Source: an uncultured Paracoccaceae bacterium (GTDB lineage Bacteria > Pseudomonadota > Alphaproteobacteria > Rhodobacterales > Rhodobacteraceae). Taken from it: a DNA stretch of 64,000 nt. The stretch spans positions 248,001 through 312,000 of the forward strand of contig CANKYO010000003.1 of the NCBI GenBank assembly GCA_947488175.1, read 5' to 3'. The notes beneath the pieces are model-generated. The model did no database searches. It had not been told where the DNA came from and saw only the letters and a list, made by a program, of their open reading frames with translations. This document shows, piece by piece, positions 1 to 64,000 of the stretch. Numbering within the stretch: position 1 is the stretch's first letter; each line of letters opens with the position of its first letter. A program made the position numbers and the translations under genes.

Positions 1-2
1 AC

Positions 3-269
3 GCAGCCTCGGACGATCACCCTTTGCGGCGAATCCCGATTGAGATTTCGGTCACCGTGGGCAAGGCACGCCCGCTGGTCCGCGACCTTCTCAGCCTAGG
101 CGAAAATGCGGTCCTGCCACTGGACAAGCGGATCGAGGACCCGGTGGAGCTTTATGTCGGCGGTCGGCTGATCGCGCGCGGAGAGCTGCAGGAAATGGAG
201 GGCGGCGAACCTGGCCAACTGGCCGTAAGGCTCACCGAAGTGGCTTCTGACAAAGGCGATCTGACCTGA
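3..269 (+). CDS. fliN: Flagellar motor switch protein FliN, C-terminal part (cut by window start)
   Basis: The reading frame is open from the first bases of the window, so the gene starts upstream; the first usable start inside is only a TTG at 24. The visible part is a SpoA/C-ring domain: an IPIEISVTVGKA strand, a PLDKRIEDPVELYVGG core and an IARGEL strand, as in FliN/FliM C-termini. FliN forms the cytoplasmic C-ring that switches rotation and helps the flagellar export gate. The stop codon directly abuts the fliP start, so the two are co-transcribed. The FliN assignment is solid, although the missing N-terminus means a FliM/FliN-type fusion cannot be excluded. Confidence 0.85.
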   Translation, partial: AASDDHPLRRIPIEISVTVGKARPLVRDLLSLGENAVLPLDKRIEDPVELYVGGRLIARGELQEMEGGEPGQLAVRLTEVASDKGDLT

Positions 270-998
270 ATGTTGCGGAGCTCGCACTGCGTATTCATCG
301 GGCTTTTGCTGCTCAGCGGTCCGGCATTCGCACAGGATGTATCAATTACCCTTGGTGATGACGGATCACTGGCGACACGATCAGTGCAACTGCTGGTCCT
401 GATCACTGTTCTCAGCCTTGTGCCCGGCATCGCGATCATGGTGACGTGCTTTCCGTTTATCGTGACCGTCTTCGCGATTCTCCGGCAAGCCATCGGGCTG
501 CAGCAGTCCCCGCCAAATATGCTCATCGTGAGCCTGGCGTTGTTCCTTACCTATTTTGTGATGGAACCGGTCTTCGTTGATGCCTGGAATAGCGGCATTG
601 AACCCCTGCTGAACGGCACGATGGAGCTTGAGGAGGCATTTGTGCAGACAATGGATCCTCTTCGCGCATTCATGTCGGCACGGATCGCGCCAGACACTTT
701 CGCTGCACTGGCCGAGCTGCGGCCAGATGTGGGTACCAACACCACCGTGGACGAGGCGCCGCTCTCGGTAGTCGTACCGTCCTTCCTGCTGAGTGAGATG
801 GAGCGGGCATTTCAGGTGGGATTCCTGATCTTCATACCTTTCCTGATCATTGATCTGGTTGTCGCGGCGGTACTTATGTCGATGGGGATGATGATGGTCC
901 CACCTGCAATCGTCTCGCTGCCGTTCAAACTGGCCTTCTTCGTTGTCGCCGACGGCTGGGGCCTGATCGCATCGAGTCTTGTTCGTAGCTATAGTTGA
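270..998 (+). CDS. fliP: Flagellar export gate protein FliP
   Basis: 242 residues, the usual FliP size. It has a signal peptide ending near AFA-QD at about residue 21, as most FliP proteins do. Hydrophobic segments follow around residues 38-65, 85-105, 180-205 and 215-238. Family stretches are visible: the segment around RQAIGLQQSPPNMLIVSLAL and a late segment with MMVPPAIVSLPFKLAFFV. FliP pentamers with FliQ/FliR form the entry gate of the flagellar type III export channel in the inner membrane. The ATG follows the fliN stop with no gap. No fliQ/fliR lies downstream; the next flagellar genes are convergent. Confidence 0.95.
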   Translation: MLRSSHCVFIGLLLLSGPAFAQDVSITLGDDGSLATRSVQLLVLITVLSLVPGIAIMVTCFPFIVTVFAILRQAIGLQQSPPNMLIVSLALFLTYFVMEPVFVDAWNSGIEPLLNGTMELEEAFVQTMDPLRAFMSARIAPDTFAALAELRPDVGTNTTVDEAPLSVVVPSFLLSEMERAFQVGFLIFIPFLIIDLVVAAVLMSMGMMMVPPAIVSLPFKLAFFVVADGWGLIASSLVRSYS

Positions 999-1487
999 GT
1001 TGTTGGGTGGTCGCCTTGTTCCGGACAACTGCGCGCAAGATATGCCAGGGTAAATGAATGCTGATTGGTCCGTGTTCCGGCATTGGCGACCGCCTTCTTT
1101 CGCGTTCTGCTAGATACACCTATTACGGGATTTGCAGAGTATATTCGTGATTTGAAAGCTTACACGCGACGACCGTTATGCCCACTTCGTCTGATTTTCA
1201 TGTGGCTCAGCAGCGTTTAGCGAACGCGTTCTGTGTCGTCGCACAGGGCGGCGACGTTTTTGGTGTACCACATCAGGTCGGTGCATTTCGAAGCAGTCTG
1301 AGGAATGGCATGCGTTTCTGACGTAGTTTGCGCACTTTTTTAATGTGACGCAGTAGAGGTGCCGAAAATGCCCCAAAGTGCTTCGGAGGAACGGATTTCC
1401 GCATTGCGCTTCCAATGATTGAGTTTGAAAATTGCTGGTTCGATAGCGCCTGTGGGGGCCGTGATGCCGCAAAAATATGAGTTGGAC
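999..1487. other. Gene-free stretch downstream of fliP
   Basis: About 490 bases with no convincing gene. A 98-codon minus-strand frame (1176-1472) shows no recognisable domain, and the other minus-strand frames carry stops. The region abuts the truncated end of the transposase remnant and is probably insertion-sequence debris. Nothing more specific can be supported. Confidence 0.4.
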
Positions 1488-2386
1488 CTAGTTCGCGCGG
1501 TTACCTGTGTTGTCGCTTAGGTGTGGTTTCTCCGCAGGTTGTTCATGAAGGTCATCGGAGCTGCTGTAGGTCGCGCCGTAGGCCCATTCTCGCAGAAGCG
1601 TCTGGATGAAGTGCTCGGCTTTGCCATTGGGTTTTGGCGTGTAGGCCCGTGTGTATATGTGGCGGATGGCGTTTGTGCAAAGTCTGTCCGCGAAGATGCG
1701 CGATCTGTAGCACGACCCATTACCGGTCATCACCCGCTCGACTGTGATGCGGCGTGCGTCTAACCAGGCGAGCCTCTGGCTCAGGAAAGCTGTGTCGTTC
1801 TCCATTTCCTTGTCAGGCAGAACCTCGACGTATGCCAAGCGGGTCGTGTCATCGACGGCAATATGGGCGAAGTCCCACCCTGCGCCGTGGCTGCACCACG
1901 TCAAGCGCGCGCCGGTGTGCCTATTCCTAGGCGGGTCAAAACCCCGAGTTTCCTGATGTTGAGGTGTATTAGTTCGCTTGCGCGATTGACGGGCGCTGCG
2001 GAACTGTGCTCTCGATGGCGGCGCAGCCACCTGCGGATCGCGCGCATTGACACGTCCAAATCGTCAGCGATCTGCGCGACAGCTCGTCCTGCCGCGTGGC
2101 GAGCGACAATCAACTTTCGACTGCAAAGCATTAGGCGTGCAATTGATGCGGGTTGTTCATCCTTTGGGGTCCTTGGCTGGAGTTTGGCGATTGCGGCCTT
2201 ACTCCGAACCAGATGAACAACCTTCTGAGAGTTCACACCTAGCTCTTTTGGCATAGGGGTGGCTCGCCACGACGGCGTCGTCCGGGATCGGGTTTGCAGG
2301 CGACATCCGTTCAAAATAGTTTCGAGAAATGCGCTTCTGGGCGTGCCTTCTAACATCCGCAATGCGTTAATCGCTTTCTGGTGCAA
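1488..2386 (-). pseudogene. Decayed IS481-family transposase
   Basis: Two overlapping minus-strand frames together resemble an IS481 DDE transposase. The upstream frame (1901-2386) holds the helix-turn-helix part (IADDLDVSMRAIRRWLRRHRE) and the conserved LIHLNIRKLG. The downstream frame (1488-2030) holds GAGWDFAHIAVDDTTRLAY, a VERVMTGNGSCY motif and PNGKAEHFIQTLLREWAYG. A frameshift near 1945 splits the two. The second catalytic Asp, normally in TDNGS, is Gly here, and the extreme C-terminus after the last motif is lost. The element is therefore dead. It lies between two convergent flagellar blocks. Clear terminal inverted repeats were not found. Confidence 0.8.
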
Positions 2387-2877
2387 GGCAGCGAAGAAGG
2401 CCTATAGTTTCCAATGATCAAGGCGAGCGTGTCCAGAAGGCGTCTGCACTTTGTCGCCAACTCCCCAAGTGGCGCCATATTGAGCGACACCCCAACCCCG
2501 CCTTCCACCTGGCAGGCGATCAAATAAAAATCCTTCCAGCGAAGATGCAAAAAGGCTACGTCGGATCAATACCCCCTCAATGCGGCCGGGTCGATGCCCG
2601 GCATTGTTTCATGTACCGCCGACCACGTCACGAATTCGTACCTAGGTGCTTCCTTCCATTTCAACGAGAGCTTCATGCTTCTGAGTCCTAGGACCAAACA
2701 CCTCGTCTCCAGCCACGACTATGGAGAGGCCCCACCCCAAGATCCGGTGACTTGGCGTTCAGGTCGCCGCTGGTTGCATTATCTTTTCTGAAGACCGCGT
2801 ATAGTTTGTCATCTTCAATGCCGGCTTTTGGCCTAACTTTCGAATTGAACCGTTTGATGGTCTATCAGACTTTCCAG
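2387..2877. other. Gene-free stretch between transposase remnant and flgI
   Basis: About 490 bases with only short frames lacking recognisable domains (for example 66 codons on the minus strand ending at 2350). It is probably leftover mobile-element sequence. I see no terminator or regulatory site I would defend. Confidence 0.4.
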
Positions 2878-3984
2878 CTACCTCACGATAAACTCCGCAT
2901 GCAGTGCGCCGCTGGCTTTGATGCTTTTTAGAATATCAATCATATCGCGTGGTGCGACACCAAGCGCGTTTAGACCGGCCACAACCTCGCTCAGCGATGT
3001 ACCTTCGCGGACTTCGGCAAGGCCAATGCCCGGTTCGTCCACGATGGCCGCGTTCGTGCGGGGGACGATCACGGTTTCACCGGGTGAGAACGGATTGGGT
3101 TGCGCGACCAAAGGTGTCTCCTGAATGCGTAATGTCAGGTTGCCCTGACTGACCGCCACGCGGCTGATCCTTACGTCCTCGCCCATGACGATGGTGCCGG
3201 ACCGCTGGTCCACCACGACCCGCGCGCGTCGTTCTGGTTCAACCAGAATGTTCTCGATTCGGCCCAATGCGTGGGCGGGCGACCGCATGCGCGTCGCGGG
3301 TATGTTCAGTTCGACGGTCCCCGCATCAAGCATGATAGCGACAGGACGGCTGAAATTCTGATTGATTGCCTGCTCAATACGGCCGGCAGTCGTGAAATCC
3401 GGTGTTCGTAACGCTAGTCGCAACGTCGTCATGCCCGAGAAGTCAAAGGCCACTTCCCGTTCGATCGTGGCGCCGGAGGGAATGACGCCGGCCGTGGGAA
3501 CGCCCTGAATCACCGTTGCACCTTCACCTGTCGCCGATGCCCCACCCGCGATGATGGTTCCCTGGGCAACGGCATAGATGTCGCCATCTGCTGCGTTGAG
3601 CGGTGTCATGATCAGTGTGCCGCCAAGAAGACTGTTGGCATCGCCAATGGCGGAAACGGTGACATCCAGCGGGCTGCCCGCCCGCGCAAAGGGGGGTAAG
3701 CTTGCCGTGACCAGAACCGCTGCCACGTTTTTGGGTCTGAATTGCTCGCCCGTTACATTGACACCCAGCCGTTCAAGGATGTTGCTGAGCATCTCTTCGG
3801 TGAAAGGTGAATTGCGCAGCCCGTCGCCGGTTCCGTTCAAACCGACAACGAGACCATAACCAACAAGATCATTTGACCTGACGCCGTCAAACTCTACCAG
3901 ATCCTTGATCCGAATGGGTGTTGCCTGCGCGGCAAGTGGAAAAATCAGAAAAACAAGCGCGAAGATTAACCGAAAAACAGCCAT
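2878..3984 (-). CDS. flgI: Flagellar P-ring protein FlgI
   Basis: 368 residues with an N-terminal signal peptide cut after AQA (about residue 21) and full-length similarity to FlgI. Family blocks include IRIKDLVEFDGVRSNDLVGYG, LVVGLNGTGDG, FRPKNVAAVLVTASLPPFA and a C-terminal DMIDILKSIKASGALHAE. FlgI polymerises in the periplasm as the bushing around the flagellar rod. The ATG overlaps the last base of the flgL stop, making the order flgE-flgK-flgL-flgI one transcription unit. No flgA or flgH is seen beside it. Confidence 0.95.
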   Translation of the reverse strand: MAVFRLIFALVFLIFPLAAQATPIRIKDLVEFDGVRSNDLVGYGLVVGLNGTGDGLRNSPFTEEMLSNILERLGVNVTGEQFRPKNVAAVLVTASLPPFARAGSPLDVTVSAIGDANSLLGGTLIMTPLNAADGDIYAVAQGTIIAGGASATGEGATVIQGVPTAGVIPSGATIEREVAFDFSGMTTLRLALRTPDFTTAGRIEQAINQNFSRPVAIMLDAGTVELNIPATRMRSPAHALGRIENILVEPERRARVVVDQRSGTIVMGEDVRISRVAVSQGNLTLRIQETPLVAQPNPFSPGETVIVPRTNAAIVDEPGIGLAEVREGTSLSEVVAGLNALGVAPRDMIDILKSIKASGALHAEFIVR

Positions 3985-4988
3985 CAGATGTAATCCAGCA
4001 GGCTCAGCTGCGATAGACGGGCCGTGACGCTATAATGCGTCTCAAGCTGCAGCTGCACACTTTGCAATTTTGATGCCGTGTCAAAAGGATCGGCCGAGAT
4101 TAGGTCATTCTTGGACATCTCCAACGCAGTCCTTTGCGCAGCGGTTTCAACAAGAGCTTGTTCCACACCGGTCTCTACAAAACCGATGCGCGATTGTGCG
4201 GCTACAATCCCGCTGGCGGAGCTGAACATGCGCAGGCCGGACTCTTGCAGAAGGTCGGATTTCATGCGGTCGTCGAGGCCCGGCAGCTCGCTGGCGACAG
4301 CGGCAAGGGCTGCAGCCTTGAGCACATCCTTGATCGCCGGATCGTCGGCCCGGACATCGATATCAAAGCGCTTGTTTTCGGAGACCTGTTTCTGTTGCGC
4401 GGGTCCCGTGTCACCCAGATATCCCATCGTGGCAAAGCCGCCCATCGGATCATCAAACCAAGCATCAAGACCTGTCGTAATGTCAGCCACCGTTGTGCTG
4501 CCAGCCAAGGCCGTTTGAATATCTGCGAGCATATCGTCAGCCGCTGCCAGTGCTGGCGCGTCAACCTCGTTTCCGCCCATCAGAGTCCGGTCGGCAAGAC
4601 GGGTGTTCAAGGTATTGACAATGGTTTCAAAAGCGCTGCCTGCGGCGCGCGCCGCCTCGTTGATCTGATCGCCGGTACTGCTGTCGCTCAGCAGCAGGAG
4701 CCGCGCGCCGGTTTCGCCGCGGGTGGCGTCGACCTTGTTCAGCAGCGTTTGCATATTTGCGAGCATCAAACCGGTTTCGCGTCCAGCCTGTTCGTAACCA
4801 TCCAGTTGCGCCAGGCTATAGTTTATGCCTGACAGGCGCGTTGTTTCGCCGCCAAGCTCTGCGGTGATATCCGTGACGCGTCCCGTGGAAAGGCTCTCGG
4901 CCAGTCGGGCCAGGTCGGTTTTGATCGTGCCACCATTACGCATTGATATGAATTGTTGGGCCATATCGCCCACCGAAACGACTGGCAT
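3984..4988 (-). CDS. flgL: Flagellar hook-filament junction protein FlgL
   Basis: 334 residues, flagellin-like. The N-terminus is MPVVSVGDMAQQFISMRNGG followed by a helical LARLAESLSTGRV segment. The C-terminus is helical with VQLQLETHYSVTARLSQLSLLDYI, the coiled ends expected for HAP3. FlgL forms the second junction ring between hook and filament. The gene sits immediately after flgK (1-bp gap) and overlaps flgI by one base. The divergent length and low central similarity are normal for Rhodobacterales FlgL. Confidence 0.9.
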   Translation of the reverse strand: MPVVSVGDMAQQFISMRNGGTIKTDLARLAESLSTGRVTDITAELGGETTRLSGINYSLAQLDGYEQAGRETGLMLANMQTLLNKVDATRGETGARLLLLSDSSTGDQINEAARAAGSAFETIVNTLNTRLADRTLMGGNEVDAPALAAADDMLADIQTALAGSTTVADITTGLDAWFDDPMGGFATMGYLGDTGPAQQKQVSENKRFDIDVRADDPAIKDVLKAAALAAVASELPGLDDRMKSDLLQESGLRMFSSASGIVAAQSRIGFVETGVEQALVETAAQRTALEMSKNDLISADPFDTASKLQSVQLQLETHYSVTARLSQLSLLDYI

Positions 4989-4989
4989 C

Positions 4990-6438
4990 CTAAATCTCCA
5001 TCAGGCGTTGCATCATGAAATCAACGGTTTGAATGACCCTGGCATTGGCGGCATAGGCCTGTTCGACCCGCAGCAGGTTTTGCAATTCAAGGTCGGTATC
5101 GACACCAGTGGTGAGTTCCGCCTCGCGCAGCGTGTCCCAGCGCGCCGCAGTAAAGCTGAGCTTTTCTTCGGCCTTCAGCCGACTCGAGCCAACCTGCGCG
5201 GTAAAATCAGCGATCCGTCCGGCAGCTGATCGGCTGGCCGCCCCGGGTAAATCCGCGCGCGCGGCGCCGAGTGCATCGATCCAGCGCTCAAGTTGTGCCG
5301 CGTTTCCTGTTGGGCCGGGGGCTGCCGCATTCAAGCCATCGCGCAGCAGGCTGAGCGTGCCACCTACCGCGGGATCGGCTGCTGCGTTTATGCTGATCCG
5401 GCCTGCAAGTCCCGGAACATCGGCGGTATTCAATGGGCTGCCTTGATCTGTCAGCAGGCCCACATCGCCTGCTGTCAATGTTGGGTCATTCGTTGGATCC
5501 TGAAAACGGGCGATCAGATCGGCGGCAATTTCATCTAGTGATGCCTGCGCTTCGACGAGGGTCGCGTCACGCATGGCAAAGGACGCGCCAAGCGATCCAC
5601 CATCCAGACGCCCGATACCTGTCGTCGGATCGAGGGGCACCCCATCCAGCGTGATCCCTGAAAGGGCACCGGATGCCAGCGTCATGTCTGCCGTGATGGT
5701 TGGTGTGCGTTCAAAGCTGAATTGCACGGCCCGCCCGTCAAGCAGGGTTGTGCCTGTTGTAGTCATCAACCCGATGGTGTCGTTGTCCCGTGGCAATTCG
5801 CGGATGGGGACGATTTCGGCGATCTGGTCCACTACGTTTTGACGTGCATCAAGCAGCGCTGAGACATCGTTGCCGGTGGATTTCAATCGCAGAATATCAC
5901 CGTTCAGATTTTCGACTTGGATCAAGGCGTTATTCAAGACATCGATATCACGCGCGATCGCGCCATCGGCCTCTTGTCTGAGGGATTGGATACTGCGGGT
6001 GTTGGCCTGAAGCGTGTCTGTGACATCTCCAAGGCGCGAAACAACCGTGGCAAGACGCGTCTCTGATGCGGGGTCGCTGGCGGCGCTGATCAGGGCTCGT
6101 TCGAACTGGGCCAGTCGGCCACCCAGCCCGGCAGGGTCGTCCGGCCCGCCAAGTGTCTGTTCTAGCCGGTTCAGGGTCTGGGCACCTTGTTGCTGACCGC
6201 TGAGTGCGGCATCAGCCAGCCGCCGATCGGCCAGGATACCCGCATCAACGAAGCGATTGATCGCCTCGATCTTGACGCCACCGCCAACGCCGCCGATTTG
6301 TCCCGAGGACAGTTCGAGGGACCGGCGTCCGTAACCATCTGTCAGGGCGTTTGACAGGTTGGATGATACAGTTTCGGCCATCCGCGATGTCACCGACAAA
6401 CCGGACAGGGCGTTGTTGAGGGCGCTGGAGATACTCAT
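4990..6438 (-). CDS. flgK: Flagellar hook-associated protein FlgK
   Basis: 482 residues. The N-terminus MSISSALNNALSGLSVTSRM followed by VSSNLSNALTDGYGRR matches the flagellar rod/hook/HAP signature. The C-terminus has LRVEQAYAANARVIQTVDFM, typical of FlgK. The protein forms the first hook-filament junction ring. It lies 22 bp after flgE and directly before flgL. It is on the short side of the family, as usual for alphaproteobacteria. Confidence 0.95.
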   Translation of the reverse strand: MSISSALNNALSGLSVTSRMAETVSSNLSNALTDGYGRRSLELSSGQIGGVGGGVKIEAINRFVDAGILADRRLADAALSGQQQGAQTLNRLEQTLGGPDDPAGLGGRLAQFERALISAASDPASETRLATVVSRLGDVTDTLQANTRSIQSLRQEADGAIARDIDVLNNALIQVENLNGDILRLKSTGNDVSALLDARQNVVDQIAEIVPIRELPRDNDTIGLMTTTGTTLLDGRAVQFSFERTPTITADMTLASGALSGITLDGVPLDPTTGIGRLDGGSLGASFAMRDATLVEAQASLDEIAADLIARFQDPTNDPTLTAGDVGLLTDQGSPLNTADVPGLAGRISINAAADPAVGGTLSLLRDGLNAAAPGPTGNAAQLERWIDALGAARADLPGAASRSAAGRIADFTAQVGSSRLKAEEKLSFTAARWDTLREAELTTGVDTDLELQNLLRVEQAYAANARVIQTVDFMMQRLMEI

Positions 6439-6460
6439 CGGTTATCCAATCGTGGTCAGA

Positions 6461-7780
6461 TTAACGCTTGATATTGGTGGTTTCCTGCAGCATCTCATCC
6501 ACGGTCTGGATGACCTTGGCGTTGGATGAATAGGCGCGCTGGGTCTGGATCAGCTCGGTCAGTTCGCCAGCCACATCAGTGGCAGATTCTTCGCGGGCAA
6601 AGCTGACGATATCGCCAGTTGGCCCATCGCCGGCATCCCACAAAAAGAATGTGCCGCTGTCGGGGGTCACCCGATAGCTTTGCTGGTCAAGTGTTTCCAG
6701 ACCGTTGACATTCGGCACATCAACCAGCGGAATCTGATACAGAACCCGGTTGATCCCAATATCAAAGGACGCCCTGACAAACCCGTTCTGATCAACCTCG
6801 ATCGATGTCAGGCTGCCGACTGGCGTGCCATTCTTTGAAATTGAAACCGGCGCGAAGGCATCCGATAGCTGTGTCAGCCCGATCGAACTACCCACCTCAC
6901 CAATGTTGATTTCCATCGGACCACCATCGACAGCGATGGTGAAGATGCCCGTTGCCGGGTCATAAGGCCCGCCAGAGGTTGTCGCCACGCTTAGCAATGT
7001 GCCACCACCACCACGGGACGCGTCAAATTGCAGGGTGTATTCGCCCACGACATCGGGAATCCCATTGGCATCCACATCAGTTTCGCTGTCGGTGATTACC
7101 ATGGTCCATTCATTGGAGGCGCCATTGGCAGGCACAGTCGGTGTGAATGTGAAGGACAGATTGGAAGATGCGCCCAGGTTGTCGAAATACTCGACCGACA
7201 GCGATTCGGAATCCCCCGGGGACCCTTCCCTTGTCGAAGTCGCCGGTAGATTAACGGAAAGATCCACACGCGTTGTCGCCTCACCAGCGAATTGGTTGGC
7301 ATTGATCTGGACCGGCACCAGCCCATCAACGGAGTCGCGCGGATAGTTGGGGATGGTGCCATCCGGCAGGGCAGGCACGCCCAGCAAGACCAGACCCCCC
7401 GGGCTACGCAGATACCCTTGCGCATCCGGGCGGAAGGAACCTGTTGTTGTCAGGAAGAGCGGGTTTTCACCGTTGTTCACAGCGACAGATGTTTCCGAGG
7501 TTACGGGCAGCATGCCCCGCCCCCTGACGGCCAGATCGGTGGGGTTTGATGTAGATACCAATGCCCCCCGTTCGTCGATCAGACGGGCGGTTGTAGTGCG
7601 CACACCACCTGCTGAATATGTGCCCTGACCGCTTTCAATGACCATCGACTGAAAATCGGTGATTGCCCGTTTATAGCCATATGTCGAAGAGTTCGAGATG
7701 TTGTCCGAAATCGTTGCCAGACGGGACGCATTCGCCGCCAAGCCAGCAACACTTGCATTCAGGGAAGAAGAAATCGTCAT
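6461..7780 (-). CDS. flgE: Flagellar hook protein FlgE
   Basis: 439 residues. N-terminal signature: SSLNASVAGLAANASRLATI followed by SDNISNSSTYGYKR. C-terminal signature: ELTELIQTQRAYSSNAKVIQ followed by TVDEMLQETTNIKR. FlgE builds the curved hook outside the cell. It is the first gene of the flgE-K-L-I run. The 98-bp gap upstream (7781-7878) should hold its promoter, but I could not recognise a sigma-28 or sigma-54 element there. Confidence 0.95.
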   Translation of the reverse strand: MTISSSLNASVAGLAANASRLATISDNISNSSTYGYKRAITDFQSMVIESGQGTYSAGGVRTTTARLIDERGALVSTSNPTDLAVRGRGMLPVTSETSVAVNNGENPLFLTTTGSFRPDAQGYLRSPGGLVLLGVPALPDGTIPNYPRDSVDGLVPVQINANQFAGEATTRVDLSVNLPATSTREGSPGDSESLSVEYFDNLGASSNLSFTFTPTVPANGASNEWTMVITDSETDVDANGIPDVVGEYTLQFDASRGGGGTLLSVATTSGGPYDPATGIFTIAVDGGPMEINIGEVGSSIGLTQLSDAFAPVSISKNGTPVGSLTSIEVDQNGFVRASFDIGINRVLYQIPLVDVPNVNGLETLDQQSYRVTPDSGTFFLWDAGDGPTGDIVSFAREESATDVAGELTELIQTQRAYSSNAKVIQTVDEMLQETTNIKR

Positions 7781-7878
7781 TATGAGCCTTTCTGCATCGG
7801 GATGACATCAAAGTTTTCCAATGCCTAACCCTCCGAGCTTAACGTCCCCCTAACGTGTAAAATGCAATCCAAGTTTTC

Positions 7879-8715
7879 TCAGCGGTCGCTGCGGATAAGG
7901 ACGATCTCGACCCGATTGTTGCGCGGGGCGGTTGCGTCGGCCACGGCAGGGCGCCTGTCACCCTCGCCGGTGATGCGCGCAATGCGCTGCGGGTTCAGGC
8001 CGCCATCCTCCAGCATGATCCGCATCTGCTGGGCTCTGCTGGTAGAAAGTTCCCAGACCGGGTTGTCGACCTTCAGAACCGACCTGGCCTGCAAGTGCCC
8101 TTTGACAGCGACCGGATTGCTGACGCTTTGGAAAAGACGGGCAAGGATTGCGCCGATCTCGCGCATGACGGGGTTCGGAGTTGCGGTATCGGCATCAAAC
8201 AGGGTCGCGCCAGGCAGATCAAAGATTTCGATGACCAACCCCTCATCCGTGAGGCGGGTCACGATATGGCGTAGCGCCTGTTCGGATACCATGCTTTCGC
8301 CGCCCTGACCGAACAGCACAGCCTCAATATCGCGCAGGGCCGCGACCTGTGCCGCCTCTGCCGCATCGCCTTCGGCGTCGCTTTCCGACCGGATCGGGTT
8401 CAAACCGATGGTCGGTTGGTTGATGCCAGTTCCGCTCTGGGCCAGTGTTTCCTCGGTAAAGATATTGTCGCCGCCAAAGGCGCCGGACCCACCGCCAGAT
8501 ACCCGGTTGATCGGGATGGTAGGGGAGAAATAATCGGCAATCCCCTTGCGCTGTTGTTCTGTTGTTGCGTTCAGAAGCCACATCAGCATGAAAAAGGCCA
8601 TCATCGCGGTCACGAAGTCGGCATAGGCAACCTTCCAAGCCCCGCCGTGATGCCCGTCGCCACCCACAACCTTTTTGCGTTTTATTATGACCGGCGCATT
8701 TGATCCTGCACTCAT
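7879..8715 (-). CDS. motB: Flagellar motor stator protein MotB
   Basis: 278 residues from the ATG at 8715, which is preceded by GAGGTGGTGAAA; a longer frame to 8796 lacks a good ribosome site and overlaps the upstream spacer. The protein has a basic N-terminus with KRKKVVGGDGHHGGAWKVAY, one membrane helix with the proton-binding Asp (YADFVTAMMAFFMLMWLL), a periplasmic linker, and a C-terminal OmpA-like domain ending RNNRVEIVLIRSDR. It pairs with MotA to drive rotation, but motA is not in this window. Confidence 0.93.
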   Translation of the reverse strand: MSAGSNAPVIIKRKKVVGGDGHHGGAWKVAYADFVTAMMAFFMLMWLLNATTEQQRKGIADYFSPTIPINRVSGGGSGAFGGDNIFTEETLAQSGTGINQPTIGLNPIRSESDAEGDAAEAAQVAALRDIEAVLFGQGGESMVSEQALRHIVTRLTDEGLVIEIFDLPGATLFDADTATPNPVMREIGAILARLFQSVSNPVAVKGHLQARSVLKVDNPVWELSTSRAQQMRIMLEDGGLNPQRIARITGEGDRRPAVADATAPRNNRVEIVLIRSDR

Positions 8716-8797
8716 TTTCACCACCTCAGTTTTCACCCAGAACAGGTGGTAACCGGGCGGAAGTGAAGGCAGGCTTAAGGTAACAATTTGACGCAAA

Positions 8798-9184
8798 TCA
8801 CTCTTTTTCGGGAGATACGGAGCTTGTGCTATCTCCCTGTATTTGCCGCAGGCGCGCAGCGATATCGGATTTGATCTGATCGCGCTGATCGAGAATTTCG
8901 AGGTAGGATCGCGTCAAGGCCACAAAGCCTGGGCCAAAGTCCGAAAGATCCTCGCAACGACGCAGATCGCCTCGCAAGGTTTCCATATCTGCATAAGCCT
9001 CGTAAAGGCCTGTGCACAAGGCGCATAGTTCGTCATCGGCGGGCAGTACGCGATCAATCGTGCGCCGCAGGATGTCGCGCTGCTGCAAGACCGATCCATC
9101 GCCGCCGTTTTCTGACGCAATTGTCAGAACAGCAAGACGGTCAATCAGGTCTACAGCGGCCAGCGGCACAAGGATTTCATTCAT
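8798..9184 (-). CDS. DUF6165-like small helical protein
   Basis: 128 residues, mostly helical. It begins MNEILVPLAAVDLIDRLAVL, which resembles the start of DUF6165 proteins, and the rest is a charged helical repeat region. It lies upstream of motB in the same orientation and at the head of the flagellar block. A flagellar chaperone role (FlgN/FliT-like, small and helical) is an alternative that the sequence does not prove. The function is unknown. Confidence 0.6.
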   Translation of the reverse strand: MNEILVPLAAVDLIDRLAVLTIASENGGDGSVLQQRDILRRTIDRVLPADDELCALCTGLYEAYADMETLRGDLRRCEDLSDFGPGFVALTRSYLEILDQRDQIKSDIAARLRQIQGDSTSSVSPEKE

Positions 9185-9502
9185 TTAGGATCTTTCTTTT
9201 CGGGCGCTGTCACCGAATGTGACGAACCCGCACATAACAAAACACTCACCAAACCGGACCACGGCCATAGCATTGCATCCTTTCCAGAAGGTATCCGATC
9301 GCCGCACCAGATCTGGCAACCGGTGTGCACACGGCACTATCAACGCGCCGGTTCGATCTGGAGGGTAACTGGGCGGAATGTGTCGCTGGGGCATGCGCAA
9401 TGGCGGTCATGGGGCTCCTTTGTCATGCAACGTGCGTGACATTCGGGAACTCAACCTCAAACAGGCTGCAAAGTCAAAAACGGGGACCGTACGGTGGTCT
9501 GA
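9185..9502. other. Intergenic region between the DUF6165-like and oxidoreductase genes
   Basis: 318 bases with no supportable gene. Two copies of a CGAATGT(G/C)ACG-like word occur in it, near 9213-9223 (plus strand) and near 9435-9450 (minus strand). This could be coincidence or a weak operator pair. It should contain the promoter of the minus-strand gene at 8798-9184. Confidence 0.35.
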
Positions 9503-10552
9503 TTATACGACTTGATCACAGGCGCCATTTGTGTCCGACAGCACCGCTAGATCCAGCACTCGTTGCAGGCCTGCGCCATGTGCGAAGCTGGGCTGGACCG
9601 GATCACCGGTGCGGATAGCAGAGATGAAGCGCTGAAAATTTGTCTCAACCGCTGGCGTTTCGATGTCGATCCACTGACCGCTCTGCAGGTTGTCACCCAG
9701 ACAGGCGCGCAGCCTGCTGTCACGTCCTTCAAACCGCACATCCAGACCACCCTTTGTGCCGAACAGGCGCAGGCTGAGGTCATTGAGATGTCCGCTGGCA
9801 AAACGGCTGGCATGGATAACACCTATCGCCCCATTTTGCAGTGCCAAATGCATGGTCATGCTGTCGTTGGCATCCAGCGTATAATCCCCGATCCGGTTAT
9901 CCGGGGCTTTGTCATAGGTCGCCAGACGGCAGGAGACACGGGCGGCATCTGATCCGGCGGCAAATGTTGCGTAATCCAGAATATGTACACCCACATCCCC
10001 CAACACACCCATGGATCCATGTGCAGCTGACAAACGCCAGAGCCACTGGTCCTCGGTTCGCCAGTCGCCCCATGCGGGCTGTGTCAGCCAGCTTTGCAGA
10101 TATGCGGCTTCGAAATGGCGGACGGCGCCAATATCACCGCAGGACACCATTGCGGCGGCATGCATCAGGGCAGGCACATTGCGATAGGTCAGGTTAACCA
10201 TATTCACCACACCTGCCGCCTGTGCGGCCTCTGCCATCGCGGCGGCATCAGCCTGATTGGTTGCCAGAGGTTTCTCGCAAAGCACATGTTTTTTGGCTGC
10301 TAGTAGTGGCAAGGTGGTGCGATGATGGACGGCATCGGGTGTGACGTTGGATGCCGCATCAAAACCGCCCCACTGCAAGGCCTCGGCCACGCTGGTAAAG
10401 CCCTCTGGAACGCCGTGTTTGGCTTGAAACGCAGTCAGGTTGTCAGCATTGGTGTCCACGCCGCCGACGACCTCAACCCCATCCATTTCAGCATATGCCT
10501 CCGCATGGGCGCTGGCCATGGTTCCGGTGCCTACAATCAGAACGCGGATCAT
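9503..10552 (-). CDS. Gfo/Idh/MocA-family NAD(P)-dependent oxidoreductase
   Basis: 349 residues. The N-terminal Rossmann fold has VLIVGTGTMASAHAEAYAEM, an acidic residue at the end of the second strand (VDTNAD), and the family motif HVLCEKPLATN at about residues 90-100. The C-terminal half is the alpha/beta dimerisation domain. Such enzymes oxidise or reduce sugars, inositols and their derivatives; the substrate here cannot be read from sequence. The start overlaps the end of the upstream ThuA-like gene by 4 bp, so the two form one unit. Confidence 0.9.
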   Translation of the reverse strand: MIRVLIVGTGTMASAHAEAYAEMDGVEVVGGVDTNADNLTAFQAKHGVPEGFTSVAEALQWGGFDAASNVTPDAVHHRTTLPLLAAKKHVLCEKPLATNQADAAAMAEAAQAAGVVNMVNLTYRNVPALMHAAAMVSCGDIGAVRHFEAAYLQSWLTQPAWGDWRTEDQWLWRLSAAHGSMGVLGDVGVHILDYATFAAGSDAARVSCRLATYDKAPDNRIGDYTLDANDSMTMHLALQNGAIGVIHASRFASGHLNDLSLRLFGTKGGLDVRFEGRDSRLRACLGDNLQSGQWIDIETPAVETNFQRFISAIRTGDPVQPSFAHGAGLQRVLDLAVLSDTNGACDQVV

Positions 10553-11331
10553 CTAAACCCTTCCTCACCATCGCGGTGTAACCTTGGGCCCCGCGCCTCT
10601 AATGGCTCTAGCGCCTGATCGACCGGCACGTTGGGGGCATCATTCACACCGATCACCCGAGGGGCAGGGTTGTGCGCCCAGCGCACGGCATTGCGCAGAA
10701 CGGTCTGCACATTGGGATCGTGATAGGTCGGGTAGGTCTCATGCCCCGGACGGAAGTAAAACACGTTCCCGGCGCCGCGCTTATAGGTCAGGCCTGACCG
10801 GAACACCTCGCCACCCTGAAACCAACTGATAAAGACGGTCTCCAGCGGTTCGGGCACACCAAAGGGTTCACCATACATTTCTTCCTGTTCAAGTTCGAAG
10901 TGATCGGGGAGGCCCGCGGCAATCGGATGATTGCGAGAGGTCACCCACAGCCGCTCTCTCTCGCCGGCTTCACGCCAGGTCAGGTTGCATGGCGTACCCA
11001 TCAGGCGCTTGAAAATCTTGGCGAAATGGGCCGAATGCAGTAGGATCAGGCCCATGCCCGCGTGCACATGCGTTGCCACACGTTCGACCACCTCATCAGC
11101 CACATCGCCATGGGCCGCATGGCCCCACCAGATCAGCACATCGGTCTGCTCCAAACGGTCTTCTGGCAGACCGTGTTCCGGTTCCTGCAACGTGGCGGTG
11201 GTGGCCGAGATATCGTCACCCTGCAACGTATCGGCAATCGCCGCATGCATCCCGCGCGGATAGATATCGGCGACGATTTGACTGGTCTGCTCATGAACAT
11301 TCTCACCCCAGACGACCGTGCGGATTGTCAT
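10549..11331 (-). CDS. ThuA-like family protein (sugar utilisation)
   Basis: 260 residues from the ATG at 11331, chosen because GAGGAGGG lies just upstream; a start at 11349 would fall inside the palindromic operator. Motifs of the class I glutamine-amidotransferase-like ThuA fold are visible: DVLIWWGHAAHGDV, GLILLHSAHF, a GNVFYFRPGHETYPTYHDP block and LRNAVRWAHNP. ThuA-like proteins act with Gfo/Idh/MocA dehydrogenases in disaccharide catabolism (for example trehalose ThuAB in Sinorhizobium). The neighbouring oxidoreductase fits that pairing. The substrate is not known. Confidence 0.85.
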   Translation of the reverse strand: MTIRTVVWGENVHEQTSQIVADIYPRGMHAAIADTLQGDDISATTATLQEPEHGLPEDRLEQTDVLIWWGHAAHGDVADEVVERVATHVHAGMGLILLHSAHFAKIFKRLMGTPCNLTWREAGERERLWVTSRNHPIAAGLPDHFELEQEEMYGEPFGVPEPLETVFISWFQGGEVFRSGLTYKRGAGNVFYFRPGHETYPTYHDPNVQTVLRNAVRWAHNPAPRVIGVNDAPNVPVDQALEPLEARGPRLHRDGEEGFR

Positions 11332-11344
11332 TGGCCACCCTCCT

Positions 11345-11360
11345 CTCAAAGCGCTTTGAG
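11345..11360. promoter_or_regulatory. 16-bp perfect palindrome, LacI/GalR-type operator
   Basis: CTCAAAGCGCTTTGAG is a perfect inverted repeat with the central GCGC common to LacI-family operators. It sits 14 bp upstream of the ThuA-like start, overlapping where its promoter or leader should be. Repression of the sugar gene pair by a LacI-type regulator is inferred; no such regulator is encoded in the window. Confidence 0.6.
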
Positions 11361-11437
11361 GCGACGTTGCGACGAAAGAGGAAGAAATACAAGCGCGATA
11401 AAACAGACTTGATATTGATACGATGTCGCACTAAGTA

Positions 11438-11451
11438 ATACGATATCGTAT
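11438..11451. promoter_or_regulatory. 14-bp perfect palindrome, probable MarR operator
   Basis: ATACGATATCGTAT is a perfect inverted repeat 17 bp upstream of the nitroreductase ATG. A second partial copy, GATACGATGTCG, lies at 11417-11428. The downstream operon encodes a MarR-type regulator, so autoregulation through this site is the simplest reading. Confidence 0.6.
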
Positions 11452-11468
11452 CAAATGAGGATAACATT

Positions 11469-12557
11469 ATGGCTCTCACCAGACGTAAGGCACTGGCACT
11501 TATCGGGGGTGGCACGATTGTGGCCGCCGGCACATTCCTGGGAACGCGGACACCCTATGCGGCAATCGCACCTTGGGACGCAGCAGGCGGTTACGATGAC
11601 CCGCGCAAATGGGCGCTGTCCTATGCGCTGCTGGCACCCAATGCCCATAACATTCAACCGTGGCTGGTTGGTTTGGAAGGTGATGACACTGTAACCCTCT
11701 GGCGGGACAAAACCCGCGAGTTACCTGAAACCGACCCTTTCCACAGGCAGCTGGTGGTCAGCCTCGGTTGTTTTCTGGAACAGATGAAAATCGCCGCCGC
11801 CCAACAGGGAAACGAGGTCAGCTTTGACATCTACCCCGACGGAGAAGACGGGCCAGCGGCCGTCGCCACATTCGCCAATGGCGGCACGCCCGACCCGCTG
11901 TTCAACGCCATTCTCGACCGCCGTTCCTGCAAGGAACCGTTCGAGGATCGGCCAGTCCCGCCTGAACTGGCGGAAAGTCTGGGCAGCTATGCGACCATTG
12001 TCACTGATCAGGCCGAGGTCGCGGCGATCAAGGACCTGACCTGGCAGGCCTGGCTGGCCGAGCTTGCCTATCCCCCGACCCATAAGGAAAGTGTCGATCT
12101 GATGCGTTTTGGCAAGGCCGAGATCAACGCCAATCCCGACGGGATCGACCTAGGTGGGCCATTCTTGGAAAGCCTGATGCTGGTGGGGGTGCTGAACCGC
12201 GAGCAGCAGCTGGATCGGGAAAGCACCGGCTTTCAGCAGGGCGTGGCAATATATAACGAAATGCTGCACGCAACGCCGGCCTATGCGGTCCTGACCTCGC
12301 CCACGAATACCCGCGCGGACCAGATCATGGCCGGGCGGCAATGGCTGCGGCTTAACCTGGCGACGACACAAGCTGGGCTTGCTTTGCATCCCGTCTCGCA
12401 GGCGTTGCAGGAATATCCGCAAATGGCAGAACACTACGCCGCCGCTCACGAATTGTTGGCAAAGGATGGCGAGACTGTTCAGTTACTCGGGCGCTTGGGC
12501 TACGGTCCGCAAATCCCCCGCACGCCACGCTGGCCACTGGAGACGCGATTGATTTGA
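11469..12557 (+). CDS. TAT-exported Acg-type nitroreductase family protein
   Basis: 362 residues. The N-terminus has a twin-arginine signal (LTRRKALALIGGG) with a hydrophobic stretch cut near residue 32. The mature part carries nitroreductase-like FMN-binding elements: SYALLAPNAHNIQPW (the usual A-P-S/N-x-x-N-x-Q-P-W block), a DRRSCKEPF segment and a late TTQAGLALHPVSQA. This matches the Acg-like subgroup that is often membrane- or TAT-associated. Its substrate is unknown. The stop overlaps the TTG start of the MarR gene, so both are in one operon behind the palindrome at 11438. Confidence 0.8.
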   Translation: MALTRRKALALIGGGTIVAAGTFLGTRTPYAAIAPWDAAGGYDDPRKWALSYALLAPNAHNIQPWLVGLEGDDTVTLWRDKTRELPETDPFHRQLVVSLGCFLEQMKIAAAQQGNEVSFDIYPDGEDGPAAVATFANGGTPDPLFNAILDRRSCKEPFEDRPVPPELAESLGSYATIVTDQAEVAAIKDLTWQAWLAELAYPPTHKESVDLMRFGKAEINANPDGIDLGGPFLESLMLVGVLNREQQLDRESTGFQQGVAIYNEMLHATPAYAVLTSPTNTRADQIMAGRQWLRLNLATTQAGLALHPVSQALQEYPQMAEHYAAAHELLAKDGETVQLLGRLGYGPQIPRTPRWPLETRLI

Positions 12558-13006
12558 CCCAAACCATCCAAATCGGAAGGTACTTCACCTTCTTCAACGA
12601 AATCGGGATCATCGAACAGCTCAGCCGCGCCTTTCTTGAGGCGCAGCTGCCCGATGGGATCATCGCCCCACATTTCTCTGTGCTGAACCACTTGATCCGC
12701 GTCCGGGATGGGCAAACGCCGCTGGTTTTGGCGCGGGCATTCCAGGTACCCAAGACAACGATGACCCATACACTGGGCGGTCTGCAAAAGCATGGGTTGG
12801 TGGACATCCGGCCCAACCCGAAAGACGCCAGATCGAAATGCGTCTGGATCACCGATGCGGGCCGTATCTTGCGCGAAGAAACCATTACCGCCCTCGCGCC
12901 GGATTTACGTGCAGTCGCAGAGGTGGTCTCTCCCACGGATCTGGATCGCGTACTCCCTATCCTTGAAAAGCTGCGGCAATACCTGGATCAAGCGCGCGAC
13001 GAATAA
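12554..13006 (+). CDS. MarR-family transcriptional regulator
   Basis: 150 residues beginning at a TTG that overlaps the nitroreductase stop (TTGA). The winged-helix core is visible: LLNH-like helices, an LARAFQVPKTTMTHTLGGLQ recognition helix, then a wing with GLVDIRPNPKDARSKCVWIT. The C-terminal helix is a dimerisation element. It probably represses its own operon from the palindrome at 11438-11451. The ligand is unknown, though coupling to a nitroreductase-like enzyme suggests an electrophile or a redox-cycling compound. Confidence 0.85.
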   Translation: MTQTIQIGRYFTFFNEIGIIEQLSRAFLEAQLPDGIIAPHFSVLNHLIRVRDGQTPLVLARAFQVPKTTMTHTLGGLQKHGLVDIRPNPKDARSKCVWITDAGRILREETITALAPDLRAVAEVVSPTDLDRVLPILEKLRQYLDQARDE

Positions 13007-13075
13007 CGTCGTTTGAAGCTGACTAACGCTTCGGGTAGTGGTCGCCTGACCACGCGCAATCAAAAAGACCGGACC

Positions 13076-13561
13076 ATGACTTCAATTTATAAAGCCGCTT
13101 TCGTCCTCGTTGGCATGGCCAGCCTGTTCTGGCTAGTTCTGGTCGGGCTGTTTTACTTCGCGCCGGTCTATGGCATCACATTCTATCCCAGCACGACTGT
13201 TCCCATATTTGCACTCGCGCCTCTTTTCATATCTTCCTTTGCGGCCCAGTGGATGACGGGACAGCGATCAACCGCCGAATGGTGGATTTTTCGGGCTCTG
13301 GTGATCGTCGGGTTTGGGATTGCCGCCTTCCTGACAGAGGCGGCGATCATCCATGCGGCCCTCAGTCAGGTGGAATCGATCACGTATACCGAGATACTGC
13401 AGGCGCCTGTGTCGGAGCGTTACAACGTCAGCGTGCTGTTTGGGTTCAGTTTCCTGACCAGCGCGCTTCTGGTTGCCGCCATGATCGTCTTTGTGTCTGT
13501 CCCGGCGCGCGTCGCTATCCGGCAGCGCAAGGCTTCAGCGCAGGAACCGCCCGCAACCTGA
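13076..13561 (+). CDS. Four-helix membrane protein of unknown function
   Basis: 161 residues from the ATG at 13076; an upstream ATG at 13013 would add a polar, unlikely leader. Four hydrophobic segments are seen at about residues 5-30, 40-60, 70-95 and 120-145, with a basic tail. It resembles small uncharacterised membrane proteins such as the ABZJ_00895 group, but I cannot confirm this. It follows the MarR gene by 69 bp and may share its transcript. Confidence 0.6.
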   Translation: MTSIYKAAFVLVGMASLFWLVLVGLFYFAPVYGITFYPSTTVPIFALAPLFISSFAAQWMTGQRSTAEWWIFRALVIVGFGIAAFLTEAAIIHAALSQVESITYTEILQAPVSERYNVSVLFGFSFLTSALLVAAMIVFVSVPARVAIRQRKASAQEPPAT

Positions 13562-13652
13562 AAATCCCATCAACGGCCCATTTCGACGTTGTGCTGCCGC
13601 CGCTCTGCCACCATGGCATTCGCGCGCATCGCGCAGTGACACGATAGCGCAG

Positions 13653-13670
13653 TGTCAACCCGCCTTTACA
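13653..13670. promoter_or_regulatory. PpsR/CrtJ-type binding site, distal
   Basis: TGT, twelve bases, ACA: an exact match to the TGT-N12-ACA site used by PpsR/CrtJ, the aerobic repressor of photosynthesis genes in purple bacteria. It lies 38 bp upstream of bchG and is one of two such sites in tandem. Confidence 0.75.
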
Positions 13671-13687
13671 CTTGCGAGCAGGGCCGT

Positions 13688-13705
13688 TGTCACACTAAAC
13701 TGACA
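13688..13705. promoter_or_regulatory. PpsR/CrtJ-type binding site, proximal
   Basis: A second exact TGT-N12-ACA (TGTCACACTAAACTGACA) ends 2 bp before the bchG start codon. Paired sites allow cooperative PpsR binding. A site this close to the start would block transcription or lie inside the leader. Its spacing to the distal site is 17 bp. Confidence 0.75.
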
Positions 13706-13707
13706 AT

Positions 13708-14613
13708 ATGAGTGTCACGTCGGATTTACAGATCAGCACGACCTCGCGCCGCTGGCCAGAACCCCGCGCGGCATTGCGGCTGATCAAGCCGGTGACGTGG
13801 TTTCCCCCTATGTGGGCCTATCTTTGCGGCGTTGTATCCTCAGGCGTAAGCCCTTCTGGCCAATGGTTTTTTGTCATCCTTGGCGTCATCCTGGCAGGGC
13901 CTATCGTTTGCGGGATGTCGCAGGCGGCAAACGATTGGTGTGATCGCCACGTGGACGCCATCAACGAACCCGACCGCCCGATTCCGTCGGGACGGATTCC
14001 CGGGCGCTGGGGCCTCTATATCGCGCTGGCGATGACGGCTCTGGGCCTGATCGTCGGCTACCAGCTTGGGCCATGGGGCTTTGGCGCGACGATCCTCGCC
14101 GTACTGGCCGCCTGGGCCTATTCTGCCGAACCGATCCGGGCCAAGCGGTCTGGCTGGTGGGGGCCGGGGTTATGTGGCCTTGCCTATGAAACCCTGCCCT
14201 GGATCACGGGCGCCGCGGTCGTCAGTGCTGGCGCGCCAAGCCTGCAGGTGATTGTGATTGCGGTGCTTTACGGCCTCGGTGCGCATGGCATCATGACGCT
14301 GAATGATTTCAAAGCCATCGAAGGCGACCGCGCAACCGGCCTGAAATCACTTCCCGTTACGCTTGGCCCTGATCGCGCCGCCCGCGTTGCCTGCTGGATC
14401 ATGGCTGTACCGCAGGTCATTGTGGTTGGTCTTTTGACCTATTGGGGGCATGGGTTTCATGCACTCGGCGTCATGGCGATGCTGGCCGTCCAGCTGGGCG
14501 CGATGCGCGTGCTGCTGCGTGAGCCCGAAGGCAAGACCCCCTGGTATCAGGGCATGGGCATTCTCTTTTACATCAGCGGCATGATGATCGCCGCCACCGC
14601 AATCGGAGGATAG
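13708..14613 (+). CDS. bchG: Bacteriochlorophyll synthase BchG
   Basis: 301 residues, a UbiA-type polyprenyltransferase with about eight membrane helices. The two Asp-rich prenyl-diphosphate sites are visible: NDWCDRHVDAINEPDRPIPSG at about residue 73 and NDFKAIEGDRATGLKSLPV at about residue 196. BchG attaches the geranylgeranyl (or phytyl) tail to bacteriochlorophyllide a in the membrane. It is the first gene of bchG-pucC-like-bchP-idi and is preceded by two PpsR sites. The usual neighbours bchE/bchJ are absent upstream. Confidence 0.95.
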   Translation: MSVTSDLQISTTSRRWPEPRAALRLIKPVTWFPPMWAYLCGVVSSGVSPSGQWFFVILGVILAGPIVCGMSQAANDWCDRHVDAINEPDRPIPSGRIPGRWGLYIALAMTALGLIVGYQLGPWGFGATILAVLAAWAYSAEPIRAKRSGWWGPGLCGLAYETLPWITGAAVVSAGAPSLQVIVIAVLYGLGAHGIMTLNDFKAIEGDRATGLKSLPVTLGPDRAARVACWIMAVPQVIVVGLLTYWGHGFHALGVMAMLAVQLGAMRVLLREPEGKTPWYQGMGILFYISGMMIAATAIGG

Positions 14614-14614
14614 A

Positions 14615-15895
14615 ATGACACTGTCCTGGTTCCAGATTTTTCGGCTTGGCCTTGTACAGATGGCATTGGGCGCCATCGTTGTCCTGACGACATCAACCCT
14701 GAACAGGTTGATGGTAGTGGAGTTGTCGCTGCCAGCCGTCCTCCCCGGTCTGTTAGTGGCGCTCCACTACGGTATTCAAATGACCCGTCCGCATTGGGGG
14801 TTTGCGTCTGACGCGGGCGGGCACCGGACACGCTGGATCATCGGCGGTATGGCCATGCTGGCGTTTGGTGCGTTTCTTGCCGCTATTGGTGTGCTTGTTT
14901 TGGAAAGCTCTTTTGCGGCGGGCATGGTCATCTCGGTCATTGCCTATGCGCTCATCGGGTTGGGGGTCGGGGCATCCGGTACGTCACTGCTGGCCTTGCT
15001 GGCGACCACAACCGCACCGCACCGCCGCGCCGCTGCAGCGACAATTACATGGCTAATGATGATCTTCGGCATCGCTGTGACCGCAGGAGTCGTGGGCAAG
15101 CTGATCGATCCATATACACCGCAATTACTGATCAAGATCGTGGGCATTGTCGTGCTCACCGCCACGGGTCTGACCTGCCTTGCCGTCTGGGGTGTCGAGC
15201 GGAAATTGATCGCTGTGCGCCAATCGGATCCGACGCCGTTCCGCCAAGGGCTGGCCGAGGTCTGGCAGGAACGTAAGGCACGCAACTTTACCCTCTTCGT
15301 CTTTCTTTCAATGACCGCCTATTTCATGCAGGAACTGATCCTGGAACCCTATGCAGGTCTGGTCTTTGCCTTCACGCCTGGCCAATCCACATCGCTTTCG
15401 GGCGCCCAAAATGGCGGCGTTTTCATCGGGATGCTGACCGTCGGTATCCTTGCAACCGGCCTGAAAATAGGTGCGTTGCGTCATTGGGTCATGGCCGGAT
15501 GTCTTGGCTCTGCGGCCGCGCTGGCCGTGATCGCCATGCTGGGACCGCTGGGGCCCGGTGCGCCGCTCATCCCTGCTGTTGTGGGTCTTGGGTTCTTTAA
15601 CGGGATGTTCGCCGTTGCAGCGATTGGATCAATGATGGCGCTGGCCGGGCAAGGCCGTGAACAACGCGAAGGGACGCGCATGGGCCTTTGGGGCGCGGCC
15701 CAGGCTGTTGCCGCCGGCTTTGGCGGATTGGTCGGGGCCGGGATGGTTGACGTGCTGCGTGCGCTCTTCACCGACACGCAAGCCTTTGGATCGGTGTTCC
15801 TTTTCGAAGCCACACTCTTTGTTGCGGCTGCCACGATGGCCGCGAACATCATGGATCGGCGCATGCCGTCCGTAACCCTCGTTCCGGGAGAATAG
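14615..15895 (+). CDS. PucC/LhaA-type MFS protein of the bch operon
   Basis: 426 residues with about twelve membrane helices and the PucC-family layout. Features include FQIFRLGLVQMALGAIVVLT, LNRLMVVEL, and GIQMTRPHWGFASDAGGHRTR in the first cytoplasmic loop. Members of this family (Orf428/Bch2, PucC, LhaA) help assemble light-harvesting complexes or deliver bacteriochlorophyll to them. The gene lies between bchG and bchP with a 1-bp gap upstream and a 3-bp gap downstream, the standard order in phototrophic Rhodobacteraceae. Confidence 0.9.
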   Translation: MTLSWFQIFRLGLVQMALGAIVVLTTSTLNRLMVVELSLPAVLPGLLVALHYGIQMTRPHWGFASDAGGHRTRWIIGGMAMLAFGAFLAAIGVLVLESSFAAGMVISVIAYALIGLGVGASGTSLLALLATTTAPHRRAAAATITWLMMIFGIAVTAGVVGKLIDPYTPQLLIKIVGIVVLTATGLTCLAVWGVERKLIAVRQSDPTPFRQGLAEVWQERKARNFTLFVFLSMTAYFMQELILEPYAGLVFAFTPGQSTSLSGAQNGGVFIGMLTVGILATGLKIGALRHWVMAGCLGSAAALAVIAMLGPLGPGAPLIPAVVGLGFFNGMFAVAAIGSMMALAGQGREQREGTRMGLWGAAQAVAAGFGGLVGAGMVDVLRALFTDTQAFGSVFLFEATLFVAAATMAANIMDRRMPSVTLVPGE

Positions 15896-15898
15896 CCA

Positions 15899-17080
15899 AT
15901 GCAATATGATGTTGTCATCGTGGGCGCTGGCCCATCCGGGGCCACCGCTGCCGAAGACCTCGCCCGGTCAGGGCACAAGGTTGCGTTCATCGACCGCGAC
16001 GGGCGGATCAAGCCGTGCGGCGGCGCGATTCCACCGCGTCTGATCGAGGATTTCCTCATTCCCGATGATCAACTGGTCGCCAAGGTGAATACGGCGCGCA
16101 TGATCTCGCCCACAGGGCGGCACGTGGATATTCCAATCGAAAACGGCTTTGTCGGCATGGTCGACCGGGAACATTTCGACGAATTCCTGCGCAATCGGGC
16201 CAAGGATGCAGGCGCACACCGCTATACCGGCACCTTTCAAGGGATCGAGCGGGAAGGCGACACCACGAAAGTCGTCTTTCGGGACAAGATCAGCGGGAAT
16301 GTCATCAAGCTTGAAACCAAGCTGATCGTCGGCGCTGACGGCGCGCGATCCAATGTGGCTCGGTTAGAGGTCCCCGGGGGCGACAAAACGCCCTACGTGA
16401 TCGCTTACCACGAAATCATCGAAGCACCGGACCAGACCGACACCTATGATCCCCTGCGCTGCGATGTGGTGTATGACGGGCGTATCTCCCCCGATTTCTA
16501 CGGCTGGGTCTTTCCCCACGGCGGACAGGCCAGCGTCGGTATGGGATCGATGCAAAAGTCGGTCGACCTGAAGCAGGCTACAGCCGACCTGCGCGCGGCA
16601 TCAGGGCTCACCGACTGCAAGACCATCCGCAAGGAAGGCGCACCCATTCCGCTGAAGCCGATGGACCGATGGGACAACGGCAAGGATGTCGTGCTGGCAG
16701 GTGATGCCGCTGGTGTCGTCGCCCCTTCATCCGGCGAAGGGATCTATTATGCGATGGTGGGCGGGCGCGTGGCAGCAACCGCTGCCGCGGCTACTTTGGC
16801 ATCAGGGCGCGCAAAAGATTTGCAACTGGCCCGCAAGCTTTTCATGCGCGAACACAAACAGGTGTTCAGGGTTTTGGGCGCGATGCAAAACGCCTATTAC
16901 CGCAGCGACGAACGGCGTGAACGGTTTGTCTCACTCTGCCACGATGTGGACGTACAAAAGCTGACTTTTGAGGCTTATATGAACAAGAAACTGGTTAAGG
17001 CACGTCCAATGGCCCATCTGAAAATCGGCATCAAGAACCTCGCGCATCTGACGCGGCTGGTGTCGCCGTTGCGCACATGA
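15899..17080 (+). CDS. bchP: Geranylgeranyl diphosphate/bacteriochlorophyll reductase BchP
   Basis: 393 residues, an FAD-dependent reductase. The N-terminal dinucleotide-binding motif is VVIVGAGPSGATAAEDLA, followed by IKPCGGAIPPR, the cysteine-containing BchP/ChlP signature. A second FAD motif is DVVLAGDAAGVVAPSSGEGI at about residue 262. BchP reduces three double bonds of the geranylgeranyl tail to phytyl. The stop overlaps the idi start (ATGA). Confidence 0.95.
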   Translation: MQYDVVIVGAGPSGATAAEDLARSGHKVAFIDRDGRIKPCGGAIPPRLIEDFLIPDDQLVAKVNTARMISPTGRHVDIPIENGFVGMVDREHFDEFLRNRAKDAGAHRYTGTFQGIEREGDTTKVVFRDKISGNVIKLETKLIVGADGARSNVARLEVPGGDKTPYVIAYHEIIEAPDQTDTYDPLRCDVVYDGRISPDFYGWVFPHGGQASVGMGSMQKSVDLKQATADLRAASGLTDCKTIRKEGAPIPLKPMDRWDNGKDVVLAGDAAGVVAPSSGEGIYYAMVGGRVAATAAAATLASGRAKDLQLARKLFMREHKQVFRVLGAMQNAYYRSDERRERFVSLCHDVDVQKLTFEAYMNKKLVKARPMAHLKIGIKNLAHLTRLVSPLRT

Positions 17081-17610
17081 CGATCATGATCCCGGCCTGG
17101 GTCAATGGTGAACTGGTACCAGTGGAAAAGCTCGACGCGCACAAACGCGGCCTGAAGCACAAGGCGGTCAGCGTTTTTGTGATGAACCGGGGGCGCGTGC
17201 TGATCCAGCAGCGCGCCATGGGAAAATACCATACACCCGGGCTTTGGGCGAACACATGCTGCACCCATCCCGCATGGGATGAAGACCCGGCAGATTGTGC
17301 CATGCGGCGGCTGGACGAGGAACTCGGGATCAAGGGGCTTTATCCCTGCTATCGTGATCAGATTGAATACAGGGCCGATGTGGGCAATGGATTGATCGAA
17401 CACGAGGTGGTCGAGGTTTACGTCGCTGATGCGCCGGACAGCCTGAAGATCGCGCCCAATCCGGACGAAGTGATGGCCACCCGGTGGGTTGATTTCTATG
17501 ATCTTTCTGCCGATGTAGCCCGCCACCCGGCACAATATACCCCGTGGCTGCGCATCTATCTGCAGGATCACACCACCGCCATCTTTGGCGATCTGATGCG
17601 GGCTGTCTGA
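17077..17610 (+). CDS. idi: Isopentenyl-diphosphate delta-isomerase, type I
   Basis: 177 residues with a Nudix-like fold. The catalytic cysteine motif ANTCCTHP is at about residues 62-69. The Nudix-like helix is AMRRLDEELGI with the metal-binding Glu residues, and the HKAVSVFVMNRGRVLIQQRA strand block is typical. It interconverts IPP and DMAPP, the prenyl precursors of the pigment tail and carotenoids. It closes the photosynthesis operon, overlapping bchP by 4 bp. Confidence 0.95.
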   Translation: MTIMIPAWVNGELVPVEKLDAHKRGLKHKAVSVFVMNRGRVLIQQRAMGKYHTPGLWANTCCTHPAWDEDPADCAMRRLDEELGIKGLYPCYRDQIEYRADVGNGLIEHEVVEVYVADAPDSLKIAPNPDEVMATRWVDFYDLSADVARHPAQYTPWLRIYLQDHTTAIFGDLMRAV

Positions 17611-17667
17611 CCACCCTTTTCGTCCCGATGGTTCCAATGATATGGGGCCATAAAAGGGGACGTGATC

Positions 17668-18198
17668 ATGGCGCTTTGGGTTTTCGGATATGGGTCACTG
17701 CTATGGAACCCGGGCTTTACGCCTGTCCGCAAGGTCAAGGCGCGGTTGCACGACTATCACCGCAGTTTCTGCATGCTGTCGATCCACCATCGTGGTTCGG
17801 AAGAAGACCCTGGGCTTGTGCTTGCCCTAGATATCTTTCCTGGCGGGCGATGTACCGGCGTCGCGTTTCAGGTGGCCGAACCGGAAGAGGACGCAGTGCT
17901 GGCCATGCTGCGGGAACGCGAATTGATATCGTCCGCTTACTATGAAGACACGGTCGATCTGATCACGGATGATGGCGAAACCATTCCCGCGCTGGCCTAC
18001 ATCATCAACCGTGATCATGTGCAGTATTGTCAGTTCGATCTCGAAAAACAGGCACAGATCATCGCGCGGGCAGTGGGAGGGCGCGGCCCGAACACCGAGT
18101 ACCTTTTCAACACGGCCGACCACCTGCAGGAACTGGGCATTCGCGACCAGGATATGGAATGGCTGGTCACCCGCGTGCGTGCCCTAACAGCAACATGA
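17668..18198 (+). CDS. ChaC-type gamma-glutamylcyclotransferase
   Basis: 176 residues from the ATG at 17668, preceded by AAGGGGA; an in-frame GTG lies 6 bp earlier. The signature FGYGSLLWNPGF at the N-terminus matches the ChaC YGSL motif, and the catalytic Glu lies in a RERELISSAYYE segment. ChaC enzymes degrade glutathione to 5-oxoproline and Cys-Gly. The gene stands alone between idi and the ExbB-like gene. Confidence 0.88.
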   Translation: MALWVFGYGSLLWNPGFTPVRKVKARLHDYHRSFCMLSIHHRGSEEDPGLVLALDIFPGGRCTGVAFQVAEPEEDAVLAMLRERELISSAYYEDTVDLITDDGETIPALAYIINRDHVQYCQFDLEKQAQIIARAVGGRGPNTEYLFNTADHLQELGIRDQDMEWLVTRVRALTAT

Positions 18199-18283
18199 CC
18201 CCCGCCGCGATTTCGTTTGGGTTTTTCGGGCGCTGCACCTATGGTCCAATCGGGGCGAAGCAGTAACAAAGATAAGGCGACCC

Positions 18284-19435
18284 GTGTCCGAAAAAAGGGA
18301 ACCCAAGGCGCAGCCACAGTTTTCGCAGCCGATCCGACAGATCCTGTTCATGTTCGTTGTGATCGGGCTGATCGGGGCTGGCTTCTATCTGGGGCAGGCC
18401 CAGATCATTGCGATCTACAACTCCAACCCCTACCTCAACGGGGTCATTCTGGCCGTATTTGTGCTAGGGGTTTTGTCCTGTTTCAATCAGGTGTTCCTGC
18501 TGATCAAATCGGTACGCTGGATTGAACGGTTTGCACGAGATGCGGGCGGGCATTCCTACAGCACCGCACCATCCCTGCTGGCACCCCTGGCCACGCTGCT
18601 GCGGTCGCGTGGCGCGCGCACGCAGATTTCATCCTCGTCCAGCCGATCCATCCTCGATTCAGTAGCCCAGCGGATCGACGAAGACCGCGAGATCACGCGC
18701 TATATCGGCAACGTGTTGATTTTCCTGGGCCTTCTGGGGACATTCTATGGCCTTGCCACCACTGTCCCAGCGCTGGTTGAAACCATCCGGTCGCTCAATC
18801 CCGGTGAAGGCGAAGACGGGGCCGATATCTTTGCCCGCCTGCAATCTGGCTTGGAAAGTCAGTTGGGCGGGATGGGTACGGCCTTCTCCAGTTCTCTTTT
18901 GGGCCTCGCTGGTTCGCTGGTTGTCGGCCTGCTGGAACTGTTCGCAGGCCACGGCCAGAACCGGTTCTACCGCGAGTTGGAAGAATGGATGTCCACCATC
19001 ACCCGTGTCGGTCTTGAGGGCGATGAGAGCGGCAGCGGTGCCGATCACGGCGTCATGGCCGCCTTTGTCGATCAGTTGGGCGAGTTGATGGATACCATCC
19101 AGATGAGCATGGGCCAGATTGACGAGGATCGCGAGGAGAACGACAAACGCTTTGCCAGCCTCGCCGCGACGGTTGAGCAACTGACTCAGACATCGCGCAA
19201 TGACGGGACGCATGAATTGCTGACACGTGTTGCTGACGGGCAGGAACGCCTGATCAAGAAGCTGGACGACAGCGGCATGGAAGGCATCGACGCGGAAAGC
19301 CGGATGCGTCTGCGGTCCATCGATGTGCAGCTCCTACGCATCCTTGAAGAGATGTCGGCGGGCCGTCAGGAAAGCGTCGGGGATTTGCGCAAGGACCTGT
19401 TGACGCTCGCCAATGCGATCAAAGACAGGGGCTGA
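18284..19435 (+). CDS. MotA/TolQ/ExbB-family proton channel protein
   Basis: 383 residues from a GTG start. Two N-terminal membrane helices (about 20-40 and 50-75) precede a cytoplasmic stretch. Two further helices then carry the family signature: RYIGNVLIFLGLLGTFYGLA and GMGTAFSSSLLGLAGSLVVG. A long, helical C-terminal tail of about 140 residues follows. The partner gene begins 3 bp downstream and encodes a MotB-like protein. Together they form a proton-driven motor of unknown job, probably acting on the cell wall. The pair seems ordinary for Rhodobacteraceae rather than an acquired island. Confidence 0.85.
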   Translation: MSEKREPKAQPQFSQPIRQILFMFVVIGLIGAGFYLGQAQIIAIYNSNPYLNGVILAVFVLGVLSCFNQVFLLIKSVRWIERFARDAGGHSYSTAPSLLAPLATLLRSRGARTQISSSSSRSILDSVAQRIDEDREITRYIGNVLIFLGLLGTFYGLATTVPALVETIRSLNPGEGEDGADIFARLQSGLESQLGGMGTAFSSSLLGLAGSLVVGLLELFAGHGQNRFYRELEEWMSTITRVGLEGDESGSGADHGVMAAFVDQLGELMDTIQMSMGQIDEDREENDKRFASLAATVEQLTQTSRNDGTHELLTRVADGQERLIKKLDDSGMEGIDAESRMRLRSIDVQLLRILEEMSAGRQESVGDLRKDLLTLANAIKDRG

Positions 19436-19438
19436 TCC

Positions 19439-21250
19439 ATGGCGCTAAGCCGCAGGTCTTCCAACCGCTTTCAGAACGCCATCTGGCCGGGTTTCGTGGA
19501 TGCCATGACCGGGCTTTTGCTGGTGCTGATGTTCGTTTTGACGATTTTCATGGTGATCCAGTTTGTCCTGCGCGAAACGATCACCGGGCAGGAAAGTGAA
19601 CTTGATTTACTGAGTGGTGAGATCGCAGCGCTTACCGACACGCTGGGTGTCGAACGGGCGCGGAGTGCTGCGCTCAGCAGTGATCTGGATGCCGCCAATA
19701 CCCAAGCACAGGCGCAGGCGGGCCGCATTGCCGCGCTGATCGCTGAGCGGGATGAACAGGACCGCGCGCTGACCGAGGCCCAGACGCAGATCACCGGCTT
19801 CGAAGCGCAGGTCGCAGGATTACTGGCAGAGCGCGAAACGGCCAATGCCAATATTGCGGGGCTGGAGGAAGAACAGGCGCGCTTGCTGGCTGAACAGGCC
19901 GAGTTAATATCCGAGCAGGACGCGCTCAACCTCGCCCTTGCCCAAGCGCGGACCGAGATCAACGCCGAACAGGAGGCCGCCCGCCTGGCTGCTGCCAGAC
20001 GTGAGGCGCTGGAGGCGTTAGTTGCTGATCTGGAAGCAGAAAACACGCAAAATGCCGAACGGATCACCGCGCTTGAGGCCGAAGGTCTGGCTGACGCTGC
20101 TGCGGCAGAGGCATTGCGCGAACGGCTCGCCAATGCCGATACCGAACTGACGGCGATGACCCTAAACCTTGAACAGCAACGGCGCGAGGCGGAGCAGACG
20201 TTGACCTTGCTTGCCGCCGCGCGCGCCGCCCGGGCGCAGCTGGATCAGGAGCTCGCGGCGATCCTTGCCAGCCAGTCCCAACTGGGCCAGAACTTGTCTG
20301 AGGCCGAAGCCGCCCGTGCTGCCGCAGAGGCCGAGGCAGCGGCGCGCCGGACTGAGAATGATGCGTTGCTTTCGCGGCTATCAGATGCGCTTGCGGCCCT
20401 GTCACAGGCCGAGGGTGCCCAGAATGTCCGCAGCACCGAAGCCGAACGTCAGGCCGCCCTATTAGCGCAGGCAAATCAAGCACTTGCCGAGGAAGAGGCG
20501 CTATCAGCAGAGAGCCAAAGACAGGTCGCATTGCTCAACGAACAGGTGACCGCGTTGCGCACGCAGGTGGGCAATCTGCAGTCGCTTCTGAACCTTGCGG
20601 AAGAGTCGGATCGCGAGGCGCAGGTCCAGATCGAAACCCTCGGCGCGCAGTTGAACACGGCCCTCGCGCGGGTCGCGTCAGAGGAGCGTCAGCGCCGGGC
20701 GCTGGAAGAGGCGGAGCGGATCAGGCTGGAGGCCGAGGCCGCCCGACTTGCCGAAGAGGCTGAACGGCTGGCGGCGGAGGCACAGGACCTTGCCCGGTTC
20801 AAATCGGATTTCTTTGGGCAGCTGCGTGAGGTGCTGGAAGGTCAGGACCGGGTGCGGATCGAAGGGGATCGATTCATCTTTGCATCGGAGGTGCTTTTCG
20901 AGCCGGGGCGTGCAACCCTGTCGGCGGATGGTCAGGCCGAAATTGCGAATATTGCCGGTATCTTACGGTCGATCGCCGATGACATTCCGCCGAATATCGA
21001 TTGGGTGATCCGTGTCGATGGCCATACGGATAACATCCCTGTCGGCAACACCAGCCGCTATCGCGATAACTGGGAACTCAGCCAGGCGCGGGCGTTATCG
21101 GTGGTGCGGTTTATGTCCGAGGATCTGGATATTCCGCCGGAACGGCTGGCGGCCAATGGCTTTGGCGAGTTCCAGCCGCTGAACCCGGACGACACGCCAG
21201 AGGCGCGCGCGCAGAACCGACGGATCGAGCTGAAACTGACCGAACGGTAG
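19439..21250 (+). CDS. MotB-like protein with long coiled coil and OmpA domain
   Basis: 603 residues. An N-terminal membrane helix carries a candidate proton-channel Asp (FVDAMTGLLLVLMFVLTIFM). About 380 residues of Ala/Glu/Gln-rich coiled coil follow (roughly residues 45-450). The C-terminal OmpA-like peptidoglycan-binding domain (about 460-600) has IRVDGHTDNIPVG, NWELSQARALSV and RRIELKLTER. This architecture couples an ion channel to the cell wall across a very long periplasmic span. It is translated with the ExbB-like gene. The exact role is unknown. Confidence 0.85.
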   Translation: MALSRRSSNRFQNAIWPGFVDAMTGLLLVLMFVLTIFMVIQFVLRETITGQESELDLLSGEIAALTDTLGVERARSAALSSDLDAANTQAQAQAGRIAALIAERDEQDRALTEAQTQITGFEAQVAGLLAERETANANIAGLEEEQARLLAEQAELISEQDALNLALAQARTEINAEQEAARLAAARREALEALVADLEAENTQNAERITALEAEGLADAAAAEALRERLANADTELTAMTLNLEQQRREAEQTLTLLAAARAARAQLDQELAAILASQSQLGQNLSEAEAARAAAEAEAAARRTENDALLSRLSDALAALSQAEGAQNVRSTEAERQAALLAQANQALAEEEALSAESQRQVALLNEQVTALRTQVGNLQSLLNLAEESDREAQVQIETLGAQLNTALARVASEERQRRALEEAERIRLEAEAARLAEEAERLAAEAQDLARFKSDFFGQLREVLEGQDRVRIEGDRFIFASEVLFEPGRATLSADGQAEIANIAGILRSIADDIPPNIDWVIRVDGHTDNIPVGNTSRYRDNWELSQARALSVVRFMSEDLDIPPERLAANGFGEFQPLNPDDTPEARAQNRRIELKLTER

Positions 21251-21269
21251 CAACGTTGGGTGGGGGCGG

Positions 21270-21289
21270 TGGGGTGACGCAACACCCCA
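21270..21289 (+). terminator. Hairpin downstream of the OmpA-domain gene
   Basis: TGGGGTG and CACCCCA form a perfect 7-bp stem around ACGCAA, 19 bp after the stop codon. No U-run follows, so intrinsic termination is possible but not certain. Confidence 0.45.
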
Positions 21290-21354
21290 GTACGCCGAAT
21301 TTTGCGAATCATCAGTTAATACTGGGGTTTTGGCGATTTTGCCGTGTCGGCATC

Positions 21355-21391
21355 GCGTCGGCAAAACGTCGGACTTGCGTCGGACCCAAAG
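21355..21391 (+). repeat. CGTCGG-rich dispersed repeat, copy A
   Basis: A 20-base word GCGTCGGCAAAACGTCGGAC is followed by TTGCGTCGGACCCAAAG. The same 20-base word recurs at 29091-29110 in the same orientation, and both copies end in CGTCGGACCC and CAAAG. This is an intergenic dispersed repeat of unknown role. Confidence 0.7.
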
Positions 21392-21529
21392 GGCCGATTT
21401 GGGCGGATTAAGGCGGCGCGCGGTCCGATTATGAACGCGCTGTTAAGAATTACCCCAGTCAAATGCCGCCCAACCTTCAACGATTTGGCTCCTCTGCCGC
21501 AATCTGCGACAAATTGAGAAGGAAACATC

Positions 21530-21697
21530 ATGAAGAAACTGATCTTGGGTCTGGTCACAACACTGGCCTGCACAAACCCGCTCGCCGCCGATGAATTCGA
21601 GGCGGCGATGCAGCAATTCTTAAACGAGCATACTGCCGGCTGGGCGTCTGACCCGGTTCGTGCCGCTGTCATGGGGTCTGGGGAGCAGCCGGTCTGA
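21530..21697 (+). CDS. Small secreted protein, probably a truncated remnant
   Basis: 55 residues with a good ribosome site (GAGAAGGAAAC) and a clear signal peptide (MKKLILGLVTTLACTNPLAA). The mature part is DEFEAAMQQFLNEHTAGWAS plus a short tail. The mature start looks like the beginning of a larger periplasmic domain, so the gene may be a 3'-truncated remnant. It stands alone between a hairpin region and convergent Sel1 gene. No function can be assigned. Confidence 0.5.
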   Translation: MKKLILGLVTTLACTNPLAADEFEAAMQQFLNEHTAGWASDPVRAAVMGSGEQPV

Positions 21698-21861
21698 AGG
21701 AGTGATGGCCAGAAAAGTGCAGGCGAGGGCTCCGCATTGTCGTTGACCTTAAGTGCTTCGCAAAAATTCTGACTCGCGGGTTTTCGGTAAACGCCTCGGG
21801 ACGTTCCTATGTCGCAGTCGTTTAACCTCTGTCTTATGCCTGATGGCAAAAAAGCAATGCT

Positions 21862-22479
21862 TCAGAACCGGATCAGGTGCTTTGAACCGAGTTTCCTTTG
21901 CCAGCTTGCTGCCACGGCCTCATCCTTGGGGTATCCGTGCTGCCCAAGCGCGTAGGCGTTGGCCATGAATTGAATAGCACCTTCGAAATGAAGGTTGGCG
22001 GCCTCTTCGATCAATTTGAGGCCAGCGCGTTCGTCCTGGGTCACACCTGTTCCCGAGAGCAGGTCGAGCCCGTGGCACCATTTGGCGTAAGCGTGGCCCG
22101 TATCTGCTGCCTTGCGATAGAGGATGGCGGCCGGTTCATATTCGCCTTTTTCATAGTGGTCGTGCGCGAGGTAGAACATGGCGTCTGGGATTTCGGCTGC
22201 AGCACCGGTTTGAAGTCTTTCAAGGTGGCGTTGATCGCACTCCTTGTCGCTCAAGTCGCGCCAGTCTTCTGCGGCGCCGGAAAGCCATATGGCCTCGGCG
22301 TTGTCTTGCCTGACCAAAGGTGCAAGCAGTTCCTTGATCCAGCTTCTTATTGCCTCGTTGAGCGTGTCGTTCGAGCAGTGGCATTGCGCATCAAGCAGCG
22401 TGCGGGCCTCGTTCAAGATGGATGAAACGTCTTTGGTCACTTGCGGGTCCTTTACGCGATCAATGCGGATTTCACCCAC
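21862..22479 (-). CDS. Sel1-repeat protein
   Basis: 205 residues from the GTG at 22479, directly after the stop of the upstream peptidase gene. The open frame runs further to 22785, but that part lies over the peptidase C-terminus and is a shadow. The C-terminal half holds Sel1-like repeats: AMFYLAHDHYEKGEYEPAAI, LYRKAADTGHAYAKWCHG, AGLKLIEEAANLHFEGAIQF. These helical repeats mediate protein contacts. No signal peptide is seen. It is probably co-transcribed with the PA2779/PA2778-like pair. Confidence 0.7.
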   Translation of the reverse strand: MGEIRIDRVKDPQVTKDVSSILNEARTLLDAQCHCSNDTLNEAIRSWIKELLAPLVRQDNAEAIWLSGAAEDWRDLSDKECDQRHLERLQTGAAAEIPDAMFYLAHDHYEKGEYEPAAILYRKAADTGHAYAKWCHGLDLLSGTGVTQDERAGLKLIEEAANLHFEGAIQFMANAYALGQHGYPKDEAVAASWQRKLGSKHLIRF

Positions 22480-22480
22480 C

Positions 22481-23329
22481 CTATAATTCGCTTTCGACCT
22501 GGGCGAGGTTATTGCGGATTTCGGGGATGTCAGGGGCGATGCGTCGGGCCTGACGGAGTGCTTGTCGCGCGCCGCGCAGGTCGCCTTGGGCGTAGCGTGC
22601 ATTGCCAAGCCCGAATTGCCACAACCAGTTGCCCGGCCAGCGGGCCGCGCCCGTTTCATAGAGCGTTTCGGCGGACCGGTATTGTTCAACCCGTTCCAGT
22701 GCGGCGGCGGCTTGCAGGACCTTGGTTTCGCTGACGCTGACCGGCAGGTCATCGGGCGGCAGCACAACCAGCCCCCAGAAATCACCGCGCCGCCATGTTC
22801 GTTCGAACAGGGCGAAGGGCATGACCATCTGTTCGAGTTGACCGGAGTTCAGGTAAACCTCGTCCTTTTGCAGGTCGTAGCCGGTGACCACCCCGTAATG
22901 CCAGACCGGGGCGACCCCCAAACCGAGGTTCTGGAAGACAATGACCGGATGGCCTGCGCCAATCTCGCTCAACAGGGCGTCGAAATTGTTGATCTCGACC
23001 GCCAGTTGGCCTTTGCGCCGCGCACTGCCGATCATGTCGGCAAGGTATGTGCCCCCAGCACCAGGGCTGAAGGCGAGTGAGGCGATATCGTCTTGCGTCA
23101 CATCGTGCCCCGACCACTGCATCACCATGGCGATGGAGGTGGGGCCGCAATAGAACGCCTCTTGTTGGATCAGCGGTACGCCTGCCACGGTCGCGCGCGG
23201 TGGTACATCGACCGTGAGCCGTTCGTCCGGATTGAAGGGTGCCGCACAGCCTGCCAGCCAGCTGAAGGCCAGCAGGCAGAAGAGCCTTAGCGCACGCAAC
23301 GGGTGAAGTTGAAGATCCGTGTCAGACAC
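22481..23329 (-). CDS. PA2778-like lipoprotein with C39-type cysteine peptidase and TPR parts
   Basis: 282 residues. A lipoprotein-type signal ends at FSWLAGCAAP (lipobox Cys near residue 28). The papain-like C39 domain shows the catalytic Cys in EAFYCGPTSIAMVMQWSG and a His in WHYGVVTGYD. A C-terminal TPR-like segment covers about residues 205-280. The N-terminus overlaps the PA2779-like gene by 43 bp, the usual linked arrangement. Such pairs are thought to process secreted proteins or peptides at the outer membrane, but no substrate is established here. Confidence 0.8.
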   Translation of the reverse strand: MSDTDLQLHPLRALRLFCLLAFSWLAGCAAPFNPDERLTVDVPPRATVAGVPLIQQEAFYCGPTSIAMVMQWSGHDVTQDDIASLAFSPGAGGTYLADMIGSARRKGQLAVEINNFDALLSEIGAGHPVIVFQNLGLGVAPVWHYGVVTGYDLQKDEVYLNSGQLEQMVMPFALFERTWRRGDFWGLVVLPPDDLPVSVSETKVLQAAAALERVEQYRSAETLYETGAARWPGNWLWQFGLGNARYAQGDLRGARQALRQARRIAPDIPEIRNNLAQVESEL

Positions 23330-23688
23330 AGGATGTCAGTCACCAGCAGGATGATGAAGATGGTGAAGAGCGTGCCGATGATGTCGGCGCCGGCGCTGTC
23401 ATTTTCCATCTGGGTGACGATGGATGCGACCTCGGCGTCGGAGAGGGCGGCCAGTCGCGCCTCGGCCTCGGCGGGGTCAACACCGAGGGCCACGATCTGC
23501 GCCCGGACCTCCTCACGCTGGAGTTCGCCCATCAGGAAGCTGCGGTCGCTGTGCTGGGCATATTTTGAGATCGCCGCATCGGTCCCGAGCATTTCGGCCT
23601 GCACCATGGTCACGGCGGTGGTGGAGAGCATCAGTTGCGCCGAAAGTGCGATGGCGATGCCGGTTTTGGTGAGTTTGAAAAAGCCCAT
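23287..23688 (-). CDS. PA2779-family membrane protein
   Basis: 133 residues. An N-terminal signal or membrane segment (about 8-30, ending VQA) is followed by a helical region with REEVRAQIVALGVDPAEAEA and ARLAALSDAEVASI. A C-terminal membrane helix (about residues 105-122) precedes a short basic tail. This is the layout of the PA2779 family, always found with the PA2778 cysteine peptidase, which overlaps it here. It is likely a partner or substrate-presenting protein. Confidence 0.8.
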   Translation of the reverse strand: MGFFKLTKTGIAIALSAQLMLSTTAVTMVQAEMLGTDAAISKYAQHSDRSFLMGELQREEVRAQIVALGVDPAEAEARLAALSDAEVASIVTQMENDSAGADIIGTLFTIFIILLVTDILCLTRIFNFTRCVR

Positions 23689-23824
23689 GGGTAAATTCCT
23701 TTGTCTTCGGTCCGCTGGCGCGGACCGGTTGCCCCTTGGTCAGGCAGTTTCGGGGAATTTGCGGGATCGTGCAACCGCTTGATTGCCGCCCGTTTTCCGA
23801 TAGGCGGAAAGTGGATGGGCCGGA

Positions 23825-24115
23825 TCAGCTCAGCCCGATGGCCATGCGTGTCAGAATGATCCGCAGGATTTCCAGCCCGATCAGCACGACCACCGGCGAC
23901 AGGTCGATCCCGCCCAGATCGGGCATGAACCGCCGCACCCGGCTGTAGATCGGTTCCAGCAGCCGTTGCAGGGTGTACCAGATCTGCCCGACGATTTCCT
24001 GCCGCACATTCAGCACCTCGAACCGGATCAGCCAGCTCATGATGAAGTGGGCGATGACCACGAACCAGGCGATGCTGATCAGGTAAAGCAGGATAACGAT
24101 AAGTGTGCCGATCAT
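23825..24115 (-). CDS. YggT-family membrane protein
   Basis: 96 residues from the ATG at 24115; the longer frame to 24244 adds a non-hydrophobic leader over the divergent promoter region. Two YggT hydrophobic segments are seen: IVILLYLISIAWFVVIAHFI and SPVVVLIGLEILRIIL. Between them lies the typical LEPIYSRVRRFMPDLGGIDL. YggT proteins affect osmotic tolerance and cell division or PSII-like assembly in different bacteria. It is divergent from the thioesterase gene. Confidence 0.85.
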   Translation of the reverse strand: MIGTLIVILLYLISIAWFVVIAHFIMSWLIRFEVLNVRQEIVGQIWYTLQRLLEPIYSRVRRFMPDLGGIDLSPVVVLIGLEILRIILTRMAIGLS

Positions 24116-24255
24116 GCGGGCCGTCCTTTTACGATGCTCGCAAGGACCTAAGCGTTTCGCCCTTGTCAGACAAGACCTGTCGTGACCCAAGGTTAAGGTT
24201 GACGTTTGCGTCAACTTTACACATCTGACGGCAGAGTTGAGCAAAAGGCCCCGCG

Positions 24256-24798
24256 ATGTATCCCCTTGTCAGATTGGCGAAAGAATATGTGACAGCGCGC
24301 AGCGCCGCACCGCTGCCGGCGTTGGGCACACATGTGTCCTATCATCGCTGCTGGCCGCAGGACCTTGATCTGTTCATGGAGATGAACAACGGGCGCATCC
24401 TGACGATGCTTGATCTGGGTCGCACGACACTGGCCTATCGCGCCGGTTTGTTGGGGGCTTTGCGTCAGAAACGCTGGGGTCTGACGATGGCAGGTGTGTC
24501 CGTGCGGTATCGCAAGCGTATCCGACCGTTCGTGAAATTTCGCACTGTCAGCAAGGCGGTTGGTTGGGATCATCGGTTCATGTATCTGGATCAGTCGATC
24601 TGGATTGGTGACGAATGTGCGGTGCAGGCGCTGTATCGGTCTGCGGTGACCGACAAGAATGGGCTGATCCCACCGGAACGCGTGTTCGAAGTCATGGGCT
24701 TTGACGAGCCGCAACCGCAACTGCCCGATTGGGTGCAGGCGTGGATTGATGCTGATGCAACCCGGCCATGGCCGCCGGTTGATAACGGCCTGACGTAA
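24256..24798 (+). CDS. Hotdog-fold thioesterase (THEM6-like)
   Basis: 180 residues with a hotdog fold. Supporting motifs are DLDLFMEMNNGRILTMLDLG (the helix with the catalytic-region acidic and Asn residues), a VSVRYRKRIRPFVKFRTVSK strand pair, and DHRFMYLDQSIW. These match acyl-CoA thioesterases of the THEM6/YbgC-like type. Substrate chain length cannot be read. It precedes the UMF1 transporter by 67 bp. Confidence 0.8.
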   Translation: MYPLVRLAKEYVTARSAAPLPALGTHVSYHRCWPQDLDLFMEMNNGRILTMLDLGRTTLAYRAGLLGALRQKRWGLTMAGVSVRYRKRIRPFVKFRTVSKAVGWDHRFMYLDQSIWIGDECAVQALYRSAVTDKNGLIPPERVFEVMGFDEPQPQLPDWVQAWIDADATRPWPPVDNGLT

Positions 24799-24865
24799 AC
24801 CTGTGCTTGCCACTGCCCCGATTAACGGTGTTTGATCGTCGGAAAGAAAAACAGGGGCAGGTGAC

Positions 24866-26242
24866 ATGGCGGCGAGTAAGAAACGTATCTGGGGCTGGAT
24901 GGCCTTTGATTGGGCGTCGCAACCGTTTTACACGCTGGGTCTGACCTTTATTTTCGGTCCATATTTCGCAGCGGTCGCGGCGGAATATTTTTTGAATACC
25001 GGGATGGAGGATGGAGCCGCCAAGGCGCAGGCCCAATCCATCTGGTCGGCAGGCCAGACGGTGGCGGGTCTTTTCATCGCCTTTACCGCCCCGTTTCTGG
25101 GGGCTTTTGCTGACAACTCAGGCCGCAAGGTTCCCTGGATCGCCTTTTTCTCGGTCATCTATGTCGTCGCTGCCTGCATGTTATGGGGGCTGACGCCGGA
25201 CGGCGCCCGCCTGTTTTTGATCCTGATCCTGTTTTATGTCGGCTTTTTTGCCGCCGAAAGCGCATTGAATTTCGTCAATGCGATCCTGCCATCACTGGGC
25301 GACGAACATGAGGTCGGGCGCATTTCGGGTTCGGGTGCTGCCTTTGGCTATTGGGGCGGGGTGACGGCGCTGTTCATCATGCTGCTGTTGCTGGCCGAAA
25401 ATGATGAAGGCGTCACGATGCTGGGAATTGCGCCGCTGTTCGGGCTGGACCCGGAACTGCGTGAAGGCACCCGGTCTGTGGGGCCGTTTATCGGTATCTG
25501 GTATGCGATTTTCATCATTCCGTTTTTCCTGTGGGTGCGGGACGATCCAAATGCGCCAACGAAATCAACGAAAATCGGGGCTGTTGCAGGCGATTTGATG
25601 AGCACGCTGAAGTCGGTTTTGCATCGTAAAAGCCTGCTGAATTTTCTGGTCGGGTCGATGTTTTACCGTGATGCGCTGAACGCGCTTTATGCGTTTGGCG
25701 GGGTCTATGCGGCACTTGTTCTGGATTGGCAGACAATTCAGATCGGCAAATTCGGGATTATTGCTGCCATTGCCGCCGCAATCACGACGTGGCTGTCGGG
25801 CCTGGCCGACCAGCGCTATGGTCCGAAACCGGTGATCCGGATCACTGTCTGGGTGTTGATTGTGGTGTCGGCGATTATCGTGGGCATGTCGCGCGAGCAG
25901 ATCTTTGGCATCCCGCTGGCCGAAGGGTCGCAGGTTCCTGATATAATCTTCTATATCTGCGGGATGTGCATCGGTGGCGCCGGTGGTGCGGTCTATACCG
26001 CGTCCCGTTCGATGATGGTGCGTCATACCCACCCCGACCGCCCGGCAGAGGCGTTTGGTCTGTTCGCGCTGTCAGGCAAAGCGACCGCGTTTCTGGCGCC
26101 CGCGTCGATCAGCCTGTTCACTTACATGACCGGCAATGTGCAATTGGGTTTTTTGCCTGTGATCATCCTTTTCTTGTTGGGTCTTTTGTTGTTACGATGG
26201 GTCAATAAGGACGGAGATCGTGCAGAATGGTCCGCATCGTAG
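24866..26242 (+). CDS. MFS transporter, UMF1/Atg22-like family
   Basis: 458 residues with about twelve membrane helices. The N-terminus has the UMF1 signature WGWMAFDWASQPFYTLGLTF, followed by APFLGAFADNSGRKVPWIAF. A GRISGSGAAFGYWGG segment and the later SRSMMVRHTHPDRPAEAFG complete the Atg22-like pattern. These carriers export amino acids or other small molecules; the substrate is unknown. The 3' end overlaps the mepA start by 16 bp, indicating translation coupling. Confidence 0.88.
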   Translation: MAASKKRIWGWMAFDWASQPFYTLGLTFIFGPYFAAVAAEYFLNTGMEDGAAKAQAQSIWSAGQTVAGLFIAFTAPFLGAFADNSGRKVPWIAFFSVIYVVAACMLWGLTPDGARLFLILILFYVGFFAAESALNFVNAILPSLGDEHEVGRISGSGAAFGYWGGVTALFIMLLLLAENDEGVTMLGIAPLFGLDPELREGTRSVGPFIGIWYAIFIIPFFLWVRDDPNAPTKSTKIGAVAGDLMSTLKSVLHRKSLLNFLVGSMFYRDALNALYAFGGVYAALVLDWQTIQIGKFGIIAAIAAAITTWLSGLADQRYGPKPVIRITVWVLIVVSAIIVGMSREQIFGIPLAEGSQVPDIIFYICGMCIGGAGGAVYTASRSMMVRHTHPDRPAEAFGLFALSGKATAFLAPASISLFTYMTGNVQLGFLPVIILFLLGLLLLRWVNKDGDRAEWSAS

Positions 26243-27147
26243 CAGTTGTATTTGTCATCCTCGGGTTGGTCGCGTGCCGGGATAATGCCGCACCGCCGCC
26301 TGCGCCCACGCCAGAGTTGAGTTTTGCCACGCAGAACGTGAATGACACACGTATTGCCAAGACGCTGTTCGGGGCGATGCCGCGGGGATCGAACCAGTCG
26401 CCGCAATCGATCGGCGGCTATGCCCGTGGTTGTCAGGCCGGGGCAGTTCAACTGCCTGAAACCGGTCCCACATGGCAGGCGATGCGCCTGTCCCGCAATC
26501 GCAACTGGGCACAGCCAGAGACCGTTGATTTCGTGCAGGATCTGAGCCGCTTTGCCGCGACCCAACCGGGCTGGGCGGGGCTATATGTTGGCGATATGAG
26601 CCAGCCGCGCGGTGGCCCGATGCTGACCGGTCATCGCAGTCATCAGACTGGTCTGGACGCCGATATCTGGATGCTGCCGCCGCAGCAGCTGAACCTGTCG
26701 GTGGCCGAGCGTGAAAACATTTCGTCTATTTCGATGCGTCGGAATAATGGTGCCTATACCAACAGCAGCTGGACCCCGCAGCATGAGGCGATTTTGAAGG
26801 CTGCCGCCTCTGACCCGCGTGTCGCCCGGATTTTCGTGTTTCCGGGGGCGAAGGTGGCGATGTGTAATTCAGCGACCGGTGATCGCAGTTGGCTGAACAA
26901 GATCCGCCCCTGGTGGGGCCATCATTATCATTTCCATGTCCGTCTGAACTGCCCTGCCGGGGCGACGGGCTGTGCCGATCAGGCCCCGCCCCCTGCGGGC
27001 GACGGTTGTGCGGACGCCCAACAATGGGTGAATAATATCCTGAACCCGCCACCCCCGGACCCCAATGCCCCCCCGCCAGCCCCACGGCGCGAGCTGACGA
27101 TGGCGAGCCTGCCCGGGCAATGCCTTGCCGTTTTGAACGCAGAGTAA
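26227..27147 (+). CDS. mepA: Penicillin-insensitive murein endopeptidase MepA
   Basis: 306 residues. A lipoprotein-like signal (VIFVILG-type core, Cys near residue 17 in GLVACRD) leads to the MepA LAS metallopeptidase domain. Zinc ligands are visible in the family blocks TGHRSHQTGLDADIWML (His and Asp) and WWGHHYHFHVRLNCP (His-x-His). A QSIGGYARGC block and a C-terminal Pro-rich tail are also typical. MepA cuts peptide cross-bridges in peptidoglycan in the periplasm. Confidence 0.93.
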   Translation: MVRIVAVVFVILGLVACRDNAAPPPAPTPELSFATQNVNDTRIAKTLFGAMPRGSNQSPQSIGGYARGCQAGAVQLPETGPTWQAMRLSRNRNWAQPETVDFVQDLSRFAATQPGWAGLYVGDMSQPRGGPMLTGHRSHQTGLDADIWMLPPQQLNLSVAERENISSISMRRNNGAYTNSSWTPQHEAILKAAASDPRVARIFVFPGAKVAMCNSATGDRSWLNKIRPWWGHHYHFHVRLNCPAGATGCADQAPPPAGDGCADAQQWVNNILNPPPPDPNAPPPAPRRELTMASLPGQCLAVLNAE

Positions 27148-27224
27148 CGATTTCCTGACTAAGAACTGCACGTATGTCGTGTAGAACGGGGTAGCTTACC
27201 CTGGTTTTGACAAAGGCGATTTGC

Positions 27225-28079
27225 GTGCTGCGTTTCTTTTTTCTGTTTGTCCTGCTGGGGGCCGTGCCCGCCTGCGCCCAGACTGCGTTGATCGGGACCT
27301 ATGAATGGACCCGCGATGATCCGCAATTTGGCGGGTTTTCGGCCATTGAGGTGACCGATGACGGGTTGGGTTTTGTCGCGATCAGCGATCGTGGCGCGTT
27401 GGTTATCGGGGACATTGCCCGCGCTAACGGTGTGATTACGGGTGTTTCTGCGGGTCAGGTGCAGCCGCTTCTGGATGTTGATGATCTGCCGCTTGCCGGT
27501 GAAAAGACCGATAGTGAAGGGTTGGCGATTGGCCCTGATACGCCGCTTTATGTATCTTTTGAGGGGAAATATGACGGTGTGCGCGTGTTTGAGCCGTCTG
27601 GTGCCGCGATCACCGACCTGATCACCGATGCACGGTTTGGTGTGTTGCAGGCCAATTCATCGCTGGAGGCGCTGGCGCTGGGCCCTGATGGCGCGCTTTA
27701 TGCCTTGCCGGAACGGTCGGGGCGCGCGGAGCGTCCGTTTCCGGTTTATCGTTTGCTGGACGGCAAATGGGACCAGCCCTTTGATATTCCGCGGCGTGGT
27801 GCGTTCCTGGTTTCCGGGGCCGATATCGGCCCGGATGGCCGGCTCTATGTGCTGGAGCGTGATTTTGTCGGGATCGGTTTTCGCAGCCGTGTGCGCCGGT
27901 TTGATCTGGGCGGTGGGAATGAGGAAGTGCTGTTGCAGACGGGGATCGGCACCCATGACAATCTGGAGGGGATCAGTGTCTGGGCGGATGACGAAGGGCT
28001 GCGGATGACGCTGATTTCGGACGATAACTTTCGCCGTTTTCAACGCACCGAGATTGTGGAATATCGCATCAGCGATTGA
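27225..28079 (+). CDS. Esterase-like phytase-family secreted protein
   Basis: 284 residues from the GTG at 27225, which has AAAGG eight bases upstream; a TTG at 27207 is an alternative. A signal peptide (MLRFFFLFV to ACAQ) leads to a beta-propeller-type fold: [68 protein letters not shown] and [20 protein letters not shown]. This fits the esterase-like phytase domain found in alphaproteobacterial periplasmic proteins. The actual substrate is unknown. Confidence 0.8.
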
Positions 28080-28169
28080 CAGGCAGGGGCTGGCGGCGCT
28101 ATTGCGCGCCGTCCCCGGATGATCCGCGGGGCCAAGTGCCGCACCCTTGCCAAAACGGAAACCAAAGAC

Positions 28170-28811
28170 ATGACACGTATCCTTCCCGGCGTTCTCGCCA
28201 TGGCCACTATTGTTGTGGCGTCCAACATCCTTGTGCAGTTCCTGATCCTTGACGGGTTGCTGACCTGGGGCGCGTTCACCTATCCGCTGGCGTTTCTGGT
28301 CACCGATGTGATGAACCGGGTTTATGGATCTGCTGCCGCGCGCAAGGTGGTTTTTGCGGGGCTGGTCGTCGGGATTATCTGCAGCCTGATCGGGTCGCAG
28401 ATAATGTTGCAGGGGGACGAGTCTGAATATCCGGCGGTCGCGTTGCGTATCGCCATCGCGTCGGCCACGGCGTTTCTGGTGGCGCAACTGCTTGATATCG
28501 CTGTGTTCAACCGCCTGCGCCAGGGGTCCTGGTGGAAGGCCCCGCTGGGCAGCACTTTGATCAGTTCGACAGTTGATACGCTGATTTTCTTTTCGATTGC
28601 CTTTGCGGCTGTTTTCAACGGTTTCAGTGCTGTCGCGGCTGACGAAGTGGTCTGGGCGCAGGAGGCTGTGCCGTTTTTGATGACCGGTCCGATGGCGCCG
28701 CTTTGGGTCTCGCTGGCGGTTGCCGACTGGGGTGTGAAGCTGGCTGTCGCGCTGATTGCGCTGGTGCCGTTTCGCATCATTGTTGGGCGGATGCAGCGGA
28801 CGGTCACTTAA
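28170..28811 (+). CDS. Queuosine precursor transporter (YhhQ/QPTR, VUT family)
   Basis: 213 residues from the ATG at 28170; a longer frame from 28119 adds a polar leader. Six or so hydrophobic segments are present. Family motifs are ATIVVASNILVQFLI, LTWGAFTYPLAFLVTDVMNR and STLISSTVDTLIFFSIAF. YhhQ imports queuine precursors such as preQ0/preQ1 for tRNA modification at GUN anticodons. I looked for a preQ1 riboswitch in the 90-bp leader and saw none. Confidence 0.9.
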   Translation: MTRILPGVLAMATIVVASNILVQFLILDGLLTWGAFTYPLAFLVTDVMNRVYGSAAARKVVFAGLVVGIICSLIGSQIMLQGDESEYPAVALRIAIASATAFLVAQLLDIAVFNRLRQGSWWKAPLGSTLISSTVDTLIFFSIAFAAVFNGFSAVAADEVVWAQEAVPFLMTGPMAPLWVSLAVADWGVKLAVALIALVPFRIIVGRMQRTVT

Positions 28812-28881
28812 ACGCGACCACTGGTATATTTTTACTTGAAATATACCAAATCTGTGCGAACTTGCGTTCAGGCGAAACATT

Positions 28882-29054
28882 TTGAAAGGAGGTGATCCAG
28901 TGCATCATGAGGTATTGGAGAAGTGTGTCGGGACAACTTGGGGGGTACGCAGCTAGGGCAGCCCTTGGCTGAAGTAGATCCAAGGTGGGCAACCTAACCG
29001 ACCCGCCTCCGTAATTCAGGAAAGGGCCATCCCATCGCCGGGGTGGCCCTTTTT
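28882..29054 (+). ncRNA. Structured small RNA with extended Shine-Dalgarno and tiny ORF
   Basis: The segment begins with GAAAGGAGGTGATCCAG, an exact complement of the conserved 16S rRNA 3' end over 17 bases. A GTG seven bases after AGGAGG opens an 18-codon frame (28901-28957). An overlapping ATG at 28908 in another frame opens a 21-codon frame (MRYWRSVSGQLGGYAARAAL and one more). Downstream, GCCCTTGG (28961-28968) pairs with CCAAGG-T-GGGC (28980-28990), then a strong terminator follows. It may be a small mRNA, a leader or a ribosome-binding sRNA. Confidence 0.55.
29021..29054 (+). terminator. Intrinsic terminator
   Basis: AAAGGGCCATCCC pairs with GGGGTGGCCCTTT (13 bp, one G-U pair) around ATCGCC, followed by five T. 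It ends the small transcription unit at 28882 and separates it from arfB. Confidence 0.9.
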
Positions 29055-29076
29055 CGTTGGGATTTTGACGGTCGGC

Positions 29077-29117
29077 GTTGCGTCGGATATGCGTCGGCAA
29101 AACGTCGGACCCCAAAG
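29077..29117 (+). repeat. CGTCGG-rich dispersed repeat, copy B
   Basis: TTGCGTCGGATAT is followed by the word GCGTCGGCAAAACGTCGGAC (29091-29110) and CCCAAAG. The 20-base word is identical to copy A at 21355-21374. It sits between a terminator and the arfB start. Confidence 0.7.
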
Positions 29118-29130
29118 CCTGGTGCATCAA

Positions 29131-29544
29131 TTGAAAATTAACGATCAGATCGAGATTGCCGATTGGGAACTGACGGAGAGTTTTGCCCGGTCGTCCGGTC
29201 CCGGCGGGCAGAACGTGAACAAGGTGTCGACGGCGGTTGAACTGCGGTTCGAGGCGGAGCGGTCGCCCAATCTGCCCGATCCGGTCAAGCGTCGCCTGCG
29301 CCGGCTGGCGGGTCGCCGCTGGACGCAGGATGGGGCGATTGTGATTTTTGTGCAGGAAACCCGCAGTCAGGCCCGCAATCGCGAGATTGCCAGGGATAGG
29401 TTGGCGGAGCTGATCCAGAAGGCCTGTGAAAAGCCCAAGCGCCGGGTGCCGACCAAGCCAACCTATGGTTCGGTCAAGCGGCGGTTGAAGGCAAAGAAGG
29501 TACGTGGCGAAGTAAAGGCATTGCGCGGGCGGGTGGACGAGTGA
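29131..29544 (+). CDS. arfB: Alternative ribosome-rescue factor ArfB (YaeJ)
   Basis: 137 residues from the TTG at 29131, the start that best matches the family N-terminus; the open frame extends to a TTG at 29065 through the CGTCGG repeat. The catalytic GGQ is in RSSGPGGQNVNKVSTAVELR, and a basic C-terminal tail (KRRLKAKKVRGEVKALRGR) is the part that reads the empty mRNA channel. ArfB hydrolyses peptidyl-tRNA on stalled ribosomes lacking a stop codon. Confidence 0.92.
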   Translation: MKINDQIEIADWELTESFARSSGPGGQNVNKVSTAVELRFEAERSPNLPDPVKRRLRRLAGRRWTQDGAIVIFVQETRSQARNREIARDRLAELIQKACEKPKRRVPTKPTYGSVKRRLKAKKVRGEVKALRGRVDE

Positions 29545-29641
29545 CAGCGCGGCGCGACGCCTGACCAATTGTCGAGCCTGTCATGACGTCCAGAATCCCG
29601 AACTAAAACGCAACCAAGCCCATCAGCATAAATGAAGCGTG

Positions 29642-29655
29642 TTGATCAGTGTCAA
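29642..29655. promoter_or_regulatory. Weak FNR/CRP-like site upstream of macA-type genes
   Basis: TTGATCAGTGTCAA matches the FNR-type pattern TTGAT-N4-ATCAA with one mismatch in the right half. It lies 59 bp before the adaptor-protein start. This is the weakest of the four such sites in the window. Confidence 0.35.
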
Positions 29656-29713
29656 TGCAGCCTTGTGCTGAGGCCCTAGATTGACGGTGGAATCGCGCTG
29701 CTGAGAGGTCGTT

Positions 29714-30952
29714 ATGTCGCAAACACCGGAAGATGTTGTTGCTCGGTTGGGGCTGGATCGCAAAGGCGGCCTGATACCGACATGGGTCAAGTATCTGATT
29801 GGCATTGTCGTGATTGCCGGCGGTGTCTTTTACTGGACGTCAGCGGCGGGCCCGGAAAATGATGTGTCTTATGTGACGGCCCCCGCCGCCACGGGCGATC
29901 TGCGGGTTACGGTGACGGCGACCGGCACGGTTGAGCCGACCAATCTGGTTGATATCTCAAGCGAGTTGTCGGGCATTCTGGCCAGCGTCAATGTCGATTT
30001 CAACGACACGGTCACCAAGGGGACCGTGCTTGCAGAACTGGATACCACCAAGCTGGATGCCTTGCTGGCTGTCAGCAAGGCGTCGTTGGACAGTGCCATC
30101 GCCCGTGTTGCGATGGCCGAGGCCACGCTGGACGAAGCGCGGGCGAAATATGAAAACGCCTTGCGGCTGGAAGAGCGCGGTTTCACGCCCCAGCAGGAGT
30201 TTATCTCTCACCGTGCCGCTTACGTGCGGGCCCAGTCTGCGTTGCAATCAGCGCTGGCAGATCGGGCATTGGCCGAGGCTGATCTGGATCTGCATCATGC
30301 GGAACTGGAGAAGGCCTGCATCTGTTCGCCCATTGATGGGGTCGTGCTGGATCGGGCTGTTGATGAAGGCCAGATCGTGGCCGCCGCGCTGTCCGCTCCG
30401 GTGCTGTTTACAGTGGCTGAGGACCTGTCCCAGATGGAGCTGCAGGTTGATATTGACGAGGCGGATATTGGGCGCACGGCGGTGGGGAACAGCGCGACGT
30501 TTACCGTTGATGCCTATGATGAACGGGTTTTCCCGGCAGAGATTTCCGAAATCCGCTTTGCCCCGCGCACGGTTGATGGGGTGGTCACCTATAAGGCCAT
30601 TCTGAGCGTGGACAATTCCGACTTGTCATTGCGTCCAGGTATGACCGCCACGGCGGATATCACGGTTGCTGAAATAAAGGACGCTTTGGTCGTGCCGAAC
30701 GCTGCCCTGCGCTATGCCCCGCCGGCTGCGCCGACGGAGGAAGAAGACCGCAGTGGTCTGCTGGGCATGTTGATCCCGGATGGCGATGGCGGTCGCAACC
30801 TTGGCGATGACAAAACCCTGTGGGTGATGCGGGGTGATGTGCCGCAGGAAATCAGCGTGCGGTCGGGCCAGAGCGACGGTCGCATGACCGAGATACTGGA
30901 AGCGGATCTTGCCCCCGGTGATCTGGTGATCGTGGACCGGATCGATGGCTGA
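29714..30952 (+). CDS. MacA-type periplasmic adaptor protein
   Basis: 412 residues. One N-terminal membrane anchor (YLIGIVVIAGGVFYWTSAAG) precedes the lipoyl halves (VTVTATGTVEPTNLVDISSE and CICSPIDGVVLDRAVDEGQI) around an alpha-hairpin (about residues 100-200). Beta-barrel and membrane-proximal domains follow (LRPGMTATADITVAEIKDAL). The adaptor joins the inner-membrane MacB-type ABC transporter to an outer-membrane channel; no TolC gene is adjacent. The 3' end overlaps the ATPase gene by 8 bp. Confidence 0.9.
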   Translation: MSQTPEDVVARLGLDRKGGLIPTWVKYLIGIVVIAGGVFYWTSAAGPENDVSYVTAPAATGDLRVTVTATGTVEPTNLVDISSELSGILASVNVDFNDTVTKGTVLAELDTTKLDALLAVSKASLDSAIARVAMAEATLDEARAKYENALRLEERGFTPQQEFISHRAAYVRAQSALQSALADRALAEADLDLHHAELEKACICSPIDGVVLDRAVDEGQIVAAALSAPVLFTVAEDLSQMELQVDIDEADIGRTAVGNSATFTVDAYDERVFPAEISEIRFAPRTVDGVVTYKAILSVDNSDLSLRPGMTATADITVAEIKDALVVPNAALRYAPPAAPTEEEDRSGLLGMLIPDGDGGRNLGDDKTLWVMRGDVPQEISVRSGQSDGRMTEILEADLAPGDLVIVDRIDG

Positions 30953-31664
30953 TCCCGCAAGCACAGATCTACCGCTGATCCGGCTGCGCGATATCAGCCG
31001 CGTCTATGGCATGGGCGAGGCCGAGGTACGGGCCCTTGATGGCATCAACCTTGATATCGAAAAGGGTGAGTTCGTGGCCATTATGGGCCCCAGCGGGTCC
31101 GGCAAATCGACGGCGATGAATGTGCTTGGATGCCTCGATGTGCCCACAAGCGGGCAGTATCACTTCAACGGGGTTGAGGTTGCCCATCTGACGCAGGATC
31201 AGCGTGCCTTGCTGCGTCGTCATTATCTGGGCTTCATCTTTCAGGGGTATAATCTGCTGCCACGCACCAGTGCCTTGCAGAATGTGGAACTGCCGCTGAT
31301 TTACAAGGGGCTGGGCCGGGCGGAGCGTCATGCGGCGGCGACCGAGGCGCTGGCCAAGGTCGGTTTGGCCCATCGCGCTAGCCATGATCCTTCGGAATTG
31401 TCCGGGGGGCAGCAACAGCGGGTGGCCATTGCCCGCGCCCTGGCGGGTAATCCGCAGGTGATCCTGGCAGATGAGCCGACCGGCAATCTGGATACCAAGT
31501 TGTCGGCAGAGATCATGGAGGTTCTGCAGAAGCTGAATGAAGAGGACGGGCTGACCATCATCATGGTCACGCATGAGGCCGATATGGCCGAATTTGCCCA
31601 TCGTTTGATTTGGATGGTGGATGGCCGGATCGAACGCGACGGCCGGACATCGAGGGCTGCCTGA
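30945..31664 (+). CDS. MacB/LolD-type ABC transporter ATPase
   Basis: 239 residues with all ATPase motifs. Walker A is GPSGSGKST at about residue 47, the signature is LSGGQQQRVAIARAL, Walker B is VILADEPTGNLD, and the H-loop is in IIMVTHEADMA. The N-terminal IRLRDISRVYGMGEAEVRAL is typical of MacB/FtsE-like mechanotransmission ATPases. It is encoded separately from its permease, whereas E. coli MacB is fused. Confidence 0.93.
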   Translation: MADPASTDLPLIRLRDISRVYGMGEAEVRALDGINLDIEKGEFVAIMGPSGSGKSTAMNVLGCLDVPTSGQYHFNGVEVAHLTQDQRALLRRHYLGFIFQGYNLLPRTSALQNVELPLIYKGLGRAERHAAATEALAKVGLAHRASHDPSELSGGQQQRVAIARALAGNPQVILADEPTGNLDTKLSAEIMEVLQKLNEEDGLTIIMVTHEADMAEFAHRLIWMVDGRIERDGRTSRAA

Positions 31665-31665
31665 A

Positions 31666-32877
31666 ATGTTGTGGGAAACCGTCAAACTTGCCGTGCAGGC
31701 CATTTTTCGCAACGCTTTGCGGTCGTTTCTAACAGTTTTGGGCATCGTTATTGGTGTCGGGGCGGTCATTGCCATGGTCACGGTTGGTCAAGGGTCCACC
31801 GAACAGGTCACGGCGGATGTCGAGAAGCTGGGCACCAACATGCTGATGGTGATGCCGGGTCAGGACGCGATGGAGGGTGGGCCGGTTGGGACGGCGGTGC
31901 AGCTGTTTTCGATCCGCATGAATGACCTTTTGGAAGAAGAGCTGGGTGTCATAGAGGTATCGGCCCCGCTGAGCATGGGTCGCGCGCGCGTCGTCTTTGG
32001 CAACGAAAATCGCCGCACCGATATGGTCGGCACCGATAATCGGTACTTTAGCGCAGCCCAGTGGGAGGTGGAGCGCGGCCGTCTGTTTGATGTTACCGAG
32101 CTTCAATCCGGAAAGCCGGTCTGTGTGATCGGTGAAACCGTGCGCAAGGATCTATTTGGAACGTCTGATCCGATTGGCGAAGAGATCCGGATACAAACGC
32201 TATCTTGCGAGGTGATTGGGCTGCTGAAATCCAAAGGTGCGTCCACGTTTGGCAGTGATCAGGATGATTTTGTCATCATGCCGATCCGGACGTTTCAAAG
32301 GCGGATCGCCGGAAACACGGATGTGTCCCTGTTTATTGTGTCGGTCCGCGATGGTGTTGATACCGAACGCGCCAAGACAGAGATTGAAGCGGTCATGCGC
32401 GACCTTCGCAGGATCGGGCGCGGCGAAGAAGACGATTTCACCGTCATGGACATGAAGCAACTGGCGACGATGTTGTCGGGGATTACCGGCATTCTGACCG
32501 GGCTATTGTCGGCTGTGGCTGCTGTCAGCCTGCTGGTTGGTGGTATCGGGATCATGAATATCATGCTGGTGTCGGTCACCGAACGCACTCGCGAGATTGG
32601 CATCCGTCTGGCCATTGGTGCGCAGGCCTGGCAGGTGCTGCTGCAGTTTCTGGTCGAGGCGATCATTCTGTCGCTTTTTGGCGGCCTGATCGGGATCGTT
32701 GTGGGGCTGGGTATGGGGCTGCTGGGGGCGAATATGCTGTCGATCCCGTTCCGGCCTGATCCGCAGATTGTGCTGCTGGCCTTTGCCTTTTCCGCCGCTG
32801 TTGGCGTGGTTTTCGGGTTCTTTCCGGCCCGCCGCGCGGCCCGTTTGAACCCGATTGACGCCTTGCGGCGCGAGTGA
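31666..32877 (+). CDS. MacB-type ABC permease (FtsX-like)
   Basis: 403 residues from the ATG one base after the ATPase stop; an ATG at 31621 inside the ATPase gene would add an unlikely leader. The first membrane helix has RSFLTVLGIVIGVGAVIAMV, followed by a large MacB-type periplasmic domain (about residues 45-275). Three C-terminal helices begin with LLVGGIGIMNIMLVSVTERT, then REIGIRLAIGA. It completes an adaptor-ATPase-permease efflux system for antibiotics, toxins or lipoproteins; the substrate is unknown. Confidence 0.92.
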   Translation: MLWETVKLAVQAIFRNALRSFLTVLGIVIGVGAVIAMVTVGQGSTEQVTADVEKLGTNMLMVMPGQDAMEGGPVGTAVQLFSIRMNDLLEEELGVIEVSAPLSMGRARVVFGNENRRTDMVGTDNRYFSAAQWEVERGRLFDVTELQSGKPVCVIGETVRKDLFGTSDPIGEEIRIQTLSCEVIGLLKSKGASTFGSDQDDFVIMPIRTFQRRIAGNTDVSLFIVSVRDGVDTERAKTEIEAVMRDLRRIGRGEEDDFTVMDMKQLATMLSGITGILTGLLSAVAAVSLLVGGIGIMNIMLVSVTERTREIGIRLAIGAQAWQVLLQFLVEAIILSLFGGLIGIVVGLGMGLLGANMLSIPFRPDPQIVLLAFAFSAAVGVVFGFFPARRAARLNPIDALRRE

Positions 32878-32884
32878 TGACGGG

Positions 32885-32898
32885 TTGATTTAGATCAG
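32885..32898. promoter_or_regulatory. FNR/FnrL-type site upstream of ppsA
   Basis: TTGATTTAGATCAG matches TTGAT-N4-ATCAA with a single mismatch at the last base. It is centred about 65 bp upstream of the ppsA start, similar to the sites before pfkB and hoxF. Confidence 0.6.
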
Positions 32899-32956
32899 TT
32901 GTCGTCCTGTGGAAATGCCGCAGGCTGTCGGAGATATCCCAGAAAAGGACGACACC

Positions 32957-35335
32957 ATGGCCTCATCCACACCTCTTGTTTTGAATTTCACCGAAGTCCG
33001 GCGTGGCGATGTCGAAACCGTTGGCGGCAAGAACGCGTCGCTGGGCGAGATGATCAGTGAATTGGGCGAGAAGGGTATCCTTGTCCCGCCCGGATTTGCC
33101 ACGACGGCGGATGCGTTTCGCGCCTATCTGACGGCGAATGGTCTGGATGCCAAGATTGGCGTGGCACTTGAGGCGTTGGCGAGTGGCAAGAAGACGTTGC
33201 ATCAGACAGGGCTGGCTGTCCGCGAGTTGATCCTGAGCGGAGATTTTCCGGAGGATACGGCGAACGCAATTTCCGAGCATTACGGGATGTTGTGCGATCT
33301 GGCGGGCGAAAAGGATGTGCCGGTCGCCGTCCGATCCAGTGCCACTGCAGAGGATTTGCCCGATGCCAGCTTTGCCGGTCAGCAGGAGACGTTTTTGAAC
33401 GTGATTGGTGAGGCTGCGCTGATGGAGGCGTGCCGCAAATGCTATGCTTCGTTGTTCACGGACCGTGCGATTTCCTATCGCCAGATGCAGGGGTTTTCCC
33501 ATAGTCAGGTTGCCCTGTCAGTGGGTGTGCAGCAGATGGTGCGCGCCGATACGGGCGGGTCGGGTGTGATGTTTTCGATTGATACGGAGTCCGGGTTTCC
33601 CGATGCGGTCCTGATCAATGCCGCCTGGGGTCTGGGTGAGAATGTGGTGCAGGGCGCGGTTGATCCTGATGAGTACGAGGTGTTCAAGCCGTTTCTGGAG
33701 AATGAGGCACTGACTCCTATTCTGGAGAAGCGGCTGGGGGCGAAAGAGATCAAGATGATCCATGATCGCGACGGTACGCCGCGCAATGTGCCGACCTCCA
33801 AGGCGGAGCGGGCGCGGTTTGTGCTGAGCGATGCGGAGATCCTGACGCTGGCCCGGCAGGCCAAGATCATCGAGGCGCATTATGGTCAGCCGATGGATAT
33901 GGAATGGGCGCGGGATGGCAAGACCGGCACGTTATATATCGTGCAGGCGCGGCCTGAGACGGTGCAATCGCGGGCCGATGTGGGGTCACTGAAGTCCTAT
34001 GCGGTTGAGGATCCGGGTGAGGTGATCCTGACAGGGCTGAGCGTGGGGAGTGCTGCTGTGGCCGGGCGGGTCTGTCTGATCGAGAAGGCGACGGATATTG
34101 ACCGGTTTGTTGATGGATCGGTTCTGGTGACGTCGATCACGGACCCGGATTGGGTGCCGATCATGAAGCGTGCTGCAGCGATTGTGACGGACCATGGCGG
34201 ACGCACATCGCACGCCGCGATTGTCAGCCGTGAATTGGGTTTGCCGGCCATCGTGGGCTGCGGGAACGCGACCCATATACTGCATGACGGGCAGGATGTG
34301 ACCGTGTCCTGTGCGGGTGGCGAGGATGGCGTGGTGACCGAGGGGATTTCGACGATCAAGGTGGTCGAGGAGTCGCTGGATCGGTTGCCGGAGGTGACGA
34401 CGAAGGTGATGCTGAATCTGGCCAATCCCACCGCCGCATTGCGTTGGTGGCGGTTGCCAGTGGATGGGGTGGGGCTGGCCCGGATGGAATTTGTGGTGAA
34501 TTCCGCCGTGCAGGTGCATCCCATGGCGCTGGCACATTTTGAGCAGGTCACGGACGCGGCGGCGCGCGAGGCGATTGAGGTCCTGACCACAGGTTATGAC
34601 ACCAAGTCAGAATATTTTGTGGACCAGTTGTCGCGTGGATTGTCGCGGATCGCGGCGTTTTGCTATCCCAAGCCGGTCATCGTGCGGATGAGCGATTTCA
34701 AGACCAACGAATACGCCGAACTGCTGGGCGGGCGTGATTTCGAACCCCATGAGGAAAACCCGATGATCGGGTTCCGGGGCGCGTCGCGCTATTATTCGCC
34801 GCGCTATCGCGATGGCTTTGCGCTGGAATGTCAGGCGATTGCGCGACTGCGTAATCAGATGGGCTTTGACAATGTGATCATGATGATCCCGTTTTGCCGG
34901 ACCCCGGAAGAGGCGGATCAGGTGTTGGCTGTGATGGCTGAAAACGGGCTGGAGCGCGGCAAGGACGGGCTGCAGGTCTATGTGATGTGCGAGATTCCGG
35001 CGAATGTTGTTCGGGCCGCCGAATTTGCCGAGCGCTTTGACGGGTTTTCGATCGGGTCGAATGATTTGACCCAGCTGACACTTGGCATCGACCGCGATTC
35101 CGACGAATTGGCGGGGTTGTTCCGTGAAGATGACCCGTCGGTTTTGTGGATGATCGAGAATGTCATCAAGGCCGCGCACAAGGCCGGATCGAAAGTCGGT
35201 TTTTGCGGTCAGGCGCCCAGCAATGATCCGACCTATGCCAAGCGTCTGGTCGGATTCGGGATCGACAGTATCTCGGTCACGCCGGACAGTTTTGTCAGTG
35301 TGTTGCGCAACGTGGCGGCGGCGGAAAGCGGCTAG
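32957..35335 (+). CDS. ppsA: Phosphoenolpyruvate synthase
   Basis: 792 residues from the ATG at 32957, which follows AAAAGGACGAC. The N-terminal ATP-grasp part has VGGKNASLGEMISEL and PVAVRSSATAEDLPDASFAG. The phosphohistidine domain has TDHGGRTSHAAIVSRELGLP, with the catalytic His. The C-terminal PEP/pyruvate TIM barrel has GLARMEFVVNS, SIGSNDLTQLTLGIDRDS and a late VGFCGQAPS cysteine motif. It makes PEP from pyruvate and ATP, the first gluconeogenic step. The 3' end overlaps the convergent pfkB gene by 4 bp. Confidence 0.95.
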   Translation: MASSTPLVLNFTEVRRGDVETVGGKNASLGEMISELGEKGILVPPGFATTADAFRAYLTANGLDAKIGVALEALASGKKTLHQTGLAVRELILSGDFPEDTANAISEHYGMLCDLAGEKDVPVAVRSSATAEDLPDASFAGQQETFLNVIGEAALMEACRKCYASLFTDRAISYRQMQGFSHSQVALSVGVQQMVRADTGGSGVMFSIDTESGFPDAVLINAAWGLGENVVQGAVDPDEYEVFKPFLENEALTPILEKRLGAKEIKMIHDRDGTPRNVPTSKAERARFVLSDAEILTLARQAKIIEAHYGQPMDMEWARDGKTGTLYIVQARPETVQSRADVGSLKSYAVEDPGEVILTGLSVGSAAVAGRVCLIEKATDIDRFVDGSVLVTSITDPDWVPIMKRAAAIVTDHGGRTSHAAIVSRELGLPAIVGCGNATHILHDGQDVTVSCAGGEDGVVTEGISTIKVVEESLDRLPEVTTKVMLNLANPTAALRWWRLPVDGVGLARMEFVVNSAVQVHPMALAHFEQVTDAAAREAIEVLTTGYDTKSEYFVDQLSRGLSRIAAFCYPKPVIVRMSDFKTNEYAELLGGRDFEPHEENPMIGFRGASRYYSPRYRDGFALECQAIARLRNQMGFDNVIMMIPFCRTPEEADQVLAVMAENGLERGKDGLQVYVMCEIPANVVRAAEFAERFDGFSIGSNDLTQLTLGIDRDSDELAGLFREDDPSVLWMIENVIKAAHKAGSKVGFCGQAPSNDPTYAKRLVGFGIDSISVTPDSFVSVLRNVAAAESG

Positions 35336-36279
35336 ACATCGGTCACAGTGCAAAGCGGCAGCAGCGCAGTGACGCTTTGCAGGTCGCAAAGTGCGGTGCC
35401 TTCGGTGCCGACTGTTGCGCTGGCGGCGGCGACGCCCCATTGCAGCGCCTGATCAAGCGGTTCGTCACGGGCCAGTGCCAATGTCATGGCCCCGACAAAG
35501 GCATCGCCCGCCCCAATGGCGCTGCGCACCGGCACATGGGCCGCCTTGCAAAACAGCCGTTGGTTAGCTGACACCAGCATGGACCCTTCGGCGCCGCGGC
35601 CGCTGATCACGATCTCGGCCACGCCGCGTGCGATCAGCCCCGCGGCGAATGAAATCGTGTCGGCCACGGTGATCAGGGGGTGCCCTGCGGCTTCGTTCGC
35701 TTCCTTCTGGTCGACGCGCAGCAGGTGGACCGGCTGTGTCGGTGCCGCGATCAGTTGGGCCAGACCCGGACCTGCAGTGTCGATGATCAGTTTGCTGCCG
35801 ATTGGCGTCAGGGACGCGATGACCTGTTGCAGGAAATCTGGCGGTAGACCTGGCGCCACGCTGCCGCTAATGACGGTCAGCCCGTCGGGCGGGGCCGCTG
35901 CGTGGATCATGCTGAGCAGATGTGTGGCATCGGTGCTGGTCAGTTCCTCCCCCGGTAATCCGAACCGATATTGCGCGCCGCTGGTTTCGTCGGTGACCGC
36001 GAAGCTTTGCCGTGTTTCGCCACTGACGGGGACCGGGATGAAGGGGATGTTTTCAGCGGACAGGAGGTTACATAATTGCGCGCCTGTTGCCCCACCGATG
36101 GCAACCAGTGCGGTGACATGGCCGCCAAGTTTGCCGATTGTGCGCGCTACGTTGACCCCGCCGCCGCCCGGGTCAATCCGGGGTGATTTGCATCGTAGCT
36201 TTGGTCCGGCGATGACCTGATCGACAGATGTCGCAAGATCAAGGGCGGGGTTGAGCGTGATTGTCAGGATGTCGCGCAT
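35332..36279 (-). CDS. pfkB: PfkB-family phosphofructokinase
   Basis: 315 residues of the ribokinase fold. N-terminal DILTITLNPALDLATSV and GGGGVNVARTIGKLGG are typical of PfkB/FruK. The C-terminal catalytic motif is SAIGAGDAFVGAMTLALA with the base Asp, and GLPGEEL matches the minor 6-phosphofructokinase branch more than FruK. Phosphorylation of fructose-6-phosphate is the likely activity. The gene opposes ppsA, so opposing steps of glycolysis and gluconeogenesis are adjacent. A perfect FNR-type box lies upstream. Confidence 0.85.
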   Translation of the reverse strand: MRDILTITLNPALDLATSVDQVIAGPKLRCKSPRIDPGGGGVNVARTIGKLGGHVTALVAIGGATGAQLCNLLSAENIPFIPVPVSGETRQSFAVTDETSGAQYRFGLPGEELTSTDATHLLSMIHAAAPPDGLTVISGSVAPGLPPDFLQQVIASLTPIGSKLIIDTAGPGLAQLIAAPTQPVHLLRVDQKEANEAAGHPLITVADTISFAAGLIARGVAEIVISGRGAEGSMLVSANQRLFCKAAHVPVRSAIGAGDAFVGAMTLALARDEPLDQALQWGVAAASATVGTEGTALCDLQSVTALLPLCTVTDV

Positions 36280-36334
36280 GGGCTGGCCTTTTTATTGACC
36301 AGTCCAGCATATACCCTTTCCGCGCGGCGCGCGT

Positions 36335-36348
36335 TTGATGTCAATCAA
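36335..36348. promoter_or_regulatory. Perfect FNR/FnrL-type box upstream of pfkB
   Basis: TTGATGTCAATCAA fits TTGAT-N4-ATCAA exactly. It is centred about 62 bp upstream of the pfkB start on the minus strand and lies between two minus-strand genes. It is the best match of the sites seen here. Confidence 0.7.
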
Positions 36349-36354
36349 GGTGTA

Positions 36355-36726
36355 TCAATCCTTTTTCCGGACCATTGCCAACCGCATCACCGCTGCCAGC
36401 ACTGCTTGCCCCAGGATCGGTGACCGCCCTGTTCCGATGAATGCATCGCTGTCGCGGCTGTCGTTTTCGCGCAATGTGCAGCGCCAGTGCCCGTCCTTGT
36501 CATTGGCACGCCCCCGGATATGGACCGCCCAGTTGGGAAAGGCATCATCGGCGATATGCATGGCGGCGTCTGTGGTGTTCAGCCGGTCCGCCGGGACCTT
36601 GGCCGGGTCGACTGTGTCGGGCAGCAGGAATGCCAGCGCATGGATGATCCCGTCGAAATCGGCGACGGTCAGGTCGGTTTGCCGTTCCAATTCGGCGATC
36701 AGGATGTCGATCTCTGGGTCTTTCAT
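36355..36726 (-). CDS. Small hypothetical protein with ABA-sandwich-like C-terminus
   Basis: 123 residues from the ATG at 36726 (MKDPEIDILIAELERQTDLT). A longer frame to 36789 would run over the hoxF upstream region. The C-terminal half, with WAVHIRGRAN, HWRCTLREND and ILGQAVLAAVMRLAMV, resembles the small ABA-sandwich domain of phage-type proteins that take a W-x-V strand and a final helix. I do not recognise a function. It lies between the pfkB and hox promoters on the minus strand. Confidence 0.55.
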   Translation of the reverse strand: MKDPEIDILIAELERQTDLTVADFDGIIHALAFLLPDTVDPAKVPADRLNTTDAAMHIADDAFPNWAVHIRGRANDKDGHWRCTLRENDSRDSDAFIGTGRSPILGQAVLAAVMRLAMVRKKD

Positions 36727-36794
36727 GCGATGTCCCGCCTTTTGCGTGGTTTCGGAATGTCGTGCCGATGATGCCCAAGTGCGCGGCAAATGTA

Positions 36795-36808
36795 TTGACC
36801 TGCATCAA
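36795..36808. promoter_or_regulatory. FNR/FnrL-type box upstream of the hydrogenase operon
   Basis: TTGACCTGCATCAA matches TTGAT-N4-ATCAA with one mismatch. It is centred about 66 bp upstream of the hoxF start. Oxygen-limited activation of hydrogenase expression is inferred. Confidence 0.6.
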
Positions 36809-36867
36809 TGTCGGGTTGCCGCCGTTTGGGTAGGTGTCATGCAACAACGCAGGGATGCGATAACGAT

Positions 36868-38706
36868 ATGGCACAGGGAAAAACGGCGGATCAGGATCAG
36901 GTTGCCCTGATATGTGAGCGCTATCAGAACGATCCGCACCGGATGCTGGATATCCTGCGCGATGTGCAGGATCAGTTCCGCTGGATTTCGCGTGAGACGA
37001 TGGCGACCGTGGCCGCGAAGACCGGGCTGACGCAGGTCGCTGTCGAAGGCGTTGCCAGTTTTTACGCGTTTTTGTCGTTGACGCCGAGCGGGCGTGTTAC
37101 GATCCGTTTGTGTGATGATATCGTGGATCGCTTTGCCGGTTTGCCTGCGGTTGTTGAGGCGTTTGAGACCGCGCTGGGCTTCGCCGTTGGCCAGACATCG
37201 GCGGATGGTGCGTTTTCGCTGGAATACACCCCCTGCATCGGCCTGTGCGATCAGGCCCCGGCGGCGATGATCAATGATGTGGTTGTGACCGGTCTGACAC
37301 CGGAGAAGGTGCGCGAGATGGTGGCTGCCTTGAAAGGCGGCAAGCGGCCCGAGGACCTGATTTCGCATCGGTTTGATGCATTGTCACCGTATGAGCGCGC
37401 CAAGAGGATGGTGAAGAACAACGTCAGACATGCGGGTGCGGTGCTGCTTGGGCCGGTGCCGGAGGATGCCGGGTTGATGAAAGCGCTGGCGCAGACGCCT
37501 GCCGGGATCATTGATCAGATCGCGGCGAGTGGCTTGCGGGGGTGCGGGGGTGCCGGTTTCACGACGGGTATGAAATGGCGGTTTGCGGCGCAGGCTGAGG
37601 CCGACCGCAAGTTCATCATTTGCAACGCTGATGAGGGTGAGCCGGGGACGTTCAAGGACCGTGTTCTGCTGACAGAACGCCCGCATTTGCTGATCGAGGG
37701 GATGACGATTGCGGCGCGGGCGGTTGGGGCGAATGAGGGTATTTTGTATCTGCGTGGCGAGTATGTGTATTTGCGCCCGCTGATCGAGGAGGTTCTGGCG
37801 GAACGGCGTGCGAAAGGTCTGTTGGGTAAGGCCATTGTGGGGGTTGAGGGGTTTGATTTTGACATCCGCCTGCAGATGGGCGCGGGTGCCTATATTTGCG
37901 GGGAAGAGGGTGCGCTGATCAGTTCCTGCGAGGGGTTACCGGGTGAGCCCAAGACGCGGCCGCCGTTTCCCGTGACTTGCGGCTATCTGGGATTTCCGAC
38001 CGTTGTGAACAATGTCGAGACCTTTTGCCATGCGGCGCGTATTCTGGATTGCGGTGCGCAGTGGTTTTTCGACATGGGGACGGAGGGCAGCCACGGCACC
38101 AAGCTGTTCAGCGTGTCGGGCGATTGCATCAACCCGGGGATCTACGAACTGCCCTATGGTCTGTCGGTGCGCGCGTTACTGGAGATGGCGGGGGGTGAGG
38201 ATGCCGCTGCCGTGCTGGTCGGTGGCCCGAGCGGGACGATGATTGCCCGTGATACGTTCGACCGGAAGCTGACCTTTGACGATCTGGCGACTGGCGGTGC
38301 GATTGTTGTTTTCTCTGCCGAGCGGAACATTCTGGAGATCGTCGAATATTACATGTCGTTCTTCGTGCATGAAAGCTGCGGCTATTGCACGCCGTGCCGG
38401 GTGGGCAATGTGTTTCTGCAAAAGGCGGTGGCGAAGTTTCGTCAGGGCCTCGCCAACCCTGCCGACATTGCCTACCTCAAGGACCTGTCGGCGACGATCA
38501 TCGAGACCAGCCGCTGTGGGCTGGGCATGACATCGCCCAATCCGATCCTGTCGACCTTGGAAAACTTTCCACTGGTCTATTCGGCGATGGTCAAGCCGCC
38601 CAAGGACCGTATCCGCGCGACCTTTGACATTCAGTCCGCCATCAGCGACGCGCGTGTTCTCGCGAAACGCCGCTCTTCGATCTATGACAAGGATTTCACC
38701 AAATGA
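36868..38706 (+). CDS. hoxF: NAD(P)-linked hydrogenase diaphorase subunit HoxF (NuoE-NuoF fusion)
   Basis: 612 residues from the ATG at 36868. The first 170 residues form a NuoE-like thioredoxin-fold [2Fe-2S] domain (VASFYAFLS, then TPCIGLCDQAPAA). The NuoF-like part has the FMN site RGCGGAGFTTGMKW, NAD-binding and ICNADEGEPGTFKDR, and the [4Fe-4S] site ESCGYCTPCRVGN. A HoxE/NuoE fusion is the Cupriavidus necator HoxF type (about 600 residues). It transfers electrons between NAD(P)+ and the iron-sulfur chain. It opens an operon of eleven genes running to hypF. Confidence 0.93.
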   Translation: MAQGKTADQDQVALICERYQNDPHRMLDILRDVQDQFRWISRETMATVAAKTGLTQVAVEGVASFYAFLSLTPSGRVTIRLCDDIVDRFAGLPAVVEAFETALGFAVGQTSADGAFSLEYTPCIGLCDQAPAAMINDVVVTGLTPEKVREMVAALKGGKRPEDLISHRFDALSPYERAKRMVKNNVRHAGAVLLGPVPEDAGLMKALAQTPAGIIDQIAASGLRGCGGAGFTTGMKWRFAAQAEADRKFIICNADEGEPGTFKDRVLLTERPHLLIEGMTIAARAVGANEGILYLRGEYVYLRPLIEEVLAERRAKGLLGKAIVGVEGFDFDIRLQMGAGAYICGEEGALISSCEGLPGEPKTRPPFPVTCGYLGFPTVVNNVETFCHAARILDCGAQWFFDMGTEGSHGTKLFSVSGDCINPGIYELPYGLSVRALLEMAGGEDAAAVLVGGPSGTMIARDTFDRKLTFDDLATGGAIVVFSAERNILEIVEYYMSFFVHESCGYCTPCRVGNVFLQKAVAKFRQGLANPADIAYLKDLSATIIETSRCGLGMTSPNPILSTLENFPLVYSAMVKPPKDRIRATFDIQSAISDARVLAKRRSSIYDKDFTK

Positions 38707-39416
38707 GCGGGTTCAGCTTTCAGATCGACGGCGTCGAGGTCACCGCCAAGAACGGTCAGACGATCATGGAGGCGGCGGATGAGGCGGGTATCTATATTCC
38801 GCGTCTCTGCGATCATGAGGGGCTGCGCCACCAGGGCGGTTGCCGGGTCTGTACGGTCAAAGCGGGGGGGCGTAGCGTGGCGGCCTGCACCCAGCCAGCT
38901 GCGCTTGATCTGGTGGTCGAGAACGAGACGCCCCACATCAACAAGCTGCGCCGCGATCTGGTGGGGATGCTGTTTAATGAGGGCAACCATCTGTGCCCCA
39001 TTTGCGAGGCCAGCGGGAATTGCGAATTGCAGGCGATGGCGTATCGGCTAGGGATGACGGAGCCGACCAAGTTTCCCTATCTGGAGCCGTGCCGCCCGGT
39101 CGATGCGTCGCACCCGGATATCGCGCTGGACAACAACCGCTGCATTTCCTGTGGGCGTTGTGTGCGGGCGTCGCAGGATGTCGATGGCAAGGGGATCTTT
39201 GGCTATGTCGGGCGCGGTATTCACCGCCATATCGCAGCGAATGGCCCGGATTTGCAGCATACGGATGCAGAGGTGACGGATTTTGCCATATCAGCCGAGG
39301 TGTGCCCGGTGGGTTGCATCATCCGCAAACGCGAAGGCTTCGCCCGGCCCATCGGCGAACGGGATTATGACGACCACCTGATCGGCTATGACATCGAGAA
39401 GAAGCGCGATGAGTGA
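38703..39416 (+). CDS. hoxU: Diaphorase subunit HoxU
   Basis: 237 residues, overlapping hoxF by 4 bp. The N-terminal [2Fe-2S] ferredoxin domain has PRLCDHEGLRHQGGCRVCTV, then HLCPICEASGNCELQ, the NuoG-type His-Cys3 cluster region. A two-[4Fe-4S] ferredoxin region follows with DNNRCISCGRCVRASQDVDG and a late EVCPVGCI. HoxU wires electrons from HoxYH to HoxF. Confidence 0.93.
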   Translation: MSGFSFQIDGVEVTAKNGQTIMEAADEAGIYIPRLCDHEGLRHQGGCRVCTVKAGGRSVAACTQPAALDLVVENETPHINKLRRDLVGMLFNEGNHLCPICEASGNCELQAMAYRLGMTEPTKFPYLEPCRPVDASHPDIALDNNRCISCGRCVRASQDVDGKGIFGYVGRGIHRHIAANGPDLQHTDAEVTDFAISAEVCPVGCIIRKREGFARPIGERDYDDHLIGYDIEKKRDE

Positions 39417-39978
39417 TCTGCCCAAAGCCCGTATTGCCACCGCATCGCTTGCCGGCTGTTTCGGTTGCCATATGGCGCTGTTGGACATTGATGAGCGGCT
39501 GATCGAGTTGATGAAGCTGGTGGAGTTTGACCGTTCGCCGCTGACGGATATCAAACGGTTTACCCGCCGCTGCGATATCGGGATTATTGAGGGCGGCTGC
39601 TGCAACGAGGAAAACGTGCATGTGCTGCAGGATTTCCGGCGCAACTGTGATATCCTTGTGGGCATCGGGCAATGCGCGATCATGGGCGGGCTGCCCGCGA
39701 TGCGTAATGCGATCATGCATTCGGACGAACCCCTGCGCGAGTGTCTGGAAGAGGCGTATATCAAGGGCCCGTTCACGCAGAACAAGACCCAGATCATTCC
39801 GAATGATCCGGCCCTGCCGCTGCTGCTGGACAAGGTTTACCCGTGTTCCGAGGTGGTCGAGATTGATTACCAGATCCCCGGCTGCGCACCCACGGGTGAC
39901 GTGATTTATGAGGCGCTGGCCGGGTTGCTGAGTGGCCGGTTTCAGGGGTTCGAACGCGCACATATCCGCTTTGACTAG
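39409..39978 (+). CDS. hoxY: [NiFe]-hydrogenase small subunit HoxY
   Basis: 189 residues from the ATG at 39409, overlapping hoxU by 8 bp. Cysteines for the proximal [4Fe-4S] cluster appear in SLAGCFGCHMALLD, GGCCNEEN, GIGQCAIMGG and the late QIPGCAPTGD. Its short length with a single cluster is typical of the bidirectional or NAD-linked HoxY, rather than membrane-bound small subunits, and there is no TAT signal. It is a cytoplasmic partner of HoxH. Confidence 0.93.
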   Translation: MSDLPKARIATASLAGCFGCHMALLDIDERLIELMKLVEFDRSPLTDIKRFTRRCDIGIIEGGCCNEENVHVLQDFRRNCDILVGIGQCAIMGGLPAMRNAIMHSDEPLRECLEEAYIKGPFTQNKTQIIPNDPALPLLLDKVYPCSEVVEIDYQIPGCAPTGDVIYEALAGLLSGRFQGFERAHIRFD

Positions 39979-39989
39979 GGGGCCGATGG

Positions 39990-41432
39990 ATGGCTGAACC
40001 ACGACTGATCGAAATCTCTCCTGTTACCCGGGTCGAAGGGCATGGCAAGGTGACGATCCACCTCGATAAGGATGGCATGGTCGATGAAGCCCGGTTGCAC
40101 ATCGTGGAGTTTCGCGGATTTGAGCGTTTCATTCATGGTCGTTTGCTGTGGGAGGTGCCGGTGATCGTGCAGCGACTGTGTGGCATCTGCCCGGTCAGTC
40201 ACCATCTGGCCGCCGCCAAGGCGATGGATGTGATTTGCGGGGTCGATGAGTTGCCGCCCACGGCCGAAAAGATGCGCCGCCTGATGCACTACGGGCAGGT
40301 GATGCAAAGCCACGTACTTCATTTCTTTCATCTGGCCGCCCCCGATCTGCTGTTCGGCTTTGATGCCCCGGCTGACCGGCGCAATATCTTTGAGGTGTTG
40401 CGCGAAAAGCCGGAGCTGGGCCGCCGCGCGATCATGATGCGCAAGTTCGGGCAGGACATTATCCAGGCGACGGCGGGCAAGAAGATCCACGGCACTGCCG
40501 CGATCCCTGGCGGGATCAATCGCAACCTGCCGATTGAGACGCGCGATGGATTTCTGAAAACCGTGGCAGAGATGCAGGACTGGGCGATGGATGCCCTGGC
40601 GCTTGCGCGGGATTATACGCTGGACCATGCCGAAATGGTGGGTGGCTTTGCCGCGTTCCCGTCGAAATACATGTCGCTGGTCCGCGAAGGTGATGGTGCG
40701 CTGGACCTATACCACGGCAATCTGCGGATGATTGATGCCGAGGGCGGCACGATTTTTGATCAGTTGCCCTATGACAGGTATCATGAGGTGCTGGTCGAGG
40801 ATGTGCGGTCATGGTCCTACATGAAATTCCCGTTCATCAAGGAGATCGGGCCGGATACGGGTTGGTACCGCGTTGGCCCGCTGGCCCGGATGAACACCGT
40901 CAGCCTGATTGATACCCCGCTGGCGAATGCCGCCCGCGATGAGCTGATGGCGGCGCATGGTACGGTGAAGGTTCATGCGGTTCTTGCCAACCACTGGGCG
41001 CGCATGATCGAAGTGCTGCATTGTGTGGAGAAGATTACCGAACTGCTGCATGACCCTGATCTGCAGGGGACCGACCTGAAGGCGACCGGTGAGAGGCGCG
41101 AGGAAGGGATTGGCGTGATCGAGGCGCCACGTGGTAACCTGATCCATCATTACAAGGTCGATGAGAATGATCAGGTGACCTATTGCAACCTGATCGTGTC
41201 GACGACGCATAACAATGAGGGCATGAACCGTGCGGTCAAGGATGTGGCGGTCAAGCATATCTCTGGCCAGCCGGAGATCACCGAAGGCATGCTGAACCAT
41301 GTGGAGGTGGCGATCCGCGCTTATGATCCGTGCCTGTCCTGCGCCACCCATGCGCTGGGGCAGATGCCGCTGGAGGTGGAGTTGCTGGATGCTGCGGGTC
41401 AGACGCTGGATAAGCGGGCGCGGGCGACATGA
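39990..41432 (+). CDS. hoxH: [NiFe]-hydrogenase large subunit HoxH
   Basis: 480 residues. The two CxxC pairs that bind the NiFe site are present: RLCGICPVSHHLAA at about residue 60 and DPCLSCATHALG near the C-terminus. The tail after the second motif (about 30 residues, starting QMPLEVELLDA) is the peptide removed by the protease on nickel insertion. N-terminal ISPVTRVEGHGKVTIHLD is the group-3-like signature. Conserved SIGNAL-type TAT sequences are absent, fitting a cytoplasmic group 3 enzyme. The catalytic centre appears intact. Confidence 0.95.
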   Translation: MAEPRLIEISPVTRVEGHGKVTIHLDKDGMVDEARLHIVEFRGFERFIHGRLLWEVPVIVQRLCGICPVSHHLAAAKAMDVICGVDELPPTAEKMRRLMHYGQVMQSHVLHFFHLAAPDLLFGFDAPADRRNIFEVLREKPELGRRAIMMRKFGQDIIQATAGKKIHGTAAIPGGINRNLPIETRDGFLKTVAEMQDWAMDALALARDYTLDHAEMVGGFAAFPSKYMSLVREGDGALDLYHGNLRMIDAEGGTIFDQLPYDRYHEVLVEDVRSWSYMKFPFIKEIGPDTGWYRVGPLARMNTVSLIDTPLANAARDELMAAHGTVKVHAVLANHWARMIEVLHCVEKITELLHDPDLQGTDLKATGERREEGIGVIEAPRGNLIHHYKVDENDQVTYCNLIVSTTHNNEGMNRAVKDVAVKHISGQPEITEGMLNHVEVAIRAYDPCLSCATHALGQMPLEVELLDAAGQTLDKRARAT

Positions 41433-41878
41433 TCCGGCTGATTGGATATGGCAACCCGGGGCGGGGGGATGACGGGTTGGGCCCGGCCTTTGCCGCGCGT
41501 ATGGGCGATGTGCCGGGGCTGGTGGTGACGACCGATTATCAGCTGACCGTCGATCATGCGCTTTGGATAGCTGATGCTGAGCGGGTTGTGTTTGTCGATG
41601 CGCTGATCCGGTCGGAGCGGCCGTTTGAATTCGCGCCGGTTGGGCCGTCTGACAGGCATGATGTGACTAGTCACAGCCTCAGCCCGGCCGCTGTTCTGGC
41701 CTTGTCGGGAACGTTGTTCGGGGCCACGCCGGAGGCGTTTGTGCTGGGGATCACGGGGTATGAGTTTGGTGAGGTGAAGGAAGGTTTGAGCGCGAGGGCT
41801 GAGGAAAACCTGCGTCTGGCGCTGGCGTTTTTTGACGATTGGCTGGTGCGGTCTGACGGGGGATTTGCCCATGCATGA
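41429..41878 (+). CDS. hoxW: Hydrogenase maturation protease HoxW
   Basis: 149 residues, overlapping hoxH by 4 bp. N-terminal MIRLIGYGNPGRGDDGLGPA is the HycI/HoxW-type protease signature with a nickel-sensing Asp. A later ERVVFVDALIRSERPFEF and the HSLSPAAVLAL block complete the fold. It cleaves the HoxH C-terminal extension once nickel is in place. Confidence 0.9.
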   Translation: MIRLIGYGNPGRGDDGLGPAFAARMGDVPGLVVTTDYQLTVDHALWIADAERVVFVDALIRSERPFEFAPVGPSDRHDVTSHSLSPAAVLALSGTLFGATPEAFVLGITGYEFGEVKEGLSARAEENLRLALAFFDDWLVRSDGGFAHA

Positions 41879-42212
41879 AATGTCCCTGTGCGAGAATATC
41901 CGCGATATCATTCAGGCGCAGGCCGCTGAGAGCGGGTTTGTTCGGGTGAACCGGGTCTGGCTGGAGGTTGGGCCTTTGTCCTGTGTTGAGCCGGAGGCGC
42001 TGCGCTTTGGCTTTGATGTCGTCATGCGTGGGTCGGTGGCCGAGGGTGCTGCGCTGGAGATTGCGACGCCGGCGGCGAAGGCGCAGTGTCTGGCGTGTGG
42101 GCAGGTGGCTGTCGTGCAGCATCGCTATGATCCGTGCCCCGATTGCGGCGCGGTGGAGATGCAGGTGACCGAGGGCGATGCGTTGAAGATCAGCAAATTG
42201 GAGGTCGTGTGA
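41871..42212 (+). CDS. hypA: Hydrogenase nickel chaperone HypA
   Basis: 113 residues from the ATG at 41871, overlapping hoxW by 8 bp. The nickel-binding N-terminus [10 protein letters not shown] and the zinc-site cysteines (CLACG and CPDCG) are intact. HypA passes nickel to the large subunit together with HypB. The stop overlaps the hypB start (TGATG). Confidence 0.93.
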
Positions 42213-42949
42213 TGTGCGGGACATGCGGATGTGGTGAAGGGCAGGTGCAGATCGACGGCAAGCACCACCATGGTGATGCGCGCGAGATCGTGCTGGAACG
42301 CGATATCATGGCCAAGAATGATGGCTATGCGACCGCCAATCGCCAGCGGTTTCGTGACGGTGGTATTCTGGCGCTGAACCTTGTTTCCAGTCCGGGGTCT
42401 GGCAAGACATTCCTGCTTGTGAAGACGATTGAGATGCTGGGCGATATGGCCTGTTCCGTGATCGAAGGCGATCAGCAGACATCGCATGATGCGGACCGTA
42501 TACGCGCGACGGGCGCGCCTGCGGTGCAGATCAATACCGGCAAGGGCTGCCATCTGGACGCGCATATGGTGGGGCATGCGGTGGATGATTTGGCGCCCAG
42601 GTCCGGGTCGATCCTGTTCATTGAGAATGTTGGCAATCTGGTCTGTCCAGCGGGTTTTGATCTGGGCGAGGCGCATAAGGTGGTTGTGCTGTCCGTAACC
42701 GAAGGCGAGGACAAACCGCTGAAATATCCTGACATGTTTGCGGCTGCCGATCTGGCGTTGATCAACAAGGCTGATCTGTTGCCGCATCTGGATGTGGATA
42801 TGGACCGGATTGTCGCCAATGCGCGCCGGATCAATCCAAAGCTGGATCTCATCCGGATTTCTGCACGAACGGGCGAAGGCATGCAAGATTGGCTCGACTG
42901 GATCCGCGCGGCGCAGTCGGCCATGCGCCCTGCCACGGCGGCGGAATAA
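42212..42949 (+). CDS. hypB: Hydrogenase nickel-insertion GTPase HypB
   Basis: 245 residues from the ATG at 42212. N-terminal MCGTCGCG is the CxxCGC nickel motif. A short His-containing segment (GKHHHGD) follows. The G domain has [27 protein letters not shown] and NKADLLP. It delivers nickel using GTP. The stop overlaps the hypC start by one base. Confidence 0.93.
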
Positions 42950-43200
42950 TGTGCCTCGCAATCCCTGCCCGCGTTTTGAGCATTGAGCCGGATGACATGG
43001 CTGTCGTCGCGGTTGAGAATGTGAAGAAGCGCATTTCGACCGCCTTGCTGGAGCAGGTGGCAGAGGGCGATTACGTGCTGGTGCATGTGGGCTATGCCCT
43101 GCATCTGCTGAGCGAGGAGGAGGCGGCGCATACGCTCGCGTTGATGGCCGAAGCGGGTGTTCTGCAGGAAGAACTGGCAGATATCAGAGGGGAGACCTGA
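42949..43200 (+). CDS. hypC: Hydrogenase maturation chaperone HypC
   Basis: 83 residues from the ATG at 42949, starting [12 protein letters not shown] with the essential Cys2 and the HypC fold. It carries the Fe(CN)2CO unit with HypD to the large subunit. The start of hypD overlaps its stop. Confidence 0.93.
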   Translation: MCLAIPARVLSIEPDDMAVVAVENVKKRISTALLEQVAEGDYVLVHVGYALHLLSEEEAAHTLALMAEAGVLQEELADIRGET

Positions 43201-44336
43201 TGCGCTATATCAGTGAATTCAGGGATCGGGCGCTGGCTGAGAAACTGGCCAAAGGCATCGCGCAGGAGGCTGATGCGGCGCGCGATTATCACTTCATGGA
43301 GTTTTGCGGCGGGCATACCCATGCGATTTTTCGTTATGGTGTGCAGGATCTGATGCCAGAGAATGTGCATTTTGTGCATGGCCCCGGTTGCCCGGTTTGC
43401 GTGCTTCCGGTGCGCCGGTTGGATGATGCGGTGGAATTGGCAGAGGCGCATGGCGTGATCCTGTGTACCTACGGCGACATGATGCGTGTGCCCGGCACCG
43501 GGCGGCGGTCGCTGATCCGGGCCAAGGCGGATGGGGCCGATATCCGTATGGTCTATTCCACGCTGGATGCCTTGAAGGTTGCGCGAGACAACCCGGACCG
43601 GCAGGTTGTGTTCTTTGCCATCGGGTTTGAGACGACGACACCGCCAACGGCGGTGGCGATCAAGATGGCAAAGGCGGAGGGGCTGACCAATTTTACGGTG
43701 TTTTGCAACCATGTCCTGACGCCGGCGGCGATTGGGCATATCCTCGATTCCCCGGATTTTGCGCCGGGTGGGCCTGCGCGGATCGACGGGTTTCTGGGGC
43801 CTTCCCATGTCAGCGCGGTGATTGGCTCGCGGCCTTATGAAGCGGCGGCGCAGAAATACCGGAAACCGGTGGTGATCGCAGGATTTGAGCCGCTGGATGT
43901 CATGCAATCGGTGCTGATGCTGATCCGTCAGGTAAATGAAGGCCGCGCGGAGGTGGAGAATGAGTATACCCGCGTGGTGACCCGTAATGGTAACCAAAAG
44001 GCGCAAGGGTTGGTGGCCGAGGTGCTGGAATTGCGCGACAGTTTCGAATGGCGGGGGCTGGGGGCTGTGCCGGATAGCGCGTTGCGGATCAGGGAGGCCT
44101 ATGCGGAGTTTGATGCCGAAAAACGCTTTGCCGTGTCGGACAAACAATCGCGCGAGGTGAAATCCTGCGAATGTCCCGCCGTCCTGCGCGGCGTCAAGAA
44201 ACCGACCGATTGCAAGCTGTTTGGCACGGTCTGCACACCGGACAATCCGATGGGGGCCTGCATGGTGTCGTCCGAAGGGGCCTGCGCCGCCTATTGGAGC
44301 TATGGCCGCCAGCGCCAACCGGAAACCGCCGCATGA
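43200..44336 (+). CDS. hypD: Hydrogenase maturation protein HypD
   Basis: 378 residues. Motifs are FMEFCGGHTHAIFRYG, HGPGCPVCVLPV, FAIGFETTTPPTA, and late cysteines in KSCECPAVLRG, FGTVCTPDNPMGACMVSSEG and CAAYW, including the [4Fe-4S] ligands. HypD assembles the Fe(CN)2CO ligand set with HypC. It overlaps hypE by 4 bp. Confidence 0.93.
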   Translation: MRYISEFRDRALAEKLAKGIAQEADAARDYHFMEFCGGHTHAIFRYGVQDLMPENVHFVHGPGCPVCVLPVRRLDDAVELAEAHGVILCTYGDMMRVPGTGRRSLIRAKADGADIRMVYSTLDALKVARDNPDRQVVFFAIGFETTTPPTAVAIKMAKAEGLTNFTVFCNHVLTPAAIGHILDSPDFAPGGPARIDGFLGPSHVSAVIGSRPYEAAAQKYRKPVVIAGFEPLDVMQSVLMLIRQVNEGRAEVENEYTRVVTRNGNQKAQGLVAEVLELRDSFEWRGLGAVPDSALRIREAYAEFDAEKRFAVSDKQSREVKSCECPAVLRGVKKPTDCKLFGTVCTPDNPMGACMVSSEGACAAYWSYGRQRQPETAA

Positions 44337-45343
44337 TCACCGGTACGGTCGACATGACCCATGGTGGCGGTGGGCGGGCCACGGCCGATCTGATCCGCGA
44401 TGTGTTTCAGCGGCACCTGACCAATCCGATCCTTGATCGCGGCGATGATGCGGGGCTGGTGAGTGTGCCGGGGCAGCGGCTGGTCATGTCCACCGATGGC
44501 CATGTGATTTCGCCCCTGTTCTTTCCCGGTGGCGATATTGGTGCGCTGTCGGTGCATGGCACGATCAATGATCTGGCGATGATGGGGGCGCGGCCGCTTT
44601 ATCTGACGGCCGGGTTCATTCTGGAGGAAGGGTTTCCGTTGGACGATCTGGACCGCATCGTCGGGTCCATGGCGGGTGCTGCAAATGCGGCGGGTGTGCA
44701 GGTGATCAGCGGTGACACCAAGGTGGTCGAGCGGGGCAAGGGTGACGGTGTGTTTATCACGACCACCGGGCTTGGCGTGGTGCCTGACGGTCTGGACCTG
44801 TCCGCGCGCCATGTCCGGGCCGGTCAGGCGGTGTTGGTGTCAGGCACGATGGGCGATCATGGGGTCGCTGTTTTGTCGAAACGGGAAAATCTGGAGTTTG
44901 AGACCGAGATATTGTCGGATTCGGCTGCGCTGCATGGGTTGGTGGCAGATATGGTGGCTGCCGTTCCCCGTATTGTGATGCTGCGCGATCCCACGCGCGG
45001 CGGGCTGGCTGCGACGCTGAATGAAATTGCGACGACGGCGGGCGTTGGGATGATACTGGATGAGGCGCAGATTCCTGTCGCACCCGATGTGGCGGCGGCA
45101 TGTGAATTGCTGGGCCTTGATCCTTTGAATACGGCCAATGAGGGCAAGCTGATCGCGATTTGTCCTGCTGGGGATGCTGAAGCGTTGTTGGCTACGATGC
45201 GTGCGCATCCTCTTGGGCGTGATGCGTCGATCATCGGTGAGGTGACGGAGGATCTGGCGCATCTGGTGCAGATGCGGACCGCGTTCGGTGGCACCCGCAT
45301 TGTGGATTGGCTGGCGGGCGAGCAATTGCCGCGCATCTGTTGA
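44333..45343 (+). CDS. hypE: Hydrogenase maturation protein HypE
   Basis: 336 residues from the ATG at 44333, inside the hypD stop. Motifs are HGGGGRATADLIRDVFQ, DRGDDAGLVS, VHGTINDLAMMGARPLYLTA and LRDPTRGGLAATLNEIA. The mature C-terminus ends LPRIC with the terminal Cys that becomes the thiocyanate carrier. It dehydrates the carbamoyl group handed over by HypF. Confidence 0.93.
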   Translation: MITGTVDMTHGGGGRATADLIRDVFQRHLTNPILDRGDDAGLVSVPGQRLVMSTDGHVISPLFFPGGDIGALSVHGTINDLAMMGARPLYLTAGFILEEGFPLDDLDRIVGSMAGAANAAGVQVISGDTKVVERGKGDGVFITTTGLGVVPDGLDLSARHVRAGQAVLVSGTMGDHGVAVLSKRENLEFETEILSDSAALHGLVADMVAAVPRIVMLRDPTRGGLAATLNEIATTAGVGMILDEAQIPVAPDVAAACELLGLDPLNTANEGKLIAICPAGDAEALLATMRAHPLGRDASIIGEVTEDLAHLVQMRTAFGGTRIVDWLAGEQLPRIC

Positions 45344-47634
45344 CCACGGTGGGTGTGGTCGGTCGGCAGATCACCGTGCGGGGTCGCGTGCAGGGTGTTG
45401 GGTTTCGCCCGTTTGTTTGGCGACTGGCGCATGAGGCGGCGTTGACGGGTCATGTGCTGAATGATGGTGTGGGTGTCCGTATTGAGGTTTGGGGGGAAAG
45501 CGCTGATCTGGATCGGTTCCTGCATGAGCTGGAGCGCGATCCGCCCCCGCTAGCGCGGATCGAGGCGGTTGTCTGGACGGTGCTTGAAGGGTTGCCCCCT
45601 GACCAGTTTCAGATTGTCCAAAGCGATGATGGAGATATCAACACGGAAATTACGCCGGATGCTGCAACATGCCCGGATTGCCTGAGAGAAATCTGCGATC
45701 CCGATGACAGGCGCTATCGCTATGCCTTTACCAATTGCACCCATTGCGGTCCGCGTTTGTCGATCGTGGGGGGTATTCCATATGATCGTGCGCGCACGTC
45801 CATGCGGACGTTTGACATGTGCGATGACTGCCGCCGGGAGTACGGGGACCCGGCTGACCGCCGGTTTCATGCGCAGCCGAATGCGTGTCCGATCTGCGGG
45901 CCAAGGCCTTGGATCGAGGATGTGCGAGGGGAAGTCGCAAGGGGTGATCCCATTGATGAGGCCGTTCGCCGTCTGAAGGGAGGCCAGATCATTGCGGTCA
46001 AGGGCGTGGGCGGCTTTCATCTGGCCTGCGATGCGACGAATGCGGATGCGGTGGCGGAATTGCGGCGGCGCAAACGCCGGGTCGCCAAACCGTTGGCGCT
46101 GATGGCCAAGGATCTGGATCAGATCAGGGGGTTTTGTGATGTGACTGAGCCGGAGGCGGATTTGCTGAGTTCGTCCATTGCCCCCATTGTTTTGTTGCGA
46201 AACCGGGACCATGTGGGCTTGGTCGGCGTTGCGCCGGGGCTGAATTGTGTGGGCGTCATGCTGCCCCAGTCGCCGCTGCATCATTTGCTGTTGACTGAAT
46301 TTGGCGGGCCGCTGGTCATGACATCCGGTAATGTCGCCGATACGCCGCAAGTCACCGATAATGCGCAGGCGCGCGCTGACTTGGCGGGCATCGCCGATGC
46401 GTGGCTGCTGCATGACCGCGATATCGTGAACAGGCTGGATGACAGCATCATGCGGGTTGATCTGGCGGCCCCTATTGTCTTGCGGCGCGGCCGGGGTATG
46501 GCACCTGCGGCGATCCGGCTGCACGAGCGTTTCGCAGAGGCGCCGCCGACACTGGCCATGGGGGCGGAATTGAAATCGACATTCTGTCTGATCAAGGGCG
46601 GTCAGGCGGTCCCTTCTCAGCACATCGGTGATCTGAAGAACGCGGAAACCTATGCCGATTATCGCGAGAAGGTCACGCTGTTTCGCGACCTTTATCAGTT
46701 TGACCCAGCAGTCATCGCTGTTGATCTGCATCCTGATTACCTGTCGACGAAATGGGGTGAGCGGCTGGCGCAGGATACTGGCGCGACGCTGATCCGGGTA
46801 CAGCACCACCATGCCCATCTGGTCAGCTGTCTGGCTGAACATCGGATTGACCCGGATGACGCCAAGACTGTTGGTGTGATCCTGGATGGTACGGGTCTTG
46901 GGACGGACGGAACCATCTGGGGTGGCGAGATCCTGTTGGGTGATTATGCTGGTTTCGAGCGTAAGGCCCATTTTGCGCCCGTCGCCCTGCCAGGTGGCGA
47001 ACGGGCCGTTCTGGAACCGTGGCGCAATCTTGTCGCGCATCTGGTTGCCGCTTTTGGCATTGATTGGCGGGTCCATCTTGTCGGGACCGGTTTGGCGAAT
47101 CCTACGGATGAAAAGCCCGTCGATCTAATTGAAAGAATGATCGCCCAGCGCCTGAATGCGCCACTTGCGTCGTCGGCGGGCCGGTTGTTTGATGCGGTCG
47201 CCGCAGCGCTGGGCATTGTGTTTGATCGTCAGCATTATGAAGGACAGGCGGCGATGGAGCTTGAGGCGCTGGTGACCGGTTCAGTGCCAGCAACGGGTTA
47301 TCCGATGCGTGTTGCGGATAACGTCCTATCGTGGCGGCCCATGTGGATGGCATTGCTGGATGATCTGCGGTCCGGGGTTGATCACTGCGTGATCGCGGCC
47401 CGCTTCCATGGCGGTCTGGTGGCGGCGTTGGCTGATGTTGCAACGCAGGTTGCCACTGAGGCGGGGACGGATCGTATCGTTTTATCGGGTGGCGTGATGC
47501 AGAACAGTTTGCTGGCGGAGGGTTTGTATGCCCGCCTGCGATCAAACGGTTTCAATGTGTTGATCCACCGCCAAGTATCGGCAAACGACGGTGGCATATC
47601 GTTGGGTCAGGCCGCGATTGCGGCGCTGTCCTGA
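45340..47634 (+). CDS. hypF: Carbamoyltransferase HypF
   Basis: 764 residues from the TTG that overlaps the hypE stop (TTGA); an upstream ATG at 45307 would lie inside hypE. The acylphosphatase domain (RGRVQGVGFRPFVWRLAHEA) leads to Cys-rich zinc fingers, a YrdC domain and a Kae1-like domain, the standard HypF order. Zinc-finger cysteines include CPDCLREICDP, CTHCGPR, CDDCRRE and CPICGPRPW. HypF uses carbamoyl phosphate to make cyanide ligands for the NiFe site. It closes the operon. Confidence 0.93.
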   Translation: MTTVGVVGRQITVRGRVQGVGFRPFVWRLAHEAALTGHVLNDGVGVRIEVWGESADLDRFLHELERDPPPLARIEAVVWTVLEGLPPDQFQIVQSDDGDINTEITPDAATCPDCLREICDPDDRRYRYAFTNCTHCGPRLSIVGGIPYDRARTSMRTFDMCDDCRREYGDPADRRFHAQPNACPICGPRPWIEDVRGEVARGDPIDEAVRRLKGGQIIAVKGVGGFHLACDATNADAVAELRRRKRRVAKPLALMAKDLDQIRGFCDVTEPEADLLSSSIAPIVLLRNRDHVGLVGVAPGLNCVGVMLPQSPLHHLLLTEFGGPLVMTSGNVADTPQVTDNAQARADLAGIADAWLLHDRDIVNRLDDSIMRVDLAAPIVLRRGRGMAPAAIRLHERFAEAPPTLAMGAELKSTFCLIKGGQAVPSQHIGDLKNAETYADYREKVTLFRDLYQFDPAVIAVDLHPDYLSTKWGERLAQDTGATLIRVQHHHAHLVSCLAEHRIDPDDAKTVGVILDGTGLGTDGTIWGGEILLGDYAGFERKAHFAPVALPGGERAVLEPWRNLVAHLVAAFGIDWRVHLVGTGLANPTDEKPVDLIERMIAQRLNAPLASSAGRLFDAVAAALGIVFDRQHYEGQAAMELEALVTGSVPATGYPMRVADNVLSWRPMWMALLDDLRSGVDHCVIAARFHGGLVAALADVATQVATEAGTDRIVLSGGVMQNSLLAEGLYARLRSNGFNVLIHRQVSANDGGISLGQAAIAALS

Positions 47635-47635
47635 G

Positions 47636-48016
47636 TCATTCGGCGGCGACTTCGCGGTCGGCCTCGGGCACGTTGAGCGTTGACCATGTATCGTCACGCG
47701 GTGGCGAAGGTGGTGTGTCGCAGGACCGTTTGTGGATGTTCACCTTGGCGATGAAGTTTGCTGAAATCGGGGCGGTTACAAAGAGAAACGCCATGATCAG
47801 CAGTTCATGCATCGAACCTTCCGCATAGACATAGGAATGGATCATGGAGGCGAGCAGCAGTGACCCGATACCTACTGTCCCCACCTTGGTCGGCGCGTGA
47901 AGCCGGGTCATGGAGTCGTTGAATTTCATCAAGCCAATGGCCCCGACCAGCGCAAAGCCTGCCCCGATCAAAAGCGCCAGACCCACAGCATACATACCGA
48001 TAATTTGCCAGATCAT
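47636..48016 (-). CDS. mrpG: Na+/H+ antiporter subunit MrpG
   Basis: 126 residues from the ATG at 48016. Three hydrophobic helices and the MrpG signature GAGFALVGAIGLMKFNDSMT, RLHAPTKVGTVG are present. It is the last gene of the mrp run and is convergent with hypF, only 1 bp away. The longer frame to 48253 is a shadow over mrpF. Confidence 0.9.
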   Translation of the reverse strand: MIWQIIGMYAVGLALLIGAGFALVGAIGLMKFNDSMTRLHAPTKVGTVGIGSLLLASMIHSYVYAEGSMHELLIMAFLFVTAPISANFIAKVNIHKRSCDTPPSPPRDDTWSTLNVPEADREVAAE

Positions 48017-48300
48017 TCGATGATGTCCCCCCGCAATACGAACCGCGCATAGGCCACTGTTGAGACAAAGCCGAGCATGGCGATGATCAGCGATGCCTCG
48101 AAATAAATGCGTATCCCTTGGGCGATGCCCAAAAGCACGATCAGCCCGATAGCATTGATCACCATCGTGTCCAGCGCCAGTATGCGGTCGCCGGTTGTTG
48201 GCCCCATCACCAGCCGGACCATCGACATGACCTGCGCAATCGCCACCGCACAAAAGGCGATGATCAGGGCGATATTCATGAAATCCTCGGCAAAGCTCAT
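48013..48300 (-). CDS. mrpF: Na+/H+ antiporter subunit MrpF
   Basis: 95 residues with three membrane helices. The family motif LVMGPTTGDRILALDTMVIN is clear. It overlaps mrpG and mrpE by 4 bp each, so the subunits are translated together. Confidence 0.9.
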   Translation of the reverse strand: MSFAEDFMNIALIIAFCAVAIAQVMSMVRLVMGPTTGDRILALDTMVINAIGLIVLLGIAQGIRIYFEASLIIAMLGFVSTVAYARFVLRGDIIE

Positions 48301-48797
48301 GCGAAAATCTCCTTCAGGCGCCGTTCATAGCGGTCCTTGATCTCGTCCCTTACCGCGTCAGGATCATCGGTATGCAGGACATGCACCAAAAGGCTGTGAC
48401 CGGCGTCGGACAGGTCCGCCGATACGGTGCCAGGTGTCAGGGTGATGGTCCCGGCGAGCATCGTGATCGCCTCGGGCTGTTTGAGTTCCAGCGGTACGAC
48501 GATCCATGCGGGTCTGAGTTTTGCATTCGGCACCGTCAGCACGATCCATGCGACCTGCACATTGGCGACCATGATGTCCCAGATGACGACAACCGCATAT
48601 TTCATCATTTTGGTCAGGTGGAAGCTGCGCGGTGTGTCCGGCCACCAGACTGCCGTGGCCCAAGGGATCAGGATGCCAAGGATGATCCCAAACACGACCA
48701 TGCCCGCCGAGACGCTGTTTTGCAGCAATGTCCAGACGACTGCCAGCAAGAGGGTCAGAAAGGGGTGCGGCATCAGCCAGCGAAGCGATTTGATCAT
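48297..48797 (-). CDS. mrpE: Na+/H+ antiporter subunit MrpE
   Basis: 166 residues from the ATG at 48797. Two membrane segments (LLLAVVWTLLQNSVSAGMVV and VVFGIILGILIPW) and MrpE-type SITLTPGTVSADLS-like motif in AGTITLTPGTVSADLSDAGH are present. It overlaps mrpF by 4 bp; mrpD ends 1 bp upstream. Confidence 0.9.
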   Translation of the reverse strand: MIKSLRWLMPHPFLTLLLAVVWTLLQNSVSAGMVVFGIILGILIPWATAVWWPDTPRSFHLTKMMKYAVVVIWDIMVANVQVAWIVLTVPNAKLRPAWIVVPLELKQPEAITMLAGTITLTPGTVSADLSDAGHSLLVHVLHTDDPDAVRDEIKDRYERRLKEIFA

Positions 48798-48798
48798 C

Positions 48799-50340
48799 TC
48801 AATACCCTTCCTTTGGTTCGCTGAGCTTGCCCGGTGTGTCCAGCACGGTGCTGATATAGGGTTCCGGCGCAAAGAGCTGGGCGGATGTCGCGGTCATGTA
48901 GCTGTAGGCGGGTCCGGCAAAGACCGTGTGCGCCACCAGAAGGGTCAACAGGCCGCCGACCGCGACGTATGACAGGGTGGCGGGTGCCGTTTGCGGTGGT
49001 GTGTCGTCGGTTGGCGCTATGCTGTGTGCCTTCCAGAATACCACGCTGCCTGCCCGGGCAAAGCCGATCACGCTGATCAGGCTGGCCGACAGGATCACCG
49101 CCCAGGCCCAGACCGCCAGCGGTGAGTTGAACGTCGCATCGAGGATCAGCAGCTTGCCAAGGAACCCTGACAGTGGCGGCAGACCGGTCATGGCGATGGC
49201 GGCCACGAAGAATAGCCCGGCGGTCAGGGCCGCGCCTGCAACCGGAGGGGCCGTTGTCAACGCCAGATTGGCCCGGCCTGTGCGCACCAGATCGGCGATG
49301 AGGAAAAGCGCCCCGGCGGCTAGCGTGGAATGCACGATGTAATAAAGCGCTGCCGCGATCCCGTCGGGGGTGAAGAGTGCTATGGCCGTCATCACCATTC
49401 CCATCGACCCGATGACGGAGAAGGCCACGAGCCGGTCGAGTTTCTTGGCGGCGAGGACCCCGACCATGCCGATGGCAAGCGATAGAAGTGCCACCGGCAG
49501 AAGCCAGAGCCCGTGCAGGCCTGCTGTTGCCTCAAGATCAGGGGGGAAGACGATGGTATAGACCCGGATGATGGCGTAGGCGCCGACCTTGGTCATGATT
49601 GCGAAGAGTGCGGCGACGGGGCCGGGGGCCTCTGCATAGCTGGAGGGCAGCCAGAAATGCAGCGGGACGACGGCGGCCTTGATCGCGAAGACCAGCAGCA
49701 GCAGGACGGCGGCGATGCGGATGCCGACCGTGGCCTCCGGGTCGATCAATTGCACCCTCATGGCAAGGTCGGCCATGTTCAGCGTGCCGGTTTCCGCGTA
49801 GATCGACCCCAGCGCGAACAGGAAGAGGGTCGAGCCGAGCAGGTTGAACAGCACATATTGCACGCCTGCCCGGAGCCGCACATTGCCGCCGGAGTGGATC
49901 ATCAGGCCGTAGGAGGCGATCAGCAGGACCTCGAAGAAGACGAAGAGGTTGAAAAGGTCGCCGGTCAGGAACGCCCCCATGATCCCCATCAGCTGGAACT
50001 GATAGAGCGCGTGGAAATGCCGCCCGCGTTCGTCCCATTTTGATCCGATGGCGTAGAGCAGCACAAACAGCGCCAGAACCGAGGTAAGCAGGACCATCAG
50101 CGTGGACAGTCGGTCGGCGACCAGTACGATCCCGAAAGGTGCCGCCCAATCGCCCAGTTGATACAGTGTGACAGTGCCGTCAGAGGCCTGCCAGGCCAGA
50201 CCGGCGGAGATGCAAACCAGCGCGATCACGCCTGCGACCGACAGCACCCGCTGGATGCCGATGTGATAGCGCGCTGCAAGAACGATGAATGGTGCCACGA
50301 AGGCAGGCAGCAAAACGGGAAGAATGATCCAGTGGCTCAT
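48799..50340 (-). CDS. mrpD: Na+/H+ antiporter subunit MrpD
   Basis: 513 residues, NuoN/NuoM-like with about fourteen membrane helices. A conserved Glu-containing helix is in FNLFVFFEVLLIASYGLMIH and a Lys helix in LLLVFAIKAAVVPLHFWLPS. MrpD forms one of the two antiporter-like proton channels. It overlaps mrpC by 4 bp. Confidence 0.92.
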   Translation of the reverse strand: MSHWIILPVLLPAFVAPFIVLAARYHIGIQRVLSVAGVIALVCISAGLAWQASDGTVTLYQLGDWAAPFGIVLVADRLSTLMVLLTSVLALFVLLYAIGSKWDERGRHFHALYQFQLMGIMGAFLTGDLFNLFVFFEVLLIASYGLMIHSGGNVRLRAGVQYVLFNLLGSTLFLFALGSIYAETGTLNMADLAMRVQLIDPEATVGIRIAAVLLLLVFAIKAAVVPLHFWLPSSYAEAPGPVAALFAIMTKVGAYAIIRVYTIVFPPDLEATAGLHGLWLLPVALLSLAIGMVGVLAAKKLDRLVAFSVIGSMGMVMTAIALFTPDGIAAALYYIVHSTLAAGALFLIADLVRTGRANLALTTAPPVAGAALTAGLFFVAAIAMTGLPPLSGFLGKLLILDATFNSPLAVWAWAVILSASLISVIGFARAGSVVFWKAHSIAPTDDTPPQTAPATLSYVAVGGLLTLLVAHTVFAGPAYSYMTATSAQLFAPEPYISTVLDTPGKLSEPKEGY

Positions 50341-50687
50341 GCTGCGTCCTCTGGCTTGGTCGTGTCGTCGACCGGGTCGTCAACATGATCGTCGTCGGAT
50401 CCCAGATAAGCTCCCAGCGCGACCATCACGACCACCGCGGTCATCCCGAAGGAAATCACGATGGCGGTCAGGACCAGCGCCTGCGGCAGCGGATCGGTAT
50501 AGTTGGTGGCATCCGTCAGGATGGGCGGTGCCCCGACCTTGAGCCTGCCGGAGGCGAAGAGGAATACGTTCACCGCGTAGGTCAGCAGCGATATGCCCAT
50601 GATCACCGGGAAGGTGCGCAGGCGCATGACCAGATAGAGACCCGCAGCCGTCAGAATGCCGATGGCGGAAGCAACGAGGAGTTCCAT
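50337..50687 (-). CDS. mrpC: Na+/H+ antiporter subunit MrpC
   Basis: 116 residues from the ATG at 50687, NuoK-like with three helices. A typical block is SLLTYAVNVFLFASGRLKVG, followed by DPLPQALVLTAIVISFGMTA. The C-terminus is an acidic tail (SDDDHVDDPVDDTTKPEDAA). Confidence 0.9.
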   Translation of the reverse strand: MELLVASAIGILTAAGLYLVMRLRTFPVIMGISLLTYAVNVFLFASGRLKVGAPPILTDATNYTDPLPQALVLTAIVISFGMTAVVVMVALGAYLGSDDDHVDDPVDDTTKPEDAA

Positions 50688-50688
50688 A

Positions 50689-53547
50689 TTATGCCTCCGC
50701 CTTTTCGTCGCGGGATGGATCGATATCCATCGGGTAATCGCTGTCGGCGACATGGGCGCGCCGCGCCAGTCGTGAGAAGCTTTCCAGTGACAGCATCACC
50801 GCGCCGACAACGGCAAGGAATACGCCAAGGTCGAAGGCCGCCGCGGTTGCCAGTTCGAATTCCTGGAAGGGCGGGATACGCACATATTCGAAGTCGGAGG
50901 TCAGGAACGGCTTGCCCACGAACCATGACCCGATCCCGGTGAGGCCTGCGACCAGCACGCCCGCCCCGATGATCCCGTGATAGGGATAGCGCAGCCGCGC
51001 CGATGCCCAGCTGAACCCGCTGGCCATGTATTGCATCACGACCCCGATTGACACGACAAGCCCCGCGATGAAACCGCCGCCCGGTTCGTTGTGGCCACGC
51101 AGGAAGATGTAGAAGCCGACCATCAGGACAACCGGCATGATCACCCGTGTCAGCACGACCATCATCATCGGATGCATATCGCCTGCCCGCGGCTGATCGG
51201 GTTTGCGGTTCAGCAGACGCGCGCGGACCGGGCCTGACAGCAGCGTTTCGGTCAGGGCATAGATCAGCAGCGCCGCAATCCCGAGCACGATGATTTCGCC
51301 GTAGGTGTCAAAGCCCCGGAAATCGACAAGGATCACGTTCACCACGTTGGTGCCGCCGCCACCCTTGTAGGAATTGGCGAGGTGGAAATCGGATATCGTC
51401 GGCGCGACCGTATCCCGCAGCAGATAGTGGTAGGATATTGCCATTGTTGCCAGACCACCTGCCACGGCAACGATGATATCGCGCATGCGCCGGAAAGCAG
51501 TGCTTTCCACCGGGGTTTGGTTGGGCAGAAAGTTCAGCGCCAGCAGCAACAGGATGATTGTCACCACCTCGACCGTGATCTGGGTCATCGCCAGATCCGG
51601 TGCGCTGAAGAAGACAAAGCCGATGGATACCATTAGTCCCACAATCCCGATCAGGATCAATGACATCAGGCGGTTGCGATGCATGAACACCATGCCAATG
51701 GTGGCCGCAGCCAGCATCAACCAGCCGGCTATCGGCACAATGCCTACTGGCTGCATCTCGCGCGTGGCGGGGCCGACCGTGCCAGTGGCCCAAGCGTGAT
51801 AGCCGACACCGATCACCGTGACTGCAAAGATCGCCGCATAGCGTGTGAAGGCGCCGTTGTGCAGAGTGTGGGTGACGCCACGCGCTAGCGTGACCGCAGC
51901 GGCGATGATGGCGTCGAATATGGTTTTCGCCTCGGGCCGCGGGGTTGCGTCCCATGCTTTCAGCAGCGGCTTGAAGATCGCCAATACGATCAGACCGCCG
52001 ACGACCGCGATAATCGACATGTAGAGCGCAGGCACCAGACCGTGCCAGATTTTCAGATAGTTCGATGGCACCTCTGCCGTTGATCCCAGAACGGACGCCG
52101 TGACCATCTTGACAAAAGGTTCGGCCAGGAACGGGGCGGAGCCGATGACGACAACTAGAATGACCAGCAGCGATGGCGGCCCCCACATCCCGAAACCGGG
52201 GTCATGCGGTTTGGCCGGGTAATCATCGCGGACCGGGCCAAGGAAGACATGCCCGATCAGACGGAAACAGTAGGCGGCGGAAAAGAGCGACCCGATGGTG
52301 GCCAGGACCGGCACCAGCATGGGCGAGTTGAAGAGGACGGTGTGGTTCGCCTCTTCCAGCATCATCTCTTTCGACAGGAAGCCGTTGAGGAAGGGGATGC
52401 CTGCCATCGAAAGGGCCGCCAGCGTCGCGATGATGAACGTGATCGGCATCAGGTGTCGCAAACCGCCCAGACGCCTGATGTCGCGTGTATGCGCCTCGTG
52501 ATCGATGATCCCGGCGGACAAAAAGAGGGCGGCCTTGAACGTGGCGTGGTTGAGGATGTGGAATACCGCTGCCATGGCGCCGAAGGCCGTGCCGGTGCCA
52601 AGAAGCATGGTGATCAGCCCCAGATGGCTGACTGTTGAGAAGGCCAGCAGCGCCTTGAGGTCATGTTTGAAGAGCGCGATGACGGCCCCCAGAACCATCG
52701 TGATCAGGCCTGCGGTGGTGACGATGACAAACCATTCGGTGGTTCCGGACAATACCGGCCACATCCGCGCCATCAGGAAAATCCCGGCCTTTACCATTGT
52801 GGCCGAGTGCAGGTAGGCCGACACGGGCGTTGGTGCGGCCATTGCGTGCGGCAACCAGAAATGAAACGGGAATTGGGCCGATTTGGTGAAACAACCCAGC
52901 AGGATCAGGATCAGCGCGGGCAGATAAAGCGGCGATGCCTGGATCAGATCGCGGTTTTCCAGAATGACGGTTAAGTCGTAGCTGCCCACGATATTGCCGA
53001 GGATCAGCATGCCACCGACCATGGCAAGGCCACCCATACCGGTGACGGCCAGTGCCATCCGCGCGCCTTGCCGCCCTTCGGGCAGGTGTTTCCAGTAGCC
53101 GATCAGCAGGAAGGACGACAGCGATGTCAGCTCCCAGAAGATCAGCAAAAGCAGGATGTTGTTGCTGAGAACGATCCCCACCATCGCGCCCTGGAACAGC
53201 AGCAGGTAGGTGAAAAACTCGCCCATATTGTCGTCGCGCGACAGGTAGTAGCGGGCATATGTGATGATCAGAAGGCCGATGCCAAGGATCAGTGACGCAA
53301 AGAAAAAGCCCAAGCCGTCCAGCATGAATGTGACGTTCAAGCCCAGCGACGGGAGCCAATCGACCCCGACGGTCACAACCTCGCCCGCGATCACGGCTGG
53401 CAGATTGGTCAGAAGCCCCACAAATGCGACCAGCGTGACGGTAAAGGTCACACCAGCGCAGGCGGCACGGCCTGCTGAATACATCAAACCGGGAAGAAGC
53501 GCCCCGAGAAAAGGTACAGCGACGACAAGAAAGAGAGACACGCGCAC
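50689..53547 (-). CDS. mrpA: Na+/H+ antiporter subunit MrpA-MrpB fusion
   Basis: 952 residues. The MrpA part is NuoL-like with many helices and motifs such as LIFWELTSLSSFLLIGYWKH, KSAQFPFHFWLPHAMAAPTP and HLGLITMLLG. The C-terminal quarter holds the MrpB-type domain (RVIMPVVLMVGFYIFLRGHN, EPGGGFIAGLVVSIGVVMQY), so mrpA and mrpB are fused, as is common in alphaproteobacteria. It is the first gene of the mrp operon. The complex exchanges cytoplasmic Na+ for H+ and supports salt and alkali tolerance. Confidence 0.92.
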   Translation of the reverse strand: MRVSLFLVVAVPFLGALLPGLMYSAGRAACAGVTFTVTLVAFVGLLTNLPAVIAGEVVTVGVDWLPSLGLNVTFMLDGLGFFFASLILGIGLLIITYARYYLSRDDNMGEFFTYLLLFQGAMVGIVLSNNILLLLIFWELTSLSSFLLIGYWKHLPEGRQGARMALAVTGMGGLAMVGGMLILGNIVGSYDLTVILENRDLIQASPLYLPALILILLGCFTKSAQFPFHFWLPHAMAAPTPVSAYLHSATMVKAGIFLMARMWPVLSGTTEWFVIVTTAGLITMVLGAVIALFKHDLKALLAFSTVSHLGLITMLLGTGTAFGAMAAVFHILNHATFKAALFLSAGIIDHEAHTRDIRRLGGLRHLMPITFIIATLAALSMAGIPFLNGFLSKEMMLEEANHTVLFNSPMLVPVLATIGSLFSAAYCFRLIGHVFLGPVRDDYPAKPHDPGFGMWGPPSLLVILVVVIGSAPFLAEPFVKMVTASVLGSTAEVPSNYLKIWHGLVPALYMSIIAVVGGLIVLAIFKPLLKAWDATPRPEAKTIFDAIIAAAVTLARGVTHTLHNGAFTRYAAIFAVTVIGVGYHAWATGTVGPATREMQPVGIVPIAGWLMLAAATIGMVFMHRNRLMSLILIGIVGLMVSIGFVFFSAPDLAMTQITVEVVTIILLLLALNFLPNQTPVESTAFRRMRDIIVAVAGGLATMAISYHYLLRDTVAPTISDFHLANSYKGGGGTNVVNVILVDFRGFDTYGEIIVLGIAALLIYALTETLLSGPVRARLLNRKPDQPRAGDMHPMMMVVLTRVIMPVVLMVGFYIFLRGHNEPGGGFIAGLVVSIGVVMQYMASGFSWASARLRYPYHGIIGAGVLVAGLTGIGSWFVGKPFLTSDFEYVRIPPFQEFELATAAAFDLGVFLAVVGAVMLSLESFSRLARRAHVADSDYPMDIDPSRDEKAEA

Positions 53548-53734
53548 TCCATATCTAAGGGTCTTCGACCTTGACCTGTTTGTGCTAAATCGACGCTATC
53601 CTCAAGGGGACGCGACGTAATTTGTTTCCAAATGGTCAAAGATGTTTGATGTTAAATTAGGTGTTCCGGCCAAATTTCAACTGCAAATCGACAGGTATGG
53701 CGCGCTTTTGTATGCGGAAAATCCAGCGGACCGC

Positions 53735-55321
53735 CTATTGCTGGCATTGCGCCCAGTCTAAATCAAAGCGGTCGAGGTATTTGCGCAGGCGGTCGGCATC
53801 GTTTCGGCTGGATTTGGCGGCGCGCGACGCGGCAAAGAGCCTGCGACCCGCCGCGCTGATACTGGCGGATTGCTGGCAGACCCGGATCACGGCGGCCAGT
53901 TGCACGCGGTCAAATTCATCGATGTTTTGTGCGGCCTCGCCCAGATGTTCGGTCAGCAGTTGCATGTCCGGGTCGCGGCTGGCCTGCGTCCAGATGGATT
54001 GCAGCGTGGTGATTTCATCCTCGACCATGGCCAGCGTGATCCGCCCGCGCGGGGCGAGGGTACACATGCGTTGGACTGAGGCAGACAAATCGCGGAAATT
54101 GCCCGGCCAGAGCGTGCCGGGGTCGGTGGCAAACCTTTGATAGCGGGTAAAAGCGTCGGCGTTGAAGCTGACCTGCGTGCCCAGCAGCTTTTCGACGCGG
54201 GCCAGTTCGTATTCGAGGTTCGGGGCGATATCCTCGGGCCGGTCGCGCAGGGCGGGCAAGGCAAAGGTCCAGAGGTTGAGGCGCGCAAAAAGATCGGCGC
54301 GGAACCGGCCTTTGGCGACCTGGGCCGCCAGATCGCGCCCGGCCCCGGCGATCAGGTGGAACCGGCTGGTGACCTCGTAATCCGATCCAAGGGGGAAGTA
54401 TTTGCCGGTCTCGATCGCGTGCAGGATCATCGCCTGTTCGTCGAGGCCGAGTTCGTCGATTTCATCGAGAAACAGGACACCCCCATCCGCCTCTTGCAGC
54501 AGCCCGCGCCGGTCGGCGCCTGCGCCGGGGAGGGCTTGCCTGCGATGACCGAACAGGGTCGACATGGCCCGTTCGCCCTTGAGCGTCGAACAATTCACGT
54601 GCACCAGTCGCCCCTTGATCCGGCGGCGTTGCAGTTTGAGCTCGTACAGGCGCGCGGCCAGATCGGATTTGCCGGTGCCGGTCGGCCCCATCAGCAAAAG
54701 CGGAGCGTCGGAGTTGGAGGTCACCACCTCCATCCGGTCGATCATCGCGTTGAAGGCTGCGTTGCGCGTTTCGATTCCGCCTTTCAGCAGGGTGTTGTAT
54801 TCGCGGGTGACCAGATCGAACCGTTGCTGGATGGCGTTGTATTTCGACAGGTCCAGATCGACGACCTGCAGGGTGCCGGGGCCGATATCGTCGCCCCGTG
54901 GTGGCCCGGTCTGGACCAGCCTGGCCGGGATGTGCCGGGATTCGGTCAGGAGGAACCAGCAGATCTGGGCGACATGCGTGCCGGTCGTCAGATGGACGTG
55001 ATAGTCTTCGCGTTCGTCGTCGAACCCGTAATCACGTGCGAAATCATAGAGCGCGCCGTACATTTCCTCGAAATCCCAGGGGTCGACGATGTCGATCCGC
55101 TGCAGCAGGACCTCGGTCTGCGGGTTCTTGCGCGTCACCTCGCCCTTGATCATTTCGGCCAGACCACGCCAACGGCCGGAATAGATCAGCTCCAGCCGGT
55201 CAATGGGGAAATCGGGATGTTCGGCGATCTGGACCGACGGGCGCCAGCGCCGGCGTTTGCCCGCATCCAGATTCGTACCGAGAAAGCCGATGACCACGTT
55301 ATTCTTCATAATCTTATCCAT
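53735..55321 (-). CDS. rtcR: RtcR-type regulator of the RNA repair operon, with altered GAFTGA motif
   Basis: 528 residues. The N-terminal ~180 residues form the CARF-like ligand-binding domain (VVIGFLGTNLDAGKR, DYHVHLTTGTHVAQICWFLL). The AAA+ domain has Walker A GPTGTGKS at about residue 215 and Walker B GVLFLDEIDELG. An arginine finger is likely in RADLFARLN. The GAFTGA loop that normally contacts sigma-54 reads QALPGA, so Thr and Phe are lost. The C-terminal ~50 residues include a helix-turn-helix-like segment. RtcR senses RNA ends with 2',3'-cyclic phosphate in other species. It is divergent from rsr, which it probably controls. Confidence 0.88.
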   Translation of the reverse strand: MDKIMKNNVVIGFLGTNLDAGKRRRWRPSVQIAEHPDFPIDRLELIYSGRWRGLAEMIKGEVTRKNPQTEVLLQRIDIVDPWDFEEMYGALYDFARDYGFDDEREDYHVHLTTGTHVAQICWFLLTESRHIPARLVQTGPPRGDDIGPGTLQVVDLDLSKYNAIQQRFDLVTREYNTLLKGGIETRNAAFNAMIDRMEVVTSNSDAPLLLMGPTGTGKSDLAARLYELKLQRRRIKGRLVHVNCSTLKGERAMSTLFGHRRQALPGAGADRRGLLQEADGGVLFLDEIDELGLDEQAMILHAIETGKYFPLGSDYEVTSRFHLIAGAGRDLAAQVAKGRFRADLFARLNLWTFALPALRDRPEDIAPNLEYELARVEKLLGTQVSFNADAFTRYQRFATDPGTLWPGNFRDLSASVQRMCTLAPRGRITLAMVEDEITTLQSIWTQASRDPDMQLLTEHLGEAAQNIDEFDRVQLAAVIRVCQQSASISAAGRRLFAASRAAKSSRNDADRLRKYLDRFDLDWAQCQQ

Positions 55322-55355
55322 ACAGATAAGATACGATACATATCAATCGCTTTTC

Positions 55356-55370
55356 TGGCCGACTATTTCG
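55356..55370 (+). promoter_or_regulatory. Candidate sigma-54-like element upstream of rsr (weak)
   Basis: TGGCCGACTATTTCG has the GG of a -24 box and correct spacing, but the -12 dinucleotide is CG instead of GC. It is the only near match in the 165-bp divergent region. The poor match fits the loss of GAFTGA in RtcR, so it may be non-functional. Confidence 0.25.
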
Positions 55371-55486
55371 TTCTTCCAGAAATACTCAAATAAAAACAGC
55401 GTGTTACAGGATTTTCGTTTTTTCTTCGTCCGGCCGCGCAAATCAGCGAAAACAGCCTCACTGAAAGAGAGAAGGACAAGAGAGAA

Positions 55487-57043
55487 ATGGCAAACAAATC
55501 CGTGTTTGCATCGTTGAAGGGCCGGTTGCTTCCGGCGGCTTCTGCCAGGAACCTGGCGGGGGCACCGGCCTACACCTATTCCGATGCGCATGCCTTGGCG
55601 CAGCTGGCGATGACCGGCACGTTCGGGCAGACATTCTACCGGGACCCGATGCAGGAGTTGTCCCGCACGCTGGAACTGGCGCAAAAGGTTGATCCGTCCT
55701 TCCTTGCAAAGGCGGCGGTCTACACCCGGGCTGAAGGGCATATGAAGGATATGCCTGCGGTCCTGTTGGCGGTGCTTTCGGGCCGCGACCCGATCCTGTT
55801 CCAGCGCGTTTTCGGGCGTGTTGTGGATAGCGGGAAGATGCTGCGCACATTTGTGCAGATCATGCGGTCCGGGCAGACCGGGCGGAAATCGCTGGGATCT
55901 GCGCCAAAGCGGATGGTTGCGAATTGGCTGATCAATGCGTCCGACCGGGCGCTGTTACAGGCCAATGTGGGTAACGACCCGTCGCTGGCGGATGTGATCA
56001 GGATGGTCCACCCGAAGCCTGCGTCAAAGGCGCGTGAAGCGTTGTTTGCGTGGATCATCGGGAAACCGTGTGACGTGGCCTTGCTGCCGAAAAATGTGCA
56101 GGATTTCCTGCGGTTCAAGAAGACGGGCCGTGGCCGTGTGCCGGATGTGCCGTTCCAGATGCTGACGCAGCTTGAGCTGTCTACCAAGCAGTGGGCGGGG
56201 ATCGCTGAAAACGCATCCTGGCAGATGACCCGTATGAACCTCAACACGTTCCTGCGGCACGGTGTTCTGGCCCTGCCGAAGATGCGGCGCATGATCGCGG
56301 ATCGTTTGCGTGATCCGGATCTGATCGCCAAGGCACGGGTGTTCCCGTACCAGCTGATGACGGCCTACCAGGCCCTGTCAGCCGAGATGCCCGAGGAGAT
56401 CCGGGAGGCGTTGCATGACGCGATGGAGCTTTCGGTGCAAAACGTGCCAAAGCTGCGCGGTCAGGTGGTTGTCGCTCCGGATGTGTCCGGGTCCATGTCC
56501 GGCGCTGTGACCGGTTTCCGTAAGGGTGCCACAACAGCGACCCGGTTCGTGGATGTGGCCGGTCTGGTGTCTGCGGCTGTGCTGCGACGTAACCCGTCCG
56601 CGACGGTGCTGCCGTTCGAGGTGAAGGTGCGCGAGACGCGGCTGGAACCACGCGATACGATCCTGACAAACGCGGCGCGTTTGGCGGATCAGTGGGGCGG
56701 CGGGACCAACTGTGCGGCACCGCTGCAATGGTTGCTGAAGAAGGGGCGTGCCCCGGATCTGGTGATCATCGTCTCGGACAACCAGTCCTGGGCGCATAAC
56801 CAGTACGGCAATGCCGGGACGGTGATGATGCAAGCGTGGGAGAAGCTGAAACAGCGGAACCCGCAGGCCAAGCTGGTCTGTATCGACATCGCCCCGTACG
56901 GAACAACCCAGGCGAAAGAGCGTGCCGATGTGCTTAACATCGGCGGGTTCTCGGACAGTGTCTTTGACCAGATCGCCGCTTTTGCGAGTGGCGAGATGGG
57001 TCCGGACCACTGGGTTGGCCAGATCGAGGCCGTGGATGTTTAA
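55487..57043 (+). CDS. rsr: Ro60-family RNA-binding protein Rsr (TROVE + vWA)
   Basis: 518 residues, the usual Ro60 size. The TROVE ring of helical repeats covers about residues 15-320 (TGTFGQTFYRDPMQELSRTL, KAAVYTRAEGHMKDMPAVLL). The C-terminal vWA domain has an intact MIDAS: PDVSGSMSG at about residue 332, then GGTNCAAPLQWLL and VSDNQSW. Ro60 is a toroid that binds misfolded RNA ends in its cavity and Y RNAs on its outer face. It is the first gene of the operon containing the Y-RNA-like array 535 bp downstream. A GAGAGAAATGG start context and ATG at 55487 support the start. Confidence 0.95.
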   Translation: MANKSVFASLKGRLLPAASARNLAGAPAYTYSDAHALAQLAMTGTFGQTFYRDPMQELSRTLELAQKVDPSFLAKAAVYTRAEGHMKDMPAVLLAVLSGRDPILFQRVFGRVVDSGKMLRTFVQIMRSGQTGRKSLGSAPKRMVANWLINASDRALLQANVGNDPSLADVIRMVHPKPASKAREALFAWIIGKPCDVALLPKNVQDFLRFKKTGRGRVPDVPFQMLTQLELSTKQWAGIAENASWQMTRMNLNTFLRHGVLALPKMRRMIADRLRDPDLIAKARVFPYQLMTAYQALSAEMPEEIREALHDAMELSVQNVPKLRGQVVVAPDVSGSMSGAVTGFRKGATTATRFVDVAGLVSAAVLRRNPSATVLPFEVKVRETRLEPRDTILTNAARLADQWGGGTNCAAPLQWLLKKGRAPDLVIIVSDNQSWAHNQYGNAGTVMMQAWEKLKQRNPQAKLVCIDIAPYGTTQAKERADVLNIGGFSDSVFDQIAAFASGEMGPDHWVGQIEAVDV

Positions 57044-57089
57044 GAACGGGTCAGGCGTGTGCGCCTGACCCAACCGAAGGAACAAGAGA

Positions 57090-57563
57090 ATGACTGATTT
57101 TGTAACGGGCTGCACCCATTTCGGGCATGCCAATATCATCAAGTTGGCAAGCCGCCCGTTTGCGGATGTGGATGAGATGGACCGGACCCTGATCGCCAAC
57201 TGGAATGCGGTCGTGGGACCCCGGGACACGGTGTATCATCTGGGCGATTTCGCCTTTCGAGGCGGGCCGGGTGAGGAATATTTGAAACGCCTGAACGGTC
57301 GGATCATCCGCCTGCAGGGCAATCATGACCCCAATGGCTGGGGCGCGGATTACATGCGGGTCAAATGCAACAAGACCCGCGCGGTGCTGTTCCACTACCC
57401 GATTGAGGAGTGGGACGGCTGGTACAGAGGGGCGGTGCATCTGCACTGCCATACGCACAAACCTGATTTTGTTTCGGGGGAACGGCGTGGAAATGTGGGG
57501 GTTGATGCTACTGGTTTCGCCCCGATGAAATTGGAAGAGGCGGTCGCGAGACTGCTGGAATAG
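57090..57563 (+). CDS. Calcineurin-like metallophosphoesterase of the RNA repair operon
   Basis: 157 residues. All metal-site motifs of a small calcineurin-like phosphoesterase are present: TGCTHFGHANI (normally D-x-H, here C-T-H), YHLGDFAF, LQGNHD and LHCHTHKPD. The first motif has Thr/Cys in place of the usual Asp before the His, so metal A binding may differ. Its place between rsr and the Y-RNA array suggests action on RNA ends or cyclic phosphates, but the substrate is not proven. Ribosome site is GAAGGAACAAGAG upstream of the ATG. Confidence 0.85.
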   Translation: MTDFVTGCTHFGHANIIKLASRPFADVDEMDRTLIANWNAVVGPRDTVYHLGDFAFRGGPGEEYLKRLNGRIIRLQGNHDPNGWGADYMRVKCNKTRAVLFHYPIEEWDGWYRGAVHLHCHTHKPDFVSGERRGNVGVDATGFAPMKLEEAVARLLE

Positions 57564-57577
57564 AAAGGAATGACTGA

Positions 57578-57706
57578 CCCGGCGAATGCCGGTGGAACTA
57601 CAGGGATAGAGCGCCGGTCCGCACGGGCCGGAGGTCGCGGGTTCAACTCTCGCCATCATGCAGATGATGTAGCTCAGTTAACGTTTCACCCCCGCTTGTC
57701 GCCGGG
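57578..57706 (+). ncRNA. Y-RNA-like unit 1 with D-loop-opened (permuted) tRNA-Ala-like module
   Basis: Outer stem CCCGGCGA (57578-57585) pairs with TCGCCGGG (57699-57706). The inner stem GGTGGAAC pairs with GTTTCACC (57683-57690), and the arms carry AATGCC and CGCTTG. Between them lies a tRNA in permuted order. First come the D-loop 3' half with GG (GGGATAGAGC) and the anticodon arm (CCGGTCC-GCAC-GGGCCGG). Then come the T arm (GCGGG-TTCAACT-CTCGC) and the acceptor stem CATCAT/ATGATG capped by GCAG. Last is the D-arm 5' half, TAGCTCAGTT. The sequence resembles tRNA-Ala. Confidence 0.8.
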
Positions 57707-57722
57707 ACCGACATACAAACAC

Positions 57723-57820
57723 CTTGGCAAATGCCGATGGAACTACATCCAGGACGCGATGACGGTTCTGCTTGTAGATCACGGGCGCGTAAGCTGTTTC
57801 ATCAAACCCTTGTTGCTAAG
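57723..57820 (+). ncRNA. Y-RNA-like unit 2 with non-tRNA insert
   Basis: Outer stem CTTGGCAA (57723-57730) pairs with TTGCTAAG (57813-57820). Inner GATGGAAC (57736-57743) pairs with GTTTCATC (57796-57803). Relative to unit 1, the second base pair of the inner stem has changed from G-C to A-U. ATGCC and CCCTTG are conserved. The ~50-nt insert is not tRNA-like; ACGCG and CGCGT may close a hairpin. Confidence 0.75.
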
Positions 57821-57831
57821 ACCCGAAATCA

Positions 57832-57976
57832 CTGGCGAATGCCAAAGGAACTACATCGCACCAAAGCGGGATCACCCGAGGGTTCAACTCCCCTCTTGCG
57901 ACACGCCCAGACGGAAAACCATTTCTGCGGAAATGGGGGCGGGGCCCTGAAACTGTTTCTTTACTCTTGTCGCCAG
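57832..57976 (+). ncRNA. Y-RNA-like unit 3 with T-arm-like fragment and hairpins
   Basis: Outer stem CTGGCGA (57832-57838) pairs with TCGCCAG (57970-57976). Inner AAAGGAAC (57844-57851) pairs with GTTTCTTT (57955-57962), again with compensatory changes from units 1 and 2. The insert has a T-arm-like GAGGGTTCAACTCCCCTC, and a perfect hairpin CCATTTC-TGCG-GAAATGG (57919-57936) inside a CGCCC/GGGCG stem. No D arm is seen. Confidence 0.7.
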
Positions 57977-57986
57977 ACCCGAAAAT

Positions 57987-58104
57987 TCCGGCAAATGCTG
58001 GTGGAACTACATTCTTAATGTCGTGGTCGCGGGTTCGAGTCCCGCCCTGAAAGGGTAGCTCAGTTGGTAGAGCGCGAATGTTTCACTGTACCCTTGTTGC
58101 CGGA
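57987..58104 (+). ncRNA. Y-RNA-like unit 4 with YrlA-like tRNA module
   Basis: Outer stem TCCGGCAA (57987-57994) pairs with TTGCCGGA (58097-58104). The inner GGTGGAAC pairs with GTTTCACT. The stem continues into CATTC/GAATG, the position of the anticodon stem. The insert then has the T arm GCGGG-TTCGAGT-CCCGC and a short acceptor stem CCCT-GAA-AGGG. A D arm, GCTC-AGTTGGTA-GAGC, completes it. This is a tRNA fold whose anticodon stem runs into the Ro-binding stem. Confidence 0.8.
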
Positions 58105-58116
58105 CCCGAAACCAAA

Positions 58117-58246
58117 CCCTGGCGAATGCTGGTTGGAACTACATTACGAATGTCGAGGTCGTGGGTTCGAATCCCACCCCTGCTTCCATGGCAGGGTAGC
58201 TCAGCGGAGAGAGCGCGTAACGTTTCACCTTTTCTTGTCGCCGGGG
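58117..58246 (+). ncRNA. Y-RNA-like unit 5 with YrlA-like tRNA module
   Basis: Outer stem CCCTGGCGA (58117-58125) pairs with TCGCCGGGG (58238-58246). The inner GGTTGGAAC pairs with GTTTCACC with one bulge. TTACG/CGTAA takes the anticodon-stem place. The T arm is GTGGG-TTCGAAT-CCCAC, the acceptor CCCTGC-TTCCATG-GCAGGG, and the D arm GCTC-AGCGGAGA-GAGC. AATGTCG-(A/T)-GGTC precedes the T arm in both units 4 and 5. Confidence 0.8.
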
Positions 58247-58330
58247 TATCGGATCATCCCCTTGCGGGGCCAAATCGAGTGGTGCTAAAAATGTACCGCC
58301 CATGACGGCCCCGTTTGGGATCAAAACGGC
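58247..58330 (+). other. Spacer with two small hairpins
   Basis: CCCC-TTGC-GGGG (58258-58269 region) and CCGTTT-GGGATCA-AAACGG (58312-58330) lie between unit 5 and tRNA-Pro. No gene or Y-arm motif is present. They may be processing or stability elements. Confidence 0.4.
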
Positions 58331-58407
58331 CAGGGATTAGCTCAGTCTGGTAGAGTGCTGCATTCGGATTGCAGAGGCCGGAGGTTTAAATCCTCTATCC
58401 CTGACCA
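58331..58407 (+). tRNA. tRNA-Pro(CGG)-like, unusual
   Basis: A full cloverleaf with encoded CCA: acceptor CAGGGAT/ATCCCTG with discriminator A, D arm GCTC/GAGT, anticodon stem CTGCA/TGCAG with loop TTCGGAT, T arm GGAGG/CCTCT. The anticodon is CGG. Oddities: position 37 is A where proline tRNAs have G, and the T loop is TTTAAAT, lacking the near-universal C56. It may be a decoy or specialised tRNA rather than a housekeeping one. Confidence 0.75.
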
Positions 58408-58415
58408 CCCAAACC

Positions 58416-58479
58416 GGAGGAATGCTTGTGGGACTACATCTAGCCAAAATGTCAGCGTCTCACTGAACTCTTGTCCTCC
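58416..58479 (+). ncRNA. Y-RNA-like unit 6, minimal
   Basis: Only 64 nt: GGAGGA (58416-58421) pairs with TCCTCC (58474-58479) and GTGGGAC (58428-58434) pairs with GTCTCAC (58457-58463). ATGCTT and CTCTTG occupy the conserved positions. The loop is a 22-nt insert with no tRNA features. It lies between the tRNA-Pro and tRNA-Asn genes. Confidence 0.7.
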
Positions 58480-58484
58480 CCCAT

Positions 58485-58559
58485 TCGGCTGTAGCTCAGC
58501 GGCAGAGCGCCTGACTGTTAATCAGGATGTCGTAGGTTCGACCCCTACCAGCCGAGCCA
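58485..58559 (+). tRNA. tRNA-Asn(GUU)
   Basis: A regular cloverleaf: acceptor TCGGCTG/CAGCCGA, discriminator G, encoded CCA, D arm GCTC/GAGC, anticodon arm CCTGA-CTGTTAA-TCAGG (anticodon GTT, A37), T arm GTAGG-TTCGACC-CCTAC. All invariant loop bases are present. It is separated from tRNA-Gln by only 4 nt. Confidence 0.92.
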
Positions 58560-58563
58560 ATAT

Positions 58564-58639
58564 TGGAAGGTAGCTCAGTTGGTAGAGCAACGGTTTTTGG
58601 TACCGCAGGTCGTAGGTTCGAACCCTGCCCTTCCAGCCA
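58564..58639 (+). tRNA. tRNA-Gln(UUG)
   Basis: Cloverleaf: acceptor TGGAAGG/CCTTCCA, discriminator G, encoded CCA, D arm GCTC/GAGC, anticodon stem ACGGT/ACCGC with an A-C mismatch, loop TTTTGGT, T arm GTAGG-TTCGAAC-CCTGC. The anticodon is TTG. Position 37 is G where glutamine tRNAs usually have A. Confidence 0.85.
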
Positions 58640-58656
58640 AAGTTGAAGGGAAAACA

Positions 58657-58734
58657 TCCGGGGGAATGCCCGTGGGATTACATCGCACAAAATCGGTCGC
58701 CGAAAGGCATCTCACGATATCCTTGTCCCCCGGA
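58657..58734 (+). ncRNA. Y-RNA-like unit 7 with GNRA-capped insert
   Basis: TCCGGGGGA (58657-58665) pairs with TCCCCCGGA (58726-58734), nine perfect pairs. CGTGGGAT (58671-58678) pairs with ATCTCACG (58709-58716), with compensatory changes at both ends compared with the other units. ATGCC and CCTTG are conserved. The insert ends in GCC-GAAA-GGC, a GNRA tetraloop hairpin. Confidence 0.75.
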
Positions 58735-58737
58735 CCT

Positions 58738-58877
58738 ACGATTTGGAAATGCCTGCAGGATTACAGGTAGACGCAAGGCCCAAACGGGCTTGGGCCATCA
58801 GGCCCATGCTGGTTCAACCCCAGCCCGGAGCAATCCGGTGGCGGAAAATCATCCTGCAAACGCCTTGTTCCGGTCGT
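58738..58877 (+). ncRNA. Y-RNA-like unit 8 with D-loop-opened (permuted) tRNA-Leu-like module
   Basis: Stem ACGA/TCGT and TTGGAA/TTCCGG (one bulge) precede inner TGCAGGAT (58754-58761) pairing with ATCCTGCA (58851-58858). AATGCC and CGCCTTG are conserved. The insert is a permuted tRNA-Leu-like fold. First come D-loop GG with GGTAGACGC and an anticodon-like hairpin (GGCCCAA/TTGGGCC). Then come the variable arm, the T arm CTGG-TTCAACC-CCAG, and an acceptor stem CCGGA/TCCGG capped by a GCAA GNRA loop. Last is TGGCGGAA. The split falls at the same D-loop point as in unit 1. Confidence 0.75.
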
Positions 58878-58900
58878 GGTTTGATTTGAGAGTGAATGAG

Positions 58901-59320
58901 ATGAGACAGATTTTGGCATGCGCGACCTGTAAGACGGAGCTGACCTTTCCGATTTCCCCGATCGAGACAGCGGCGGAAATGCGAGCGATCTGCACCTTCG
59001 CACTTGAAAAGCCGGTCACACCGCGAGGCCGGTACTTGCTGATCGAAGGCGAGGTGCGAAAGATCCGCATGGCTTTCGCTAAAGGCTGGCAACCGCGCAG
59101 CAATGCGTGGATCAACTTGGACGATCTGCGCGATTGGATCGGCTATTCACCCCATCAGAAGCGGCTGAGTGGATGTTGCGATATTTCTGGCAGTGGCGAA
59201 CCCAATCGTATCTGCCATTGCGGCAAACATATCGGTTGGCACCACGCAGATTGCCACGAATGGCACCTTTTCGAGCCCGTAATGGATGCGACGTTCTGGA
59301 AAAAGACGAAAGACGAGTAA
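58901..59320 (+). CDS. Cys/His-rich small protein of the RNA repair operon
   Basis: 139 residues from the ATG at 58901; an in-frame GTG at 58892 is possible. The open frame extends upstream through Y-unit 8, which is RNA and not coding. Cysteine pairs CATC near the N-terminus, then SGCC, CHCG and a HIGWHHADCHEWH stretch near residues 100-130 suggest one or two zinc sites. I do not recognise the family. It lies between the RNA array and rtcB, with a 1-bp gap to the rtcB start, so it is probably part of the same system. Confidence 0.7.
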   Translation: MRQILACATCKTELTFPISPIETAAEMRAICTFALEKPVTPRGRYLLIEGEVRKIRMAFAKGWQPRSNAWINLDDLRDWIGYSPHQKRLSGCCDISGSGEPNRICHCGKHIGWHHADCHEWHLFEPVMDATFWKKTKDE

Positions 59321-59321
59321 A

Positions 59322-60734
59322 ATGACTGACGTAGAAATCACAGGTGAAACCCTGAAGGAATGGGGACACACCCCCGGCAAGGAGTTTGGCCGTGCGCTTG
59401 AAATCGCGCAGGCGGCTGCGGCTGCTGGGTATGAGTTGGACCAGATCAGGGCGAAGCTTGATACGATGAAGCCGCCGCCTCCTCCGCCCACGCTGCCGTT
59501 GCAGAAGGCGGGTGATGTGCCGTTTCATTTCAATATCGAAGCGTCAGATGATGCCGACGAGGTCAAGAACCTGGAGCAGGTGCGCGAAACGATGACGGCT
59601 GTCATCCGCACCCCCACTGTTGCGGCCGCCGCGGTGATGCCTGATGCCTGCCCTGCCGGCCCTGTCGGGACGATCCCGGTGGGCGCTGTTGTGGCGGCCC
59701 GCAATGCGATCCATCCGGGGATGCATTCGGCGGATATCTGTTGTTCCGTCATGATGACCGATATGGGCGAAGTTGACCCCAAAGCGGTGCTGGACGCCGC
59801 CGAAAAGGTCACGCATTTCGGGCCCGGCGGGCGGCCCAATGGCAAGCGGTTCACCATGTCGCAAAATCTGATGGATGAGTTCAGGGAAAACAGGTTTCTG
59901 AACAATCCCAAGGTTTTGCGCATGGCGGTTGAGCATCTGGGCACCCAAGGCGACGGCAACCACTTCCTGTTTGTGGGCCGGTCCCGCAAGACCGGGCGCA
60001 CGGCGATTGTGACCCACCACGGCTCTCGCGGGCCGGGGGCGGTGTTGTACAAGCTGGGGATGGAGGTGGCGGAGAAATACCGCAGGCGGCTGTCGCCCGT
60101 GACGCTGAAGCAGAATGCCTGGATCCCGGCGGATAGCGAGGATGGCCGCGAATACTGGGCCGCCCTGCAACTGATCCGTAAATGGACAAAGGCGAACCAT
60201 AACGCGATCCATCAGGCAACTGTCGAAGGGGCCAAGGGCCAGCCGGGCGACCGGTTCTGGAACGAGCACAATTTCGTCTTCAGGCGGGGTGATCTCTATT
60301 ACCACGGCAAGGGTGCGACCCCGGCCTGGGGCGACTATGCCCATGATGCGACCGGGCTGACGCTGATCCCGCTGAACATGGCGGAGCCTGTGCTGGTCGT
60401 GAAAGGCAAGGATGCGGATCATGCGCTGGGCTTTTCGCCGCACGGGGCGGGGCGCAATTTCTCGCGCTCTGAACACAAGCGGCGGCTGGGCGAGGTGACA
60501 CCGGAACAGGCGCTTGCCGCGGAAACGGCGGGCCTTGATATCCGCTTTCCCGCCGGTGCGGTGGATGCGTCTGAACTGCCGTCGTCCTACAAGAACGCGG
60601 CGTCGGTCGTGCGCCAGATCGACCAGTTCGGTCTGGCCGAGATCGACGATTACATCGATCCTTATGGCTGCATGATGGCCGGGGATATCCCGCCGTTCTG
60701 GATGGACAAGAAGAAAAGGAAGGGGCGGCGTTGA
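59322..60734 (+). CDS. rtcB: RtcB-family RNA ligase
   Basis: 470 residues from the ATG at 59322. The metal site is HPGMHSADICCSVMMT, where other RtcB proteins have GVDIGCG; the metal Asp and Cys are kept, but the glycines are changed. A second block is LGTQGDGNHFLF, then THHGSRGPGAVLYK. The nucleotide-accepting His is in GFSPHGAGRNFSRSEHKRRL. RtcB joins 3'-phosphate or 2',3'-cyclic phosphate to 5'-OH with GTP and Mn2+. The changed motif places it in a divergent subgroup. It likely acts with Rsr and the tRNA-like RNAs of this operon. Confidence 0.92.
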   Translation: MTDVEITGETLKEWGHTPGKEFGRALEIAQAAAAAGYELDQIRAKLDTMKPPPPPPTLPLQKAGDVPFHFNIEASDDADEVKNLEQVRETMTAVIRTPTVAAAAVMPDACPAGPVGTIPVGAVVAARNAIHPGMHSADICCSVMMTDMGEVDPKAVLDAAEKVTHFGPGGRPNGKRFTMSQNLMDEFRENRFLNNPKVLRMAVEHLGTQGDGNHFLFVGRSRKTGRTAIVTHHGSRGPGAVLYKLGMEVAEKYRRRLSPVTLKQNAWIPADSEDGREYWAALQLIRKWTKANHNAIHQATVEGAKGQPGDRFWNEHNFVFRRGDLYYHGKGATPAWGDYAHDATGLTLIPLNMAEPVLVVKGKDADHALGFSPHGAGRNFSRSEHKRRLGEVTPEQALAAETAGLDIRFPAGAVDASELPSSYKNAASVVRQIDQFGLAEIDDYIDPYGCMMAGDIPPFWMDKKKRKGRR

Positions 60735-60747
60735 GCCGCCCCCATGA

Positions 60748-61281
60748 ATGATGAAACAGGCAAGTAAATTTCTGAGCCTTGTGCTCCGCCATGACCCGGG
60801 AAAGATCGGGTTGGTTCTTGATCCCCAGGGATGGGTGGATGTTGACGATCTGCTGGCGGCCCTGGCACGCGCGAACAACGCCATGACGCGCGATACATTG
60901 TTTGAAATCGTCGCCACATCCGACAAGAAGCGGTTCAGCCTGTCTGATGACGGAAAGCGCATTCGTGCAGCGCAGGGTCATTCCGTGCAGGTGGATTTGG
61001 GGCTAACCCCCGTGACGCCGCCTGCGGTTCTGTTCCATGGGACGGCCAGTACATCCGTGGCGTCCATCATGAAGGACGGGCTGTTGCCCCGGGGCAGGCA
61101 GCAGGTACATCTGTCGGCGGATACCGACACTGCGAAGAAGGTTGGTATGCGCCATGGTAAGCCTGTGATCCTGCAGATCAAAGCAGGCCAGATGTCAAAG
61201 GATGGTCATTTATTCTTTCAGGCGGACAATGGTGTCTGGCTGACTGATCAGGTTCCAGCTACTTATCTGTCCTTCGATTGA
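60748..61281 (+). CDS. kptA: RNA 2'-phosphotransferase Tpt1/KptA
   Basis: 177 residues. The N-terminal domain has KFLSLVLRHDPGKIGL (catalytic Arg-His) and KKRFSLSDDGKRIRAAQGHS. The C-terminal NAD-binding domain has LFHGTASTSVASIMKDGLLP and RQQVHLSADTDTAKKVGMRH. Tpt1 removes an internal 2'-phosphate left by some RNA ligases, using NAD+. It is odd beside RtcB, which leaves no 2'-phosphate, so it may serve another ligation step or remove damage. It closes the operon. Confidence 0.93.
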   Translation: MMKQASKFLSLVLRHDPGKIGLVLDPQGWVDVDDLLAALARANNAMTRDTLFEIVATSDKKRFSLSDDGKRIRAAQGHSVQVDLGLTPVTPPAVLFHGTASTSVASIMKDGLLPRGRQQVHLSADTDTAKKVGMRHGKPVILQIKAGQMSKDGHLFFQADNGVWLTDQVPATYLSFD

Positions 61282-61289
61282 AACGAAAC

Positions 61290-61319
61290 GGGCCGCCATC
61301 CAGTAGAGGATGGCGGCCC
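61290..61319. terminator. Terminator-like hairpin after kptA
   Basis: GGGCCGCCATCC and GGATGGCGGCCC form a perfect 12-bp stem around AGTAGA. It lies between convergent genes. No clear U-run follows on the plus strand; on the minus strand a CGTTTCGTTTC stretch follows. It may serve both sides. Confidence 0.75.
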
Positions 61320-61344
61320 GAATTCAACTATCTAAAGCTGCTGA

Positions 61345-62157
61345 TCAATCGAAGACTGCTGCCAGTTTGTCGATTCCGATGCCTTCCTTGATCTCGCGCA
61401 AGCGGGCATAGATCAGGGCCGAACCGATGCCGGACAGACCGTAGATGAACGCATTCAGGGCTGCAAAAAGCAGAATGCCAATGGCAATGCCAACGGTACC
61501 TGTGCCGAAAATCGGAACGATGATACCAACGACAAATCCGACAATCATGCCGATTATGATTGTGCAGATGCCCAAAAGGACCAGCGCACCGATGATTGGC
61601 CAGCGGTATTCTTTGGTCAGTTGTGCCGAACGGCTCATGCCACCAAAGCCGACCCCTTCGATCATGATGGCAGGGGTAGTGACCGAATACATCGCATAGA
61701 TGATCAAGCCTGGGATGATCAGCAGCAGAAAGCCGATACCGGCGAGGATACCGATAACCAGCGACAATACGGCGATGGGAACCACAGCCTTGATCGCAGG
61801 CGAGATGTACTTGCCTGGCGTAACCGGGTTACCCAGCTTGGCGTCATAGGCCATCTGCACCAGAAGGGCGATTGTGATCCCCTGAATGGCCAACTGCAGC
61901 ACAGTTGAGATGACGATGCCGGATATTGATGGACCTGCAAACGGGTCACCCCCCGCAGCAAAGGGGTCTGCGGATCCGATGCCGAGCGTCAATTCGGCCC
62001 CATTCATAAAGACCGAGATCAGAAGCCCGATCAGAGACGGGATAAAGCCAAGGATCATGACCGCCAAGATGTTGCGGAACAGGATCGAAAAGCTTTCCGA
62101 TACAATGCGACCGACACCAAGTGCGGCATTTGCGGAAAGGGAAGGGTTGCTTGTCAT
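61345..62157 (-). CDS. Multi-pass membrane protein, DUF975/glycerophosphodiester-type membrane domain
   Basis: 270 residues with about six hydrophobic helices (about 30-50, 75-105, 125-160, 190-215, 220-245). It resembles the YciC/DUF975-like group of membrane proteins, with a Gly/Ile-rich pattern such as IGILAGIGFLLLIIPGLIIY, but the family is loose. It is convergent with kptA and 143 bp from the RDD gene. Function unknown. Confidence 0.6.
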   Translation of the reverse strand: MTSNPSLSANAALGVGRIVSESFSILFRNILAVMILGFIPSLIGLLISVFMNGAELTLGIGSADPFAAGGDPFAGPSISGIVISTVLQLAIQGITIALLVQMAYDAKLGNPVTPGKYISPAIKAVVPIAVLSLVIGILAGIGFLLLIIPGLIIYAMYSVTTPAIMIEGVGFGGMSRSAQLTKEYRWPIIGALVLLGICTIIIGMIVGFVVGIIVPIFGTGTVGIAIGILLFAALNAFIYGLSGIGSALIYARLREIKEGIGIDKLAAVFD

Positions 62158-62300
62158 AAAGGGTCCTTTTTCGTTGATAGGTCCGCCCGGATCAGGGACA
62201 TTTGGACGGCGTTTGAATATTTCCGTTGCTACATCGGCGAATAATCATGCCGAAAAAAGGCATGAAAATGACGATGGATCAGGGTTGCAGCAAAACTGCA

Positions 62301-63224
62301 TCACTTCTCGTCGCCTTGTTCTGCGTGAAATTTGTTTTTGCGCCGTTCGCCGAACAGTTGCTTCTGTTCCAGATGCGCGCGCTGGGCGTTGTAGAAGGCC
62401 CGAAGGAAGGCGACCCTGTCGGGCGCGCTGACCGGATCGGCATAGCTGATCTTGCGCCTGATCTTTTCAATGACGGATTCAATCGTGGCGTTCTGGTGGG
62501 CGTTCATCTGGGCACTGGTCCGGTTTTCCTGCGCGCGCAGCAAATCCTCAAGCGTTTGCAGTTCGAATGCGCCGTAGTGGTCCAACTGGTGTGACAGGAA
62601 GTTGAATTTGCCCTTTTTCAACTGCGGCTGCGGTACGGATTGCGCCAGATCCTTGAGCAGGACTGGCATCGGCAGGTGGATGACATAGGTGCCCGCGATC
62701 ATATCGCCCAACCGCTGCCGACGCTTGTTCAGGATCGGTACCAGCAGGGTGCCGATGATCCAGGCAAATGCGATCAAAGATGAGATCGGAGAAGCCGCAT
62801 CAAGCGTCAGGACAAGGGTGCCGGGTAAAAAGATCTCGGCTTCTTTCATGAGGTTGCGCACGACAAGGGAATGCGCGCTGAGTGACAGACCGTCATGTGA
62901 CACGACCTTGATTTTCATGAGCTTCTTGCCGAGCGTCTGCCCGTTCCATGCCAGTTCGGTCAGCACGTAGTAGGGGATGCGGATGATGAAAAAGAGCATC
63001 ATGCCCACCGCGCCCAATGTCTGTGGTGAGGTCAGATTGATCATCGCCAAAAGAATAATGATGGCGATGGCGCCGATCCCCGTGATCAGGATGTCGGTGA
63101 TCTGGGCCGCCATGCGAGCGCCGACGCCCGCGACTTCAAGGTGCAGCGGCACGCCTTCGGGCGGCATCAGCTCGTCCCTGTTGTAAAGCGCTGGTTTCTT
63201 CTTTTCCCGACGCCGCCACTTCAT
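62301..63224 (-). CDS. RDD-family membrane protein
   Basis: 307 residues from the ATG at 63224. The RDD signature appears as VGARMAAQITDILITGIGA near residue 35, with three or so helices to about residue 160 (TLGKKLMKIKVVS is the typical RDD loop). A C-terminal helical cytoplasmic part of about 110 residues is charged. RDD proteins may transport ions or solutes. It overlaps the SpoIIM-like gene by 4 bp. Confidence 0.85.
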   Translation of the reverse strand: MKWRRREKKKPALYNRDELMPPEGVPLHLEVAGVGARMAAQITDILITGIGAIAIIILLAMINLTSPQTLGAVGMMLFFIIRIPYYVLTELAWNGQTLGKKLMKIKVVSHDGLSLSAHSLVVRNLMKEAEIFLPGTLVLTLDAASPISSLIAFAWIIGTLLVPILNKRRQRLGDMIAGTYVIHLPMPVLLKDLAQSVPQPQLKKGKFNFLSHQLDHYGAFELQTLEDLLRAQENRTSAQMNAHQNATIESVIEKIRRKISYADPVSAPDRVAFLRAFYNAQRAHLEQKQLFGERRKNKFHAEQGDEK

Positions 63225-64000
63225 GACCGCGCCCTCCCGCCCAGCGCGAACCAGAGCAGCCAAAGCAGCCCGATCCCCCAGCCGATGGCAAGACGGGTGT
63301 TCATGTCCTGGATCAATTGCCGCCCGAACCCTTCCAGTAGTGCTGCGGCGACCAGCATGACGGCGGCCACGATGGCCAGTTTTGCGGCGTCTCGCCCGGC
63401 CTGCCTGAGCGATTCAATCCGGCTGAGTTGGCCAGGAAACAGGATTGCGGCCCCCAATTGCAGCCCGCCGCCGCAGGCGATGCAAATGGCGGATAGTTCC
63501 GTGACCCCATGAATGGATAGCCAACCGGCAATGTCCCAGCCCAGCCCCCGATCGACGTGAAGGGCGATGAAAGACCCGAAGATCAGCCCGTTGTAGAATG
63601 TCAGCGCGATGGCTGGCGCACAAAGGAAGACACCTAGCCCAAAGACAAAAATCGCGATCCGGGTGTTGTGCGAGAACAGAAAGGTCGCAAAGGCCCCAAG
63701 CCCGGAGGCATCAGGATCCTCGTCATAGATGACCGACCGCAGGTAGGATGTTGATGCGTCCGGTCCCCGTCCGCCCGCCAGTTCAGGCGGCATCATGACA
63801 TAGTACCAGGCCGGATCGTCGAAATAGAGCAGATAGCCCGCCAGCGCACCCAACCCCATGCAAAGGAACCCAAGGGCGATGAATAGCCATGACCGTCGCA
63901 TCGCTTGCGGTGCGCCGCGGCGCAGGAACCGGCTAAAGACTCCATGCACGCTTTCCTGTGGGGCGTAGACGCTCAGATACGCGCGCGCTGTCAGCGCCTC
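63221..64000 (-). CDS. SpoIIM-family membrane protein (cut by window end)
   Basis: The frame is open to the window end; the GTG at 63949 is probably internal because the upstream codons LTARAYLSVYAPQESV match the family N-terminal part. About six helices are seen. The family pattern includes FFSHNTRIAIFVFGLGVFL-like FLFSHNTRIAIFVFGLGVFL and HGVTELSAICIACGGGL. RDD and SpoIIM genes commonly travel together in alphaproteobacteria. Sporulation is not implied. Function unknown. Confidence 0.8.
   Translation of the reverse strand, partial: EALTARAYLSVYAPQESVHGVFSRFLRRGAPQAMRRSWLFIALGFLCMGLGALAGYLLYFDDPAWYYVMMPPELAGGRGPDASTSYLRSVIYDEDPDASGLGAFATFLFSHNTRIAIFVFGLGVFLCAPAIALTFYNGLIFGSFIALHVDRGLGWDIAGWLSIHGVTELSAICIACGGGLQLGAAILFPGQLSRIESLRQAGRDAAKLAIVAAVMLVAAALLEGFGRQLIQDMNTRLAIGWGIGLLWLLWFALGGRARS

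What the first reader, a model, noticed from the sequence alone, without database searches (positions are those of the whole stretch)
57578..58877. A tandem array of eight Y-RNA-like units sharing a Ro-binding stem, embedded between rsr and rtcB
Each unit repeats the same two arms: 5' RAATGCY plus a GG(A/G)AC/T-TACA end, and 3' CTTGT before the closing stem. The pairs differ between units yet stay complementary: GGTGGAAC/GTTTCACC, GATGGAAC/GTTTCATC, AAAGGAAC/GTTTCTTT, CGTGGGAT/ATCTCACG, TGCAGGAT/ATCCTGCA. The arms resemble the bulged Ro60-binding stem of known Y RNAs, which also have CUUG on the 3' side. Known bacterial Rsr operons usually carry one or two Y RNAs, so eight with different inserts is unusual.
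Basis: partly seen in the sequence, partly recalled or inferred. Interest (0 to 1): 0.95.

Follow-up and report, generated by a model that had tools for sequence, protein, structure and literature searches.

The report
Eight Y RNAs interleaved with tRNA genes
Between two RNA-repair genes this bacterium carries eight different small-RNA units that share one stem predicted to bind the Ro60-like protein Rsr, with three tRNA genes of a non-housekeeping lineage packed among them, which together likely form a toolkit for coping with broken tRNAs.

Summary
Window 57579-58877 holds eight Y-RNA units. A covariance model built from 28 short units (two of them the window's) finds seven at E<=1.6e-7 and nothing else up to E 10 in the 64 kb; unit 8 appears at 3.3e-4 with filters off. 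Rfam YrlA passes its cut-off for one unit only.
They are not the housekeeping copies: array Asn, Gln and Pro tRNAs form a separate lineage shared by related arrays.
All 26 Rhodobacteraceae loci examined have 2-8 units and 19 have tRNAs; multi-unit arrays also occur in other phyla. Eight is the top of the range, not unique.
Inserts are mixed: canonical YrlA tRNA mimics, two mimics cut in the D-loop (one tRNA-Leu-like), short hairpins, one further conserved module. RtcR here lacks GAFTGA, rsr lacks a sigma-54 promoter and the genome lacks RpoN, so control is likely rewired.
Best reading: a tRNA-damage operon giving Rsr several Y RNAs, plus spare tRNAs. Binding, expression and function are untested.

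The parts
53735..55321 (-). rtcR, RNA-repair regulator (RtcR domain + AAA+); GAFTGA motif replaced by QALPGA; the true start may be the Met at 55309
   Evidence: PF06956 235.9 bits; NF038308 710.4 bits, cut-off 650; motif
55315..55349 (.). conserved TATC/GATA inverted-repeat cluster, possibly the RtcR operator; no sigma-54 promoter found upstream of rsr
   Evidence: alignment of 26 upstream regions, 25 Rhodobacteraceae and L095; promoter scan
55487..57043 (+). rsr, Ro60 orthologue
   Evidence: vWA_Ro60 and partial TROVE; 2nvo E 3.3e-21; AlphaFold model pLDDT 83.6, Foldseek best 2nvo
57090..57563 (+). calcineurin-like phosphoesterase, an insertion seen here only
   Evidence: PF00149 E 5e-4, just under cut-off; no tblastn match in 61 related loci
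57579..57708 (+). Y unit 1: tRNA-like insert cut in the D-loop, anticodon arm kept as a hairpin without a 7-nt loop
   Evidence: R1 36.2 bits; class; tRNA-Asp-like alignment; fold
57724..57822 (+). Y unit 2: 52-nt insert, no clear tRNA-like parts
   Evidence: R1 39.4 bits
57832..57979 (+). Y unit 3: conserved module with a T-arm-like hairpin and CGCCCAGACGG-AAAA element
   Evidence: R1 34.1 bits; 16 other loci hold a match better than any window paralogue
57988..58106 (+). Y unit 4: canonical YrlA layout (T arm, closed acceptor, D arm)
   Evidence: RF02553 69.1 bits, over gathering score; R1 43 bits
58119..58247 (+). Y unit 5: canonical YrlA layout
   Evidence: RF02553 67.4 bits; R1 35.6 bits
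58331..58407 (+). tRNA-Pro(CGG), array lineage, A37 instead of G37; only Pro-CGG gene among the 42 found
58415..58483 (+). Y unit 6: short hairpin type
   Evidence: R1 75.4 bits (one of the model's own rows)
58485..58559 (+). tRNA-Asn(GTT), array lineage, second copy
58564..58639 (+). tRNA-Gln(TTG), array lineage, second copy with a different D arm
58659..58735 (+). Y unit 7: short hairpin type with GCCGAAAGGC hairpin
   Evidence: R1 63.7 bits (one of the model's own rows)
58742..58877 (+). Y unit 8: tRNA-Leu-like, cut in the D-loop, long variable arm, closed acceptor, no anticodon loop
   Evidence: R1 E 3.3e-4 with filters off, not found with default filters; 9-locus alignment with covariation
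58901..59320 (+). small accessory ORF (139 aa), no family; match in 6 of 61 related loci
59322..60734 (+). rtcB, RNA ligase (divergent)
   Evidence: PF01139 119.2 bits; NCBIfam RtcB models far below cut-off
60748..61281 (+). kptA/Tpt1 RNA 2'-phosphotransferase; match in 8 of 61 related loci
   Evidence: PF01885 168.7 bits

Best explanation
The locus is an rsr-rtcB RNA-repair gene cluster whose intergenic region encodes eight Y-RNA units with one shared stem predicted to bind Rsr, plus three tRNA genes of a non-housekeeping lineage; it likely works as a tRNA-damage response kit. Inferred mechanism: RtcR, whose CARF domain binds tRNA 5' fragments in Salmonella (PMC7790460, passages), would switch on one long transcript, which would be cut into Y RNAs, tRNAs and mRNAs. 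Each Y RNA would dock on the Rsr ring through the common stem and hold out a different module: two ordinary tRNA mimics (units 4, 5), two D-loop-permuted mimics without an anticodon loop (units 1, 8), short hairpins (6, 7), the unit-3 module and unit 2. By the D. radiodurans precedent some would tether an exoribonuclease such as PNPase to clear broken structured RNA, while RtcB and KptA repair what can be saved and the array tRNAs top up Pro, Asn and Gln decoding. Shown here: units, stems, module types, tRNAs and their separate lineage, old conserved slots, Ro60 fold of the model, absence of GAFTGA, of a sigma-54 promoter and of RpoN. Not shown: transcription, processing, binding, function.
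For: Units and stems. Old slots: 120 of 120 Rhodobacteraceae units match best in another locus, 0 in their own (25 other loci offer more chances than one). Cluster: tblastn finds rtcR in 52 and rtcB in 51 of 61 related loci, some of the rest being cut by contig ends. One transcript: median gap between neighbours 15 nt, 101 of 129 gaps <=30 nt; no forward terminator-like site and no sigma-70-like site in 55300-59400 (1.7 promoter-like sites expected in shuffles, so weak). tRNAs: 35 in 20,859 bp of array against 0.18 expected at this genome's density, 19 of 26 loci; a housekeeping-type copy elsewhere in 10 of 10 genomes with array Asn and 12 of 12 with array Gln, among 18 genomes searched; cloverleaf kept through compensatory changes. 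Unit 8 family: 94.0% of cells paired, 6 pairs and 13 cells changed on both sides. Rsr.
Against: No expression or binding data. Rfam YrlA passes its cut-off for only one unit and lists nothing for units 7 and 8. The single-sequence fold of unit 8 does not recover the proposed structure. tRNAs are absent from 7 of 26 Rhodobacteraceae arrays and kptA from most loci, so neither is essential to the system. Array Pro has A37 in 10 of 10, odd for a decoding Pro tRNA. PNPase tethering is taken from other species. Whether RtcR still activates anything without GAFTGA is unknown.
Confidence: 0.6

Rival explanations
1. Decoy kit: the tRNA mimics and variant tRNAs are sponges that occupy anticodon nucleases or other tRNA-binding toxins, rather than adaptors for an exonuclease.
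For: Mimics keep elbow and acceptor parts but I see no 7-nt anticodon loop in them; array tRNAs are a divergent lineage. A competitive-inhibitor role for YrlA is raised in PMC7790460 (passage).
Against: 9 of 11 array Asn and 9 of 13 Rhodobacteraceae array Gln copies keep the housekeeping anticodon-loop sequence, so would be cut by loop-recognising nucleases; short units have no tRNA part; the mimics keep the Rsr-type stem.
Confidence: 0.2
2. Processing punctuation: the tRNAs serve mainly as RNase P/Z cut sites that free the neighbouring Y RNAs.
For: Spacers of 7, 5 and 4 nt at the Pro-unit 6, unit 6-Asn and Asn-Gln junctions; no forward terminator-like or sigma-70-like site inside.
Against: Most unit-unit junctions have no tRNA; 7 of 26 arrays have none at all; the Rhodobacteraceae array tRNAs keep whole anticodon arms and encoded CCA.
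Confidence: 0.15
3. Permuted pre-tRNA genes: the units are matured by RtcB into working tRNAs, as recalled for permuted tRNA genes of red algae.
For: Permuted order of tRNA parts, next to an RNA ligase and KptA.
Against: I see no 7-nt anticodon loop in the window's units, though L010's permuted unit keeps a tRNA-Ile-like loop remnant; acceptor ends are closed by short loops without CCA; the outer stem is conserved as a unit.
Confidence: 0.03
4. Debris: decayed tRNA pseudogenes spread by tandem duplication.
For: Many tRNA fragments; one Rfam tRNA hit (58049-58185) is a chimera across units 4 and 5.
Against: No sign of recent duplication (0 of 120 units match best in own locus); compensatory changes.
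Confidence: 0.02

Closest known systems
YrlA/YrlB bacterial Y RNAs (Rfam RF02553; Salmonella rsr-yrlBA-rtcBA)
   Same: Ro-binding-type stem with 5' AAUGC and 3' CUUGU (Rfam consensus), tRNA-like insert, place between rsr and rtcB, rtcR next door
   Different: Eight units instead of two; two units cut in the D-loop with an anticodon-arm hairpin, one of them with a long variable arm; tRNA genes among the units; no sigma-54 promoter or GAFTGA
RYPER (Rsr-Y RNA-PNPase, Deinococcus radiodurans; passages of PMC8394870 and PMC8058203)
   Same: Ro60 ring plus Y RNA with tRNA-like effector module
   Different: PNPase tethering not tested here; many modules; linked to RNA ligase and KptA
Anabaena trn operon (26 extra tRNAs; rtcB under the same repressor TrcR; passages of PMC10272220)
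   Same: Non-housekeeping tRNA genes regulated together with RtcB under translational stress
   Different: No Y RNAs or Rsr in the passages read (terms Ro60 and Rsr: 0 occurrences); repressor TrcR, not RtcR; trn lies on a plasmid
NtrC proteins lacking GAFTGA (R. capsulatus, Caulobacter; passages of PMC10274813)
   Same: Alphaproteobacterial AAA+ activator that lost the sigma-54 loop; reported to act at sigma-70 promoters
   Different: RtcR senses RNA ends; its use of another sigma factor is inferred only

Membership tests
bacterial Y RNA | long stem of paired 5' and 3' ends with conserved Ro-type sequence | tested here: met
bacterial Y RNA | encoded beside a Ro60 orthologue | tested here: met
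bacterial Y RNA | at least one member with a tRNA-like domain (criterion recalled from Chen et al. 2014, not held) | tested here: met
   units 4 and 5
bacterial Y RNA | expressed and bound by Rsr | not testable with these tools
   no RNA-seq or binding data
YrlA (RF02553) | score over gathering cut-off of 69 bits | tested here: inconclusive
   unit 4 met (69.1); 5, 1, 6, 2, 3 below; 7 and 8 not listed
Ro60/Rsr | TROVE/vWA sequence and Ro60 fold | tested here: met
   vWA_Ro60 61.1 bits, partial TROVE 34.9 bits; NF041674 only 75.5 of 900 bits, so divergent; Foldseek
sigma-54-dependent rtc operon | GAFTGA in RtcR | tested here: not met
   0 of 24 Rhodobacteraceae; G[AS][FY]TGA in 26 loci elsewhere
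sigma-54-dependent rtc operon | -24/-12 promoter upstream of rsr | tested here: not met
   best score 14.5 of 21, shuffle p 0.435
sigma-54-dependent rtc operon | rpoN in the genome | tested here: not met
   PF04552: 0 matches; the same search rings in 4 of 14 control genomes
functional tRNA (array copies) | intact cloverleaf, CCA, anticodon | tested here: met
   Pro A37 is atypical
RYPER | PNPase tethered by the tRNA-like module | not testable with these tools
   needs pull-down

The most novel reading that the evidence does not exclude
RNA-repair operons in this family are tRNA-damage kits that pair a library of Rsr-docked Y RNAs, including non-decoding D-loop-permuted tRNA mimics, with a dedicated lineage of emergency tRNAs, all under an RtcR that has left sigma-54 for another sigma factor. 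The same pairing of Y RNAs and tRNAs occurs in Myxococcota, Planctomycetota and Calditrichota.
Probability: 0.4. Interest if true: 0.88.

Novelty: new variant of a known kind. Interest (0 to 1): 0.74.

Why it matters
What Y RNAs do in RNA-repair operons is still open (PMC7790460 lists only possibilities). A natural set of eight with different modules on one handle lets the role of each module be tested in one strain. The embedded tRNA lineage suggests which tRNAs the system expects to lose (Pro, Asn, Gln), making its natural damage testable. The joint absence of GAFTGA and of the sigma-54 promoter is a clear case of an RNA-end-sensing regulator that appears to have changed sigma factor.

Tried and rejected
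Isotype-specific mimicry: I first thought each unit copied a particular tRNA. For the 43 canonical-layout units tested, several isotypes tie or nearly tie; 19 of 43 exceed the 95% point of a profile-sampled null, but without a consistent winner (some low scores come from my regex cutting the D arm wrongly). Kept only for the Leu-like units, and weakly for unit 1 (Asp-like, 40.5 against shuffled mean 20.9, max 34.5).

Permuted pre-tRNAs: rejected, no anticodon loop seen in the window's units. Sigma-54 control: rejected for this family. A phylum survey with Rfam YrlA was uninformative: 140 of 398 genomes match at E<=0.001 but only 4 pass the cut-off, and weak hits plausibly include tRNAs. No relative of Rsr in viral contigs. 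ARAGORN calls that overlap Y units were not counted as array tRNAs: L013 SeC, L036 Arg, L028 Leu, L099 Ala; L011 Asn lies inside rsr. Minus-strand tRNAs of L029 were not counted either. My strict detector found nothing in 12 loci; the covariance model finds units in 11 of these at E<=0.01, not in L046.

Papers: passages only of PMC7790460, PMC8394870, PMC9879122, PMC10272220, PMC10274813, PMC9569102, PMC8058203. Chen 2014, Sim and Wolin 2018, Wang 2018 and Burroughs and Aravind 2016 are not held, so prior mention of large arrays or of tRNAs among Y RNAs cannot be excluded; search listings 6, 11, 12, 29, 32, 62, 74 showed none.
Full report
WHAT IS THERE. Between rsr (55487-57043) and rtcB (59322-60734) lie eight Y-RNA units at 57579-58877. 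The 5' arm pattern AATGC-N2-7-GGRAYTACA occurs seven times in the window (0.00 expected) and seven times in the whole genome, all here (reversed control 1); unit 8 misses it by one base. A detector that asks for 5' arm, 3' CTTGT-like motif and pairing finds all eight, none on the minus strand of the 46 sequences then examined, and two in 2.8 Mb of shuffled sequence. A covariance model (R1) was built from 28 short units (A5), two of them the window's units 6 and 7. It finds seven units at E<=1.6e-7 and nothing else up to E 10 in 64 kb; with filters off unit 8 appears at 3.3e-4. In those 28 units, 8 of 11 pairs change on both sides; the rows had passed a pairing filter, which inflates the 100% paired but says less about the two-sided changes. 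Rfam YrlA reaches its cut-off for unit 4 only; at relaxed threshold it also lists units 5, 1, 6, 2, 3 but not 7 or 8, and lists a false match across the Asn and Gln tRNAs at 21.2 bits, as high as unit 3.

THREE tRNA GENES INSIDE. ARAGORN and Rfam find tRNA-Pro(CGG), Asn(GTT) and Gln(TTG) within the array. The Rfam search of the genome gives 42 tRNA genes, and ARAGORN names all 42 on the fetched stretches: a second, different Asn and Gln elsewhere, and Pro-GGG and Pro-TGG elsewhere; among the 42, Pro-CGG occurs only in the array. Of 18 related genomes searched, 10 of 10 with an array Asn and 12 of 12 with an array Gln also hold a housekeeping-type copy. Array copies resemble each other across genera and differ from their own genome's other copy: Asn has TCAGGATGTCG-type against TCAATTGGTCG-type sequence, and Gln has a GTAGCTCA..AGAGC-type D arm against GTAGCCAAGTGGTAAGGC-type. 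Both keep the cloverleaf with compensatory changes. Anticodon loops are the housekeeping ones in 9 of 11 array Asn and 9 of 13 Rhodobacteraceae array Gln copies. Array Pro has A37 in 10 of 10 Rhodobacteraceae; the two planctomycete array Pro tRNAs (L031, L039) and the housekeeping Pro copies listed have G37. That G37 is near-universal in Pro tRNAs is recalled. In 26 Rhodobacteraceae loci (the window and 25 others) there are 35 array tRNAs in 20,859 bp, against 0.18 expected at this genome's density; 19 loci have at least one and 7 have none.

MODULE TYPES. In 62 loci the strict detector found 175 units: 72 of canonical YrlA layout (T arm, closed acceptor, D arm), 43 short, 30 with a T arm only, 17 without a T motif, 10 D-loop-permuted and 3 with T arm plus the D-arm 5' half (a regex classification, approximate). 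In the window, units 4 and 5 are canonical. Unit 1 begins with the 3' half of a D arm, continues through an anticodon arm that folds as a 7-bp hairpin with a 4-nt loop, variable loop, T arm and closed acceptor, and ends with the 5' half of the D arm. Unit 8 has the same order but is tRNA-Leu-like: it holds GGTAGACGC near the start and TGGCGGAA near the end, a pair found together only in three of the four Leu tRNAs among the 42, and a long variable arm. Its family in nine loci has 94.0% of cells paired (33-44% when slid) and two-sided changes in the Ro-type stem, variable arm, T stem and acceptor; the D-stem pairs never vary and so say nothing. The minimum-free-energy fold of unit 8 alone does not recover this structure, so it rests on the comparison. 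Unit 3 is a further module, with 16 other loci holding a match better than any window paralogue. Units 6 and 7 are short. Unit 2 has no recognised tRNA part.

ARRAYS ARE OLD AND WIDESPREAD. All 26 Rhodobacteraceae loci have 2-8 units by the strict detector. All 120 units match best in another locus and none in their own (other loci are more numerous): slots look old, not recent tandem copies. Outside the family, model R1 at E<=0.01 finds at least one unit in 35 of 36 loci and at least two in 28, up to five (counted by hand). Tight mixing with tRNAs recurs in four of these 36: L031 runs Y-Y-Pro-Y-Leu-Y, L039 Y-Y-Pro-Y-Arg, L033 Phe and five Y, and L025 (Sandaracinaceae) has eleven tRNAs with two Y units before rsr and Thr and Gln after it. 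Rsr itself is not common: 15 of 295 genomes of the family sample and 7 of 385 of the class sample, own genome included, have a relative at E<=1e-50.

REGULATION HAS CHANGED. RtcR here matches the RtcR equivalog model (710.4 bits, cut-off 650) but lacks GAFTGA, as do all 24 Rhodobacteraceae examined (this one included) and two other alphaproteobacteria (L170, L172); 26 loci elsewhere have G[AS][FY]TGA (two GAYTGA counted by eye, which the script marked 'no'). A sigma-54-like site within 260 bases upstream of rsr at shuffle p<=0.03 occurs in 24 of the 26 loci with the motif and 1 of the 26 without. This genome has no RpoN; 6 of 25 other Rhodobacteraceae genomes have it over the cut-off, yet their rsr genes also lack the promoter. 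A TATC/GATA repeat cluster near the rtcR start is conserved. NtrC of R. capsulatus is a precedent for an activator without GAFTGA reported to work with sigma-70 (passage of PMC10274813). That RtcR does so is inference.

HOW IT LIKELY WORKS. Tight packing (median gap 15 nt) and no forward terminator-like or sigma-70-like site (weak) suggest one transcript cut into parts. [quoted passage not shown] radiodurans a Y RNA tethers Rsr to PNPase (passages). I therefore infer a tRNA-damage operon: Y RNAs give the Rsr ring several adaptors, RtcB and KptA mend, and array tRNAs replace. Decoy and punctuation roles are live rivals, and the roles may combine.

NOVELTY. The units are members of the bacterial Y RNA kind. 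What I have not found described is the D-loop-permuted module, the dedicated tRNA lineage interleaved with Y RNAs, and the RtcR branch without GAFTGA and sigma-54 promoter. My searches cover open papers only, and the four most relevant papers are not held, so I rate it a new variant of a known kind.

Noticed in passing
L025 38-4459: Sandaracinaceae contig with eleven tRNA genes and two Y-RNA units directly before rsr, and Thr and Gln tRNAs after it: a far larger mixed tRNA/Y-RNA array.
   Followed up: partly
window 58049-58185: Rfam tRNA hit above its cut-off that joins the D arm of unit 4 to the T arm of unit 5; probably a side effect of tandem permuted mimics.
   Followed up: partly
window 57090-57563: Phosphoesterase gene between rsr and the array, with no tblastn match in the 61 related loci.
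   Followed up: partly
L089 2619-2694: Array tRNA-Lys with U1-A72 and discriminator U73, unlike the Lys tRNAs seen elsewhere.
   Followed up: no
window 58331-58407 and nine related arrays: Array Pro tRNAs carry A37 instead of G37; L009 also has C33.
   Followed up: partly
L010 7653: D-loop-permuted unit that still holds a CTGATAT stretch like the tRNA-Ile anticodon loop.
   Followed up: no
window 58901-59320: 139-aa ORF between array and rtcB, with a tblastn match in 6 of 61 related loci, no known family.
   Followed up: partly
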